A program made the translations under genes and the position numbers. This document shows, in pieces, positions 1 to 64,000 of a stretch of 64,000 nt of DNA. Position 1 is the first letter of the stretch. Each line of letters opens with the position of its first letter. This DNA comes from Pseudanabaena sp. Chao 1811. Lineage in GTDB: Bacteria > Cyanobacteriota > Cyanobacteriia > Pseudanabaenales > Pseudanabaenaceae. Under the pieces are notes generated by a model. It was not told the origin of the DNA, did no database searches, and worked only from the letters and a program-made list of their open reading frames with translations. The DNA lies in the NCBI RefSeq assembly GCF_027942295.1, contig NZ_CP101416.1, forward strand, positions 2,776,501 through 2,840,500, read 5' to 3'.

Positions 1-876
1 GGCGGTGTTGGTGGGATTTTCCGTAATGGAGGCATATTCACGATTACAAATTCGATAATTGCAGGTAACTTTGACCGAGGATTGCAAGCTTCTGACTTGG
101 CTAGTAATGTCGCAGGAGTAGGTTTTACCAATGGTGGCAATAACTTAATCGGCGCAAATAATGGCTTTGCGGCGACTTTTGCCAATAGCTCCCTCGTTGG
201 CACGATCGCCAATCCTGTCAATCCCCAACTTGCACCACTTGCCAACTATGGCGGCACGACCCTAACTCATGCGCTTTTACCCAGTAGCCCCGCCTTAGAT
301 ACAGGAAATAACGCAGGTGTAGCCGCTACCGACCAACGCGGCGCAACCCGTATTTTTAACGGTAAAGTCGATATCGGTGCTTTTGAATCTCAAGGCTTTG
401 GTCTAACGCCTCTAACCAATACCACACCCCAAAGCACAAATATCAACACTAGTTTTCCTCAACTGCTAGGCGTACAAGTCACAGAGAACTTTGTAAATAG
501 CCCAATTCCTGCACCAAATATTCTCGTCACCTTTGCTTCATCACCTAGTAGTGCCAATGGAGTATTTACAGGAAATACTAGCATCCTCACTAATAATCTT
601 GGCATTGCCCTAGCTCCAACATTCACCGCCAATGGAATTCCAGGTAGTTATTCAGTTACAGCCACAGCAACAGGATTTAAGCCTGCTACTTTCACACTTA
701 CCAATAAAGTTGCAGGTGGATTTGGTGGTGTATATCCTAGTCGTGAGGATTTAGAAAGACGCTCTGCTAAATTAGATGAGCAAGATCTAGATATAAGTTT
801 CACACAGGTTCTCTGTCTCGACGCTTCGATCGCAAATGCTCAGACTAATTCCATTCCTACTTGCAAAGATAAATAA
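1..876 (+). CDS. C-terminal part of a choice-of-anchor Q / beta-helix type surface protein (5' end outside window)
   Basis: The reading frame is open from base 1, so this is the 3' end of a longer gene; the TTG at 82 is only an internal codon. The visible 291 codons begin with Gly/Asn-rich repeats typical of right-handed beta-helix repeat proteins. They then show LAPLANYGGTTLTHAL, SPALDTGN, TDQRG and DIGAFE, the signature of the choice-of-anchor Q module found at the end of polymorphic secreted or cell-surface repeat proteins. A segment around 460-710 resembles an Ig-like or invasin-like beta-sandwich, and the last 50 codons are charged. The product is probably exported or surface exposed, but the signal peptide lies outside the window. 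Specific function is unknown. Confidence 0.75.
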   Translation, partial: GGVGGIFRNGGIFTITNSIIAGNFDRGLQASDLASNVAGVGFTNGGNNLIGANNGFAATFANSSLVGTIANPVNPQLAPLANYGGTTLTHALLPSSPALDTGNNAGVAATDQRGATRIFNGKVDIGAFESQGFGLTPLTNTTPQSTNINTSFPQLLGVQVTENFVNSPIPAPNILVTFASSPSSANGVFTGNTSILTNNLGIALAPTFTANGIPGSYSVTATATGFKPATFTLTNKVAGGFGGVYPSREDLERRSAKLDEQDLDISFTQVLCLDASIANAQTNSIPTCKDK

Positions 877-922
877 CTAAAGTTTATTGCCTCATTACAG
901 CGCTTTGCGCTTTCTTAAAAAC

Positions 923-973
923 CAGATAAATTTTGAAAAAGCTTGCGAAGCAAGCTTTTTCAAAATTTATCTG
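923..973. repeat. Long perfect palindrome (23-bp stem, 5-nt loop)
   Basis: Arms 923-945 and 951-973 are exact reverse complements around the loop CGAAG. It lies 47 bp after the upstream stop codon and could act as a 3' end structure or terminator. It is one of about twenty similar palindromes in this window. The 877-1288 gap holds this palindrome, the 999-1101 repeat, the 1238-1268 hairpin and no gene that I can support. Confidence 0.85.
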
Positions 974-998
974 TACTATACCAACCCTAAATAGGCTG

Positions 999-1101
999 TA
1001 AGTAGATGAGCATATTAAACCCTAAAACCAAAGATTGTTCCGCCCGCTACGCGGGCGGAACAATCTTTTCGGTTTTCAGTTTATTTATGCCTAGCTACTT
1101 A
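999..1101. repeat. MITE-like palindromic element, copy 1
   Basis: Outer inverted ends TAAGTAG...CTACTTA enclose an 18-bp perfect stem (1030-1047 with 1051-1068, loop TAC). The flanking segments AGATGAGCATATTAAA and GTTTATTTATGCCTAGCTAC recur almost unchanged at 59231-59328, where the central stem differs by paired changes. No coding capacity. Confidence 0.75.
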
Positions 1102-1237
1102 CCTAGCTACTTAATTTAGATTAAATTAGACTTTCGGGTACGGTAAATATTTGATGTAATGGCTGGAGAGCGTGATGAAATCAAGTTTGGGAATGTATTG
1201 GACAACTGCCGCGATCGCCCTTAGAAATGATATTGCA

Positions 1238-1268
1238 GTTTGCATTTTGCCTTAGGCAAAATGCAAAC
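1238..1268. terminator. Hairpin downstream of ilvA
   Basis: Perfect 14-bp stem (1238-1251 with 1255-1268, loop TTA), 20 bp beyond the stop codon of the minus-strand ilvA gene. There is no clear T-tract, so it may stabilise mRNA rather than terminate on its own. Confidence 0.6.
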
Positions 1269-1288
1269 TCAACCTCTTCAACAGAACA

Positions 1289-2800
1289 TCAACCTAAAAA
1301 TAGCTTGTAGACAGGATTTTGGCTTTCATCCCAATAGCGATAGCCGAGGGTGTCGAGAAATGCTTGCCACTCTGCCATCTCCGACGGTGGAACCTGCACA
1401 CCGACAACAATTCTGCCGTAGTCAGCACCATTGTTCCGATAATGGAATAGACTAATATTCCAATGGGGACTCATCGAACCAACGAACTTCATTAATGCGC
1501 CCGGACGTTCAGGAAACTCAAAGCGATAGAGTAGTTCATTGTGGGCAAGGGGCGATCGTCCGCCGACCATGTGGCGCAAATGCAGTTTTGTCAGTTCATC
1601 ATCGGTAATTTCGATCGCTGTAAATCCGTTTTCCGCAAAAGCCTTCGCTAAGTTAGCTGCATCGGCTCGATTCACAATTTGGATGCCCGTAAAAATATGG
1701 GCGATCGCTTGATCGGCAATGCGATAACTAAATTCGGTGAGGTTGCGTTTACCCAAAAGTTCGCAGAACTTTCGTAGACTTCCTGCTTGTTCGGGAATGG
1801 TCACCGCAAAAATAGCTTCTCGATGTTCGCCTAGTTCGGCACGTTCAGCAACAAAGCGCAAACGATCAAAGTTCATATTTGCACCACAGGCGATCGCCAC
1901 GAGCGTTTGACCTTCGATGCCTTCACGCTCGACATATGCCTTTGCCCCTGCGATCGCTAAAGCGCCAGCAGGTTCCAAAATTGAGCGAGTATCTTCAAAA
2001 ACATCCTTAATTGCCGCACAGGTGTTATCCGTATCGACTAACAAAATCTCATCGACATATTGCTGACAAAGGCGAAATGTCTCTTGCCCAACTTCGCGTA
2101 CAGCCACACCATCGGCGAATAGTCCCACTTGATCGAGGCGCACCCGATGTCCTGCCTGTAGCGATCGGGACATGGCATCGGAGTCCTTGGGTTCCACTCC
2201 GATGATTTTGATCTCAGGTCGCAAGCGCTTTATGTAAGCAGCTACCCCTGAAATTAAGCCACCACCACCGATCGCTACAAAAATCGCATGAATCGGCTTT
2301 TGACATTGGCGTAAAATTTCCATCCCAATCGTTCCCTGACCTGCAATCACATCAGGATCATCAAAGGGATGGATGAAGGTTAAATTCTTTTCGGCTTCCA
2401 GTTGACGGGCATGGGCATAGGCATCATCGTAGGTATCGCCATGCAAGACTACTTCTCCACCACGCATTTTTACCGCATTCACCTTTACGAGCGGGGTAGT
2501 TACGGGCATGACGATAATTGCCTTTGTGCCGAGTTCGCGAGCGCTGAGGGCAACTCCCTGAGCATGATTTCCTGCGGAAGCGGCGATTACCCCATTGGCG
2601 AGGAGATCGGGTGGCAATTGTGCCATTTTGTTATAAGCACCGCGCAGTTTAAAAGAGAACACCGACTGCATATCTTCCCTTTTTAGCAGCAGTCGATTGT
2701 TCAATCGTGCCGATAGATTAGGTGCAAACTCTAAGGGTGTTTCTTGCGCGACATCATACACGCGAGCTTTGAGGATTCGTTCTAAGTAGTCAGATTGCAT
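1289..2800 (-). CDS. ilvA: Threonine ammonia-lyase (threonine deaminase), biosynthetic
   Basis: PLP enzyme converting L-threonine to 2-oxobutanoate and ammonia, the first committed step to isoleucine. The 503 aa length is that of the long, allosteric IlvA. SFKLRGAYNKM carries the Schiff-base lysine (K51); ASAGNHAQGVA and the Gly-rich phosphate loop GGGGLISG (about 177-184) follow. After residue 320 there are two ACT-like regulatory domains (EQAGSLRKFCELL and ERPGALMKFVGSM), which in this family bind isoleucine and valine. The ATG at 2800 fits the usual N-terminus. The gene is divergent from the mutase gene that follows. Confidence 0.95.
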   Translation of the reverse strand: MQSDYLERILKARVYDVAQETPLEFAPNLSARLNNRLLLKREDMQSVFSFKLRGAYNKMAQLPPDLLANGVIAASAGNHAQGVALSARELGTKAIIVMPVTTPLVKVNAVKMRGGEVVLHGDTYDDAYAHARQLEAEKNLTFIHPFDDPDVIAGQGTIGMEILRQCQKPIHAIFVAIGGGGLISGVAAYIKRLRPEIKIIGVEPKDSDAMSRSLQAGHRVRLDQVGLFADGVAVREVGQETFRLCQQYVDEILLVDTDNTCAAIKDVFEDTRSILEPAGALAIAGAKAYVEREGIEGQTLVAIACGANMNFDRLRFVAERAELGEHREAIFAVTIPEQAGSLRKFCELLGKRNLTEFSYRIADQAIAHIFTGIQIVNRADAANLAKAFAENGFTAIEITDDELTKLHLRHMVGGRSPLAHNELLYRFEFPERPGALMKFVGSMSPHWNISLFHYRNNGADYGRIVVGVQVPPSEMAEWQAFLDTLGYRYWDESQNPVYKLFLG

Positions 2801-2932
2801 ACAGATCGCACAGTGCCGTCAGCCTAGTCATCAATTTTGGCAAGTTACAATTTTACTCTCTTTTTCCTCAAAACCTAGGTTCTTAATGGGAATTCACGAT
2901 AAACTTTGGCTAGAAGAAATTTTTACAGGCTT

Positions 2933-4408
2933 ATGCAAGGCAAATTCCCATTGTATCCACCCATACGCTTTGGCACTGACGGTTGGCGAGGTATCATTGC
3001 TGACGACTTTACCTTCGATCGCTTAGCGGCAGTTGCTCCGATCGCTGCCCATATTTTGCGCGAAACCTTTGGCGAATCAGGCAGCAATACGATCATTGTT
3101 GGGTTCGATCGCCGATTTATGTCCGATGCCTTTGCTAGACGGACTGCCGAAGTTGTAGCCGCCATTGGGTTTGATGTATTACTTGCCGATGATTTTGCAC
3201 CTACACCTGCTTTTAGTTGGGCTGCCTTCGATCGCAAGGCTTTAGGAGCCTTGGTCATTACCGCTAGTCATAATCCTGCGAATTATTCAGGTTTAAAAAT
3301 TAAAGGCGCATTTGGTGGCTCGGTATCACCAGACATCACGGCAAAGGTTGAAGCAATTCTAGAGCGGGGTGATTTTGTCTATGAAACTCCACAAAAGGGC
3401 AAAATCGAAACCTTTGACGCATGGAAAAGTTATTGTGATGCTTTGCGTGGCAAGGTCAATATCGAGTTGATTCAAGAGGCGATATCGTTGGGAAAGTTGA
3501 CCATCTTTGCAGACGTAATGCATGGAGCCGCCGCAGGTGGTTTAGCAAAAATTTTAGGATTGTCAGCCGCTCAATCTAATTTGGTGGAGCTAAATGGCGA
3601 TCGCGATCCCCTCTTTGGTGGTGGCGCACCTGAACCGCTACCGCGCTACATTTCTGAGCTGTTTCGTCAAGTCAAAACCTATCATCATGAGCATCCTGAA
3701 AAAACTTTAGTGGGTTTTGTTTTTGATGGTGATGCCGATCGCATTGCTGCGACTGACAGCGAAGGCAATTTCTTGAGTTCGCAAATTCTGATTCCGATTT
3801 TATTGGAGCATCTTGCCAAGCATCGTGGGTTTAAGGGTGAATTGATTAAAACCATCAGTGGCTCTGATTTGATGCCTAAAGTGGCGGCTCTCTTTAATTT
3901 ACCCGTTTACGAAACTCCCGTTGGTTATAAATATATTGCTGAGCGAATGCTTTCGGGAATTCCCTGTCTATTAGGTGGTGAAGAGTCTGGTGGTGTGGGC
4001 TATGGCAATCACATTCCTGAGCGAGATGCTTTGCTTTCGGCACTGTATGTGTTGGAGGCGATCGCTACATCTAACAAGGATCTAAGCGTTCTCTATAGTG
4101 ACTTGCAAAAGCAAACTAATTTCTTTTCCCATTACGATCGCATTGATAAAAAGCTTTCAGGGATGGCAGCTCGTGAGAAGCTAGTAGCTACCCTTCAGCA
4201 GTTCTCTTTAACGGAAATTGCAGGACGAAAAGTAGTCGATGCTCAAGCCCCCGATGGCTTTAAGTTCCGTTTGGCTGATGGTAGTTGGTTATTGGTGCGC
4301 TTTAGTGGTACTGAGCCTTTGTTGCGTCTCTATTGCGAGGCAGAAACTCCTGAACTTGTGCATAAAACCCTCAATTGGATTTCCAATTGGGCAGAGCAGT
4401 TTAACTAA
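2933..4408 (+). CDS. Phosphoglucomutase/phosphomannomutase family protein
   Basis: Alpha-D-phosphohexomutase, 491 aa from this ATG. Family motifs run in order: FGTDGWRG near the N-terminus, the phosphoserine loop TASHNPANYSG, the Mg2+ loop DGDADR, the sugar-binding GGEESGG and the C-terminal phosphate-binding RFSGTEPLLRL. It should interconvert hexose 1- and 6-phosphates (glucose or mannose; substrate not decided by sequence) in the cytosol. A TTG at 2906 would add nine residues, but the ATG gives a more typical start. The stop codon lies inside the left arm of the shared hairpin at 4406-4442. Confidence 0.9.
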   Translation: MQGKFPLYPPIRFGTDGWRGIIADDFTFDRLAAVAPIAAHILRETFGESGSNTIIVGFDRRFMSDAFARRTAEVVAAIGFDVLLADDFAPTPAFSWAAFDRKALGALVITASHNPANYSGLKIKGAFGGSVSPDITAKVEAILERGDFVYETPQKGKIETFDAWKSYCDALRGKVNIELIQEAISLGKLTIFADVMHGAAAGGLAKILGLSAAQSNLVELNGDRDPLFGGGAPEPLPRYISELFRQVKTYHHEHPEKTLVGFVFDGDADRIAATDSEGNFLSSQILIPILLEHLAKHRGFKGELIKTISGSDLMPKVAALFNLPVYETPVGYKYIAERMLSGIPCLLGGEESGGVGYGNHIPERDALLSALYVLEAIATSNKDLSVLYSDLQKQTNFFSHYDRIDKKLSGMAAREKLVATLQQFSLTEIAGRKVVDAQAPDGFKFRLADGSWLLVRFSGTEPLLRLYCEAETPELVHKTLNWISNWAEQFN

Positions 4409-4442
4409 AAGAGAAGGGGCGCAAAGCGCCCCTTCTCTTTTA
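4406..4442. terminator. Bidirectional terminator containing both convergent stop codons
   Basis: Perfect 17-bp stem (4406-4422 with 4426-4442, loop AAA). The left arm starts with the TAA of the plus-strand mutase. The right arm ends with the TAA (read on the minus strand) of the sigma factor gene. Each strand ends in a short T-run, as for an intrinsic terminator acting both ways. Confidence 0.8.
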
Positions 4443-5276
4443 GCAAGCTTCTGCTTCTAATACACAACGTAGAGTTGATAAACCTTTTTTGAGTTGACGG
4501 GAAATCGTCACGGCACTGACCCCCAGCATTTTGGCGACATCCCTTTGAGGCATGTCTTCGATAAATACAAATTCGACAATCTCTCTAGTACGTTGCTCTA
4601 GAAGGGAGAGCGCTTGGTGTAAACGGAACTTCTCATCCTGTTGTGATTGCAGATTGCTCTTAGGATCGGCAACGAGATCACCAATGGAAGCGGCATCTTC
4701 TTCTTCGGAACGGATGGGAGCATCAAGACTTAAAGGAGCGCGATTTTGACAGGCTAGTTTTGCTTCTTGCCATTCACTGAGGTTGACTCCTAGGGCATTA
4801 GCAACTTCCTGTGCAGAGGGTTCTCTTTGTAGGGTATTGCGTAACTTTTGCATCACACGGACTGATTGTTGTTGCAAATCCATCCAACGGCGAGGAATGC
4901 GAACGGCTGAACTTTTATCGCGGAGATAATGTTGAATTTCGCCACGAATGTAGCGGACGGCGAAGGAACTAAAGGCATAACCGCGATTGAGTTCAAAGCG
5001 ATCGACTGCACCGATGAGACCTAAGGCTCCCACTTGTAATAAATCGTCATATAGCTCTGAGTGACGATCTGCCCAGAAATGGACTTCTTTTTTGACGAGC
5101 CCGATATTTAAACGCACGATGCGATCGCGTAGGTATGCTGATGGTGCTTTGCGATATTGCTTGAGTAGTTCGAGGGTTGTAGTTTTGTCTGCCGCCGAAA
5201 ACTCACGTACCTTATGAGTGGTGATGCTTGACTGAGTGGGAATGTCGGATTCGATGGTGAGTGTTGCGGTAGTCAT
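4440..5276 (-). CDS. sigF: RNA polymerase sigma factor, group 3, SigF/SigB type
   Basis: A 278 aa sigma-70 family factor without region 1. Region 2 includes DDLLQVGALGLIGAVDRFE and the -10 recognition segment YAFSSFAVRYIRGEIQHYLRD, region 3 follows RIPRR, and region 4 ends with a helix-turn-helix (QRDVAKMLGVSAVTISRQL). The form matches the cyanobacterial SigF/SigB/SigG-like group; in Synechocystis SigF drives pilin and motility genes (known for the family, not shown here). ATG at 5276. The upstream region to 5460 contains the 5411-5441 palindrome and then the IS630 element. The symbol is a family-level assignment. Confidence 0.85.
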   Translation of the reverse strand: MTTATLTIESDIPTQSSITTHKVREFSAADKTTTLELLKQYRKAPSAYLRDRIVRLNIGLVKKEVHFWADRHSELYDDLLQVGALGLIGAVDRFELNRGYAFSSFAVRYIRGEIQHYLRDKSSAVRIPRRWMDLQQQSVRVMQKLRNTLQREPSAQEVANALGVNLSEWQEAKLACQNRAPLSLDAPIRSEEEDAASIGDLVADPKSNLQSQQDEKFRLHQALSLLEQRTREIVEFVFIEDMPQRDVAKMLGVSAVTISRQLKKGLSTLRCVLEAEAC

Positions 5277-5410
5277 AGTTTTGCCCTGAACTAATCAAGC
5301 TTTTTAATATAAGTCATGAATAACTTTTTTATTTCGATGTACTTAGATTAGGGGCTTAAGGAGTGAGCGTCACCTTTCAGACTGTTAGGGATTTGTTAAA
5401 TTTCTAAATA

Positions 5411-5441
5411 CCTAACACCTAACAGGTTGTTAGGTGTTAGG
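5411..5441. repeat. Perfect palindrome upstream of the sigma factor gene
   Basis: 14-bp arms CCTAACACCTAACA and its complement around GGT. It sits 135 bp upstream of the sigma gene start and 20 bp before the IS630 left end. It could be an operator or just another member of the local palindrome population. Confidence 0.55.
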
Positions 5442-5460
5442 TTGAAAGGACGATCAAATA

Positions 5461-6577
5461 TACTTAGACAGGATGTAGACTTTATTTTTTGAAAGGGTAA
5501 AAATGGAAAAAACAGTAGCTTTTCTCCAAGATGATCCGAATAACATTTAGCAAAGAAGAAATGGATGCCCTACATCACGAAAGATTCCATCACCCGCATC
5601 CGCGAGTACAGCGAAAAATGGAAGCACTATACCTAAAAAGCCAGAAATACGCGCACAAGGAAATCACGAAACTACTAAGAATCACTGAACCGACATTGTT
5701 GAGTTATTTACGAGATTATAAAGAAGGTGGGATAACCAAACTCAAAGAACTGACCTTTAATCGTCCCCAGAGTGAACTCAAACAGCATCAGGAAAGTTTA
5801 GAGATATATTTTCGAGAACATCCACCCAAAACTCTGGCTCATGCAGCAGCAACAATTGCCGAGTTGACAGGAATTGTTCGTAGTCGAGAACAGGTGCGTC
5901 ATTTTTTGAAATCGATGGGAATGAGTTGTCGTCGAGTGGGGCTAATACCTGCTAAGGCTGACCCAGCAGCACAAGAGGAATTTCTAAAAAAAAACTAGAA
6001 CCACGCTTAGAGGAAGCTAAATCTGGTCAAAGAGCCGTTTTCTTTGTCGATGCGGCACATTTTGTCCTCGGTGCTTATTTAGGCTTTTTGTGGTGTTTTG
6101 AACGCTTGTTTGTCAAAACTGGGACAGGAAGGCAAAGGTTTAATGTCCTGGGTGCGCTTAATGCTGTTACTCATGAACTAGTTATCGTGACTAATGACAC
6201 TTATATCAATGCTCAATCCATCTGTGACTTACTTTATAAACTTGCGGCTCTGGGCTTGACTATACCCATTACTCTTGTCTTGGACAATGCTCGTTACCAA
6301 AAGTGTGCTTTAGTTTTTGAGTTGGCTCAGTCATTAAACATCGAACTTCTATATTTGACTACTTACTCCCCAAACTTGAACTTGATTGAGCGCCTTTGGA
6401 AATTTGTCAAAAAGCAATGTCTCTACTCGGTCTATTATCCTGATTTTTCTTCTTTCAAATTCGCTATTTCTTCTTGCCTTTCACAATCCCACACTACTCA
6501 TAAAACAGCTTTGGATTCTTTATTGACTTTACGCTTTCAGTCTTTTAAAAATGTTAAGTCTATTCCCTGTTAAGGTA
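5461..6577 (+). mobile_element. IS630-family insertion sequence, apparently complete
   Basis: About 1117 bp. The left end TACTTAGACAGGATGTAGAC and the inverted right end TACCTTAACAGGGAATAGAC align with a single gap, giving imperfect terminal inverted repeats of about 30 bp. Both are flanked by TA (5459-5460 and 6578-6579), the target duplicated by IS630/Tc1-type elements. It carries one transposase in two overlapping frames and is inserted between the sigma factor and kinase genes without breaking either. Confidence 0.8.
5531..6573 (+). CDS. IS630-family transposase, probably made by -1 frameshifting
   Basis: The first frame (5531-5998, 155 aa) encodes the helix-turn-helix DNA-binding part. 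It stops just after nine consecutive A (5986-5994). The -1 frame is open from 5962 to 6573 and encodes the DDE nuclease: FFVDAAHF (first Asp), LVLDNARYQ (second Asp) and NLNLIERLWKF (Glu). Slipping back one base on the A-run fuses the two into a product of about 347 aa, as reported for several IS630 elements. All catalytic residues are present, so the element may be active. A simple inactivating indel in the A-run cannot be excluded. Confidence 0.8.
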
Positions 6578-6751
6578 TATGCTGAGGATATTAATTTTTA
6601 TGTTCACTTAGCTTTCTTTATTGCGATGTTGTTTAGATGTCTTGGGGCAATAAGTTTGATCATATTAGGGAATACTATTCGCTTTGTTAAGATTTAACGG
6701 ATTGCTCTGGTTTCAACTTAAAGTTAGTTTCCAATTTATAAGCTTCTAGTT

Positions 6752-9700
6752 ATGGATAATCTACGCCCTAAAACGCAAACTTCGCCTTTGCAGTCAGGGA
6801 ACTTTGGTGAGGTAAAGAATGAGATTAAGATCTTAATTGTGGAAGACTTGGAAAGCGATCGCTTCAGTTACAAGCGCTATCTCACATCCGATCCAGAGCA
6901 GAAATATCAGATTGCTGAAGCAGAAACCTTAGAGGAAGGATTGGAACTGTGGCGATCGCAGCAACCCGATGTCGTACTGCTCGATATCAATCTGCCCGAT
7001 GGTGATGGTTTAGAGTTTTTAGAAGAGATTAGTACGGGGCAATTCATCAATAAACTGCCTGTGATCATGCTGACGGGACAGGGAGATGAACGGATTGCCG
7101 TGCGGGCGATGAAGTTGGGGGCAGCCGACTATTTAGTGAAATCAGATGTGACTGCGGTTTCGCTCCTCACCTGTATCAATCAGGTGCAAGAAAATAATTT
7201 ACTCTTTCGTCAACTGCGGCGATCGCAACAGCAACAAGCAGTAATTGCCTCAATGGCGCTACATATCCGTAGATCGGTTTCATTTGAGGATGTTGCTAAT
7301 ACGATCGTCCAAGAAATACGCGGCTTTTTAGCTGCTGATCGGACGATTATTTACCGATTTCATCCTGATATGAGTGGGTCAATTGTGGCTGAGGCAGTTC
7401 TTCCCGAATGGGAAACATGCTTGAATAGTCAAATTGAGGATACTTGCTTTCAGGAAAATCTTGGTGGGGAATACCAAAATGGCAAAATCTTTGCGGCGAA
7501 TGACATTTACGAAGCTAACCTCACAGAGTGTCATATCCAACTTCTCGAAAGATTTCAGATCAAGGCAAATCTGGTAGTGCCGATTCTCCTGAATGGTACA
7601 AATGCTCTATGGGGATTGCTGATCGTTCATCAATGTTCATCTCCACGCCAATGGCATGAAGAAGATATTCAGCTATTGCATCAGCTATCTGTGCATTTAG
7701 CGATTTCCCTACAACAAGCTGAACTCTATCAAAATCTAGAAAGCCTGAATTCGTCTCTGGAGGCAAAAGTACAGGAACGCACTGAAGAAATACAACTGCA
7801 AGCGCAAATGCTTGAGCAGATTCATGATGCTGTAATTTCTACAACCCCAGATGGCACGATCTTAACTTGGAACACTGGGGCTGAGCGACTCTATGAATAC
7901 AAGTCTAATGAGGCGATCGGGCAGAATGTTAGTATGCTTTACCTGAATGAAGATGTGCCTATCATTCAATCCACAGTCTTTGTTCCTGTAATAGAAAACG
8001 GAAACCATGAAGTTGAGCTACGGAATCGGACAAAATCAGGAAATATAATTGATATAAGCTTACGTCTTTCTTTGGTTAGGGATGCGCTAGGAAATCCCAT
8101 TCGCTTGATTGGGTGCTCTAACGATATTAGCGATCGCAAACAAGCCGAAATAGACCTCAAAGAAAGCGAACAGAGCTATGTTAGTCTCATGGCAGCGTCT
8201 CCAGTAGGAATCTTCCGCGCCGATCCGATGGGATATTGCACATACATCAATGATCGCTGGAGTTTCATTGCAGGAATTACAATAGAATCTGCTATGGGAG
8301 ATGGATGGCGACAAGGTATCCACCCCGAAGATCGGCAATTAGTCTCTGATGAGTGGGATCAATCAGTACAGGAAGAGCGAACTTTCACCCTTGAGTATCG
8401 CTTTCAGCGTCCCGATGGAGTAGTAACTTGGGTCTATGGGCAATCAGTTGCTAAACGTAACGATGATGGGATTGTCACAGGCTATGTCGGGACGATTACA
8501 GATATTAGCGATCACAAACGCGCCGAACAAGAACTACAGAACCTCAATCAAGAACTAGAAGTCAGAGTGGAGCAACGGACTGCTTTATTAAAAGAAAGCG
8601 AACAGCGTTTTGTAACTTTAGCTGAGGCGGCTCCCGTCGGCATTTTTCAGGCAGATGAAATGGGTCAAACTATTTATGCCAATCCTGCTTGGGGACATAT
8701 GACGGGGCGCGAACCCGAAGCAGCTTTAGGAAGTGGTTGGCTCGAAACGATCCATCCCGAAGATCGCGAACGAATTCTGAGAGAAGCGAGCGAGGGAATG
8801 AGTCAAAATAGCAGTTTCCAAACGGAGGCGAGATGCCTCAAACCCGATGGCACGATTACTTGGTTTTACTGTCAGGTCAATCCCAAATTAGACTCTAACA
8901 ATAATGTTTTGGGCTACATTGGTACTTTAACCAATATTAGCGATCGCAAATTAGCTGAAGCAGAACTTCAAAAGCTATCTAATCGCCTTGAATTAGCACT
9001 CAGATCTGCGGCGATCGGTTGTTGGGAGTGGGATCTCGTTAATAACATCAAAGTTTGGGATGCACGAATGTATGAGATCTATGGTTTATCAGAACAAGAT
9101 GTTAATTCTGTTGACTATGAGCGATGGGCAAACATTCTCCATCCAGATGACTACTTACCCACCACGACTCTACTCCAGCAAGCCATCTTAGGAGAAGCTG
9201 AGTATGATACCGAATTTCGGATTATACATTCCGATGGGACTGTTCACTTTATCAAAGCCTATGGTGTGTTAGTCAGAGACGAACAGAGCAATCCCAAAGC
9301 TATGATTGGGATTAACTTTGATATTAGCGATCGCAAGAAATTTGAAGAAACTTTGCGAGAGAGTGAAGAAATAAAAAGACGGATTCTCGAAAGCAGTAGC
9401 GACTGTATTAAATTGCTTGATCTTGATGGACGACTCCTATATATCAATGATGGAGGACTCGACATTCTGGAAATTGATGACTTTTCAGCTTTTCATAATG
9501 TCGATTGGTGCGGTTTGTGGCCAGAAGCATCGCATTCAGACATAGTAGCAGCCGTCAATATTGCCAAGTCAGGGCAAACAGGTAAATTCCAAGGTTTTTG
9601 TCCTACGGCAAAAGGGAATCCTAAATGGTGGGATGTTGTAGTTACTCCCATCCGCGATGGAAATGGACAAGTAGTACAACTGCTATCGGTTTCGCGAGAT

Positions 9701-12124
9701 ATTACTGAACGCAAGCGAGCAGAACAGGAAATTTTGGAAAATCATCAATTGATTCAACAAATTGCCGACTCATCGCCCAATGTCCTCTACCTATATGACC
9801 TCCAAGAACAACGGAATACCTATGCTAATCGCGAGATTTTGGCGACGCTAGGTTACTCGGCGAGTACGATCCAAGAAATGGGTATGTCTTGGTTGCCTAC
9901 TGTAATTCACCCAGATGATCTCCTGCCAACCGTAGAACACTTTGAGAGATTGAAACAGGCTCATGATGGCGAAATCTTTTCCCATGAGTATCGACTTCGA
10001 CACGCAAATGGCGAATGGCGCTATTTCTTCAGTCGCGATTTAATCTTCAGTCGCGATGTACAGGGGCAAGTCAAGCTCATTATTGGCACTGCCCAAGACA
10101 TTACCGATCGCAAAAATGCCGAAGCCGCCTTAAGAGCTAGCGATCAACGTTGGCAATTTGCCTTAGAAAGCGCTGGCGATGGCATTTGGGACTGGAATAT
10201 TCAAAACAATGAGGTCTTCTTCTCGCAGCAATGGAAAGCGATGCTGGGATATACAGACGATGAATTTGAGAATAGATTTGAGTCATGGGAAAATCTCGTT
10301 CATCCTGACGATATCGCCAAATGCTACGAGGATATTACCAAATGCCTCAATCGTGAAGTTCTCCTCTATGAAAACGAACATCGACTACGTTGCAAAGATG
10401 GAAGCTATAAATGGATTTTGGCTCGCGGCAAAGTGTTTGAGATGGATACCAATGGTCAAGCCTTGCGAGTGATGGGTACACATACCGATCTGAGCGATCG
10501 CAAACGTGTTGCCTTAGAACTGCAACAACTAACAGAAAGACTCACCCTAGCACTAAAATCTGGGGCGATCGGCAGTTGGGATTGGAATATTAATGACAAC
10601 AGATTGTATTGGGATGATCGGATGTATGAGATCTATGGCATCACTAACGAGTCTGACGTAGAGATGACCTATGAAACATGGATTAATACATTGCACCCTG
10701 AGGATGTTCATATTATCGAAGATATCATCCAGCAAGCCGCTTCAGGTATATCCGACTTTGAAACTGAGTTTCGGATTGTGCTCCCAGATGGAATAATTCG
10801 CTACATTAAAGACTATGGAGTAGTGATCAGAGATAATCTTGGCAATGCCCAAAGCATGATTGGGGTTAATTTTGATATTAGCGATCGCAAACAAGCCGAA
10901 GCCCAACTCCAACAAATTAACAACGAATTACTTCGCGCCACCAAACTCAAGGATGAATTTCTTGCCAATATGAGCCATGAACTGCGGACACCACTTAATG
11001 CGATTTTAGGTATGTCCGAAGCTCTCATAGATCAAGTTCTTGGTTCGATCAATGAACGGCAACAAAAAGCGCTCGGCAATATCGAAAGAAGTGGACGACA
11101 TTTATTAGATCTGATTAATGACATTCTCGATCTCTCGAAAATCGCGTCAGGCAAAATGGTACTGAATCGCACCTCTACTTCCATCACCAATCTATGCAGT
11201 GCTAGTGAAGTTTTTGTCCGTCAACAAGCATTTCAAAAGAATATTCAAATCATCAGCAATATCCCACCCAATCTCAGAGATCTGAATGTAGATGAACGGC
11301 GCATCAAACAGGTACTGATCAATCTCCTCACCAATGCCGTGAAATTCACGCCGAATGATGGGCAGATCACCTTCTCTGTTGCCGTTGGCTATGGCAATAC
11401 ATGGCTAGGCGAAGCGCAAATTCCTAACCAAATCCGAGATGAAAATGCGCCAATGATCCTATTTCAAGTCACAGATACGGGCATTGGCATTGCTGCCGAG
11501 GATTTATCCCGCCTCTTCCAACCCTTTGTGCAGGTGGACAGCAACCTCAATCGTCAATACGAAGGCACTGGCTTAGGACTAGCGATGGTCAAGCAGATTG
11601 CCGAACTGCATGGTGGACAGGTTACGGTCGCGAGTCGGCTTGGACAAGGAAGCTGCTTTACGGTTGCCCTACCCTACGAAATATCAGATATATCCATCAT
11701 GCAATCAACAGCCGAATCAACCACTGCTACTGTGATGGCATCTTTAGAAAATGCGATCGCCCCACTCATTTTGCTTGCCGAAGACAATGAAGCTAATATT
11801 TCCAACTTTACGATCTACCTTACGGCACTCAATTACCGCTTGATTGCGGCAAAAAATGGACAGGAAGCGATCGCCCTTGCGAAATCTGAAAAACCCGATA
11901 TTATCCTCATGGATATTCAAATGCCGATCATGGACGGACTAGAGGCGAGTCGCTTAATTCGTGCTGATGCCGAGATTGCCAATATCCCGATTATTGCCTT
12001 GACTGCTCTAGCTATGGAAGGCGATCGCGAAAGATGTTTAGAGGCAGGAGTGAATGAATATATCAGTAAACCTGTTAGGCTAAAACAACTGGCTCTAAAA
12101 ATTGCCGAATTATTGGGTGATTAA
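6752..12124 (+). CDS. Hybrid histidine kinase with DXCF cyanobacteriochrome-type GAF and eight PAS domains
   Basis: A 1790 aa cytoplasmic sensor with no membrane segments. Order: receiver (25-145, phospho-Asp D78, K130); GAF (about 165-320); eight PAS/PAC units (about 355-470, 475-595, 615-740, 745-865, 870-990, 1000-1125, 1130-1255, 1260-1385); HisKA with H1409 in ANMSHELRTP; HATPase with NLLTNAVKF, DTGIGI and GTGLGL; C-terminal receiver with D1721. The GAF has DTCF (C232) and ECH (C260-H261), the two cysteine motifs of DXCF cyanobacteriochromes, so bilin binding and blue/green photocycling are predicted. PAS2/PAS3 and PAS4/PAS8 look like internal duplicates. The next gene is a shorter paralogue. 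The stop codon abuts the 12124-12316 repeat. Confidence 0.9.
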   Translation: MDNLRPKTQTSPLQSGNFGEVKNEIKILIVEDLESDRFSYKRYLTSDPEQKYQIAEAETLEEGLELWRSQQPDVVLLDINLPDGDGLEFLEEISTGQFINKLPVIMLTGQGDERIAVRAMKLGAADYLVKSDVTAVSLLTCINQVQENNLLFRQLRRSQQQQAVIASMALHIRRSVSFEDVANTIVQEIRGFLAADRTIIYRFHPDMSGSIVAEAVLPEWETCLNSQIEDTCFQENLGGEYQNGKIFAANDIYEANLTECHIQLLERFQIKANLVVPILLNGTNALWGLLIVHQCSSPRQWHEEDIQLLHQLSVHLAISLQQAELYQNLESLNSSLEAKVQERTEEIQLQAQMLEQIHDAVISTTPDGTILTWNTGAERLYEYKSNEAIGQNVSMLYLNEDVPIIQSTVFVPVIENGNHEVELRNRTKSGNIIDISLRLSLVRDALGNPIRLIGCSNDISDRKQAEIDLKESEQSYVSLMAASPVGIFRADPMGYCTYINDRWSFIAGITIESAMGDGWRQGIHPEDRQLVSDEWDQSVQEERTFTLEYRFQRPDGVVTWVYGQSVAKRNDDGIVTGYVGTITDISDHKRAEQELQNLNQELEVRVEQRTALLKESEQRFVTLAEAAPVGIFQADEMGQTIYANPAWGHMTGREPEAALGSGWLETIHPEDRERILREASEGMSQNSSFQTEARCLKPDGTITWFYCQVNPKLDSNNNVLGYIGTLTNISDRKLAEAELQKLSNRLELALRSAAIGCWEWDLVNNIKVWDARMYEIYGLSEQDVNSVDYERWANILHPDDYLPTTTLLQQAILGEAEYDTEFRIIHSDGTVHFIKAYGVLVRDEQSNPKAMIGINFDISDRKKFEETLRESEEIKRRILESSSDCIKLLDLDGRLLYINDGGLDILEIDDFSAFHNVDWCGLWPEASHSDIVAAVNIAKSGQTGKFQGFCPTAKGNPKWWDVVVTPIRDGNGQVVQLLSVSRDITERKRAEQEILENHQLIQQIADSSPNVLYLYDLQEQRNTYANREILATLGYSASTIQEMGMSWLPTVIHPDDLLPTVEHFERLKQAHDGEIFSHEYRLRHANGEWRYFFSRDLIFSRDVQGQVKLIIGTAQDITDRKNAEAALRASDQRWQFALESAGDGIWDWNIQNNEVFFSQQWKAMLGYTDDEFENRFESWENLVHPDDIAKCYEDITKCLNREVLLYENEHRLRCKDGSYKWILARGKVFEMDTNGQALRVMGTHTDLSDRKRVALELQQLTERLTLALKSGAIGSWDWNINDNRLYWDDRMYEIYGITNESDVEMTYETWINTLHPEDVHIIEDIIQQAASGISDFETEFRIVLPDGIIRYIKDYGVVIRDNLGNAQSMIGVNFDISDRKQAEAQLQQINNELLRATKLKDEFLANMSHELRTPLNAILGMSEALIDQVLGSINERQQKALGNIERSGRHLLDLINDILDLSKIASGKMVLNRTSTSITNLCSASEVFVRQQAFQKNIQIISNIPPNLRDLNVDERRIKQVLINLLTNAVKFTPNDGQITFSVAVGYGNTWLGEAQIPNQIRDENAPMILFQVTDTGIGIAAEDLSRLFQPFVQVDSNLNRQYEGTGLGLAMVKQIAELHGGQVTVASRLGQGSCFTVALPYEISDISIMQSTAESTTATVMASLENAIAPLILLAEDNEANISNFTIYLTALNYRLIAAKNGQEAIALAKSEKPDIILMDIQMPIMDGLEASRLIRADAEIANIPIIALTALAMEGDRERCLEAGVNEYISKPVRLKQLALKIAELLGD

Positions 12125-12316
12125 GAGCGTGTTTGAGAAGTATCCTATTTAGCATAAGTTTCCGCTTTTACCCCCCTTAATCCCCCCTTACAAGGGGGGA
12201 AACTTAAATTCTCCCCTTATAAGGGGGAAACTCAAATTCCCCTTGCAAGAGGGGAAACTCAAATTCTCCCTTGCAAGGGGGAGTTAGAGGGGGTTAAAAC
12301 TTCTTAAACACGCTCT
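12124..12316. repeat. MITE-like element with inverted ends AGAGCGTGTTT
   Basis: 193 bp with inverted ends AGAGCGTGTTTGAGAAGT and AACTTCTTAAACACGCTCT. Inside are four short palindromes of the type CCCCTTGCAAGGGG separated by AAACTCAAATT. Its first base is the last base of the preceding kinase's stop codon. A shorter inverted relative lies at 29110-29252. No coding capacity. Confidence 0.8.
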
Positions 12317-12375
12317 AGTTTTAGATTGTTGCTGTTTACCATTGACTATATGAGATTTCACTCAACTGACTAGCT

Positions 12376-15300
12376 ATGTCGTACGCTCACCTTAGTTCTA
12401 CCAACAATCCTTTGCCGTCAACGATCGCTGTCTTGATCGTTGATGACTCGGAGAGCGATCGCGGTAGTTTTGGGCGCTATCTCCAATCAGATAGAGATAG
12501 CAGCTATAACTTCCTCGAAGCAGAAACCCTAGAAGAGGGACTGGAACTATGGCGATCGCAGAAACCTGATATTGCCCTCATCGATCTGAATTTACCCGAT
12601 GGCGATGGATTGGAATTTCTAGAAGCAATTAATGAAGTTTCTAGGAGTGAGCGTATTCCTGTGATCATGTTGACGGGGCAAGGGGATGAGAAAAAAGCCG
12701 TACAGTCAATGAAGTTAGGAGCATCGGATTACTTAGTTAAGGGAGATGTCTCCGCGAAATTGCTATCTAGTACTGTAAATCGAGTACTACGCGAAACTGC
12801 GCTCAATCGCCAACTATGGCGATCGCAACAACAGCAAACAGTAATCGCCGAAATAGCACTACGGATTCGCGAATCTCTAGACTTAGTCGAAATCTCGAAT
12901 GCGATCGTTAAAGAAGTACGTCAATTTATCAACGCTGATCGCGCCGCTATTTATCAATTCAAACCCGACATGAGTGGCGCGATCGTTGCCGAAGATATCA
13001 TTGCTCCTTGGCAGCCCTGCTTAAATATCCAAATTGAAGATACCTGCTTTCGCGACAATCTAGGCGGTGCATATCGCGATGGCAAGTTCTTTGTTGCTAA
13101 TGATATCTATCAGGCAAATTTGACCGATTGCCATGTGCAACTGCTCGAAAGATTTCAAGTACGCGCCAATCTCGTTGTCCCAATCCTATTACCAAACGCC
13201 GAACAGAGTATTTTATGGGGTTTGCTGATAGTGCATCAATGTTCGACGGCACGTATATGGCAAGATTCCGATATTCTGTTGCTTCAGCAGTTATCAGTAC
13301 AGCTAGCGATCGGCATTCAGCAAGCACTGACCTACCAACAAGTCCAAACTGAGTTGGCAGAACGCAAACGCGCCGAAGCTTTACTCTTGATTAAGCAAGC
13401 AGAAATCGAAGAACGCAATGTTCTCCTAGAAAAAACAAGTGCCGACTTGGAATGCACGATCGAGGAACTGAGGGTCAGTGCTGAAGATCTGATCTATCAG
13501 CAACGCCAACTAGAATACGAACAGCTCCGTTATCAAAATTTATTTAACTTCGCTCCTGATGGTTATCTAGTAACAGATTCCGTCGGCAAGATTGTAGAAG
13601 CAAATCAAGTTATCTTAGATCTGCTAGGAGTCACCCGTGAGTATATCGTAGAAAACTTTTTGGCGAGCTTTGTTGTTGCTCACGACCGAGAAATTTTCTT
13701 TAACCGCCTTAGTTATCTGTTATCCCATGATAATTCCGTCGAAACTTGGGAAATTACCTTAACCACTTATCAGAAAGAGTCTTTCCCTGCGGAAATCATC
13801 CTCACCAAAAATATCAATCCTGCAACCAAGCAAATCCAACTGTTATGGATTATTCGCAATATCAGCGATCGCAAACGCGCCGAGCAAGAACTGCTAGAAC
13901 TCAATCAATCCCTAGAAGCAAAAGTCATAGAACGTACCCAAGAACTATGGCAAGTCAATAAACTGCAACGCGCTATTCTCGATGGTACGGACTACGCGAT
14001 TATCTCCACTGACCTCAATGGCATCATTCAAACTTTTAACACTGGTGCGGAAAAAATGTTGGGCTACAGTATGGGCGAAGTGGTTGGCAAGGTGACACCC
14101 GAAATTTTCTACGATCCCCAAGAGCTTCTTGCCAGAACTAAAGATTTGCCAATAGAGTCGGGACAGGTGGTTCAGGGCTTTGGAGCATTAATACCTCTGG
14201 CGCTTCAAGGCGGGTTTAGTGAAGAATGGACGAGTATCCGCAAAGATGGTTCTCACTTTCCCGCAGAGATATCAGTGACAGCGCTTAAGGATGACAATGA
14301 TCAACCTATTGGCTTTTTGAGTATCAGAAAAGATATTAGCGATCGCAAAAAGAACGAACTGATACTGCAAAAACAAGCCTTAGTATTTGAGAATATCTCC
14401 GATGGCGTAATCATAACCGATGTCAATGGAATTATTATCGATTGGAATCAGGGAGCCGAAAAGTTATATGGTTATAGCAAAGCGGAAATAATAGGACAGT
14501 CTGTAGCAATTCTGCATGATCAGGAAGATGGCATAAAAATAGCTCGTGAGGTAATTGAGCAGACCATTGAAAACGGGGCTTGGTATGGAGAGTTGCAGAT
14601 TATTCGTAAAGATGGTGTTCCTAGAATCACGGAAACTTCAACGGTACTATTACAGGACGAGATTGGACAGATCATTGCTTTGATTGGGACAAATCACGAT
14701 ATTAGCGATCGCAAGCAAGCAGAGATCGCTCTGCGGAACTATGCCCACGAAGTGGAAGATCTCTACAATAATGCACCCTGTGGCTATCATTCCCTAGATA
14801 TAGATGGTCGATTTGTTCAAATCAACGATACAGAACTGCGATGGCTGGGATATACACGTAAAGAGGTGATTGGTAGATTATTTACTGATTTTATGACTGA
14901 ATCTAGCCAGCAGATCTTCTCCCAGAGCTATCCTCAATTTATACAGAGGGGGTGGGTCAAAGACGTGGAATTTGATTTAATTCGCAAAGATGGTAGTGCT
15001 TTTCCTGTTTTGTTAAGTGCAACAGCGGTTAAGGATGCGGAGGGGAACTATCTGTATAGTCGCTCTATGCTATTTGACATTCGCGATCGCAAACAGTACG
15101 AAGCGCAACTACTACAAGCCAATAAAGAACTTCTTCGCGCCACCAAGCTCAAGGATGAGTTTCTCGCCAACATGAGCCACGAACTCCGCACACCGCTAAA
15201 TTCGATCTTAGGACTATCAGAATCTCTTAAAGAACAGATTTTTGGTTCACTAAACGAAAAGCAATTAAAGGCGATCCGTACAGTGGAGTCAAGCGGAGAA

Positions 15301-16329
15301 CACCTGCTATCGTTAATTAACGACATTCTCGATCTGTCAAAAATCTCATCAGGCATGATGAAGCTAGAACTTGCTCCATCTTCAGTCCGCTCTCTGTGTG
15401 ATGCCAGTCTGGTTTTTGTCAGGCAACAAGCATTCCAAAAGAACATAACACTCAGCAGTAATATTCCGCCGAATATCCGAGATATCCATGTCGAAGAGCG
15501 TCGGATCAAGCAGGTATTAATTAATCTCCTTACTAATGCCGTCAAATTTACTCCCAGTCAAGGGGAAGTCAGTCTGCTTGTATCTGTCGGTAGTGGCGAT
15601 ACATGGCGAGGAAAGGCAATTATTTCCCCGCAATTAAAACTTCAAAATGCACCCATGATTGTCTTTCAGGTAGTGGATACTGGTATTGGTATTACCGCCA
15701 ACAATTTGGCACAACTCTTTCAACCCTTTGTGCAGATAGATAGCAGCCTCAATCGTCAATACGAAGGCACTGGACTAGGACTCGCTCTAGTCAAGCAAAT
15801 TGTGGAGTTACATGGTGGTCAAGTGATGGTTGAGAGTGAAATCGGTAAAGGCAGTGTCTTCACAGTTGCTTTGCCCTATGAGATTTCTCAGCCGATTGCG
15901 ACCGAAGCTACCCCCACTTCCCCAAATGTAGAATTCCTAGAAGTTAACCCTGACGAAGCCCCGCTCATTTTGCTTGCCGAAGACAATGAAGCTAATATCG
16001 CCAACTTTACGATTTATCTCACTGCGCTCAATTACCGCTTGATTGTGGCGAAAAATGGACAGGAAGCGATCGCCCTTGCCAAATCTGAAAAGCCCGATAT
16101 TATCCTCATGGATATTCAAATGCCGATCATGGACGGGCTAGAGACAACTCGCTTAATTCGTGCTGATCAGGAGATTGCAAATATTCCGATCATTGCGTTG
16201 ACTGCCCTCGCCATGCAAGGCGATCGCGAAAGATGTCTAGCAGCAGGAGCTAACAACTATCTATCCAAACCAGTCAAGCTTCGACAACTTAAACTCTTAA
16301 TTCAGCAAGTTTTAAATTCCGTAAAATAA
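12376..16329 (+). CDS. Hybrid histidine kinase with DXCF cyanobacteriochrome-type GAF and four PAS domains
   Basis: 1317 aa paralogue of the preceding kinase. Order: receiver (18-140, D70); GAF (about 155-320) with DTCF (C224) and DCH (C252-H253), so it is also a predicted bilin-binding DXCF cyanobacteriochrome; a coiled-coil linker (325-385); PAS units about 385-500, 528-660, 663-785 and 790-910; HisKA with H935 in ANMSHELRTP; HATPase with NLLTNAVKF, DTGIGI and GTGLGL; receiver with D1246. The kinase-receiver ends of the two proteins are far more alike than their PAS arrays, which suggests tandem duplication followed by PAS gain or loss. It could share a phosphorelay with its neighbour. Confidence 0.9.
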   Translation: MSYAHLSSTNNPLPSTIAVLIVDDSESDRGSFGRYLQSDRDSSYNFLEAETLEEGLELWRSQKPDIALIDLNLPDGDGLEFLEAINEVSRSERIPVIMLTGQGDEKKAVQSMKLGASDYLVKGDVSAKLLSSTVNRVLRETALNRQLWRSQQQQTVIAEIALRIRESLDLVEISNAIVKEVRQFINADRAAIYQFKPDMSGAIVAEDIIAPWQPCLNIQIEDTCFRDNLGGAYRDGKFFVANDIYQANLTDCHVQLLERFQVRANLVVPILLPNAEQSILWGLLIVHQCSTARIWQDSDILLLQQLSVQLAIGIQQALTYQQVQTELAERKRAEALLLIKQAEIEERNVLLEKTSADLECTIEELRVSAEDLIYQQRQLEYEQLRYQNLFNFAPDGYLVTDSVGKIVEANQVILDLLGVTREYIVENFLASFVVAHDREIFFNRLSYLLSHDNSVETWEITLTTYQKESFPAEIILTKNINPATKQIQLLWIIRNISDRKRAEQELLELNQSLEAKVIERTQELWQVNKLQRAILDGTDYAIISTDLNGIIQTFNTGAEKMLGYSMGEVVGKVTPEIFYDPQELLARTKDLPIESGQVVQGFGALIPLALQGGFSEEWTSIRKDGSHFPAEISVTALKDDNDQPIGFLSIRKDISDRKKNELILQKQALVFENISDGVIITDVNGIIIDWNQGAEKLYGYSKAEIIGQSVAILHDQEDGIKIAREVIEQTIENGAWYGELQIIRKDGVPRITETSTVLLQDEIGQIIALIGTNHDISDRKQAEIALRNYAHEVEDLYNNAPCGYHSLDIDGRFVQINDTELRWLGYTRKEVIGRLFTDFMTESSQQIFSQSYPQFIQRGWVKDVEFDLIRKDGSAFPVLLSATAVKDAEGNYLYSRSMLFDIRDRKQYEAQLLQANKELLRATKLKDEFLANMSHELRTPLNSILGLSESLKEQIFGSLNEKQLKAIRTVESSGEHLLSLINDILDLSKISSGMMKLELAPSSVRSLCDASLVFVRQQAFQKNITLSSNIPPNIRDIHVEERRIKQVLINLLTNAVKFTPSQGEVSLLVSVGSGDTWRGKAIISPQLKLQNAPMIVFQVVDTGIGITANNLAQLFQPFVQIDSSLNRQYEGTGLGLALVKQIVELHGGQVMVESEIGKGSVFTVALPYEISQPIATEATPTSPNVEFLEVNPDEAPLILLAEDNEANIANFTIYLTALNYRLIVAKNGQEAIALAKSEKPDIILMDIQMPIMDGLETTRLIRADQEIANIPIIALTALAMQGDRERCLAAGANNYLSKPVKLRQLKLLIQQVLNSVK

Positions 16330-16336
16330 AGAACTA

Positions 16337-16373
16337 ATTTTTGGTGTTGCGGCGCAGCCGCAACACCAAAAAT
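16337..16373. terminator. Hairpin between convergent kinase and bciB genes
   Basis: Perfect 17-bp stem (16337-16353 with 16357-16373, loop GCA), with T-runs on both strands, in the 56-bp gap between the stop codons. Likely a bidirectional terminator. Confidence 0.75.
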
Positions 16374-16385
16374 CGGTTTACAAAA

Positions 16386-17582
16386 TTACACTTTTGGTAA
16401 CTGGTACTGAGCAATGATCCGTTTAGCAAATTCGGGGACATGTGCTTCTAGCTTCTTGGGATAGTTGCGGCGCACATAGAGGTAGTTACGGACAAAGTGG
16501 GAATCGATAGAAAAACGCCCATATTCCAAACCTTTCGGCCCAATCTTATTCACCACAAAGCTAATGATCCAAGCGAACCAAATTGGCAAAGTTACCGCCT
16601 GATCGTATGCCGAGATACCTTGTTGCACAGCCGCACGGCGATCGCCATTAGAGATCACAGGCTGAGTCTGCAATTGATCCTTGATTAGCTCCAGCATCTC
16701 TTTGCCCGTCTCGTTACGCACCACGATCCATTGCCAGCCAAAGGTTGCGCCCATATAGCCCACAACGATGTCAGCAAGGGCATTGGTGTAGTCAAAGCAG
16801 GTCATGCAGGATGGCGCAAATACATCCTTGAGTTCCTTAGTATTTAACCCAAAAAATGGCACTAACTCCGTCGAACCGTCGGAATGCTTGAAATGCACAT
16901 TAAAGTCCTGCATGAATTCATAATGCACTACGGTTTCAGGCGATCGGCTAGTGGTATCGAGAAATTTCTGTAACCCTTCTCGCGTGACGTTATCGGTGCA
17001 GGGTGTCCCTAATACATAGAGCTTTTCTAAGCCCAGTTCTTTCTCAACAGTTCTTAGGGCTTGGATTTGGCAGCCGACACCGATCGCTAAAAGCCTCTTG
17101 ATCCCCGACTGCTCGATCTGCTCTAGCACCGAGAGATTGGGCGAAAGCGTCGGTTTATTGACTCGCGCCGCCAAAATTTCTTCACGGGTACGGGCAATGA
17201 CAGGCTGGGGCTTAAAGCGATCGCTAGCACTAGACTGCACACAGACCACGCCTTCGACTAGCCCTTTTTCGAGCATCTCGATCGCTAAAGTAGACACAAT
17301 GCCTGTCCATTGCGCCCCTTCGATCGGTTCAGTCTTGCGGGCGGCGATCATTTCTTGATGCACACCGAAATAAAGCTCTTTTTCGTTATCGAGATCACGC
17401 GATCGCCCGTGGGATTGTGTCTCTAGTTCATCAATATGCTGAGTGATAAACGCGCAAGCCTCTTTGACGTAATGAATGTAATAGGTATCACAGAGACCAC
17501 ATTCACTGCATAGTTCTTTGGCAGGGCGACGCTGGACATCTGCGAGACCCTTTGCCTTGCGATGGGATGGGACAACCGACAT
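16386..17582 (-). CDS. bciB: 3,8-divinyl (proto)chlorophyllide 8-vinyl reductase, ferredoxin type
   Basis: 398 aa protein of the FrhB/FdhB-like Fe-S flavoprotein family, matching cyanobacterial BciB (Synechocystis Slr1923 type). The enzyme reduces the 8-vinyl group of divinyl chlorophyllide with ferredoxin electrons, giving monovinyl chlorophyll. Visible features are the N-terminal cluster motif LCSECGLC (C25, C28, C31) followed by C43, PSCMTCFDY further on, and the conserved end-to-end length. ATG at 17582. It stands alone on the minus strand between signalling genes. A coenzyme F420 hydrogenase beta-subunit label would be the generic alternative, but the cyanobacterial setting favours BciB. 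Confidence 0.9.
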   Translation of the reverse strand: MSVVPSHRKAKGLADVQRRPAKELCSECGLCDTYYIHYVKEACAFITQHIDELETQSHGRSRDLDNEKELYFGVHQEMIAARKTEPIEGAQWTGIVSTLAIEMLEKGLVEGVVCVQSSASDRFKPQPVIARTREEILAARVNKPTLSPNLSVLEQIEQSGIKRLLAIGVGCQIQALRTVEKELGLEKLYVLGTPCTDNVTREGLQKFLDTTSRSPETVVHYEFMQDFNVHFKHSDGSTELVPFFGLNTKELKDVFAPSCMTCFDYTNALADIVVGYMGATFGWQWIVVRNETGKEMLELIKDQLQTQPVISNGDRRAAVQQGISAYDQAVTLPIWFAWIISFVVNKIGPKGLEYGRFSIDSHFVRNYLYVRRNYPKKLEAHVPEFAKRIIAQYQLPKV

Positions 17583-17670
17583 TTTGCTATTTCTGACTAT
17601 ATGGATCTAAGGTAGATCATATCAGTCAAGAGATTGGAGTCGCATCTTATAGCGCTTTTCAAGCAAACGA

Positions 17671-17703
17671 GGTTGTGTCACCGCCTTCGGCGGTGACACA
17701 ACC
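17671..17703. terminator. Hairpin downstream of the REC-kinase gene
   Basis: Perfect 15-bp stem (17671-17685 with 17689-17703, loop TTC), just after the minus-strand stop at 17713. GC-rich and without a strong T-tract. Confidence 0.65.
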
Positions 17704-17712
17704 CTAGATATA

Positions 17713-18795
17713 TTAAAGAGGTATGGTGATAGAGATACTTGTGCCTAAATTTTCTTGACTTTGAATGTCGATGTTACCCCCGTAAAACTCCACTAAAGTT
17801 TTCGCCAAAATCAGACCGAGCCCTATTCCCTGTTGCTCGTAAAAGCGACGTTCAAACTGGATATATGCGCCAATATTGGCAATATGTTCTTTATTCATCC
17901 CCCGTCCATGATCTTGAATCTTCAAAATCAAGTCTGTATTGCTGATATGACTACTGATGCAAACCTTAGTGCCTTTGCAGGAGTATTTGAAAGAATTATC
18001 GATGAGTTCTTCGGCTATTTTAACTAAATCCTCACAGGAAATTGCTAAATCAGCCTCTGCAATATTCAGTTCTAGGTCATCTGTACGTTCATATTCCCTT
18101 GCTTTGCGATCGCTAATACTACTGATCACAACAAAGCTATTGCAGGGATAGGTAGGAGTGCATTTTTGTAAGCCTTGCGATCGCAATAGTAATAGCTTGC
18201 TATAGAGCAAATAGTTTTGGATGAGACGATAGAGTCGCTCTGCCGAACGATGAATGCCGTTAGCATACTCATAAATTTCGCTAGGCGTAAATTCTTCACT
18301 TTGCATCATCATTAGTTCAGATAATCCCAGAATCCCCGAAAGTGGAGTCTGCAATTCATGGGGCAAAGATAGAGTAATGCTGCTGCGCAAAGCATCCATT
18401 TTTTCTTCAATACGTTGTTCGATCGCTTTTTGCTTTCCTAAACGCACTGTAATCGCTGCAAGTAATTCATCTTTTGTACAGGGCTTTTCTAGATAATCAT
18501 CAGCGCCTAGAGACATCCCCATCCGATTACTGCGCCGATCCATCATTGAAGTTAAAAACAAGAAAGGAACTGTACTTAGTTCCTTATCTTGGCGCACCTG
18601 TTCTAACACCTCATACCCGTTAAGTATTGGCATCATTACATCACAGAGAATCAAATCAGGTTGTCTGTGACTTGCTAAATACACGCCTTTTTCCCCATTT
18701 TCGGCAGTGATTACTTCAAATCCTTCTACTAAGAGCAGATCTTCAAGAGAATCTCGAATTAAGTCTTCATCTTCGATGACTAATATTCGTGTCAT
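17713..18795 (-). CDS. Response regulator-histidine kinase fusion (REC-HisKA-HATPase)
   Basis: 360 aa soluble protein. The N-terminal receiver (1-120) has acidic E8-D9-E10, phospho-Asp D52 and K104. A short linker leads to a HisKA segment with H146 in LPHELQTPLSGIL. The HATPase domain shows ELIDNSFKYS, DHGRGM and GIGLGL. No separate sensor domain is present, so input probably comes through phosphorylation of the receiver. It lies 113 bp downstream of a similar gene on the same strand, and the two may be co-transcribed. The partner kinase is unknown; the hybrid kinases upstream in the window are candidates only by proximity. Confidence 0.88.
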   Translation of the reverse strand: MTRILVIEDEDLIRDSLEDLLLVEGFEVITAENGEKGVYLASHRQPDLILCDVMMPILNGYEVLEQVRQDKELSTVPFLFLTSMMDRRSNRMGMSLGADDYLEKPCTKDELLAAITVRLGKQKAIEQRIEEKMDALRSSITLSLPHELQTPLSGILGLSELMMMQSEEFTPSEIYEYANGIHRSAERLYRLIQNYLLYSKLLLLRSQGLQKCTPTYPCNSFVVISSISDRKAREYERTDDLELNIAEADLAISCEDLVKIAEELIDNSFKYSCKGTKVCISSHISNTDLILKIQDHGRGMNKEHIANIGAYIQFERRFYEQQGIGLGLILAKTLVEFYGGNIDIQSQENLGTSISITIPL

Positions 18796-18908
18796 AGATT
18801 TTATATATTCTTTGTATCTATGTTACCCAGAGAGGCGTGTTCTTCGTACAACCATACACAACTTTAAATCCTCACGATTTAATTGGGATAGGACGATGAA
18901 AGTACGCC

Positions 18909-20012
18909 TCACCCAAAATCGAGATAACGGTTCAGCAAAATAGTGAATACTGACCCCTTGGGATGATTATTTGCTACAGAAATTTCTCCTTGGTGGGCTT
19001 CGATGGTCATTTTGCAGAAAGAAAGTCCCAAGCCAATTTGTGATACCCCTGTCACGATATTGCCTACCTCATATTTCTCAAAAATTACTTGTTTTTGCTC
19101 TGGGCTAATCCCAATACCACTATCAATTACTTGAAATTTAACTAAGTCTTGGCGATCGGGATTTTTGGGTAAACATTCTATTTTAAGAATAATAGAACTT
19201 TGCTGAGGAGAAAACTTAACGGCATTGTCAATTAAATTATCAATAACACGACGAATTAGGTTTTTGTCACCAGAAATATAGACTGGTTCTGTCGGAAATT
19301 CTCCTAAAACTTGGATGTGTTTATTGGATGTTAGGGGTTCAATATCGTCAATAGCAGATTTTGCCATTGCAACTAGATCGATTTTGGTGAGATTGAGGAC
19401 GAGTTTCTTGGCTTCGATTCTACCGATTGTCAAAATATCGTCGATGAGTAGACGCATTTGCTCAATGGTTTTGCCAATCTGGTCGATCCTTTTTTTGGCG
19501 CGATCGGACATGTCTACAGCTCTAAGTGAGTCACAGCCGAGCATGATCCCAATTAAAGGATTACGCAGATCATGGACGATGGTTTGCATCATTTCCTCAC
19601 GCAAACGCATGGTGTCTTGGATGCGATCGTATTGAGACTTGATTCGCAACATCGATCGCACACGGGCGCGGAGTTCGGTACTGTTTATTGGCTTGCTGAC
19701 AAAATCATCGGCTCCAGCATCTAGACAACGGGCGAGATCTTCCTTATCCGATAGAGCTGTCACAATAATGATCGGAATATGATGCCATTGGGGGTCATTT
19801 TTTAAATGTTGACATACTTCAATACCATCCATGTCTGGCATCATGACATCTAATAAAATGATGTCAGGTTTAATTTCTCCTAGATCTGCGATCGCTGCTG
19901 CACCGTTATCTTTATAGTGAAGTTCAAAACCCTCTTTGAACAGCAAAATTTCAATTACATCAAAATTTGCTGGTTCATCATCTATAACTAAAACTACTTG
20001 TTGATTGCCCAT
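18909..20012 (-). CDS. Response regulator-histidine kinase fusion (REC-HisKA-HATPase)
   Basis: 367 aa, same layout as the next gene: receiver with D11-D12, D55 and K108; HisKA with H147 in IVHDLRNPLIGIM; HATPase with NLIDNAVKFS, DSGIGI and GLGLSF. No transmembrane or additional sensor region. VHDLRNPL is typical of cyanobacterial kinases that act downstream in phosphorelays. It is probably the first gene of a two-gene unit with 17713-18795. ATG at 20012. Confidence 0.88.
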   Translation of the reverse strand: MGNQQVVLVIDDEPANFDVIEILLFKEGFELHYKDNGAAAIADLGEIKPDIILLDVMMPDMDGIEVCQHLKNDPQWHHIPIIIVTALSDKEDLARCLDAGADDFVSKPINSTELRARVRSMLRIKSQYDRIQDTMRLREEMMQTIVHDLRNPLIGIMLGCDSLRAVDMSDRAKKRIDQIGKTIEQMRLLIDDILTIGRIEAKKLVLNLTKIDLVAMAKSAIDDIEPLTSNKHIQVLGEFPTEPVYISGDKNLIRRVIDNLIDNAVKFSPQQSSIILKIECLPKNPDRQDLVKFQVIDSGIGISPEQKQVIFEKYEVGNIVTGVSQIGLGLSFCKMTIEAHQGEISVANNHPKGSVFTILLNRYLDFG

Positions 20013-20287
20013 ATTGCTTACATTTAAGTTAGGGAGGTGAAGCGTCCCTAAACTTCTAGAGATTAACCGATGATTGCGGTTTCCCCATTGTCTACGATAA
20101 CTTGAAAACGGCTAAATCTACATTTGATTTAATGAGTGATGTGTATATTATCTATGTCAATGAGTCAAAGGCAATATCAATATACTTACAGCAATATGTG
20201 ACCAAAAGAATCAGAATATTTTAGTGAAGATCGCCACTTTTTAATACTCTTAACAAAAGTATTACTTCTAGTTTGGTAATGCTAAAT

Positions 20288-20328
20288 AGGTAAGGAAGGG
20301 CGGCGCGAAGCGCCGCCCTTCCTTACCT
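20288..20328. repeat. GC-rich perfect palindrome in the intergenic region before ppx
   Basis: 18-bp arms (20288-20305 with 20311-20328, loop CGAAG). It lies between two divergent genes, where no terminator is expected, so it is more likely a dispersed repeat. Flanks TAATGCTAAATAGG and TAGTACAAATTGCTGTAA recur in part at other palindromes here. The rest of 20013-20476 is AT-rich and must contain both promoters, but I cannot place them. The segments near 20043 and 20391 share TCCCTAA and ACTTCTAGA with small differences. Confidence 0.75.
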
Positions 20329-20476
20329 CAATATTTTTTAGTACAAATTGCTGTAATTTTTAGAAGGGAGAATACAGTAGATAAAGTAGCTCCCTAACTT
20401 CTAGAAATTAGTTGACTGCTTTTATTCTTACAGATTTTCATTTACCATGACTTGAGATATTTCGCGGAAACAGATC

Positions 20477-22060
20477 ATGACCTTAGATGTCAAAACTCTA
20501 GCAGCGATCGATGTGGGTACAAATTCCATTCACATGGTAATTGTGCAGATTAAGACTTCGATTCCTAGTTTCAGTGTGATTGAGTCAGAAAAAGCAACTG
20601 TCAGACTAGGAGAACGTTGCGCTCAAACGGGAAATTTGACTGAAGATGCGATGAAGCGATCGCTAGAAGCTTTAAAGCGATGTCAAGAAATATGTCGTAC
20701 TCAAAAAGTAGAAGAAATCGTGGCTGTGGCAACTAGTGCTACGCGGGAGGCTCCTAATGGGCTGGAATTTATTCGCCGCATTCACGAAGAATTAGGTTTG
20801 CATATTGAGGTTATCTCAGGACAGGAGGAAGCCCGCCGCATTTACTTGGGAGTGATCTCAGCGATGGAACTCAAGGATGAGCCACATCTGCTGATAGATA
20901 TAGGGGGTGGCTCTACGGAAATGATTTTGGGAGATGGCAGAGATCCAGCCTATCTCAGTAGTACGAAGATTGGGGCAGTTCGTTTAACAGATTTATTTAT
21001 TACTACCGATCCTGTTTCTCAAACGGAATACGATCGCCTGTTGGGGTATGTGCTTGGTTCGATTGAGCGCCCGACTGATGATGTGCGATCGCTACTAATT
21101 AGTCAGAACATTAAGTCGCTAAAAGCGATCGGGACATCGGGAACTATTGAAACCCTCGCGATTTTGCATTCTAAAGAAAAAACTGGTTTAGTTCCCAATC
21201 CTTTGCAAGGGTATGAGATTCCTTTTGCCGATTTAGAAAATATTGTCTGGCGTTTACGGCGAGCCACTTTAGATGAACGCACAGCAATGGTGCGTCAAAA
21301 GAGAGCCGAAATTATTTTGGCAGGAGCCTTAATTCTCTTAGAAACTATGCGTTTATTAGGAATTCCCAAAATCACGCTCTGCCAAAGTGCTTTACGCGAA
21401 GGTTTAGTTGTCGATTGGATGATTCGGCATGGCTATATCGAGGATGGCTGGCGCTATCAAAGTTCGGTACGCGATCGCAGTATTCTCAAACTTGCTGATA
21501 AATATAGCATTGATACTAGATATGCCAAACAAGTTGCTGACCATGCTCTCAGTCTCTTTGATCAAACTAAGGGAATCTTCCATGAATGGGGCGATGATGA
21601 GCGCCATTTACTCTGGGCGGCGGCGATGCTACATAACTCAGGGCATCACATTAGCCATGATGCTCACCACAAGCATTCCTATTATCTAATTCGTAATGGG
21701 GAGTTGTTGGGATATACCGAGTCCGAGATTGAGGCGATCTCTAATCTTGCTCGCTATCACCGCAAAAGTGAACCGAAGAAAAAACATGATAACTTTCAAC
21801 GTTTAGGTAATGAGCGTCTGAAGTTATTTGTCCGTCAAGCCAGTACTTTTTTGCGTTTAGCCACAGCGTTAGATCGTCGCAAAATTGGAGCGATCGCCGA
21901 GATTCGGGTGGTTTGCAATCCGCGTACTCGTGCTTGCAACTTGCAACTCACTCCCCAACAAGCTAACGATCCCTGCACACTAGAACTTTGGAGCCTTGAT
22001 TATAAAAAACAACCCTTTGAAGCACAGTTTAACGTTACGCTGTCAGTATCTTTAGAGTAG
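20477..22060 (+). CDS. ppx: Ppx/GppA exopolyphosphatase family protein
   Basis: 527 aa. The ASKHA-fold N-terminal half has AAIDVGTNSIHMVI (P-loop type phosphate-binding motif), GQEEARRIYLGV and DIGGGSTEMILG. The C-terminal half is the HD-like helical domain of long Ppx proteins (LLWAAAMLHNSGHHISHDAHHKHSYYLI region, about 370-400). It should hydrolyse terminal phosphates of inorganic polyphosphate, or possibly pppGpp. The HD-like motif reads HN rather than HD, as variation is common in this family. ATG at 20477. A weak hairpin (22064-22086) separates it from the antiporter gene. Confidence 0.9.
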   Translation: MTLDVKTLAAIDVGTNSIHMVIVQIKTSIPSFSVIESEKATVRLGERCAQTGNLTEDAMKRSLEALKRCQEICRTQKVEEIVAVATSATREAPNGLEFIRRIHEELGLHIEVISGQEEARRIYLGVISAMELKDEPHLLIDIGGGSTEMILGDGRDPAYLSSTKIGAVRLTDLFITTDPVSQTEYDRLLGYVLGSIERPTDDVRSLLISQNIKSLKAIGTSGTIETLAILHSKEKTGLVPNPLQGYEIPFADLENIVWRLRRATLDERTAMVRQKRAEIILAGALILLETMRLLGIPKITLCQSALREGLVVDWMIRHGYIEDGWRYQSSVRDRSILKLADKYSIDTRYAKQVADHALSLFDQTKGIFHEWGDDERHLLWAAAMLHNSGHHISHDAHHKHSYYLIRNGELLGYTESEIEAISNLARYHRKSEPKKKHDNFQRLGNERLKLFVRQASTFLRLATALDRRKIGAIAEIRVVCNPRTRACNLQLTPQQANDPCTLELWSLDYKKQPFEAQFNVTLSVSLE

Positions 22061-22063
22061 ATG

Positions 22064-22086
22064 GGGGTTGGTGCTTTGCGCTAACC
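22064..22086. terminator. Imperfect hairpin between ppx and the antiporter gene
   Basis: GGTTGGTGC pairs with GCGCTAACC across TTT if two G-U pairs are allowed. It sits in the 39-bp gap, so it might cause partial termination or mRNA processing. Confidence 0.35.
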
Positions 22087-22099
22087 CTATAGTCAGGTT

Positions 22100-24106
22100 A
22101 TGGAAGGGTCTCTCTCTTTAATCATAATTATTGCGATCGTGGCAGGGATTGCTGCTCGTGTCATTGCGAACTTCTTTCGTGTGCCGAGTATTGTGTTCCT
22201 ACTGCTATTTGGTGTGGCTTTGGGGGGCAATGGGTTAAACCTAGTCCACCCAAGACTCTTAGGAGATGGTTTAGAAGCGATCGTATCTATTTCCGTTGCC
22301 CTAATTCTCTTTGATGGGGGGTTAAATCTCAAACTGCAAGAACTGGGTAAAGTTTCTGCGAGTTTACGCAATTTGATTACTATTGGTACGCTGATTACTC
22401 TAATTGGAGGTGGCATCGCTGCCTATTGGTTAAGTGAATTCCCTTGGACGATCGCTTTTTTATATGCTGCTCTGGTGGTCGTAACTGGGCCCACAGTCAT
22501 TAATCCGATTGTCGAAGAGGTGGGACTAGATCGCCGCCTTGCCACGATTCTAGAAGGAGAGGGAGTACTAATTGATGCGATCGGCTCAGTATTAGCGGTT
22601 GTAGTTTTGGATGTAGCTTTAAACCCTGCGGCAGGAGCCTTTGAAGTCGTAAGTGATCTTGGTTTGCGCTTAGGTGTGGGCGGTTTGCTTGGGGCGATCG
22701 CGGGATGGCTATTAGGCAAGTTTTTGCAATGGGCGACATTTCTGGCGGAAGATACGAAAAGTGCAGTAGTGGTTGCCGCAGTGTTAGGACTCTTTGGCAT
22801 TGCCCAAGAAATTCAAAGCGAATCGGGCTTAACTGCCGTGGTAGTGATGGGGATTATCCTCCGTGCTTCCGAGATTCCCAATAGTCGAGACCTACTCAAA
22901 TTCAAAAGTCAACTAGTGGCTTTGATTGTCTCCGTTCTTTTCATTCTGCTATCTGCCAATCTTTCCATTCCTAGTATCTTCGCTCTGGGGTGGGGCGGGG
23001 TACAGACAGTGCTATTTATGATGTTTATTGTCCGCCCGATCAATGTCGTTGTCAGCACATGGAATAGCAGCTTCACATGGCGACAAAAAGCTTTTTTATC
23101 ATGGTGTGCGCCAAGGGGAATTGTGGCAGCTTCCGTTGCCTCACTCTTCTCGATATTATTAACGGAACGGGGAGTCAATGGTGGTGAATCAATTAAGGCG
23201 CTAGTTTTCCTCACCATCGCCATGACTGTGTTTTTGCAAGGTCTATCGGCGAAGCTAGTGGCGAAACTGTTAGGGTTGAATCAAGGTGATATCTCTGGCT
23301 TAGTGATCGTGGGCAGTAATCCTATTGGTATTCTCGTAGCACGGCTCTTTCAAGCTAATGGGCAGAGGGTGGCTTTGATTGATACTAATGCTGAACTTTG
23401 TAAACAAGCTGCCGAATATGGTATTCCCGCCTTTGTCAGTAATGGGCTGGATGCGAAATCCTTAGCTGAAGCAGGACTAGACTCGGTGGGAACCTTTGTG
23501 GCGCTAACGATTAATACCGATGTGAATATTGTGATTGCTCAACTAGCAATTAAAGAATTTAATCCCCCGAAAGTATTGGCAATTTATGTCAAGGAGACTG
23601 AAAGCGATCGCAATGGAAAAAATGAAGTGCAGCAAGCCTTTAGCTTCCGTGTTCCTATTAAAACTTGGAATCAATATATTCTACAACGGGAAGTCAGGGT
23701 GGGAGAATTTCTTCTTACTGCCGAAGAATTGGAAGAGCAATTAAATCGCTTTAATACGTTATTTAATGCAGGAATATTATTGCCACTGTTATTTGAGCGC
23801 AAAGGTCAATTACAAATTGTAGCGGCGGATATGACTTGGGAAAAAGGCGATCGCATTGTCTATTTGCTATATACCCCCAAGACCTTACCACCTGCGGAGT
23901 TTGCTGTACTGCCACCCAATACCCTTGATATCACACCAGTGGTTCTCTCTGATTTGGATATTGCCCAAAAGACTAGTGACTCTAATTCCTCTAGTTCACA
24001 AAATTCTAGAAGCAATGCTAAAAACAATGGCAAAAATGGTGAAAACTCCTCTAATCCCGATTATTTCTTAAAAATGGCAAAGGATATTCTCAATGGGCGA
24101 TCTTAG
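22100..24106 (+). CDS. CPA1 (NhaP-type) Na+/H+ antiporter with C-terminal RCK/TrkA-N domain
   Basis: 668 aa. Residues 1-400 are strongly hydrophobic with about 12-13 membrane helices. Motifs include VVTGPTVINPI, EGEGVLIDAIGS and WCAPRGIVAASVASL, typical of NhaP-like cation/proton antiporters. Residues about 405-520 form a Rossmann-like TrkA-N domain (LVIVGSNPIGILVARLF, LIDTN), which in such transporters binds nucleotides and gates transport. The tail is Ser/Asn-rich. Role inferred: Na+ or K+ efflux coupled to protons in salt and pH balance. It follows ppx on the same strand and ends 1 bp before the convergent phosphatase. Confidence 0.9.
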   Translation: MEGSLSLIIIIAIVAGIAARVIANFFRVPSIVFLLLFGVALGGNGLNLVHPRLLGDGLEAIVSISVALILFDGGLNLKLQELGKVSASLRNLITIGTLITLIGGGIAAYWLSEFPWTIAFLYAALVVVTGPTVINPIVEEVGLDRRLATILEGEGVLIDAIGSVLAVVVLDVALNPAAGAFEVVSDLGLRLGVGGLLGAIAGWLLGKFLQWATFLAEDTKSAVVVAAVLGLFGIAQEIQSESGLTAVVVMGIILRASEIPNSRDLLKFKSQLVALIVSVLFILLSANLSIPSIFALGWGGVQTVLFMMFIVRPINVVVSTWNSSFTWRQKAFLSWCAPRGIVAASVASLFSILLTERGVNGGESIKALVFLTIAMTVFLQGLSAKLVAKLLGLNQGDISGLVIVGSNPIGILVARLFQANGQRVALIDTNAELCKQAAEYGIPAFVSNGLDAKSLAEAGLDSVGTFVALTINTDVNIVIAQLAIKEFNPPKVLAIYVKETESDRNGKNEVQQAFSFRVPIKTWNQYILQREVRVGEFLLTAEELEEQLNRFNTLFNAGILLPLLFERKGQLQIVAADMTWEKGDRIVYLLYTPKTLPPAEFAVLPPNTLDITPVVLSDLDIAQKTSDSNSSSSQNSRSNAKNNGKNGENSSNPDYFLKMAKDILNGRS

Positions 24107-24107
24107 C

Positions 24108-25460
24108 CTAGTTTGGTGAATTCGTCAGGTCGCATAAAATCAGAACCGCAGTCAAATTGTCATATCCATTGACATTATTTCCTAATTCAATGAGATTGTC
24201 TAAGCCAGTTACGAGATCAAGATCTTTGTTTAAAATTGGTAATAAATGAGTTTGCCAGTTCTCTTCGATCACATCGTTATCACATAGACCATCGGAACAT
24301 AGTAAAAAGAGAGTTGGCTCGGTTAAGGTGAAGAATTGAATCGAAGGCTCTAGGCGATCGCTAGGATTTGGACCTAATGCTTGAGTTAATTGATGACTGT
24401 CAGGTCTGGCTATTGTCGATTCTCGATCCATGCCCAGATCAAGTAATTGATTGAGAACATCATGATCGCGAGTGATTTGTGCTAATTTTGCTGAACTAGC
24501 GGCTGCACTAACTTCTAATGAATTTTGGATATCTTTAGTGGAAATTTGAGCATCATTAGGACTATTTGTAACCTTATAAATTCGGCTATCACCAACATGG
24601 GCAATCACAACATCAAGATCATGAATCGCCAACATGACGAGAGTTGTTCCCATTCTCCCTAGAGATTGTCTGTTTTCTTCTTCATTTCGATCAAAGATAG
24701 CTTGATTGGCATTGCCGATAATTTCATTAAGTTTCTTCTCCCCTGGTAAAGTGTCTACCCAAAATGGCAGAAACTGCTCAGTAATGGATTTAACTGCGAT
24801 CGCACTAGCCTCTGCTCCTCCCTCATGTCCACCCATACCATCACACAACACAAATAATCCGCGCTGACTGCGATCGCTAATCTGACTTTTGCCATGACTG
24901 CTACGAGTTTGAAAAATCGTTACGAAATCATCCTCATTGCGATTTCTCTGTCTACCAACATCAGTTTTCCCCGCATAGACGATATCTTGTAAATGTACTT
25001 GGGATAATTGTACTTGGGGAAATTCGAGTTGCTCAGTTTCCGAGGATAAATCTAAACTTGCATCAGGCAACGCTTCCAAATCCATAGATGCAGGCTGTTC
25101 TGGGGTGGCGATCTTTGGAAACATGATCGGTATGGTAACTGCGATCGCATTATCGACATCTTCCTGAGCTTCCGCAGACGCATCTCCTTGCGCTTCATTT
25201 TCATTGGGATTCTCTAGCATCTCGGATGGCTGGTGAGCCTCACTGTCCATGCTATTATCGCCAACCTCGCCATCTTGATTATGTGCAGTATGTTCTAAAT
25301 AGATGGGTTTAGTTACTGCGGATTCCACAGCTAGGGATGGTGCGATCGCACCATCCTCTGACGGATGATTAACAATTTCAGTAACAATTTTAGAACCGCA
25401 AAATTGACAGAATTGATAATCATCAGGGTTTACGCTGTTGCAACTAGGACAGATGCTCAT
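24108..25460 (-). CDS. PP2C-type serine/threonine phosphatase with N-terminal zinc ribbon
   Basis: 450 aa from the ATG at 25460; this start places CPSCNSVNPDDYQFCQFCG, a four-cysteine zinc ribbon, at the N-terminus. A TTG-type extension to 25556 would overlap fbp and is unlikely. A low-complexity acidic linker follows (about 35-160), then a PPM/PP2C domain with RNEDDF, LCDGMGGHEGG, AHVGDSRIY, LLCSDGLCD and GYDNLTAVL, all metal-binding aspartates present. It removes phosphate from Ser/Thr on proteins, possibly opposing kinases such as the one at 59949-61757. Divergent from fbp. Confidence 0.9.
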   Translation of the reverse strand: MSICPSCNSVNPDDYQFCQFCGSKIVTEIVNHPSEDGAIAPSLAVESAVTKPIYLEHTAHNQDGEVGDNSMDSEAHQPSEMLENPNENEAQGDASAEAQEDVDNAIAVTIPIMFPKIATPEQPASMDLEALPDASLDLSSETEQLEFPQVQLSQVHLQDIVYAGKTDVGRQRNRNEDDFVTIFQTRSSHGKSQISDRSQRGLFVLCDGMGGHEGGAEASAIAVKSITEQFLPFWVDTLPGEKKLNEIIGNANQAIFDRNEEENRQSLGRMGTTLVMLAIHDLDVVIAHVGDSRIYKVTNSPNDAQISTKDIQNSLEVSAAASSAKLAQITRDHDVLNQLLDLGMDRESTIARPDSHQLTQALGPNPSDRLEPSIQFFTLTEPTLFLLCSDGLCDNDVIEENWQTHLLPILNKDLDLVTGLDNLIELGNNVNGYDNLTAVLILCDLTNSPN

Positions 25461-25533
25461 AATTATGTCTAGGTTTACCCAATATGAGAAATTAGCTTCA
25501 TAATAGGGGTGAAGAATTAAGGTAATCGCACCC

Positions 25534-26562
25534 ATGACTGATTCTACCAGACTCAACCATGCTCAAGAGATCACCCTCGGACGGGACTTTATGACTCTTT
25601 CACAGCATGTCCTCTCCCAATTTGGGACATTTTCTCCTGATGCGTATGATCTGAGTGCATTAATGGGGCGGATTGGTTTAGCAGGTAAAACGATTGCCCG
25701 CCATCTCAGTCGAGCGGGCTTACTCGAAAATGTCCTTGGGGTTACAGGCGAAGTTAACGTCCAAGGCGAAGCGGTCAAAAAAATGGATCACTACGCTAAT
25801 CGAGTGTTTCTACGTGCGTTTGAACAAAGCGGCTTAGTTTGTCGCCTTGCCTCTGAGGAAATGGAGAAGCCCTATTACATTCCTGAAAACTGTCCCATTG
25901 GTCGCTATACCTTGCTTTACGATCCCATTGATGGTTCTAGTAATATCGATGTCAATTTAGCGATCGGTTCGATCTTTTCGATTCGTCAACAGGAAGGGAA
26001 TGATGAATCGGGAGAAGCTCTAGATTTATTACAGTCAGGACGCAAGCAGATTGGTGCTGGATATATTCTTTATGGTACTAGCACGATGCTAGTTTACTCC
26101 CTTGGCATAGGCGTTCATGCTTTTACTCTTGATCCTAGTATTGGAGAATTTATTCTGTCTCAAGAGAATATTCACATTCCTCCAACGGGTTCCACTTACA
26201 GTGTTAATGAAGGGAATTTTTGGCAATGGGAAGCGCCAATGCGTGAATATGTCAAGTATATTCATCGTCAAGAGGGATATTCTGCTCGTTACTCAGGGGC
26301 GCTAGTGGCAGATATCCATCGAATTCTCTTTCAGGGTGGTGTATTTCTCTACCCCGGTACAGTCGGTCATCCCGATGGAAAGTTACGCTTACTCTATGAG
26401 TCTGCGCCTTTAGCATTTTTAGTGGAGCAAGCAGGCGGCAGAGCGACTACGGGCAATCAAGATATTCTTGATGTGATTCCCAAACAATTACATAGTCGAA
26501 CGCCATTGATTATTGGTAGTTCAGAAAATGTAAAATTAGTAGAGTCATTTTTAAATAAGTAA
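25534..26562 (+). CDS. fbp: Fructose-1,6-bisphosphatase class 1
   Basis: 342 aa, normal length. Hydrolyses fructose 1,6-bisphosphate in gluconeogenesis and the Calvin cycle. The metal/substrate motif [13 protein letters not shown] is intact and [15 protein letters not shown] and [17 protein letters not shown] are conserved. ATG at 25534 begins [19 protein letters not shown]. Many cyanobacteria use a class II FBP/SBPase for the Calvin cycle, so this class I enzyme may serve gluconeogenesis. Confidence 0.95.
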
Positions 26563-26675
26563 GTTAAATAAGTAGGGCTAAACTTACAAAATTTCTAATC
26601 TCAGACTATAATTTTAACTAATATTTAGATTGACAAACAAGTAGGAATCAGCATCTACGCAAGGACATCACAATT

Positions 26676-27995
26676 ATGGGAATGACACTCACCGAAAAGA
26701 TTTTGGCAAAAGCTTCGGGAAAAAGCTACGTTAGTCCAGGCGAAAATATTTGGGTGAATGCTGACCTGCTGATGACCCATGATGTCTGTGGTCCCGGCAC
26801 AATTGGCATCTTTAAAAAGGAATTTGGTAGTGATGCAAAGGTTTGGGACAGAGAAAAAATTGTTTTAATTCCTGATCACTATATTTTCACCAAGGATGCA
26901 AGGGCAAATCGCAACGTTGATATTTTGCGAGATTTTGCCAAAGAACAGGACATTAAATACTTCTACGACATCACCGATCTTTCCAACTTTAAAGCTAACC
27001 CTGATTACAAAGGTGTGTGCCATGTTGCCCTAGCTCAAGAAGGTCACACCAGACCCGGAGAAGTTCTATTCGGTACTGATTCCCATACCTGCAATGCGGG
27101 AGCCTTTGGGCAGTTTGCTACGGGTATTGGTAATACTGACGCTGCCTTTGTGATGGGTACTGGCAAATTGCTGATCAAAGTACCTGCATCAATGAAGTTT
27201 GTCTTTGATGGCGAAATGCCTCCTTACCTTTTGGCAAAAGACTTGATCTTGCATGTCATCGGTGATATCAGCGTTAGTGGGGCAAACTATCGCGCTTTGG
27301 AAATTAGCGGTGAGGCAATTTCTAAACTGACGATGGAAGAGCGGATGACTCTTTGCAATATGGCGATCGAGGCGGGTGGTAAAAATGGTGTGATTGCGCC
27401 TGACCAAACTACCTTTGACTATGTGCGATCGCGTACCGATAAGCCCTTTGAATCGCTCTACGCTGACGCTGATGCCCCCTACTATTACGTCAAGCATTAC
27501 GATGTATCTAAGCTAGAGCCTGTAGTTGCTAAGCCCCACTCTCCCGACAATCGTGCCCTTGTCCGTGAAGTCACAGATGTCAAAATCGATCGCGTTTACA
27601 TCGGTTCTTGCACTGGTGGTAAAACTGAAGACTTCTACCATGCTGCCAAATTGCTGAAGGGGCAACAGGTCAAGGTTCCTACCTATCTTGTACCTGCGAC
27701 GCAGAAGGTTTACAACGATCTATTCAGCATCAAGATTGATGGGTTAACCCTTTCTGAGATTTTCTTGCAAGCGGGTTGTATTGAGCCAGCATCACCTTCC
27801 TGTGCTGCTTGTTTGGGCGGACCACAAGATACCTTTGGACGGGTGAATGAAGCTGAGGTTTGTGTGTCTACCACTAACCGTAATTTCCCTGGACGGATGG
27901 GCAATAAGCAAGCGCAAATTTATCTTGCTTCACCCTATACGGCGGCGGCCTCTGCCTTAACAGGTCATATTACCGATCCTCGTGATTTTCTGTAG
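26676..27995 (+). CDS. leuC: Aconitase-family 3-isopropylmalate/homoaconitate-type dehydratase large subunit
   Basis: 439 aa. The [4Fe-4S] ligands are C312 (GSCTGGK) and C376/C379 (PSCAACLGG); active-site motifs GTDSHTCNAGAFG and NRNFPGRMG are present. The length and N-terminus (MTLTEKILAKASGK) fit the shorter LeuC/HacA-like group rather than the longer bacterial LeuC. It should isomerise 2- to 3-isopropylmalate in leucine synthesis, or act on a similar 2-substituted malate. No small subunit (LeuD) gene is adjacent. The symbol is tentative because a second, longer leuC may exist elsewhere. Confidence 0.8.
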   Translation: MGMTLTEKILAKASGKSYVSPGENIWVNADLLMTHDVCGPGTIGIFKKEFGSDAKVWDREKIVLIPDHYIFTKDARANRNVDILRDFAKEQDIKYFYDITDLSNFKANPDYKGVCHVALAQEGHTRPGEVLFGTDSHTCNAGAFGQFATGIGNTDAAFVMGTGKLLIKVPASMKFVFDGEMPPYLLAKDLILHVIGDISVSGANYRALEISGEAISKLTMEERMTLCNMAIEAGGKNGVIAPDQTTFDYVRSRTDKPFESLYADADAPYYYVKHYDVSKLEPVVAKPHSPDNRALVREVTDVKIDRVYIGSCTGGKTEDFYHAAKLLKGQQVKVPTYLVPATQKVYNDLFSIKIDGLTLSEIFLQAGCIEPASPSCAACLGGPQDTFGRVNEAEVCVSTTNRNFPGRMGNKQAQIYLASPYTAAASALTGHITDPRDFL

Positions 27996-28004
27996 TGTTT
28001 TCTA

Positions 28005-28049
28005 GTCTAAGTTTGCTTTATTTCTGAAGGTGAAGAAGCAAACTTAGAC
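28005..28049 (+). terminator. Hairpin after the dehydratase gene
   Basis: 14-bp perfect stem (28005-28018 with 28036-28049), with a 17-nt loop, starting 10 bp after the stop codon. Confidence 0.6.
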
Positions 28050-28102
28050 CACACTTGATTGAAAAATGCTAAGTAGCTCGGCGTAATTAAAAAAACAGAA
28101 CT

Positions 28103-28141
28103 AAAGCCTGTGGCGCACGCTGCGCGTGCGCCACAGGCTTT
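28103..28141. repeat. Perfect palindrome of the CCTGTGGCG type
   Basis: 18-bp arms (28103-28120 with 28124-28141, loop TGC). The core CCTGTGGCGCACGC recurs at 54597-54639, and CCTGTGG recurs at 43886-43928 and 61926-61978. The 27996-28427 gap also contains a 12-bp stem at 28169-28207 and a hairpin at about 28343-28378 flanked by TCCTAAA and TTTAGGA. I see no other gene there. Confidence 0.8.
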
Positions 28142-28168
28142 GAGGTTTTATATTTAGAAAACGTTATT

Positions 28169-28207
28169 ATAGAAAAGGGGTTGTGCTTTGCATATCCCCT
28201 TTTCTAT
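28169..28207. repeat. Hairpin, 12-bp stem
   Basis: ATAGAAAAGGGG (28169-28180) pairs exactly with 28196-28207 around a 15-nt loop. Intergenic; function unknown. Confidence 0.55.
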
Positions 28208-28427
28208 GGTTAATTGTTAAGGCTATTGTGGGAATTCTCAGTGAGGAATACCAGATATGTTTTTATATAACTTTCAATATTTGCTTAATAAACTTGAAAG
28301 TATATGGTAGTCCTAAAGCCATTTCTAGGTTTTGGGGTTTGTAGAAGCGCAACTCGAAGGGGTTTGCTTTTACAAACTATTTAGGATTGCTATGTATAGA
28401 TTAAGCTTAGTAAAATATAAATGATAA

Positions 28428-36518: not shown

Positions 36519-37616
36519 TTATAAAAAGTTACGCTTAACGACCTTGGCAGAAAATTCCTTATCGCGGATTTGGACTTGGACAATTTGCCCAATCTTAGCG
36601 AGATGGGGCGGTACATAACCAAAGGCGATCGCTTTGCCGAGGGTTGGTGACATCGTGCCACTGGTGACGATGCCCACAGTTTCACCTTCAAAGCGAATTG
36701 GATAATCATGACGAGCAATATTGCGACCTTCCAATTCCAAACCAACTAATTTACGAGGCACTCCATTCTGTTTTTGATCTTCAAGAACAGCACGTCCGTA
36801 GAATTCTCCCTTCTCTTTGAGATGAATAATCCAATTGATATCCGCTTCCCAAGGTGTAGTGCTATCGTTCATGTCCTGCCCATAGAGGTGCATTCCTGCT
36901 TCGAGGCGCAGGGTATCGCGACAACCTAAGCCGCAAGGAACAACACCGAGGTCGAGCAGTTTTTGCCAAAGTGCCTTACCAGTTTCGATATCGGTCATAA
37001 TTTCACAGCCATCTTCGCCTGTGTAGCCTGTACGTGCCACGAAGCTGCGAACGCCTAGTACTTCTGTATAGGTATGCCCAAAGCGCAGTCTGGGTAATTT
37101 CATCAAGTCCGCACCGACTAACTCCTGCAAAGTGGCGATCGCGGTTTTCCCCTGTACGGCAATTAGGGTTTGGGAAGCGGAATTATCAACTAAGCGATCG
37201 CCTAAATGTTGTTGTAACCATGCCTTATCCTTTTCGGTGGTGGAAGCATTGACAATCACTGACCAATTTTCGCGATCGCCATCAGGCTCATGGTGATAAA
37301 AAATCACATCATCGATAATCCCACCTTTTTCATTGAGTAAGACCGTATATAGAGCTTGTCCTACCTTGACTCGACCTAAGTTCGATGGCACAAGTTTGTT
37401 TAAGGTTTCGAGAACGCCTTCCCCAGAAATCGCAAATTTGCCCATGTGGGAGACATCAAACATCCCCACCTGCGATCGCACGGCATTATGTTCGGCAATG
37501 ATGCCTTTGTACTGCACGGGCATCTCCCACCCACCAAATTCTACTAATCGTGCGCCAGAGCTAACATGAAGATCATACAAAGGGGTGCGCTTGAGAGAGT
37601 TGCTCATGATTGCCAT
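36519..37616 (-). CDS. gcvT: Aminomethyltransferase (glycine cleavage system T protein)
   Basis: 365 aa (362 if the second ATG at 37607 is used). Transfers the aminomethyl carbon of glycine from the H protein to tetrahydrofolate, an important photorespiratory step in cyanobacteria. Markers: LVEFGGWEMPVQY, VGMFDVSHMGKF, RTGYTGEDGCEI, CRDTLRLEAGMHLYGQDM with the catalytic Asp region, and TSGTMSPTLGKAIAFGYV. No glycine riboswitch is visible upstream, and no gcvH or gcvP is adjacent. Confidence 0.95.
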   Translation of the reverse strand: MAIMSNSLKRTPLYDLHVSSGARLVEFGGWEMPVQYKGIIAEHNAVRSQVGMFDVSHMGKFAISGEGVLETLNKLVPSNLGRVKVGQALYTVLLNEKGGIIDDVIFYHHEPDGDRENWSVIVNASTTEKDKAWLQQHLGDRLVDNSASQTLIAVQGKTAIATLQELVGADLMKLPRLRFGHTYTEVLGVRSFVARTGYTGEDGCEIMTDIETGKALWQKLLDLGVVPCGLGCRDTLRLEAGMHLYGQDMNDSTTPWEADINWIIHLKEKGEFYGRAVLEDQKQNGVPRKLVGLELEGRNIARHDYPIRFEGETVGIVTSGTMSPTLGKAIAFGYVPPHLAKIGQIVQVQIRDKEFSAKVVKRNFL

Positions 37617-37773
37617 TAAAAAAATTGGTTACATCTATAGATTATGCAATCTGAAGTGACGATTGTTATTGACCATACCCGAACATCATGTGGGTTTGTT
37701 CAAACTGCGATCGCCAAAATGAAAGACAGCTTGATGTCAAATCAGAATCCCCAAGGTTTGGCATCCTTCGATT

Positions 37774-38025
37774 TTATGCAGCTTGCAAAATTGGAATTGT
37801 TTGAAACTTTTGGCGCTTGGGCAATGGTTCACCTTTTTCTATAGCAGCTTCTACTAGCAGTTCAATCACTTCTTGAGCATTTTGAATTGCTTCTAAGTAA
37901 GTACTCCCGTGGGTGCAAGGTTGCATCACATCTGTAAATTTAGGTAAAAAGACAACAAAGCAGTTATCTTCATTTGAGGCATTTCTGAGGATATCGCCTT
38001 TGGTAATGAAAAGCGATCTAGACTT
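37774..38025 (-). pseudogene. HicB-like antitoxin remnant
   Basis: A short open frame without a usable start codon encodes NEDNCFVVFLPKF, then HGSTYLEAIQNAQEVIELL and EAAIEKGEPLPKRQKF. This is the pattern of HicB-type antitoxins (partial RNase H fold with SYxEAxxNAxEAIxLxxE). The frame is closed by TAG at 38026-38028 before any ATG or GTG, and no HicA toxin or DNA-binding tail follows. It is probably a decayed or frameshifted gene. The rest of 37617-38276 shows no convincing coding sequence. Confidence 0.5.
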
Positions 38026-38276
38026 CTAAATGCGATCGCCTTAGTCAAAATATCACCATTAGCTGTAATCTTAAATATTTCTAGAATTTCTAGCGATCGC
38101 ATCAGTGCTAATAGTTCTAATCTCAATATCATTATCGCCACTTATCGGGTTAGTATTTTAACTTTGCTAGAGCCATCAGTAGCATTTTAAAAAATATCAC
38201 TAAACTATAACTAGTACTAAGTAATAAAATAAATATTACAAACCGAAAAGGGACATATGCTATTTCGCTAAACTTT

Positions 38277-38513
38277 TTGCTCATCTCTAAATCAGATAGT
38301 GGCTATAGTTTTAAATTGCTAAATGTTCCTGGAATTTCTCGTTATAAATATGGAGAAACAGTTAGCAGAAAATGCTTAAATGGCTGTGCTGCTTTGATAG
38401 ATAGCCCAAGCACTGTTACTCCTGCTAGAAAGTATTTCTTTAAGTTTGGAGAAAGAACCTTAAGCATTTATATTGGAAAGGGGCTTGTAGGATGTTGTCT
38501 AAATATAGAATAG
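38277..38513 (+). pseudogene. Unrecognised short reading frame in an AT-rich island, possibly a gene remnant
   Basis: 78 codons from a TTG, and the frame stays open further upstream (to about 38217) with protein-like composition but no ATG. Contains GYSFKLLNVPGISRYKY and KYFFKFGERTLSIYIGKG. Base composition is more AT-rich than neighbouring genes. I do not recognise it. It may be a 3' fragment of a lost gene or a chance frame. Confidence 0.25.
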
Positions 38514-38578
38514 GTGACAAAAAAACTTGATTTAATTGAGAATAGAGAAGGCAGATTAAAAGAATGTAATGATTTTTG

Positions 38579-39286
38579 CTATGGATAAACAACTTTAGAT
38601 TCTGATATTCTTCCCGCAGGAACTTTTGATTTATCACTGGTAAATTTCAAAGTAAGAATAGTGTACTTTAAAAGTTTAAATTGATCTTCTTCAAATTTAT
38701 ATTCAGCCTCATAGCCAGCTAAATTACGAACTGTACTGACTTTTAAAGTTAGACTGTCAGTATCAAATGTTGGTAGCCCTCGAATTCCTTTGCTATATTT
38801 CCAAACTTGTTGAATCTGACCATTAGAATTCAATTTCTCTCCATTATTTACAATTAATAAAAGAGGCTTAATCTCTATTTCATTATTAGCGATTGAATAT
38901 AGAAGAAATTCTTTATATACGTTGTATGCTCCTGGATAACAAGTAAACTCTAAAATATGTTTATGACTATCTACTTTGTATACCTTAGAAGATTTTGCCC
39001 TGAATTCTAAAAGTTTATCAGATACTGCATTAACTTCATTTCCTGTATTTTCTTCGCAAATGCGAAATGATCGTCTATTATCATGAATATATCCTAATTT
39101 TTCATCATTAAAATGAGGCTCATTTTCTTTATTATAAATATATTTATATATATTAAGATCTCTCTTAGTTACTGAGAATGCTATATTTGAGTCAAATCTT
39201 GAGTTGGCGATATATGCCAAAGATTTACTAGAAATCGTAGGAATCTGAGCAACTAAAATCTGGAATATCAATATTAGTTCCAACAT
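38579..39286 (-). CDS. Exported hypothetical protein, DUF1176-like
   Basis: 235 aa with a short hydrophobic N-terminus (MLELILIFQILVAQIPT) that looks like a signal peptide. The body has EFTCYPGAYNVYKEFLLY and FDTDSLTLKVSTVRNLAGYEAEYKFEEDQFKLL, which resembles the DUF1176 pattern (cysteine-GAYN, later FD...L and F.L). The gene is AT-rich compared with the flanking genes and lies next to two gene remnants, which suggests accessory or transferred DNA. Probably periplasmic; function unknown. Confidence 0.55.
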   Translation of the reverse strand: MLELILIFQILVAQIPTISSKSLAYIANSRFDSNIAFSVTKRDLNIYKYIYNKENEPHFNDEKLGYIHDNRRSFRICEENTGNEVNAVSDKLLEFRAKSSKVYKVDSHKHILEFTCYPGAYNVYKEFLLYSIANNEIEIKPLLLIVNNGEKLNSNGQIQQVWKYSKGIRGLPTFDTDSLTLKVSTVRNLAGYEAEYKFEEDQFKLLKYTILTLKFTSDKSKVPAGRISESKVVYP

Positions 39287-39516
39287 TACTCAAATCCTAT
39301 AAGTATTTCCAATCATCGATAAACCCCTTAACTCATTGAAGTGCGATCGCCGATCCCGTAGGGTGTGTTCATAAAATAGAACGCACCTTATTTTTATTTT
39401 AACTGGTCATCTAATAGGAAATGAGTGGAAATGCCCATTTCATTATGATCTGGTCAAAAATTTGGTGATTGCCATCAAAGTTCTGTGAATAAACCCTGAG
39501 TCCAAGAGCTTAAGCT

Positions 39517-39547
39517 TTGAGGATCGTAATTTAGGGCAGGGTATAAT
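39517..39547 (+). promoter_or_regulatory. Possible sigma-70 type promoter of era
   Basis: TATAAT at 39542-39547 is a perfect -10 box 36 bp before the era ATG. A possible -35 is TTGAGG at 39517-39522, but the 19-bp spacing is longer than optimal. Confidence 0.35.
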
Positions 39548-39583
39548 TGTTGCCTATTTCAAATACAGCGATCGCAAATAATC

Positions 39584-40492
39584 ATGATTCCAGAATCGGG
39601 CGAAGGTTTTAAATCGGGCTTTGTCGCATTAGTAGGACGACCCAACGTCGGTAAGTCCACATTGCTCAATGCCCTCATTGGTCAAAAAATTGCGATAACT
39701 TCGCCCGTTGCCCAAACTACGCGCAATCGGTTGCGTGGCATTCTGACATTGCCCGAAGCCCAAATCGTGCTAGTAGATACTCCCGGAATCCATAAACCCC
39801 ATCATTTGCTCGGTCAAACCATCGTCAAAAATGCGATTGGCGCAATCTCTTCCGTTGATGCAACGGTATTGGTAGTCGATGGCAGCGTGTTTATGGGAAC
39901 AGGCGATCGCTTTGTTGCCGAAACAATCTTACAGAGCAATGTTCCTGCAATTTTAGGTATCAATAAGATTGATATGCTTGGTGAAGATGCAGAAGAGATT
40001 CTTGCCAGTTATGAAAGCTTTGCCGCCGAACATGGTTGGCAAGCGGCTAAGTTTTCATCGGTAACGGGTGAAGGACTCGAAGCTTTGCAGGCAATGATGT
40101 GCGATCGCTTGCCCTTAGGTCCCTACTACTATCCACCCGATTTAGTCACCGATCAGCCTGAGCGCTTCATTATGGGTGAATTGATTCGCGAACAGATTCT
40201 CTTGCTGACTCGCGAAGAAATTCCGCATTCAGTAGCAGTCAGTATCGATCAAGTGGATGAACAGCCCAAAATTACGCGAGTAATGGCAACTGTACATGTG
40301 GAACGGGATTCGCAAAAGGGAATTTTAATTGGGAAGAAGGGGCAAATGCTCAAGGAGATTGGGACAAATGCTAGACAGCAAATGCAGAAATTAATTATGG
40401 GTTCTGTCCATTTGGAGATTTTTGTCAAAGTTCAACCCAAATGGCGATCGTCACGGTTTCAACTGTCAGACCTTGGTTATCGCGTGGAATAA
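39584..40492 (+). CDS. era: GTPase Era
   Basis: 302 aa. GTPase domain with G1 GRPNVGKSTLLNAL, G2 region TTRNRLRG, G3 DTPGIHKP and G4 NKID. The C-terminal KH domain (about 205-295) includes the RNA-binding KGILIGKKGQMLKEIG loop. It assists 16S rRNA maturation and 30S assembly, and binds near the 3' end of 16S rRNA. ATG at 39584. The stop codon runs into the terminator at 40491-40523. Confidence 0.95.
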   Translation: MIPESGEGFKSGFVALVGRPNVGKSTLLNALIGQKIAITSPVAQTTRNRLRGILTLPEAQIVLVDTPGIHKPHHLLGQTIVKNAIGAISSVDATVLVVDGSVFMGTGDRFVAETILQSNVPAILGINKIDMLGEDAEEILASYESFAAEHGWQAAKFSSVTGEGLEALQAMMCDRLPLGPYYYPPDLVTDQPERFIMGELIREQILLLTREEIPHSVAVSIDQVDEQPKITRVMATVHVERDSQKGILIGKKGQMLKEIGTNARQQMQKLIMGSVHLEIFVKVQPKWRSSRFQLSDLGYRVE

Positions 40493-40523
40493 AAAAGAGC
40501 AGTGTATTGCACTGCTCTTTTTT
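40491..40523. terminator. Bidirectional intrinsic terminator between era and the EcfT gene
   Basis: Perfect 14-bp stem (40491-40504 with 40510-40523, loop TATTG) with a run of seven T after the stem on the plus strand and six on the minus. It overlaps the stop codons of both convergent genes. Confidence 0.85.
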
Positions 40524-41445
40524 ACAATTCATTACCGTAGTAAATTCTGACTCCCCAGATTCCGACTAAGAGAATTAGTAAAAGGATATCGCGAGGTAAT
40601 AATTTCAAGGGATTCCACACGACAAGATGCGTATTAGGACTAGTGAAACCACGCACCTGCATGGCACTGGCTGTCTGTTCGGCACGAATGAACAGATTAT
40701 CGATCAATCTTTCTGCCAGAATTAGCCAAATCTGGGTAGTGCGCTTAAAGCCTAGCTTTTTCCAATTAATGGAACGGGTACGCATCGCTCTGGCAAGATT
40801 TTGAACTTCTTCTAATACTAAAGGTACAAAACGCAGCGCAAGGGTGAGGGTGAGGACAACTTCAATAATCGGCACTTTGAAAAATTTTAATGGCGCAAAT
40901 ATAGAGGCGATCGCCGCAGTAATTTCTTCGGGAGCCGTAACCAGCAGAAATAACGTCGGTGCGTAAAGATAGGTGAAAATCAATGTACAAACACGTACAC
41001 CCAACTCACGGGATTTACGAGTAATCGTTATACTGCCTGCTTTCCAGATTACATAATTGTAGGGTGTGGGCTGTTGTAATTTGAGGGTTAAGGGGGATGC
41101 AATTACTGGTTTATCATTGCTGATATTCACCTCAGGTATGGGACGGCGTGGTTGGACAGTGGCATTAAATCCATCGGGTGAAATCGTGGCGATCGCTAAA
41201 GTCATAAATGCTAGTAACAACAAAATCCCCATTTGCTGTTTCCATACCCGCATTGGAATTTTTGAAGCGAGGGTGAGGATGATCAGGGAAATGGCGATCG
41301 CAATCCGCCAAGGCTCATTAGCTTGAATTGGGGTTAGCAAAAATGTCAGCAATCCAAACAGTTTAATGCGCGGATCGAGTCGATGCAGCCATGTAATAGG
41401 CTGTTCGAGATAAAGTCCAATGGGTAGCGATCGCAGTATGTCCAC
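40522..41445 (-). CDS. CbiQ/EcfT-type transmembrane permease of an ECF transporter
   Basis: 307 aa from a GTG at 41445, giving MDILRSLPIGLYLEQPITWLHRLDPRIK, the expected N-terminus. The longer frame up to 41514 would overlap the start of the divergent TldE gene. Several membrane helices, then the cytoplasmic coupling region with ARAMRTRSI and QTASAMQVRGF, the two Ala-Arg-Gly-type motifs that contact the ATPases. It is the T component for vitamin or metal uptake. No A or S component is adjacent, so the substrate is unknown. Confidence 0.85.
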   Translation of the reverse strand: MDILRSLPIGLYLEQPITWLHRLDPRIKLFGLLTFLLTPIQANEPWRIAIAISLIILTLASKIPMRVWKQQMGILLLLAFMTLAIATISPDGFNATVQPRRPIPEVNISNDKPVIASPLTLKLQQPTPYNYVIWKAGSITITRKSRELGVRVCTLIFTYLYAPTLFLLVTAPEEITAAIASIFAPLKFFKVPIIEVVLTLTLALRFVPLVLEEVQNLARAMRTRSINWKKLGFKRTTQIWLILAERLIDNLFIRAEQTASAMQVRGFTSPNTHLVVWNPLKLLPRDILLLILLVGIWGVRIYYGNEL

Positions 41446-41522
41446 TATATTCTGATATTTTTCGGAGATTGGGTGCTGGCAATTTACAATATACCAATTT
41501 AAGAGCAACAGCACTTCGTACT

Positions 41523-42827
41523 ATGACCATCGAATCCGAACAACTATTAGAAATTGCGCTCAAATCTGGCTGTGAAGCGGCGGAAGTCTATGAATCTCGC
41601 TCAACTTCCCGACCTGTATTTTTTGAGGCAAATCGACTTAAGCAGCTAGAAAGTATTGAATCTGAAGGAGTTGGCTTGCGGATTTGGAAAGATAGTCGCG
41701 TAGGTTTAGCGATCGCCTATGGTGCGGTAGAGGCAAAGGACTTGGTAGAACAAGCGATCGCCCTGAGTGCATTAAATGAGCCTGAAGAGATTTTATTACG
41801 CAACTCGACCATTGTGGACTATCCCAAACTTTGTGGGCAGGAAGTGAGCGTTGAGCAGATGGTGGATTGGGGAAAATCAGCGATCGCACAGGTGCTAAAT
41901 CGCTATCCCGAAGCAATTTGTGGTGCGGAATGGGAATGTAGTCGGGAAATGGTGCGGATTCTCAATAGCCAAGGTTTAGACTGTGGCTATACTGACATTA
42001 CGGTGGATGGCTCTCTCAGTGCCGAGTTGACGAGAGGTGATGACTTTCTCAATGTTTGGTATGGACAATCGGAACGGGGAAATGTGAATCCTGAAGTAAT
42101 TGCTCAAAAAGTATTGCAATATCTCGACTGGTCTAAGAAGAATGCAAAAGCGCCATCGGGTAAAGTACCCGTAATTTTTACAGGTAAGGCAGCAGATTTA
42201 CTGTGGGGGGTGGTAGCGATCGCGATGAGTGGTAGGCAAGTGCAGCAAAAAGCGACACCTTGGCTCGACAAAATCGGAAAACCCGTAATTTCTGATATTT
42301 TCACCGTCAGCCAACATCCAGATTTTGGGGTTTATAGCGCTCCTTTTGATGATGAAGGTACACCTACGCAGGAAGTTACTTGGATTGATCGCGGCACTTT
42401 GCAAGGATTTTATGGCGATATGCGTACCTGCAAAGATTTAGGAATTGTAGCCACGGGCAATGGTTTTCGTGGAGATTTGGGCAACTATCCGAGTCCGGGG
42501 CTATTTAATCTCGCGATCTCCGCTAAGGAAAATATTCAAGGCGATATTGTAGAACTCGCGGCAACTTTAAAAAATGGGTTAATCGTCGATCAAGTTTTAG
42601 GTGATGATACGGATTTGTCGGGAGATTTCTCGGTTAATGTCGATTTGGGCTATCGCGTCAAAAATGGCAAAATCGTTGGACGGGTCAAAGACACGATGCT
42701 GTCAGGAAATGTCTATACAGTGCTGAATCAAGTGACAACGGTTGCTAGCGATCGCCAATGGTATGGTTCGCTCTATGTACCAGCCATGATTGTTGAAGGC
42801 ATATCTATTACTAGTCGTGACGCTTGA
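41523..42827 (+). CDS. TldD/PmbA family protein (TldE-like)
   Basis: 434 aa from ATG at 41523 (MTIESEQLLEIALKSG); an upstream in-frame ATG at 41469 is less likely. The body matches PmbA/TldE: SRSTSRPVFFEANRLKQLESIESEGVGLR region, PVIFTGKAADLLWGVVAIAMSG, DDEGTPTQEVTWIDRGTLQGF and VDLGYRVKNGKIVGRVKDTMLSG. TldD/TldE heterodimers are proteases that trim or degrade peptides. The zinc-binding HExxxH belongs to TldD and is absent here, as expected for TldE. The partner gene is not in this window. Confidence 0.88.
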   Translation: MTIESEQLLEIALKSGCEAAEVYESRSTSRPVFFEANRLKQLESIESEGVGLRIWKDSRVGLAIAYGAVEAKDLVEQAIALSALNEPEEILLRNSTIVDYPKLCGQEVSVEQMVDWGKSAIAQVLNRYPEAICGAEWECSREMVRILNSQGLDCGYTDITVDGSLSAELTRGDDFLNVWYGQSERGNVNPEVIAQKVLQYLDWSKKNAKAPSGKVPVIFTGKAADLLWGVVAIAMSGRQVQQKATPWLDKIGKPVISDIFTVSQHPDFGVYSAPFDDEGTPTQEVTWIDRGTLQGFYGDMRTCKDLGIVATGNGFRGDLGNYPSPGLFNLAISAKENIQGDIVELAATLKNGLIVDQVLGDDTDLSGDFSVNVDLGYRVKNGKIVGRVKDTMLSGNVYTVLNQVTTVASDRQWYGSLYVPAMIVEGISITSRDA

Positions 42828-42849
42828 GCAAAAGTAGAGTTAGTGCGCT

Positions 42850-43731
42850 TTATTTCCCATAAGTGATCGCCTGTTCCACATTTGCTGTCACACCTTCACA
42901 AATTGCATCGATCGGTAAATCGTTAAAATCATGTCCAAAGGGATTTTCGATTTCATTGCCAATTTGTTCTACTCCCATCAAGATGAAACTGACTAACCCC
43001 ACTGCGATCGCCGTTAGCCAATGAATCTCAAGGACTAGATGGAATGGTAAACCGATGCAATAAATCAAAATTAAACGCTTTAAATAGATACAGTAGGCAA
43101 TGGGCAATGGTGTTTTGAGAATACGTTCGCAACTGGTTAAACCCTCTACTAATGCATTGAGATGACTATTCATCGCCACAAAATAATTGGTATCTATGCG
43201 ATCATTTTGTACTTGCTGGTGCAGGTAGTCTCCCAACCATAGTGTCAATTCTAGAGGTACATGTTTAGAAGTCTTTAATTTCTCAATTTCTGCTTCCGTG
43301 AGAATTGTGTCTAAATCCTGATTAATTTCTTCATTGCGAAGATGTCGTTTCGTAGCGATCGCAAAAGCAGTTAAGAACTTAATCGATTGCTCTTTTTGTT
43401 GCTGTTCTAAACCTTCAGAAGATTTGATGGCAACCTGCATGAGTCTCGACAAATTCCGAATATTGACCACTAAGGTTCCCCATGCTTTGCGTCCTTCCCA
43501 ATAGCGATCGTAGGCAGTATTTGTACGAAAGACGAGGAGCAAACCTAAAACGAGATTAAAAACAACATTATTGGTGAGATCGCCTAAGACTTGGAGAGAT
43601 ATTTGGGGTTCGTAATAGTGCAGTACAGATACCCCCAACGCAAAGCCTGCAAAAATGAGAACCCTCGGTAAAATAATCGGTGCGACGGAGCCTTGAAGCT
43701 TAAATGCAAGATTGAACCATTGCCAAGTCAT
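42850..43731 (-). CDS. Bestrophin family ion channel
   Basis: 293 aa with four hydrophobic segments. Signature segments include FRTNTAYDRYWEGRKAWGTLVVNIRNLSR and LIYCIGLPFHLVLEIHWLTAIAV. In the C-terminal part, GVEQIGNEIENPFGHDFNDLPID carries the conserved acidic cluster of bestrophins. Cyanobacterial and chloroplast homologues conduct anions and some are linked to bicarbonate supply to thylakoids (family knowledge). ATG at 43731. Confidence 0.9.
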   Translation of the reverse strand: MTWQWFNLAFKLQGSVAPIILPRVLIFAGFALGVSVLHYYEPQISLQVLGDLTNNVVFNLVLGLLLVFRTNTAYDRYWEGRKAWGTLVVNIRNLSRLMQVAIKSSEGLEQQQKEQSIKFLTAFAIATKRHLRNEEINQDLDTILTEAEIEKLKTSKHVPLELTLWLGDYLHQQVQNDRIDTNYFVAMNSHLNALVEGLTSCERILKTPLPIAYCIYLKRLILIYCIGLPFHLVLEIHWLTAIAVGLVSFILMGVEQIGNEIENPFGHDFNDLPIDAICEGVTANVEQAITYGK

Positions 43732-43885
43732 AATCTCGATATTGTGAAAGTTGATCGCCTCAAAAAATTGTATAACGCTTTACAAACATCCTTGGGAGAG
43801 ATTGTGGGATATAGGATTATTGATTTAGCGATCGCTGCTTACCAGCAATGCTCTAGTTAAAACTTATAAGTATAAATATAAAACC

Positions 43886-43928
43886 CAAAAGCCTGTGGCA
43901 CAAGTCGTGCTTGCACCACAGGCTTTTG
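43886..43928. repeat. CCTGTGG-type hairpin
   Basis: 13-bp outer stem (43886-43898 with 43916-43928) and a partly paired inner part. It is a diverged member of the family at 28103 and 54597. The 43732-44585 gap is AT-rich and also holds stems at 44016-44046 and 44199-44242 and no supported gene. Confidence 0.65.
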
Positions 43929-44015
43929 CTTTGGTTTTTAATTATGCTCAACTACTTGGTGCTTAGGAGTAATACTGATCTACGGTGAAATTAAATATCG
44001 AAGTAATTAATCAAT

Positions 44016-44046
44016 AATCTTCTTCTCATTTCGATAGAAGAAGATT
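44016..44046. repeat. Hairpin, 11-bp stem
   Basis: AATCTTCTTCT (44016-44026) pairs with 44036-44046 around a 9-nt loop. Intergenic; role unknown. Confidence 0.5.
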
Positions 44047-44198
44047 GTAGAAATAATTAGTGGATATCTTGCGATTTTCGCCATTTATAAATATCAAAAA
44101 TGCTATAAATCTCTAGGTGTAAATCCGTAAAAAACATAGTTTTTTCAAAATGTCTATGTTATGCTTATTCAAAGGGAATAGGATCAGAACTTTATTAT

Positions 44199-44242
44199 AA
44201 AAATACAACGAATTACTCAAGCTTATAGTTTGTTGTATTTTT
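44199..44242. repeat. Hairpin with T-rich end
   Basis: AAAAATACAAC (44199-44209) pairs with 44232-44242, followed by GTTTTG. It could be a terminator or a leader structure upstream of the interrupted kinase gene. Confidence 0.4.
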
Positions 44243-44585
44243 GTTTTGTAATAACTTGGAATACTGAGTGAGAGCTTTCTTCATGGTCAATGAAAATTGG
44301 TTGTGAGCTACAGCAATTTTTCGGTGGGGGTAATTATATCTAGTAATTATAAGAATTATTTATTTAAATTTCGAGAGAATGAAAACCCTATCGCTCTGCG
44401 TTGTGAGTATAGTCTGGTAAAAAAGTATTTGCTATCCCCTGCACTTGCGGAGGGATAAATCATTTCAATAAATTAATAATTAAAACCTTATAAATAGATA
44501 CAAAAGGATTAGATATATCTGCATTTGTTAGGACTGTTTTGTAACGCTATCTGATGATTTGAAATAATTTACAAGAAATACAACT

Positions 44586-45275
44586 ATGCTGCTAGAGTCA
44601 ATGAATCTGCAAGGATTAATTCTTATTGTGGATGATGAGCCAGCAAACCTTAATGTTCTTTCAGAGGTCTTAATTGCTGAGGGATATGATGTGGCTATTG
44701 CCAATAGTGGGGAGCGAGCAATAACAATAGTCGATCGACAATTACCAGATCTAATCTTGCTAGATATCCATATGCCAGATATGGATGGTTTTACTGTCTG
44801 TCAAAATCTCAAAGAAAATCAGAAAACCTCTGCAATTCCTGTCATTTTTATGACAGCCTTAAACGATATAGACAGTAAAGTCAAAGGCTTTGAACTGGGG
44901 GCTGTAGACTATATTACGAAGCCTTTTAATGTGCGAGAACTCTTAGCACGTATTAAAAACCATTTGCAGTTAACCAGAGTTACCCAAAATTTAGAAAAGG
45001 TCAAGGAACAATTATCCCTAGTTTTAAAAGGTTCTAATGATGGTTGGTGGGATCTTGATCTATTACAAAATCAAGCTTATAACTCTCGTCGTTGGTGGGA
45101 TATGTTGGGATATGCAGATGGGGAGATAGAATCGTCCTTCGAGAATTGGCAAAAGTTAATACATCCAGAGGATCGCGATCGCGTAAATGCCCAAATGATT
45201 ACCACTGAAAGTGATAGTCAGCAGCATCGGGAGCATGTCACTTTTGCAAAAAGGGAGAGAAAGGAGGGAAAATAG
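44586..45275 (+). pseudogene. 5' part of a REC-PAS-PAS histidine kinase gene cut by an ISKra4 element
   Basis: The ORF encodes a receiver (1-130; D17-D18, D60, K112) and the first half of a PAS domain (from about residue 145, GSNDGWWDLDLL, and ENWQKLIHPEDRDRV). After residue 214 (cagcagcat) it runs into the insertion sequence and stops 16 codons later. Removing the IS plus one copy of the duplication (1170 bp) joins it in frame to the fragment at 46391-47759, giving a 667 aa REC-PAS-PAS-HisKA-HATPase kinase. The truncated protein may still be made as a receiver with half a PAS. Confidence 0.85.
45221..45228. repeat. Target site duplication of the ISKra4 element, left copy
   Basis: GCAGCATC, repeated exactly at 46391-46398 on the other side of the element. 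Confidence 0.9.
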
Positions 45276-46390
45276 AATAATTTAGAGACCAGAAAAAGCA
45301 TGACACCAGAACAAGCTGAGAAATTACAAGAACATGTGCAGGAGATCGCCAAAATACTTTACGCAAATACCGAACTAGAAGCGCTAAAGACATTTTCAGG
45401 GATCGAACAAGCCGTGCGAGAACAGATGCAACAGCATGTGATGCCCGAAGTAGGAATTTTTTTGTCTCAACAAGTACAGGAACAACAGAAGGACGAGAAC
45501 GCAAGCTCAAAAGCATCCTTGGAGAAATAACTGTAACCACGCAACAAGCAGAGCAACTGGGAATTAAGGCACATACTCGTCTGAGTCCATATCTGGAAAT
45601 GTGTTGTTTGCGAGTCAGTGCAAATAGCTCCTATGAACACACCGAAGCAGATGTGGCAATGTTTACAGGAATTCGAGTCCCAGCCAAGACCCAACAGCGT
45701 TTAGTCCATCGGCAAACCTTTGAATTACCCCAAGCAGAGCAAGAGATTAACGAACTGAGTGCAGATGGCGGTAAGATCCGTATCAGAACACCTCTGGGGG
45801 AAGAATGTCGATGGCTAGACTATAAAGGAGTGAGATTACATGAGTTTGCTACTGGAGCTTGCTTTCAGGACAATCAGCAGTTAATCGATTGGGTACGCCA
45901 GCAACCTTTGAGTACGCCAATAACTTGTTTAGGGGATGGACATGATGGAGTATGGAATTTGATTAAGCCCATGGCTACTGAAGAGCAACGACGTGAAATT
46001 CTCGATTGGTATCATCTGATGGAGAATCTAGAAAAAGTGGGTGGTTCAATACGTCGCTTAAACGATGCGAGAGCTTTACTTTGGAAAGGTAATGTTGATG
46101 ATACTATTACTCTTATTGAACAATGTAAACGCAGGCAGGCTGTTAATTTCTGTGCCTATCTCCGAAAACATAGACACCGTATTGTCAATTATGATTACTA
46201 TCAGAGTGAGCAGATTTGTTCTATCGGTTCAGGAGCAGTTGAGTCTGCGGTAAAGCAGATTGACCGTCGCACTAAAATCTCTGGTGCTCAGTGGAACAAA
46301 GATAATGTCCCTCAGGTGCTTGCCCATCGTTGTGCTTATCTCAATGGTTTATTGGCTTTCTAGACTATCCAAAAAAAGTGACATGCTCCC
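45229..46390 (+). mobile_element. ISKra4-family insertion sequence, complete
   Basis: 1162 bp. Inverted ends begin GGGAGCATGTCACTTTT on both sides, 17 bp identical, and are flanked by the 8-bp duplication GCAGCATC. It contains one transposase gene in two frames. The clean duplication and intact transposase imply a recent insertion. Confidence 0.9.
45300..46363 (+). CDS. ISKra4-family transposase, probably made by -1 frameshifting
   Basis: The first frame (45300-45530) starts MTPEQAEKLQEHVQEI and includes a slippery run of seven T (45457-45463). The -1 frame is open from that run to 46363, so slipping there gives a single protein of about 354 aa. The catalytic part shows ELSADGGKIRIR (Asp), CLGDGHDGVWNL (Asp) and GSGAVESAVKQIDRR (Glu), followed by KISGAQW, the known ISKra4 pattern. 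A translation start at 45599 alone would lack part of the nuclease fold. Confidence 0.85.
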
Positions 46391-46398
46391 GCAGCATC
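46391..46398. repeat. Target site duplication of the ISKra4 element, right copy
   Basis: GCAGCATC, identical to 45221-45228. Confidence 0.9.
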
Positions 46399-47759
46399 TT
46401 CTCGAATTTGAATACCGTTTATTGCATAAACAAGGACATTATGTCCCCATTTACGCGAGGGCGCTGTTGCAACGAGATGCTACTGGTCAAGCGATCCGTA
46501 TCTCTGGTACTAATACTGATCTCACCGCTTGGAAGCAAAAGGAATCAGAACTGCAACAAGCTCTTACAACCGTACATGAACTCAATCATAAGCTAGAAAA
46601 TAGAGTAGCTGAACGTACTCAGACTTTACAAAGACTCATGGCAGCGATCGAGGCTAGCATTGATGGCATCGCTGTTGTTAATGAAGATGGCAAATATATT
46701 TATATTAATGCTGCTCATCTTGAATTGTTTGGTTATAAACATCCTAGTGAGTTGATTGGTGAAACTTGGAGGGTATTTTACTATCCTGATGAGGTACAAC
46801 GCATTGAGCAAGAAATTTTTCCCATCATTGGAGAAACTCAAAAATGGCGAGGAGAAGCGATCGCGAAACGACGGGATGGTAGCACATTTGTCGAAGAACT
46901 ATCACTGACAATGGTTCAAGATGTCGGGCTAATCTGTGTATGTAGGGATGTGACAGATCGCAAGGAAATGGAAAATGGTATTCGTCAGTCACTAGCCAAA
47001 GAGAAAGAACTCAGTCAACTCCGTTCTAACTTTATTTCGACAGCGTCCCATGAGTTTCGGACTCCACTTACGATTATTTCATCTTCATCATCAATTCTGG
47101 AAAATTATAGCGATCGCTTAACTGAAGACAAGAAAAATAATCATCTGCAACGCATTCAATCAAGCGTCAATCACATGGTGAATTTATTGGATGATGTGCT
47201 TACTGTAAATCGAGCTGAAGTTAACAAATTAGACTTCAATCCAGAAATAGTTGATCTCGTTAGTTTTTGTCAAAATATAGTGGAAGAAATTCAACTGAGT
47301 ACTACAGAACATAGTATTAGTTTCTTTGCTGTTCCCAATAATTTTGATGAGACTGATTTAAAAGCTCTAAATATTCGATGTGATGTGAAACTCATGCGGC
47401 AAATTATTACAAATCTTTTAAGTAATGCGATTAAATATACTCCAGACGGGGGAATGATATATCTATGGCTAATGCAGCAGGATAACAATGCAGTTTTAAA
47501 GGTACAAGATCATGGCATCGGCATTCCTATTGATGATCAAACAAAGCTATTTGATTCGTTCTATCGAGCTGGAAACGTCGGCAATATATCTGGAACTGGG
47601 CTGGGATTAGCTATTGTTAAAAAATGTGTTGATTTACATAATGGTGTAATTGGAGTAGAAAGTAAACTCAATGACGGAACAACTTTTACTGTGATTATTC
47701 CTAAGAGTCCTAACATTTCTAACACTCCTAAATTAGTACATCAAATGTTAATTAATTAA
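46391..47759 (+). pseudogene. 3' part of the interrupted histidine kinase gene (PAS-HisKA-HATPase)
   Basis: Contains the second half of PAS1 (LLEFEYRLLHKQGHYV, ISGTNTDLTAWKQKE), a coiled linker, PAS2 (MAAIEASIDGIAVVNEDGKY), HisKA with the phospho-His codon at 47049-47051 (STASHEFRTPLT), and HATPase with NLLSNAIKYTPDGG, DHGIGI and GTGLGL. The inverted repeat of the IS supplies an in-frame ATG at 46383, so a 458 aa kinase without its receiver could be translated if transcription comes from the IS. A REC-EAL gene follows 51 bp downstream. Confidence 0.8.
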
Positions 47760-47810
47760 CTGAATAAACTCTTTGAATTATATTTTTGCGAAGTGGTCTA
47801 AATATTAGAT

Positions 47811-49097
47811 ATGAAAAAGATTTTAGTGATAGAAGACTCCAAGGAAGTTTGTGATAATATCCAGCAAATTCTGGAATTAGAAGATTTTAATGTAATTACT
47901 GCTGTCAATGGACGTATTGGGATCGAGTTAGCCCAATGTCAGAGTCCTGATTTAATCATTTGTGATGTCATGATGCCAGAAGTTGATGGCTATGGTGTAC
48001 TAGAGGCATTACAAAATGATGTTATAGCTAGACATATTCCTTTTATATTTTTAACAGCTAAAGCTGAGTATAGGAGTATGCGTCAGGGGTTTGAGTTAGG
48101 AGCGGATGACTATTTAACTAAGCCTTTTTCACCTAATGATCTTTTAAAAGCGATATCTGTGCGATTGCACAAGAAGAACTTTGCCGCCAATTATTTAAAT
48201 GAGCAATCTCAAGATCATTTATATCTATGGGAACATGAGCAAATCCAACAAATCCAACAACAAATTGATGGTGCTAAGGTATCTTTGCTCAGTTCAGTAG
48301 ATTTAACACTCTTGGAAGCCCTTAAGCGATCGCTAGATAAACTAGAAGATCCCAAGCAAAGAGAAATATTCATTTTCTATCAACCTCAGATTAATTTAAA
48401 ATCAGGAAGAATTAGCGGGATTGAGGCTTTGGTGCGTTGGCAACATCCAGAGTATGGATTCATTACACCAAGCAAATTTATTCCAATTGCTGAAACTACA
48501 GGTTTGATTAGACAACTGGATACATGGGTCTTGCAACAAGCTTGTAAAAATGCTCAGCAATGGCAAAGTATTCAAGAAAATCTGACAGTTGCAGTGAATA
48601 TTTCCGCCAATCAATTTAGAAATCCAGATTTTTATTTAACCGTTCAACAAACCCTTATTGAGCAGGAACTTAAACCAAATTTGCTGAATTTGGAAATATC
48701 AGAAAATATTGTAATTCAAGATTCTAATCTGACAATTGATCGACTGAATAAGCTCAGAAGTCTAGGTGTTCGGATTGCTATTGATAATTTCGGTACTGGT
48801 CATTCTTCATTAATTTGTCTGCAAAAGTTTTTGCCAAACTTTATTAAGCTGGATCAATGCTTTGTCAACAATATTGATGTCAACCTAGCCAATGCCACAA
48901 TCGTAAAATCATTAGTGGAAATGGCTCACAACTTAAATTGTCAAGCAGTTGGAGTAGGTGTAGAGGTCGTAGCAGAGCTTAATTTCTTGAAAACCTATAA
49001 TTGCGACATAATGCAAGGTTTTCTATTTAGCAATCCTTTGCCTTGTCATAAGATTGAGCAGTTATTGATTGGAGATAAAAGGCTTATTTCTTATTAG
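47811..49097 (+). CDS. Response regulator with degenerate EAL domain
   Basis: 428 aa: receiver (1-125; E8-D9, D52, K104), linker, EAL domain (about 180-420). EALVRW (E205), VNISANQF (N263), EISEN (E295), IKLDQ (K346) and MQG (Q402) are kept. However, the second Asp of the usual DDFGTG is Asn (DNFGTG, N326), and the Glu of the usual AEGVE is Val (GVGVE, V382). Both normally serve metal binding and catalysis, so c-di-GMP hydrolysis is probably lost or weak and a binding or protein-interaction role is more likely. It follows the interrupted kinase on the same strand, which was probably its cognate partner. Confidence 0.88.
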   Translation: MKKILVIEDSKEVCDNIQQILELEDFNVITAVNGRIGIELAQCQSPDLIICDVMMPEVDGYGVLEALQNDVIARHIPFIFLTAKAEYRSMRQGFELGADDYLTKPFSPNDLLKAISVRLHKKNFAANYLNEQSQDHLYLWEHEQIQQIQQQIDGAKVSLLSSVDLTLLEALKRSLDKLEDPKQREIFIFYQPQINLKSGRISGIEALVRWQHPEYGFITPSKFIPIAETTGLIRQLDTWVLQQACKNAQQWQSIQENLTVAVNISANQFRNPDFYLTVQQTLIEQELKPNLLNLEISENIVIQDSNLTIDRLNKLRSLGVRIAIDNFGTGHSSLICLQKFLPNFIKLDQCFVNNIDVNLANATIVKSLVEMAHNLNCQAVGVGVEVVAELNFLKTYNCDIMQGFLFSNPLPCHKIEQLLIGDKRLISY

Positions 49098-49139
49098 GAC
49101 ATAAAAAATGCCGCGAAGCGGCATTTTTTATGTCCTAAT
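49093..49139. terminator. Bidirectional palindrome containing both stop codons of convergent genes
   Basis: Perfect 21-bp stem (49093-49113 with 49119-49139, loop CGAAG). The left arm holds the TAG of the EAL gene and the right arm the TAG (minus strand) of the GH57 gene. Both proteins end in Ser-Tyr, and the Tyr codons lie at the palindrome's outer edge. Confidence 0.85.
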
Positions 49140-50634
49140 AACTTTGCTCTCCTTTTCGGTAGAGTTCGCGGGCATAGTCTGTCCATGTGCCTTGTCCCCA
49201 ATAACGGAAGCAACTAGTTTGGACTAGCAGGTTATAGAGTAAGGCTTGCTGATAGTCCGATCGCTTAGTAATCGATGGATCTTGAGCTACCAGTGGATCA
49301 TATTTCTCATGGAACTTAGCACTGAGTTGATTCATCGGTTCTAAAACATTTTCGTAACCATTAACCCAGCTCATACTATTTGTCCATGATGCACCATCCA
49401 TATGGAACTGATGATCCCTGGCTTTGAGTTCAGTAATTGCCTGCTCGACCATAGCTGTATTCAGATTTTGGCGATCGCCGATTTGATCGACCTTTTGCCA
49501 GACCTTATGCTGCTGCACTGCTTGAATCGTTGGATAATCAAGGGGACTCACACCTGCTGCCTCGATCATTTCTAAATATTCAGTACCATTTAAACCGACA
49601 ACACCCGCAGCGCCACGACCATTATTTTTCAGTTGATCCCATACCAAAGGATAATCGCGGGGAAATTCATTCATCATCACGCCGCCATTCTCGCCATCGG
49701 CAATCTGAGTGACTAGGGAGGGAATGGAAACATTACCAAGTTGCTGTTTACCTCGACCTTTGGCTTCATGGTAGGGCTGCATTTGTGCAACTAATTTGGT
49801 ATCAGAACCTTGGGTTTTAATTAGTGCGGTAATGCTAATCGATTCACCTTTCGAGTTCATCGCTACCAATCGATTAGGCAAATATTTCTGATCTTGAGTT
49901 AAACCCGAACCATCAAAACGTTCTACGGAATGTTCCTGTACCATTAGCCAGCGATAGCCGCATTCCTTGAGCGCTTTAATATATTCATAGAGTGTATCAG
50001 GATGATTGGGAAGGTGCATCTCTGGTGGCGAAAACCCTTTCACGCGCTTGAGAGCATCAATTCCGAAAATAGAAGCAAAATGACTTTGCCATGCTTGGAT
50101 ATGCAGTTTGATATCAGGAATCGGAGTGGAGGGAATCACCGCATGACTCCACATTGTACCGAGCCATTCCACATAGGGTTGATATTGGCGATCGCAAGTA
50201 ATCCGTTTGAGATTATCTAAAATGTCATGGCGTTGCATCTGCTGCAAGCCCCAGAGCAGGTTTCCAGAATAGTCCAACATGATCCGAGGATTGCTGCCCT
50301 GTGCGACAAGTTGGGGAATGAAATCGCCCATGCGGCTATAGCACCAAGCAAATACTCCAGCATTGTGATTATCACCTTCGCCTTGATGCTCGAACATATG
50401 CTGAAGATTGCAAATTAAAGCTCCATTCGCGCCTGCGGGAATAGTCGGCTGGTGCATATGCAAGGCACAGGCAAAGGCAGAAGTAATCTCTTCTAGTTTT
50501 AAGTTATTGCTATTTAGATTGCTATTTAGAAATACAGGTGCATCATCCTGTACTGCGCGTTGAATTAATTCTTCATTGCCACAAATAGCAGGAAGATCAG
50601 AGGTAACAAAGCTTGATGGTGTCGTTGAAATCAA
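49135..50634 (-). CDS. Glycoside hydrolase family 57 protein
   Basis: 499 aa with the GH57 N-terminal motif ALHMHQPTIPAG (HxHQP type) after a 50-residue leader, and GFSPPEMHLPNH, a likely region of the catalytic nucleophile Glu. GH57 enzymes are alpha-amylases, branching enzymes or 4-alpha-glucanotransferases acting on alpha-glucans. The exact activity cannot be read from sequence. Cytoplasmic by lack of a signal peptide. First gene of the long minus-strand run; its stop lies in the hairpin at 49093-49139. Confidence 0.85.
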   Translation of the reverse strand: MISTTPSSFVTSDLPAICGNEELIQRAVQDDAPVFLNSNLNSNNLKLEEITSAFACALHMHQPTIPAGANGALICNLQHMFEHQGEGDNHNAGVFAWCYSRMGDFIPQLVAQGSNPRIMLDYSGNLLWGLQQMQRHDILDNLKRITCDRQYQPYVEWLGTMWSHAVIPSTPIPDIKLHIQAWQSHFASIFGIDALKRVKGFSPPEMHLPNHPDTLYEYIKALKECGYRWLMVQEHSVERFDGSGLTQDQKYLPNRLVAMNSKGESISITALIKTQGSDTKLVAQMQPYHEAKGRGKQQLGNVSIPSLVTQIADGENGGVMMNEFPRDYPLVWDQLKNNGRGAAGVVGLNGTEYLEMIEAAGVSPLDYPTIQAVQQHKVWQKVDQIGDRQNLNTAMVEQAITELKARDHQFHMDGASWTNSMSWVNGYENVLEPMNQLSAKFHEKYDPLVAQDPSITKRSDYQQALLYNLLVQTSCFRYWGQGTWTDYARELYRKGEQSY

Positions 50635-50685
50635 AACTTGGAAACCTCGATAAAGATATGTTGATACTCAGATTACCATAGTAAG

Positions 50686-50710
50686 AAGGGCGGCGCTTAG
50701 CGCCGCCCTT
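50686..50710. repeat. GC-rich palindrome between hsp20 and GH57 genes
   Basis: Perfect 11-bp stem (50686-50696 with 50700-50710, loop TTA), 37 bp after the hsp20 stop. Its AAGGGCGGCG core is also present in the palindrome at 20288. Confidence 0.75.
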
Positions 50711-50746
50711 CCTAGATTAACTGGCTAAGTGGGACTTTTTGATTAA

Positions 50747-51196
50747 TTAGGAAGCAGGTAACTCCGTAGCAACATTAACCTTGAAAGCCTTGACTTCATT
50801 AGCTTTGGGCAAGGTGAGAGTAAGAATACCATTGGTGTATTCAGCCTTCACCTGTTCATTTTCGATCGCGACAGGCAATGCAAATACACGGCGGAACTTG
50901 CCATAGCTGATTTCACTCCAGTAGTAACCCTTTTCCGCAGATTCTTCTTTGCGTTCGAGGTGACGTTCACCAGCAATTGTCAACGAATCCTTAGTTACTT
51001 GAATATCGAGATCCTTAGCTTCGATATCAGGAATGGAGAGTCTGAGGGTCAAATGATCGCCATCATCGCGCAATTCACTAGCGGGAACCCAGCCTTTGGC
51101 GGCTTCTTGATCTAGGGTAGTGATGTCACGGAACATGCGATCAAACTGACGACGAACTTCTTCGATTTCTTGTAAAGGTTGCCAACGTACTAACAT
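50747..51196 (-). CDS. hspA: Small heat shock protein Hsp20 / alpha-crystallin family
   Basis: 149 aa from the ATG at 51196 (MLVRWQPLQEIEEVRRQFDRMF); the GTG at 51205 lies inside the ribosome binding site AAGGTGA and is not favoured. The alpha-crystallin domain spans about 40-135, ending in the conserved NGILTLTLPKA. Holdase chaperone that binds unfolding proteins and, in cyanobacteria, protects thylakoid membranes and phycobilisomes. The leader may form a temperature-sensitive helix over the ribosome binding site (see 51197-51267). Confidence 0.92.
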   Translation of the reverse strand: MLVRWQPLQEIEEVRRQFDRMFRDITTLDQEAAKGWVPASELRDDGDHLTLRLSIPDIEAKDLDIQVTKDSLTIAGERHLERKEESAEKGYYWSEISYGKFRRVFALPVAIENEQVKAEYTNGILTLTLPKANEVKAFKVNVATELPAS

Positions 51197-51267
51197 AAAT
51201 ATCACCTTGAGCTATTTCAAAACAACTATGAACATTTAGAAGTAGGTTTAGGATTTAGTTGATATTT
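51197..51267 (-). promoter_or_regulatory. Possible RNA-thermometer helix in the hsp20 leader
   Basis: On the transcript, TGATATTT immediately before the ATG (51197-51204) is the exact complement of AAATATCA 55 nt upstream (51260-51267). An 8-bp, mostly A-U helix would cover the end of the ribosome binding site and melt on warming, as known for Synechocystis hsp17. No folding was computed. Confidence 0.3.
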
Positions 51268-51351
51268 TGTACTTCCCTTTCGTTCACAGTTTTATTATGA
51301 AATAGCCGCAAAGCTATGGACAGAAGGGGAACCGAACTTTTTTGGTAGGGT

Positions 51352-52560
51352 TCACCTCACCACTTTGACTGCGTAATCTTTGCGCTTGACAAAGGCTAAA
51401 CCTAAGACAAGGAAAGTACAAATACCTGCTAAATAGAGCGGATAGCCGTAGGATTCAGGATGTTCTTGATTGACAAGTAAGCCTGCAATGACGGGACCAA
51501 ATCCATTGGAAATGCTCAGGTATGAGGCATTTATACCTAGTACAGTCCCTTGTTCCTCAGGACGGGCATTGAGAGAGAGTAAGGCGCTAATCATCGGTTG
51601 TACAACCGAATTGAGTAATGAGAAGAGTACACAAACAGCGATAAAGTAATAGATATCCTTCCATATGGGCATTAAGACAAAAGATAAACTACGGATGAAT
51701 AGTCCTAAAAATAATATTTGCGCTAGTTGCAGATGTTTGGTCATTTGGGAAATACCCGCCGTTTGCATAATGACTGCGAGTACGCCAAATAGTAAAAACA
51801 TGAGGGCAAGCCCATCACTATTTTGGTTGAGAACCTTAAGAAAGTAAGGCTGAAAGGCAAAGGTAAAGATATTAAAAGTCAAGCCTGTCAGGAAATTAAT
51901 AATCAGTAAAATGCCAATTTTGGGCATCAATAATCCTGTAATTAGTTTCTCTAACCCAAGGTCAAATATATTTTGTGCTTTTTCCGCTTTAGTTTTCAGC
52001 GTCTCTGGCAAGAAGAATATAGTTAAAAATAAAGCGATCGCCGCAATCGCCCCTGACACCAAAAACGAAGCCCCAAAGGATTTACCTAAGGGAGTATTGA
52101 GGGCAGCTTTCTGCGCGACCAAACTGATCGCAGGACCTAGGATAAAGCCCATTCCAAAGGCGGCTCCATTGATCCCAAAAGCTTTGGCTCTGGTCTCAGG
52201 TGTAGTGACATCAGAGATAACAGCTTGAGCAACCGAGGCATTTCCCCCCGTAATCCCATCTAAAAATCTCGCAAAAAACAATACTGCGGCACTAGCGGCG
52301 GTTCCTGCCATCAGATTAGCAACCACTGTTCCCGCTAAACTCAGTATTAATAAAGGCTTTCTTCCAAAGCGATCGCTAAGTTTCCCGATGATTGGAGTTG
52401 CAAAAAATTGCGAGATTGCATAAATTGCGAATAATAAGCTTGTCTGAAAATCATTTAATTGAAACTGTCTACCATATTGGTACAAAACAGGGATGAGAAT
52501 CGTAAAACTCAGCGCATTAATGAAAGAAATAAGAGCAATAATCCAAAAGTTACGATTCAT
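51352..52560 (-). CDS. MFS transporter, DHA1 / TetA-like
   Basis: 402 aa with 12 predicted membrane helices. The loop 2-3 motif GKLSDRFGRKPLLILSLAG and the motif C-like GAAFGMGFILGPAISL in TM5 identify a drug:H+ antiporter-type MFS protein. Substrate unknown. ATG at 52560; monocistronic by spacing. Confidence 0.88.
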   Translation of the reverse strand: MNRNFWIIALISFINALSFTILIPVLYQYGRQFQLNDFQTSLLFAIYAISQFFATPIIGKLSDRFGRKPLLILSLAGTVVANLMAGTAASAAVLFFARFLDGITGGNASVAQAVISDVTTPETRAKAFGINGAAFGMGFILGPAISLVAQKAALNTPLGKSFGASFLVSGAIAAIALFLTIFFLPETLKTKAEKAQNIFDLGLEKLITGLLMPKIGILLIINFLTGLTFNIFTFAFQPYFLKVLNQNSDGLALMFLLFGVLAVIMQTAGISQMTKHLQLAQILFLGLFIRSLSFVLMPIWKDIYYFIAVCVLFSLLNSVVQPMISALLSLNARPEEQGTVLGINASYLSISNGFGPVIAGLLVNQEHPESYGYPLYLAGICTFLVLGLAFVKRKDYAVKVVR

Positions 52561-52677
52561 TCTAAAGGCGATCGCATAGAGTCCTTTTCTATACTACAGC
52601 CCGATCATGGAAAAGATTTATAGCTCATTACCCTAGACTTAACTATAAGCTTGGCGATCGCTACTTAAAACGATGGG

Positions 52678-52708
52678 AGTTCGATAACGCCAATGGCGTT
52701 ATCGAACT
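52678..52708. repeat. Palindrome upstream of the MFS gene
   Basis: Perfect 14-bp stem AGTTCGATAACGCC (52678-52691) with 52695-52708, loop AAT. Confidence 0.75.
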
Positions 52709-52738
52709 GACCTTCAAACAGAGGTAGTGCTAAATAGC

Positions 52739-52765
52739 AAAGGGATCTGCGTCGCAGATCCCTTT
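52739..52765 (-). terminator. Hairpin downstream of the ABC1 kinase gene
   Basis: AAAGGGATCTGCG and its complement (52739-52751 with 52753-52765), practically a 12-bp stem with a 3-nt loop, 33 bp beyond the stop codon at 52799. Confidence 0.7.
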
Positions 52766-52798
52766 ACAGCCTTTACAGTTTTGAGGACGAATAAAGTT

Positions 52799-54493
52799 TT
52801 AGTTGAGATTTTGAAAAGCGGCAAAGGGCAGAGCAGCCGCGAGCGCCTTTGGCATTGCTCCAGTTAGGGTTTTAAGAGCCATGTCCCATAACTTGGCAGG
52901 TTCGAGATCGACACTGAGCATATTCCAGATACGCATGAGTTCCTCAGTGTGGAGACGATTATCTTCGGTAAGAGCTAGCAAAATACGACGGCGGATATAT
53001 TCGCCATCTTTGGAAGTTAGGAACTTAAAGCCCATACTGGCGGTAGGGATGATGTCAAATTGACCATCGGATTTAGCGATCGCTAATAAATTCTCTAGTC
53101 TTGACCATTGGAATTTGTCATCTTTAAAGAGAACTTCTAATAGTCTTGACCGCAAACTTTCTGATTCATCGGTGAGCAAGCGTCTAGCCACATAAGGATA
53201 AGCCACCTGCACGATCCGAAATTCAGGATTGAGGCTGAGAGCTACACCTTCTTGGGTAATTACAGAGCGAATAATTAGAGCAAACTTAGCAGGTAAGCAG
53301 AAGGGATAGTCGTACATCACTTTTGAGAAGCGATCGGTGACAACTTTGAAGTTGAAATCCTTCACTTTTTCGGACATGATATCGCCTAGCACCGATTCCA
53401 GAGCATTGACAATTGGCTTCATCTCAATATCTGGTTGTAGGAATCCCAATCTCACATAGTCCTGCCCAAGCTCGTCATAATCCTTATTGAGCAAATGCAC
53501 AACGGAATCGACTAATTGTTCTTTAGTTTGGAGATCTAACTGATCCATCATCCCAAAGTCGATATATGCCATCTTGCCATCGTAGGTAGCAAAGAGATTT
53601 CCGGGGTGAGGATCGGCGTGGAAAAAGCCAAATTCTAACAATTGTCGTAACCCAGACATCACACCAATTCTGACAAGATTATCCGTATTCAGACCTGCCA
53701 ATTTAATTTGATCGATTTCGTTGAGCTTGATGCCGTTAATCCATTCCAAAGTCAGAACTTTATGGGTGCTGTACTGACGATAGATAGAAGGAACCTTCAC
53801 ATCAGGATCGTTTTTAAAGTAGCCTGCAAACCTCTCAGCGTTAGTCGCTTCATGGGCATAGTCGATTTCTTCAAATAATTTCAAACCGAACTCATCAACG
53901 ATCGCTTCTAGGCTATTACCCAGATTGAGGGGCAAAAGTGGACCCAGCCATCCTGCAAACCAACGCAAGATAAATAGATCGAGGGTCAAAGTTGGGATCA
54001 GATATGGGCGTTGGACTTTAACGGCAACTTCTTCGCCTGAGTAGAGTGTGGCTTTGTAGACTTGTCCTAAACTTGCGGCAGCGATCGGATCTTCAGAAAT
54101 AGTCCGATAAACTGTACTGACGGACTTGCCTAGCTCAGACTCGATGATTGCGAAGGCTTGCTCGTTAGAAAATGGTGGTAGTTGATCTTGAAGTTTTGTT
54201 AACTCCTCAAGGAAATCTACACGCACGAGATCGGGACGTGTAGATAAAGCCTGTCCAACTTTGATATAGGTTGGACCAAGAGCCGTGATGATGCGGCGTA
54301 ACTGTTCGGCAAGCTTGGGTTGACTTGCGGTGTTCCCAGTCAAGACATCCCAGCCAAAGGCTAAGCCAAAACTAATTGCAAAATAAATGATTTTGAAAAT
54401 GCGACTAATCGCTAGCCAAGGGCGACGACCGTAATATTCGGCATTGGCTTTGGCATCATAGCGATTTAGCTCTTCTAGGGGATGCTGACTCAC
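52799..54493 (-). CDS. ABC1 (UbiB/AarF/ADCK) family protein kinase-like protein
   Basis: 564 aa. Family marks: the KxGQ motif in YIKVGQALSTRPDL, Ala-rich SLGQVYKA loop replacing the usual Gly loop, the VAVKVQRP lysine, FFHADPHPGN and AYIDFGMMD. Hydrophobic C-terminal stretch. ABC1 proteins support quinone or prenyl-lipid metabolism; cyanobacterial members have been tied to plastoquinone and tocopherol. Likely membrane associated. ATG at 54493. Confidence 0.92.
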   Translation of the reverse strand: MSQHPLEELNRYDAKANAEYYGRRPWLAISRIFKIIYFAISFGLAFGWDVLTGNTASQPKLAEQLRRIITALGPTYIKVGQALSTRPDLVRVDFLEELTKLQDQLPPFSNEQAFAIIESELGKSVSTVYRTISEDPIAAASLGQVYKATLYSGEEVAVKVQRPYLIPTLTLDLFILRWFAGWLGPLLPLNLGNSLEAIVDEFGLKLFEEIDYAHEATNAERFAGYFKNDPDVKVPSIYRQYSTHKVLTLEWINGIKLNEIDQIKLAGLNTDNLVRIGVMSGLRQLLEFGFFHADPHPGNLFATYDGKMAYIDFGMMDQLDLQTKEQLVDSVVHLLNKDYDELGQDYVRLGFLQPDIEMKPIVNALESVLGDIMSEKVKDFNFKVVTDRFSKVMYDYPFCLPAKFALIIRSVITQEGVALSLNPEFRIVQVAYPYVARRLLTDESESLRSRLLEVLFKDDKFQWSRLENLLAIAKSDGQFDIIPTASMGFKFLTSKDGEYIRRRILLALTEDNRLHTEELMRIWNMLSVDLEPAKLWDMALKTLTGAMPKALAAALPFAAFQNLN

Positions 54494-54596
54494 GCTGTTA
54501 AATACCTTTGTTATATCCCATTCAAACTACCAGTATACAAAACTACATAATATAGTTGTAACAATTTTTAAAGACTTGTAAGCGGCTAGACATAAT

Positions 54597-54639
54597 TAAA
54601 AACCTGTGGCGCACGCGCAGCGTGCGCCACAGGTTTTTA
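54597..54639. repeat. Long perfect palindrome of the CCTGTGGCGCACG type
   Basis: 19-bp stem (54597-54615 with 54621-54639, loop CGCAG). Near-copy of the stem at 28103-28141. Outer flanks GGCTAGACATAATT and AATTAGGCTTAGC are themselves roughly inverted. Confidence 0.85.
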
Positions 54640-54729
54640 GTTTTTATATTTAATTAGGCTTAGCTACTTATAGCAATGCTTGAGTTAGTACCGAAATTGT
54701 TGTGCTGCATCCAACAATCTCAATTTAGT

Positions 54730-55278
54730 TTATATCTGTAGCCATTTGTCAATCAATCCCTTTGGAGGAGTGACTTCAATTCTTTTTTGTTTAATATCTA
54801 CAAAGGGAACGATCGCTTCAACAAAAGGAATTAACTCAATTTCTTCATCATCGGGATTGCGAACTTCTAGAAGATCATTGCCTGCGGCGATGATACTAAT
54901 CACTTCTCCCAAAAGTTTACCTGTTGGTTGGTGGTAGACATTGCAACCCACCAAATCGGCGATCATGTACTCGTTAGGCTCTAGGTAAGGGCGATCGCTA
55001 GTAGGAATGAACATTAGATAATTACGCAGAGCTTCAGCGCGATCGCAATCATTGATTCCTTCAAGACGCACCACAAAGAGATTCTTTTTACCTGCAACTT
55101 CTCGACCTGAGAGCATCATGATCTCCTGTGGTTCATCTTTCTCTGAAGCGGCAATCCAGCGTTTACCCGCATTCTCAAAGCGCTCAGGAAAATCCGAATA
55201 GGACAAAACCCTTACTTCACCCTTTAGTCCTTGTGGTGAAACAATCTTGCCAATCATTAACCAATATTCAGTCATCAT
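54730..55278 (-). CDS. rimM: Ribosome maturation factor RimM
   Basis: 182 aa. N-terminal RimM domain MIGKIVSPQGLKGEVRVLSYSDFPERF and the PRC-barrel C-terminal half (EYMIADLVGCNV, PFVEAIVPFVDI). Needed for 16S rRNA 3' domain processing; binds ribosomal protein S19. It follows rnc by 44 bp, separated by the hairpin at 55288, so a processed co-transcript is plausible for two rRNA-maturation factors. Start ATG-ATG at 55278. Confidence 0.93.
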   Translation of the reverse strand: MMTEYWLMIGKIVSPQGLKGEVRVLSYSDFPERFENAGKRWIAASEKDEPQEIMMLSGREVAGKKNLFVVRLEGINDCDRAEALRNYLMFIPTSDRPYLEPNEYMIADLVGCNVYHQPTGKLLGEVISIIAAGNDLLEVRNPDDEEIELIPFVEAIVPFVDIKQKRIEVTPPKGLIDKWLQI

Positions 55279-55287
55279 TTTTTCCTT

Positions 55288-55322
55288 GTTTTAAAATTTT
55301 TGCTTCGCAAAAATTTTAAAAC
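55288..55322. repeat. AT-rich palindrome between rnc and rimM
   Basis: Perfect 16-bp stem (55288-55303 with 55307-55322, loop TTC). It starts 1 bp after the rnc stop. It could be a processing site in a shared transcript or a terminator with a T-tract on the minus strand. Confidence 0.7.
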
Positions 55323-56006
55323 TTATAACATTCTTTCTATTTGTTCTAATGCGTCGAGCGCAGCTGCCCGTTCTGCTTCCTTTTTGCTAGAAAAATTTCG
55401 CATACTTTGACCATATAGGCGATCGCCAACATATACTTTAGACGCAAATTCGGGCGTATGATCAGTTCCGCCTACTTTTTCAGTGACATAGCGCGGTAAT
55501 GTGTGACCGATATAGGACTGCACCCATTCCTGCAAGCGATTTTTGGCATCGAGATCTGAGCGTGTGTTTACTAGCTCAGGGGGGACAGAGGCAAATAATG
55601 CTTCCACCGCAGGACGTACTGACTCCACATTGCAATTTCGATCTAGATACAATGCCCCAATCATCGCTTCAAAGGCGCAACTCAAAAGGTTATCGCTCTT
55701 ATTGCCGCCATCACGCAAAGCCCCTTTACCTAACAAAATTTGGTTATCGAGTTCTAAGGCGATCGCAAAATTAGCTAGCTGCTTTTCGTCCACCAGAGCT
55801 GCCCTTCGCCTCGTTAGTTCATCTTCACCTAATTCAGGATGTTGACGATAGAGATAGGAACCACTCAAAAAATTTAAAATGGCATCCCCTAAAAATTCTA
55901 GACGTTCGTTATCTTCCCCCACACTTGGATTTTCATGGACATAGGAACGATGGGTTAGGGCCATTCGTAATAGGTTTTTATCTTTAAAACTAAATAGATC
56001 TTTCAT
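55323..56006 (-). CDS. rnc: Ribonuclease III
   Basis: 227 aa from the ATG at 56006 (MKDLFSFKDKNLLRMALTHRSY); a TTG 18 bp upstream is in frame but less likely. Signature NERLEFLGDAIL holds the catalytic Glu/Asp, and CAFEAMIGALYLD holds the second metal ligand. The dsRNA-binding domain is at about 155-225. Cleaves double-stranded RNA, including rRNA precursors; the many long hairpins at gene ends in this window are potential substrates. Confidence 0.93.
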   Translation of the reverse strand: MKDLFSFKDKNLLRMALTHRSYVHENPSVGEDNERLEFLGDAILNFLSGSYLYRQHPELGEDELTRRRAALVDEKQLANFAIALELDNQILLGKGALRDGGNKSDNLLSCAFEAMIGALYLDRNCNVESVRPAVEALFASVPPELVNTRSDLDAKNRLQEWVQSYIGHTLPRYVTEKVGGTDHTPEFASKVYVGDRLYGQSMRNFSSKKEAERAAALDALEQIERML

Positions 56007-56076
56007 TGTCACTAAATATAGCAATCACTTTTTGGTTACAGCAAATTGTGATTAAACAATCTCAGAGTTAAGATTC

Positions 56077-57021
56077 TTATAACTGACAAGTCCGACTAGA
56101 AATACTACCATTGGGTAAAATTGTCTGGCAGATTTTGACTCCATTTCGCCAACCGACATCTAAAACAGCATGTTTTAAGTTAGCACCATCAAGATTGACC
56201 CCATATAAATCCGCATTAGTTAAATCGGCATTAGTTAAATCCGCATTAGTTAAATCGGCATTCCACAAGTTTGCAGAATTGAAACAAGCTCCCCGCAAAA
56301 TTGTACCGCGCAAAATTGCTTTGCTCAAATTGCTACCACTGAAATTAACATTGCTTAGATTCAGTCCACTCAAATTTGCTAAACGGAGATTGATCTCACT
56401 AAAATCGATGCGATCAAGATCTGCCTCACGTAAATCTGCCTCACTTAAATTTGCACCTTTCAAATTTGCACCATGCAGGCTAGCTTCACTCAAGTCAGCT
56501 TCACTGAGGTTGGCATTTTCTAAGTTAGCCCGACTTAAATTTGCCCGAAACAAGAAAGCATGGTGCAGGTTAGCATCGCTAAAATTAGCTTTAGAAAGAT
56601 TAGCTTCTAACATATAAACTCTTTGCAGATTTGCATTTTTAAAATCCATACCATGCAAATTTGTACAATTGAGAATGGCAGTTCTTAAATTCGCATTGTC
56701 TAAGCTTACATTGCTAAACTGCACACCACTTAATGAGGCATAACTAAAATTTGTACGGGTGATATTAGCGTTACTGAGATTAGCATCTAATAAAGAAGCC
56801 CCACATAAATCAGCATCAGATAAATTTGCACCTGAGAGATCAGCATTACTGAGATCTGACTCCCATAAATTGGCGAAAACCAAGTTGCTATTTCGTAAAA
56901 TTGCACCACTAAGATCGACTTTACTTAAATCTACTCCCATCAAATCTACTCCCTCAAAGTTTCTTTCACCTTGGGAATAACGTTCTATCAAATTGCGTTT
57001 CTTAGCAAAGTGATTCAACAT
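56077..57021 (-). CDS. Pentapeptide repeat protein
   Basis: 314 aa made almost entirely of about 50 A(D/N)LxX-type pentapeptides from residue 20 to 290 (LSNADLSGANLSDADLCGAS and similar), which fold into a right-handed quadrilateral beta-helix. There is no signal peptide or additional domain, and a short Cys-containing tail. Cyanobacteria carry many such proteins of unknown role; some mimic DNA. The gene shows strong internal repetition at DNA level. ATG at 57021. Confidence 0.9.
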   Translation of the reverse strand: MLNHFAKKRNLIERYSQGERNFEGVDLMGVDLSKVDLSGAILRNSNLVFANLWESDLSNADLSGANLSDADLCGASLLDANLSNANITRTNFSYASLSGVQFSNVSLDNANLRTAILNCTNLHGMDFKNANLQRVYMLEANLSKANFSDANLHHAFLFRANLSRANLENANLSEADLSEASLHGANLKGANLSEADLREADLDRIDFSEINLRLANLSGLNLSNVNFSGSNLSKAILRGTILRGACFNSANLWNADLTNADLTNADLTNADLYGVNLDGANLKHAVLDVGWRNGVKICQTILPNGSISSRTCQL

Positions 57022-57251
57022 AGAAATAATATGTGTGGATCTAAAAGAACGAGTGGAATTCTTTCGTTCATCATCAAACCCCTAGTCTAACTTTATGCAG
57101 TTGTGTTATGTGGTTATGTTGCTGGAGTAAAACCTATTTGCATTGTTCCTGTATAACATTAAGACTTGGGTTCTTTGGGTTGTTTGTGGGAAGTGTACTC
57201 TAAAGTGCATATCCCACGACTTATCCTGCTTGCCAATCTGATGATTGCATT

Positions 57252-58988
57252 TTACTTTGCTTTCACCTTTTGTTGTTGCTTTTCTTGACGTTTTTCCGCT
57301 TGTTTTGTTCTTTCCTTTTCCTTCTTTAAGGCATCTTTTGCGGCTTTGGCTGCCATCTCTGCTTTGTACTTAGCTTCTCGTTCTTCTTCTTCCTTTTTCT
57401 CTTGGTAGTAGGCGTAGTCACCTGCATAGACTACGAGATCGCCATCACGGATTTCGACTATTTTATTGGCAACTTGGGAGATGAAATAGCGATCGTGGGA
57501 GATGACAGCAACAGTCCCTTCATACTCACGTAAAGCTGCTTCTAGCATCTCTTTAGCAGGAATATCAAGGTGGTTAGTCGGCTCATCGAGGATTAAAAAA
57601 TTGACAGGAGTGAGCAACATTTTTGCAAGGGCAAGCCTTGCTTTTTCCCCACCACTGAGATCACGTACTAGTTTAAATACAGTGTCTCCACTAAATAGGA
57701 ATTTACCCAATACGCCACGCACTTCTTCATGGGTCATTTTGGGAAAATCGTCATGGATGGTATGAAATACGTCTTTGTGCAAGTCAAGGGCTTCCGCTTG
57801 GTTTTGCTCAAAATAACCAATGAGGACATTATGACCAAGGTTGATTTCGCCTTCGTTGTAGGGTTCTTTGCCCACAACCATTTTGAGTAGGGTGGATTTG
57901 CCTGCGCCATTGGGACCAAGGAAGGCAACGCGATCGCCTCTTTCGATTTCTAGATCTGCACCCAAGAATAGAATTTGATCCCCATAGGCATGGGTGAGAT
58001 CTTTAATTTCGACGGTGACACGCCCACTACGAGATGCAGGGGGAAAATGGAATTTGAGAGTCCGTACATCGCTTTCAGGTGCTTCGATACGCTCGATTTT
58101 GTCCAGTTGCTTTTCACGACTCTTGGCTTGGGTACTACGGGTAGCACTTGCCCTAAAGCGATCGACGAATACCTGTTGCTTTTCGATATATTTTTGTTGA
58201 CGTTCAAAGGCAGCACTCTGGGCAGCTTTGGCTTCAGCTTTTTGGGTGAGATATGAGGTGTAATTGCCCAAATAGGTGGTGGATACGCCACGCTCAGTTT
58301 CCACAATTGAGGTACAGAGGCGATCTAGAAATTCACGGTCATGGGAGACGATCACCATTGGTGTACTTAGCGATCGCAGGTATTTTTCTAACCACTCAAT
58401 GGTTTCTAAGTCCAAGTGGTTTGTCGGTTCGTCCAATAGCAATAGGTCTGGCGATTGCAGCAAAATTTTGCCTAAGCCCATCCGCATTTGCCAACCGCCG
58501 CTATATTCACTGACCAAGCGATCGCCATCGTCAGTTTTAAAACCTAGTTCTGGCAATAGTTTATCGATACGGCTTTCCAGTTCATAGCCATTGTGATCTT
58601 CAAACTGACGTTGGTAGCGATCCATCTTTTTAAGAATCGGCTCATAGTCCTCACCATCCTTGAGGTTTTCCAAGTGATGATGAATAATTGCTAATTCCTT
58701 CTGAATTTCGCGCACTTCCTGAAATGCTTGCCACATCTCCTGTTTGACGGTACGAGTCTCTTCGATGTCAAATTCTTGACTGAGATAGGCAATTTTCAGA
58801 CTCGAAGGACGCACGATTTGCCCTGCGGTCGGTTCGATTTCCCCTGCAATAATCTTGAGCTGTGTTGATTTCCCCGCGCCATTTACGCCGACCAAACCAA
58901 TGCGATCGCCTGTTTTGACTTCCCAGTTAACGTCTTTGAGGACTTCGCCAGTGGGATAAATTTTCTGAATGTGTTCTAGACGAAGCAT
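57252..58988 (-). CDS. ABC-F family ATP-binding protein
   Basis: 578 aa from the ATG at 58988 (MLRLEHIQKIYPTGEVLKDVNW); the frame extends upstream to 59057 but the conserved N-terminus begins here. Two ATPase domains with Walker A GVNGAGKST and GPNGAGKST, signatures YSGGWQMR and LSGGEKARL, Walker B LLLLDEPTNHLD and LILDEPTNHLD. The inter-domain linker and charged Lys/Glu-rich coiled C-terminus are typical of ABC-F proteins, which act on ribosomes (translation regulation or antibiotic protection), not transport. The Uup-like subgroup is possible because of the C-terminal coiled coil. Confidence 0.92.
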   Translation of the reverse strand: MLRLEHIQKIYPTGEVLKDVNWEVKTGDRIGLVGVNGAGKSTQLKIIAGEIEPTAGQIVRPSSLKIAYLSQEFDIEETRTVKQEMWQAFQEVREIQKELAIIHHHLENLKDGEDYEPILKKMDRYQRQFEDHNGYELESRIDKLLPELGFKTDDGDRLVSEYSGGWQMRMGLGKILLQSPDLLLLDEPTNHLDLETIEWLEKYLRSLSTPMVIVSHDREFLDRLCTSIVETERGVSTTYLGNYTSYLTQKAEAKAAQSAAFERQQKYIEKQQVFVDRFRASATRSTQAKSREKQLDKIERIEAPESDVRTLKFHFPPASRSGRVTVEIKDLTHAYGDQILFLGADLEIERGDRVAFLGPNGAGKSTLLKMVVGKEPYNEGEINLGHNVLIGYFEQNQAEALDLHKDVFHTIHDDFPKMTHEEVRGVLGKFLFSGDTVFKLVRDLSGGEKARLALAKMLLTPVNFLILDEPTNHLDIPAKEMLEAALREYEGTVAVISHDRYFISQVANKIVEIRDGDLVVYAGDYAYYQEKKEEEEREAKYKAEMAAKAAKDALKKEKERTKQAEKRQEKQQQKVKAK

Positions 58989-59230
58989 AGGATTGGGGGG
59001 AGCAACAAAACTTAACTTTTTATTAAGATTATCATTTTTTTGTAACAAAAGCATCATCTATCCCAAAACATACTGTAACTAAGACCTTTTTGGCTTTTAA
59101 AAACCTTTCTGGGGGTGGCTTTTAAGTCACAAATTCAAAGAGCAATTAATTCTTAAAAATGTCCTTTTATCAAGCTTTAGCTTCAAAATAGGTCAAAATC
59201 GTCAATTTATTGCTTAGGATGATGCTTGTT

Positions 59231-59328
59231 TTAAGTAGATGAGCATATTAAAACCTAGAGATTATTCCGCCCGCATAGCGGGCGGAATAATCTCTAGGTT
59301 TTAAGTTTATTTATGCCTAGCTACTTAA
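59231..59328. repeat. MITE-like palindromic element, copy 2
   Basis: 98 bp with ends TTAAGTAG...CTACTTAA and a 25-bp perfect stem (59250-59274 with 59278-59302, loop ATA). Flanks match the copy at 999-1101 almost exactly, while the stems differ by compensated changes (for example ATTGTTCC/GGAACAAT there, ATTATTCC/GGAATAAT here). The right end provides the last codons and stop of mobA. Confidence 0.8.
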
Positions 59329-59931
59329 GCGATATTGATGGAAATCATCAGGGGTGTTGCAGTTAAATAGCATCGATAAAGGTGCATTGGGAATTGCCAT
59401 AACTTCTTGTGTATCTAGCCATTTCTGAAACGATCGACCTCCCTTTTCTATAAATTCCACCAGTGAATCACAACATTGCCATCGATAAAAACCACAGAGA
59501 GGTTCCCATTGCTTTCTTGATTCATCAGGATTGGCTGCATGGGTTGGTAAATAGGCGATCGCAGTTTTAGGTAAGTCTGCTAATTGTCTAGCCCAAGTTT
59601 GTAAAACCTCACTTTGTAGATTTGGCAAGTCACAAGCAAGTAGTAATATCCAATCAGTCGGTTTGGCGATCGCTTGAATTCCTTGCCAAAATCCGACTAA
59701 TGCGCCATCAAATTTCTGGTCGAGAACCAAATGAATAGAAGCTTGAGAATCTATTTTCAAGCTTTGATATTGTTCTTGACTACGAGCTACAATATATACT
59801 GAGTCAGCTGTTTGCAATGCTATGCGGCTAGTTTGTGATAAGAGAGTTTCGCCATTAATTTCTAATAGAGCTTTATCTCTTCCCATTCGCGAACTTTTAC
59901 CACCAGAAAGGGCGATCGCTGTAATTTTCAT
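59317..59931 (-). CDS. mobA: Molybdenum cofactor guanylyltransferase
   Basis: 204 aa. N-terminal nucleotide-binding motif ALSGGKSSRMGRDKALLEI, then LLACDLPNLQSEVL with the metal-binding Asp, and WEPLCGFYRW. It links GMP to molybdopterin to make the bis-MGD cofactor used by nitrate reductase. The final codons (Leu-Ser-Ser-stop) lie in the end of the repeat at 59231-59328. ATG at 59931, 18 bp from the kinase stop, so the two may share a transcript. Confidence 0.9.
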   Translation of the reverse strand: MKITAIALSGGKSSRMGRDKALLEINGETLLSQTSRIALQTADSVYIVARSQEQYQSLKIDSQASIHLVLDQKFDGALVGFWQGIQAIAKPTDWILLLACDLPNLQSEVLQTWARQLADLPKTAIAYLPTHAANPDESRKQWEPLCGFYRWQCCDSLVEFIEKGGRSFQKWLDTQEVMAIPNAPLSMLFNCNTPDDFHQYRLSS

Positions 59932-59948
59932 CGCGTTACTCGATAAAC

Positions 59949-61757
59949 TTACTGTCGCTTAGTTTCATTGATTTGCCATTGTCCTGAAGCTTCATCCCAT
60001 ACTAGATTCATGCGTAGGGTTTCGGGAAATAGAGCTTTACCCTTTTGATAGGTTAAATCAATGTCAATAATCGCTGAGTTTTCCTTAACTTCAACTAAAC
60101 GAGAGCCATTAACGGAAACCTTATCAATGGTGCGCCACCAGTCTGTGAAAGTACTATATCCACCTGCGCGATCGCTTTGAAATTTGGGTGTGAGATTTTT
60201 CCATGCGTTTTGAAATTGGCGATCGTTAACGAGACTGTAGTAGCTCTTGACAAACTGTTCGGGAGAGGGTTTGGCTTTTTGAGAAGGAGTTACAGTTGGC
60301 GTAGGCGTGGGGGTAGGAGTTGCGGAAGGAGAAGTTGATGATTGGAACTGATCACCTGTCACCCGATTTACTGGATCTTTCGCATTTAGACTTGCAAAGG
60401 CACAGTAGGCATCAGGAACACGCTTAACATAGGTCTTGAGATCGTTAATGCAACTATTTGCCTCGGTAAAAGGAACTGCATAGACTTGATAATATTGACT
60501 ATTACCGAGATTCGGATAGTCGGGTATCCAGAAAGCTCCTGCTTCTTTAAAACCTTGAGATGTCAGAGCTTGTACTCTTAAATTGGCATAGTTTTTATCT
60601 TCAAAAGCTGAATCTGCTAGGAAATAGAATGCTTTTTTATCAACTGGTTTATTAAAGGGAGAGATTTTATTCCAGAAGGCGACGATGCCGCCATTTTGCG
60701 ATACGACTACACCTAAGGCGATCGCTGCACCAATTGCGCCACCGACGATGACAGTTGCTAAAGCTTGACCAAAGATCTTCTTTTTCGGATCGTGCTGTGG
60801 TTGATAGACGTAAATATCAGGTTGATTTTGAATTGCAGGTGGCGTATAGCCTCTAGGTGTTACTGCCACCGTCTGCATATTCGACATCGCTGGTTGAATG
60901 GGAACAGGTTGTAATGGATGAGATTGATTTGGTACTTGGCTAACCTGTAGAGCATTTAACATTTCTCGTGCAGAATTGTAGCGATCGCGAGGATCAAATT
61001 GGAGTGCTTTAGTAAATATTGCCTTTAAATCAGTGCTAATCCCTGTTACTTGGCTTTGCCAGAGGACTTCACCCGTTTGGGGATCAGTGCCTAGCTCTTG
61101 GGGATATTTGCCAGTGAGTGCGAAAATGGCAGTCAGGGCAAGACTGTAGAGATCGCTTGCAAAAAAAGGTCTACCTGCCGCCTGCTCTGAAGCCATAAAC
61201 CCCGGTGTCCCGATCACGATTGAATGTGCTTGCTGTGAAGAACTACGAATCGTACTTACATTCAGAGTTTCTTTGACTGCGCCAAAATCGATGAGGACAG
61301 GTTCCCCAGCACGCAAAATAATATTATCAGGCTTAATATCACGGTGAATAATGCCGCGTTCATGGACATAAATGAGCGTTTGCAGAATACTGCTCATCAG
61401 TCTTCGGACAGCATCTTCATTCCAGTTGCCATTACGTTCTATCTCTTGAGTTAAAGTTAATCCATCAATCCATTCTTGGACGAGATAGAACAAGCCATTC
61501 TCAATAAAGTTGGCATAAAGTTTAGGGATATAGCGACTTTCTTCTCCTAAGGCTTCGAGTACCACTGCCTCTCGGTGAAAGCGCTGTTGCAATAACTCAT
61601 ACATCTGTGGATTATCAGCAACGGGCTTAAGTTGCTTGATCACACAACGACGATTAGATGGCATTTTGGTATCTTCAGCCAAATAGGTCTCACCAAAGCC
61701 ACCACTACCGAGGACGCTAGTGACGCGATAGCGGTTATCTAAAAGGTTTGACAGCAT
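59949..61757 (-). CDS. Serine/threonine protein kinase, single membrane segment, extracytoplasmic C-terminus
   Basis: 602 aa. Kinase domain 1-275: LGSGGFGETYLA glycine loop, VIKQLKP lysine, IIHRDIKPDNI catalytic loop, LIDFGAVK (DFG), TPGFMASEQ. A Pro/Gln-rich linker, one membrane helix at about 332-352, then a segment at 375-455 resembling a SPOR-like fold. A Thr-Pro repeat spacer (about 475-490) and a C-terminal NTF2-like domain (SPEQFVKSYYSLVNDRQFQNAW) follow. It is a PknB-like sensor kinase; the outside domain probably senses the envelope. Four 11-bp repeats lie just upstream (61768-61811). Confidence 0.9.
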   Translation of the reverse strand: MLSNLLDNRYRVTSVLGSGGFGETYLAEDTKMPSNRRCVIKQLKPVADNPQMYELLQQRFHREAVVLEALGEESRYIPKLYANFIENGLFYLVQEWIDGLTLTQEIERNGNWNEDAVRRLMSSILQTLIYVHERGIIHRDIKPDNIILRAGEPVLIDFGAVKETLNVSTIRSSSQQAHSIVIGTPGFMASEQAAGRPFFASDLYSLALTAIFALTGKYPQELGTDPQTGEVLWQSQVTGISTDLKAIFTKALQFDPRDRYNSAREMLNALQVSQVPNQSHPLQPVPIQPAMSNMQTVAVTPRGYTPPAIQNQPDIYVYQPQHDPKKKIFGQALATVIVGGAIGAAIALGVVVSQNGGIVAFWNKISPFNKPVDKKAFYFLADSAFEDKNYANLRVQALTSQGFKEAGAFWIPDYPNLGNSQYYQVYAVPFTEANSCINDLKTYVKRVPDAYCAFASLNAKDPVNRVTGDQFQSSTSPSATPTPTPTPTVTPSQKAKPSPEQFVKSYYSLVNDRQFQNAWKNLTPKFQSDRAGGYSTFTDWWRTIDKVSVNGSRLVEVKENSAIIDIDLTYQKGKALFPETLRMNLVWDEASGQWQINETKRQ

Positions 61758-61767
61758 GGAGTTTATT

Positions 61768-61811
61768 ATTAATTGCCTATTAATCGCCTGTTAATTGCCT
61801 GTTGGTTGCTA
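61768..61811. repeat. Four tandem 11-bp repeats upstream of the Ser/Thr kinase gene
   Basis: Units ATTAATTGCCT, ATTAATCGCCT, GTTAATTGCCT and GTTGGTTGCTA in direct order with no gaps. They start 10 bp from the kinase ATG (61757), so they lie in the leader or over the start region. The core is TTAATTGCC. Confidence 0.8.
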
Positions 61812-61925
61812 ATAGCGATCGTACAGCATATCGAGGCGATCTAGCGATTTGTCAATGAGTGACCACTTGCTTATAAATCTTAAAGTCAATTGGGGTAAGG
61901 GATTTGAGGTGTTTATTTTGACTTA

Positions 61926-61978
61926 TAGCTCTAACAACCTGTGGCGGCGCGAAGCGCCGCCACAGGTTGTTAGAGCTA
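61926..61978. terminator. Long palindrome after the BLUF-cyclase gene
   Basis: Perfect 24-bp stem (61926-61949 with 61955-61978, loop CGAAG), beginning 1 bp after the minus-strand stop codon. The core CCTGTGGCG is shared with 28103 and 54597. Confidence 0.8.
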
Positions 61979-61979
61979 A

Positions 61980-63044
61980 TTATGCTTGACAGCTAATTAG
62001 CTCTAGGTGTTGCTTGATCTCTTGTTTTAATTTATGAAAATCTGATTTTTGGAAGGTCAATATATCGTCAACCGAATAGACTTCGACGATACTTTCTCTT
62101 CCCTTGGTATGAAAATCACCAAGTCTAACAGGCTTCCAGCGATCGCTTAATCCTGCACGTACAGAAGCAGAAAATACGAGAAATCGATTTAACTGTCTGG
62201 TGAGAGCTTCTATTCTGGCGGCAACATTGACGGCATCACCAATCACTGTATATTCCTTCTTTGTTTGCGAACCGATATTTCCCTCTAACACAATTCCTTT
62301 AGATAGACCAATACCAATGTAGAGAACTCGTAATGGACTATTGGCAGGGGCTTGATTGCGTAAAAGCTCTAGTTCCGCCAGAATATCTAGGCTTGCCTGT
62401 AGGGAATCATCTGCGCGATCGCCATCAAAATATGCCATTACGCAATCGCCAATAAATTTCGTAACTTCACCACCTCTTGCAGTAATCGCTCGCGTGCAAA
62501 TGGTAAAGAATTGGTTGAGCAAATCCACCACTTCCGCAACTTGCAATTTTTCAGTAATGCCAGAAAATGAGATAATGTCGGCAAATAAGATGATTTTATC
62601 GCTATAGAGTGGTTTGAGGGTGAGGGGATTAATCCCATTCTCAATTGCTTGCAAAACTCCTGACTGGGTATAGTTAGCGAGAATGGTTTGAGATTCGCCT
62701 AGAGTTTGCAAAAGAATTTTAATTGGTTGCAAGAGAATGTCATTATTTTCATCAAGAACGATGACTTCCATTGACCAATCAGGAAACTTACGGGTTGAAA
62801 CATTTAATTCAGATTTCAAGCATAAAATATTGCTATGACGATCATCTCGTAAAATCTTCTCGTACAGCCGATCAATGCGGTCTTCATCTCCTTCTAAAAT
62901 TTGAAAGAAAATGCTGTTACAGCTTAATAAAACCCCTGTAATTCCTTCCCTAGAATTATTAGTCTGAGAAATATGTCCAATGGCTTCAATTTCTCTTTTG
63001 CTAAGCGATCGCGAGAAGCTACTAATATAAGTTAGCCTTTTCAT
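61980..63044 (-). CDS. BLUF-domain class III adenylate cyclase (photoactivated cyclase, OaPAC-like)
   Basis: 354 aa. BLUF domain 1-100 with Y6 (RLTYISSF), Q48 (FFQILEG), W90 and M92 (FPDWSM), the flavin-switch residues at the same positions as in OaPAC of Oscillatoria acuminata. A short linker is followed by a class III cyclase domain (about 145-345): metal Asp D156 (LFADI) and D200 (FIGDC), adenine-specifying K196 and T266 (TKF, EYTVIGD), and NVAARIE with the catalytic Asn/Arg. Blue light should raise cAMP synthesis. The cyanobacterial cAMP receptor Sycrp1-type route is a possible target. A second cyclase gene lies 295 bp upstream on the same strand. ATG at 63044. Confidence 0.92.
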   Translation of the reverse strand: MKRLTYISSFSRSLSKREIEAIGHISQTNNSREGITGVLLSCNSIFFQILEGDEDRIDRLYEKILRDDRHSNILCLKSELNVSTRKFPDWSMEVIVLDENNDILLQPIKILLQTLGESQTILANYTQSGVLQAIENGINPLTLKPLYSDKIILFADIISFSGITEKLQVAEVVDLLNQFFTICTRAITARGGEVTKFIGDCVMAYFDGDRADDSLQASLDILAELELLRNQAPANSPLRVLYIGIGLSKGIVLEGNIGSQTKKEYTVIGDAVNVAARIEALTRQLNRFLVFSASVRAGLSDRWKPVRLGDFHTKGRESIVEVYSVDDILTFQKSDFHKLKQEIKQHLELISCQA

Positions 63045-63100
63045 AAAATTGAGAAGTGATTTACATGAAAGAATTCGATCTGAGACATGTTAGTGTTTAA

Positions 63101-63207
63101 TTACAGCGCTTGTCGCTTAAGCCCAAAGCAATAGGCTTGTTTGAAGGTATTGGCAACAAAGCCTTCAAATAAGCTGTTGTGGTTGATTGGAGCAAAAATT
63201 GCTGTAA
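63101..63207. repeat. Possible small element with ends TTACAGC/GCTGTAA
   Basis: TTACAGC (63101) and GCTGTAA (63201) are inverted and 107 bp apart, in the gap between the two cyclase genes. Parts of these ends also flank palindromes near 890 and 20360. Weak evidence. No gene is supported in 63045-63339. Confidence 0.25.
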
Positions 63208-63339
63208 AAGATGAAAAATCCAAGCTTCTTTACTACTTGTAACGCAAATAAGGAAAGAAGGGTTATAAGCAATACGGCGTAAATGTTTCTTCCCGTATTC
63301 TATATTAATGCTTCTGAGCGCATCGGACTGTGATTTTTA

Positions 63340-64000
63340 TTAGCGATCGTAAAGCTTAAACAGTGTTTTGCGTTGTTTGTAAGACGCTAGAGTTTGCTTT
63401 CCTATGAGTTCAAGCTGCTCGTTAATCTCTTGTTTTAGATGGTGGAAATCTGATTTTTGAGATGCCAAAGGATTATCAATTGAATATACTTCCACGATCG
63501 CTTCCCTTCCTTTAGCATAGAAATCCCCCATTTTTAATAATTTCCAGTGATCGCTGAGTCCCTCTCGTACTGCTGCCGAAAACACTAAAAATCTATTTAA
63601 CTTTCGCGTTAGCGATTCGATTCTTGCGGCAACATTAACGGCATCGCCGATGATTGCATACTCTTTTTTGGTTTGAGAACCGATATTTCCTTCTAAAACT
63701 GTTCCTTTAGATAGTCCAATCCCCACATAGAGAACTCGCAACGGGCTATTAACAGGCGATCGATCTCGTAAAATTTCTAATTCTGAAAGAATGTCTAGAC
63801 TTGCTTGTAAAGCTTCGTTTGCACGATCACCATCGAAATATGCCATCACACAATCGCCGATAAACTTCGTAACTTCACCGCCTTTAGCTGCGATTTCTGA
63901 CGTGCAAATCGTAAAAAATTGATTGAGTAACTCCGCAACTTCGGTCACTTGGAGTTTCTCAGTCATACTGGCAAAGCCCATAATATCTGCAAAGAAAATA
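63340..64000 (-). CDS. Class III nucleotidyl cyclase, second tandem copy (5' end outside window)
   Basis: The cyclase part continues to the window edge (FFADIMGFASMTEKLQ), so 63981 is not the true start. 220 codons are visible. Metal aspartates in FFADI and FIGDC, the lysine in VTKFIGD, and NVAARIE are present. The second adenine-contact position, Thr in the neighbouring protein, is Ala here (EYAIIGD). Very similar to the BLUF-cyclase 61980-63044, so an N-terminal BLUF domain is likely but not visible. The C-terminus is about 20 residues longer than its neighbour's. Confidence 0.88.
   Translation of the reverse strand, partial: IFFADIMGFASMTEKLQVTEVAELLNQFFTICTSEIAAKGGEVTKFIGDCVMAYFDGDRANEALQASLDILSELEILRDRSPVNSPLRVLYVGIGLSKGTVLEGNIGSQTKKEYAIIGDAVNVAARIESLTRKLNRFLVFSAAVREGLSDHWKLLKMGDFYAKGREAIVEVYSIDNPLASQKSDFHHLKQEINEQLELIGKQTLASYKQRKTLFKLYDR

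Follow-up and report, generated by a model that had tools for sequence, protein, structure and literature searches.

Tandem genes for putative OaPAC-type blue-light-activated adenylate cyclases in Pseudanabaena

The window analysed here, the whole stretch of 64,000 nucleotides (G000:C1:2776501-2840500 of the 4.73 Mb single-contig genome of Pseudanabaena sp. Chao 1811), harbors a gene whose product, PAC-A, is very probably a blue-light-activated adenylate cyclase (PAC), judging from its sequence and from the analogy with OaPAC of Oscillatoria acuminata. By itself, PAC-A is an ordinary member of the OaPAC/bPAC type; the new part is its tandem arrangement with a second gene of this kind, PAC-B, which lies directly upstream on the same strand and encodes a protein that is 74% identical to PAC-A. 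The original prediction missed PAC-B because the end of the window cuts it, and was incomplete in that the strain has two tandem PACs and one lone BLUF protein. The features of the locus are listed in window coordinates.

59949-61757, minus strand: Ser/Thr protein kinase gene, downstream of PAC-A on the same strand
61926-61978, no strand: perfect inverted repeat with 25-base arms and a 3-base loop, one base past the PAC-A stop
61980-63044, minus strand: PAC-A, BLUF and class III cyclase, 354 aa
62088-62594, minus strand: PAC-A class III cyclase domain, residues 151-319 (D156, K196, D200, T266, N273, R277), by Pfam and alignment
62670-62750, minus strand: PAC-A connector helix alpha3, residues 99-125, from the predicted model (pLDDT there ~57-64)
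62766-63044, minus strand: PAC-A BLUF domain, residues 1-93 (Y6, N30, Q48, W90, M92), by Pfam and alignment
63045-63339, no strand: gap of 295 bases between PAC-B and PAC-A, from the locus map
63340-64000, minus strand: C-terminal part of PAC-B, cut by the window; whole gene G000:C1:2839840-2840952, 370 aa

PAC-A and its closest known relatives

The list of open reading frames gives PAC-A an ATG start and 354 codons for amino acids, as predicted, and adds the strand, which the prediction had not given. Pfam assigns residues 1-93 to BLUF (96.9 bits, cut-off 25) and residues 151-319 to Guanylate_cyc (61.9 bits, cut-off 21.9), confirming the two-domain organization. In a phmmer search of the PDB, the top match is OaPAC (5x4u, E = 1.9e-131), aligned gap-free with residues 1-350 on 1-350, and the second is bPAC (E = 1.9e-112). 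The alignment with OaPAC has 202 of 350 positions identical (58%), a similarity that, by sequence, is far beyond chance. The N-terminal BLUF domain contains the Tyr, Gln, Asn and Trp/Met switch residues, and the C-terminal class III cyclase domain contains both metal-binding Asp residues, the base-recognition Lys and Thr, and the transition-state Asn and Arg. All eight residues named in the prediction (Y6, Q48, W90, M92, D156, K196, D200 and T266) are present and numbered as in OaPAC, and N30 and the catalytic N273 and R277 are likewise kept. OaPAC and bPAC are the closest proteins over the whole length by phmmer, Foldseek and trees. The sequence itself, the order of the domains, the residues retained and the fold search thus all support the predicted likeness to OaPAC.

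OaPAC (PDB 5x4u, 4yus) shares the domain order and the numbering of switch and catalytic residues with PAC-A, but it has 18 residues after E348, compared with 6 in PAC-A, and an Asp at position 264, which is Glu in PAC-A. The Beggiatoa sp. enzyme bPAC, or BlaC (PDB 5m27, 5mbb), resembles PAC-A in domain order, fold and its similarly short C-terminus; with ~50% identity it is nevertheless less identical to PAC-A than OaPAC is, and it comes from a different organism group.

An AlphaFold2 model of the PAC-A monomer, built from 21 sequences (pLDDT 80.6, pTM 0.64), shows both domains, BLUF and cyclase, folded as expected and joined by a connector of low confidence. Helix alpha3 (residues 99-125), the dimerization feature of the OaPAC/bPAC type, is predicted as a helix in this monomer model, again with low confidence. 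Foldseek matches of the model at ranks 1-24 are all OaPAC and bPAC structures, and the cyclase domain superimposes on the isolated bPAC cyclase (5mbg) with a TM score of 0.93 and an rmsd of 1.9. The structural comparison with OaPAC, which had been proposed as a check, therefore stands at the level of the folds and top matches but not of the domain orientation, which is poorly predicted and does not match OaPAC, raising the whole-chain rmsd to ~7-8.

The tandem locus and its distribution

PAC-B, like PAC-A, has OaPAC as its nearest known protein (phmmer, E = 2.2e-123). The genome contains 19 further matches to the PAC-A query, 18 to its cyclase part and one to the lone BLUF protein, a BLUF-only ORF of ~147 aa that lies elsewhere in the genome. 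The best named relatives are from Pseudanabaena. At E <= 1e-60, matches are present in 23 of the 38 genomes of the order, and every one of these belongs to the genus of the window, where a PAC is found in 23 of 26 genomes (this strain included). In an even sample of the phylum, with scoring of the five best candidates from each genome, a strong match was found in only 4/386 genomes and 2/142 genera. PACs are therefore uncommon in the sampled cyanobacteria as a whole and the rule in Pseudanabaena, so that the predicted rarity of small soluble PACs holds for the phylum sample but not for the strain's own genus. No published work on Pseudanabaena PACs was found in the literature searched; the single candidate paper deals with an orange carotenoid protein.

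Seven genomes have both copies in tandem, three have B only (G008, G015, G014), and the other positive genomes have A only. The order is B then A in G000 (this strain), G022, G032 and G024, and A then B in G019, G029 and G030, in the last of which B runs off the contig. In a maximum-likelihood tree, the B sequences form a single branch (support 100/99) apart from the A copies and the OaPAC group; all other Pseudanabaena sequences count as A copies. The branching order among these is poorly resolved, and the B clade may lie within them. Values of dN/dS are 0.02-0.06 among the A pairs tested and 0.06-0.13 among the B pairs, indicating from sequence that purifying selection acts on both PAC-A and PAC-B. 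Between A and B of one genome, synonymous sites are near saturation (pS 0.63-0.76). Because of this near-saturation and the low dN/dS, it appears that the duplication is old within the genus and that both copies have been maintained, one or the other probably having been lost repeatedly. The idea that B arose from A by a recent duplication was rejected, as B is a supported clade of its own with near-saturated synonymous sites relative to A, and so was the notion that B is a pseudogene, since it is intact and has a low dN/dS. Between G000 and G032 (L060), synonymous divergence is 1.36 for PAC-A as against 0.35 for PAC-B and 0.44 for rpiA, which suggests the exchange of one A allele through recombination.

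Several variant genes were observed. In Pseudanabaena sp. FACHB-1998 (G024; L009 3986-4804), B is without its first 103 codons, which comprise the whole BLUF domain, through a clean deletion that joins the upstream DNA to codon 104. The remaining cyclase, intact and 96% identical to PAC-B, adjoins a complete PAC-A and may either work without regulation or stem from a gene in decay. In a metagenome-assembled Pseudanabaena genome, a PAC (L025 5001-6165) is broken by a frameshift close to residue 295-306, which is either real or an assembly error. A PAC with 49% identity and a long branch (L033 1808-2851) is on a contig binned as Candidatus Omnitrophota, reflecting either transfer or mis-binning.

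The locus is ordered as rpiA (divergent), the PAC gene or genes, and then the Ser/Thr kinase gene, in the same orientation as the PACs. The kinase gene adjoins the PACs in 20 of the 21 Pseudanabaena genomes in which the contig reaches far enough, including four without rpiA in the flank examined, and none of the Pseudanabaena neighbor genes was found at the OaPAC-like loci examined outside the genus. The gap between the PAC and kinase genes is 22-23 bases in three genomes and up to 352 in others, so that co-transcription is likely in some genomes only; a link between kinase and PAC is, from this gene order, a lead.

The core of the inverted repeat that follows PAC-A, GGCGGCGCGAAGCGCCGCC, occurs 47 times in the genome, compared with 0 for the reversed control, and the repeat thus looks like a dispersed REP-type element. 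A role as a dedicated PAC-A terminator was rejected, given the 47 occurrences of the core and a palindrome that is not followed by a T-run. Similar GC-rich palindromes are found at the same place in several relatives.

Differences between PAC-A and PAC-B

All BLUF switch residues and D156, K196 and D200 are kept in A and B; the differences that set the two groups apart in this strain are in the C-terminal tail and at position 266. After E348, PAC-A has 6 residues and most A copies have ~10, whereas every complete B has 22, with a conserved ending, K-Q-[RS]-K-T-L-F-x-L-Y-D (KQRKTLFxLYDR). In a model of PAC-B, the tail prolongs the last helix at a pLDDT under 50. The 18-residue tail of OaPAC lowers photoactivity, which at one light dose rose 30-60-fold when more than 9 C-terminal residues were removed, although the same tail fused to bPAC caused no inhibition (PMC6937261). 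Since the B tail is unlike that of OaPAC and the fusion left bPAC uninhibited, an inhibitory role does not transfer automatically to B.

The PAC-B of this strain keeps all switch and catalytic residues except that at position 266, which is Ala. The equivalent residue of bPAC, T267, is together with K197 a base-recognition residue (PMC8522238). B carries Ala266 in G000, G022, G032 and G024, and A carries it in G019, G012 and G025, a pattern that requires at least four changes on the tree. One copy has Thr266 and the other Ala266 in G000, G022, G032, G024 and G019, and both have Thr in G029. Because three A copies, including two single-copy genes, also have Ala266, it may be neutral, and its interpretation as a loss of function was not adopted, as the two single-copy genes that carry it are intact.

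From sequence, we infer that the tail and position 266 could affect gain or specificity. The reading we favor, if tentatively and with more doubt than conviction, is that the pair provides graded outputs, in which A, with its short tail and Thr266, would be the standard, higher-gain enzyme, whereas B, which combines a long conserved tail with Ala266, would be weaker or less selective for the base. It is possible, though rather doubtful, that the pair further constitutes a two-channel light sensor, in which responses to different light doses, or mixed dimers, would encode light intensity in cAMP, or in cAMP with some cGMP.

An alternative is that A and B form heterodimers. Since the active site of class III cyclases sits at the dimer interface, a mixed dimer would combine the half-sites and sensors of both and thereby add a third enzyme that responds to light in its own way. 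The dimer-forming architecture, with active sites between subunits (PMC6937261), is conserved, and both genes are intact and adjacent in G000, G022, G032, G019 and G029. However, most genomes have A only and three have B only, implying that each works alone, and the two genes are 295 bases apart here and may be expressed separately; heterodimers are, on balance, unlikely. Improbable, too, is that PAC-B, and not PAC-A, has drifted to a relaxed base choice through the change of Thr266 to Ala and makes some cGMP. The recurrence of Ala266, in B of four genomes and A of three, and the engineered light-activated guanylate cyclase bPGC, which carries T267G with K197E and D265K (PMC4569695), would fit such a drift, but the other two positions altered in bPGC, Lys196 and Glu264, are kept here, and Lys196 favors ATP.

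Putative light signaling and comparison with known systems

Going by residue conservation and the OaPAC literature, PAC-A would be a soluble homodimer of the OaPAC/bPAC type. The FAD of its BLUF domain would absorb blue light, upon which the Y6-Q48-W90/M92 hydrogen-bond network would rearrange, and the signal would travel down the paired alpha3 helices, a role taken from OaPAC (PMC6937261), to the cyclase dimer, which would convert ATP to cAMP. In keeping with a production of cAMP in blue light, PAC-A retains all the residues that are known to be required and evolves under purifying selection. That PAC-A is instead a light-independent cyclase, its activity not governed by the BLUF domain, is very improbable: sequence alone cannot reveal light control, and LiPAC, another PAC, had no measurable activity in oocytes (PMC8522238), but the BLUF switch residues are invariant in all Pseudanabaena sequences having a BLUF domain and in 8 OaPAC-type sequences, and the 58% identity is to a demonstrated light-activated enzyme.

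By analogy with blue-light motility in Synechocystis, CRP-type regulators would sense the cAMP made by PAC-A. The genome has 12 matches to cNMP-binding domains, two of which are CRP-like proteins with the G-E...R-S/T cassette. Blue-light cAMP signaling affects motility in Synechocystis (PMC7690835), as does the light-dependent cyclase LprA in Leptospira kobayashii (PMC9043183), and the Pseudanabaena PACs may, by analogy with both, have similar effects. In Synechocystis, a motile cyanobacterium, the Cya1-SYCRP1 system likewise connects blue light with cAMP and with regulators of the CRP type, but the blue-light receptor of Cya1 is separate and unclear (PMC7690835), whereas sensor and cyclase are one protein in PAC-A. 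Two different PAC subunits in one organism are also found in Euglena (PAC alpha and beta), where, however, BLUF and cyclase domains are each present twice per subunit and the subunits form a heterotetramer (PMC6937261), as opposed to the two single-unit tandem genes described here, which are known from sequence.

PACs are optogenetic tools, and their gain is of interest: OaPAC and bPAC differ ~100-fold although their structures are alike (PMC6937261). In Pseudanabaena, more than two dozen PACs form a natural series, divided between two paralogue groups and accompanied by one natural BLUF deletion. The two groups differ in the regions implicated in PAC tuning, the C-terminal tail and a base-recognition residue. 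The genus includes motile filamentous strains, in which a physiological role of PACs is testable. Elsewhere in the window, positions 56077-57021 encode a 314-residue protein whose sequence is nearly all pentapeptide-like repeats (A[DN]LxxAxL).
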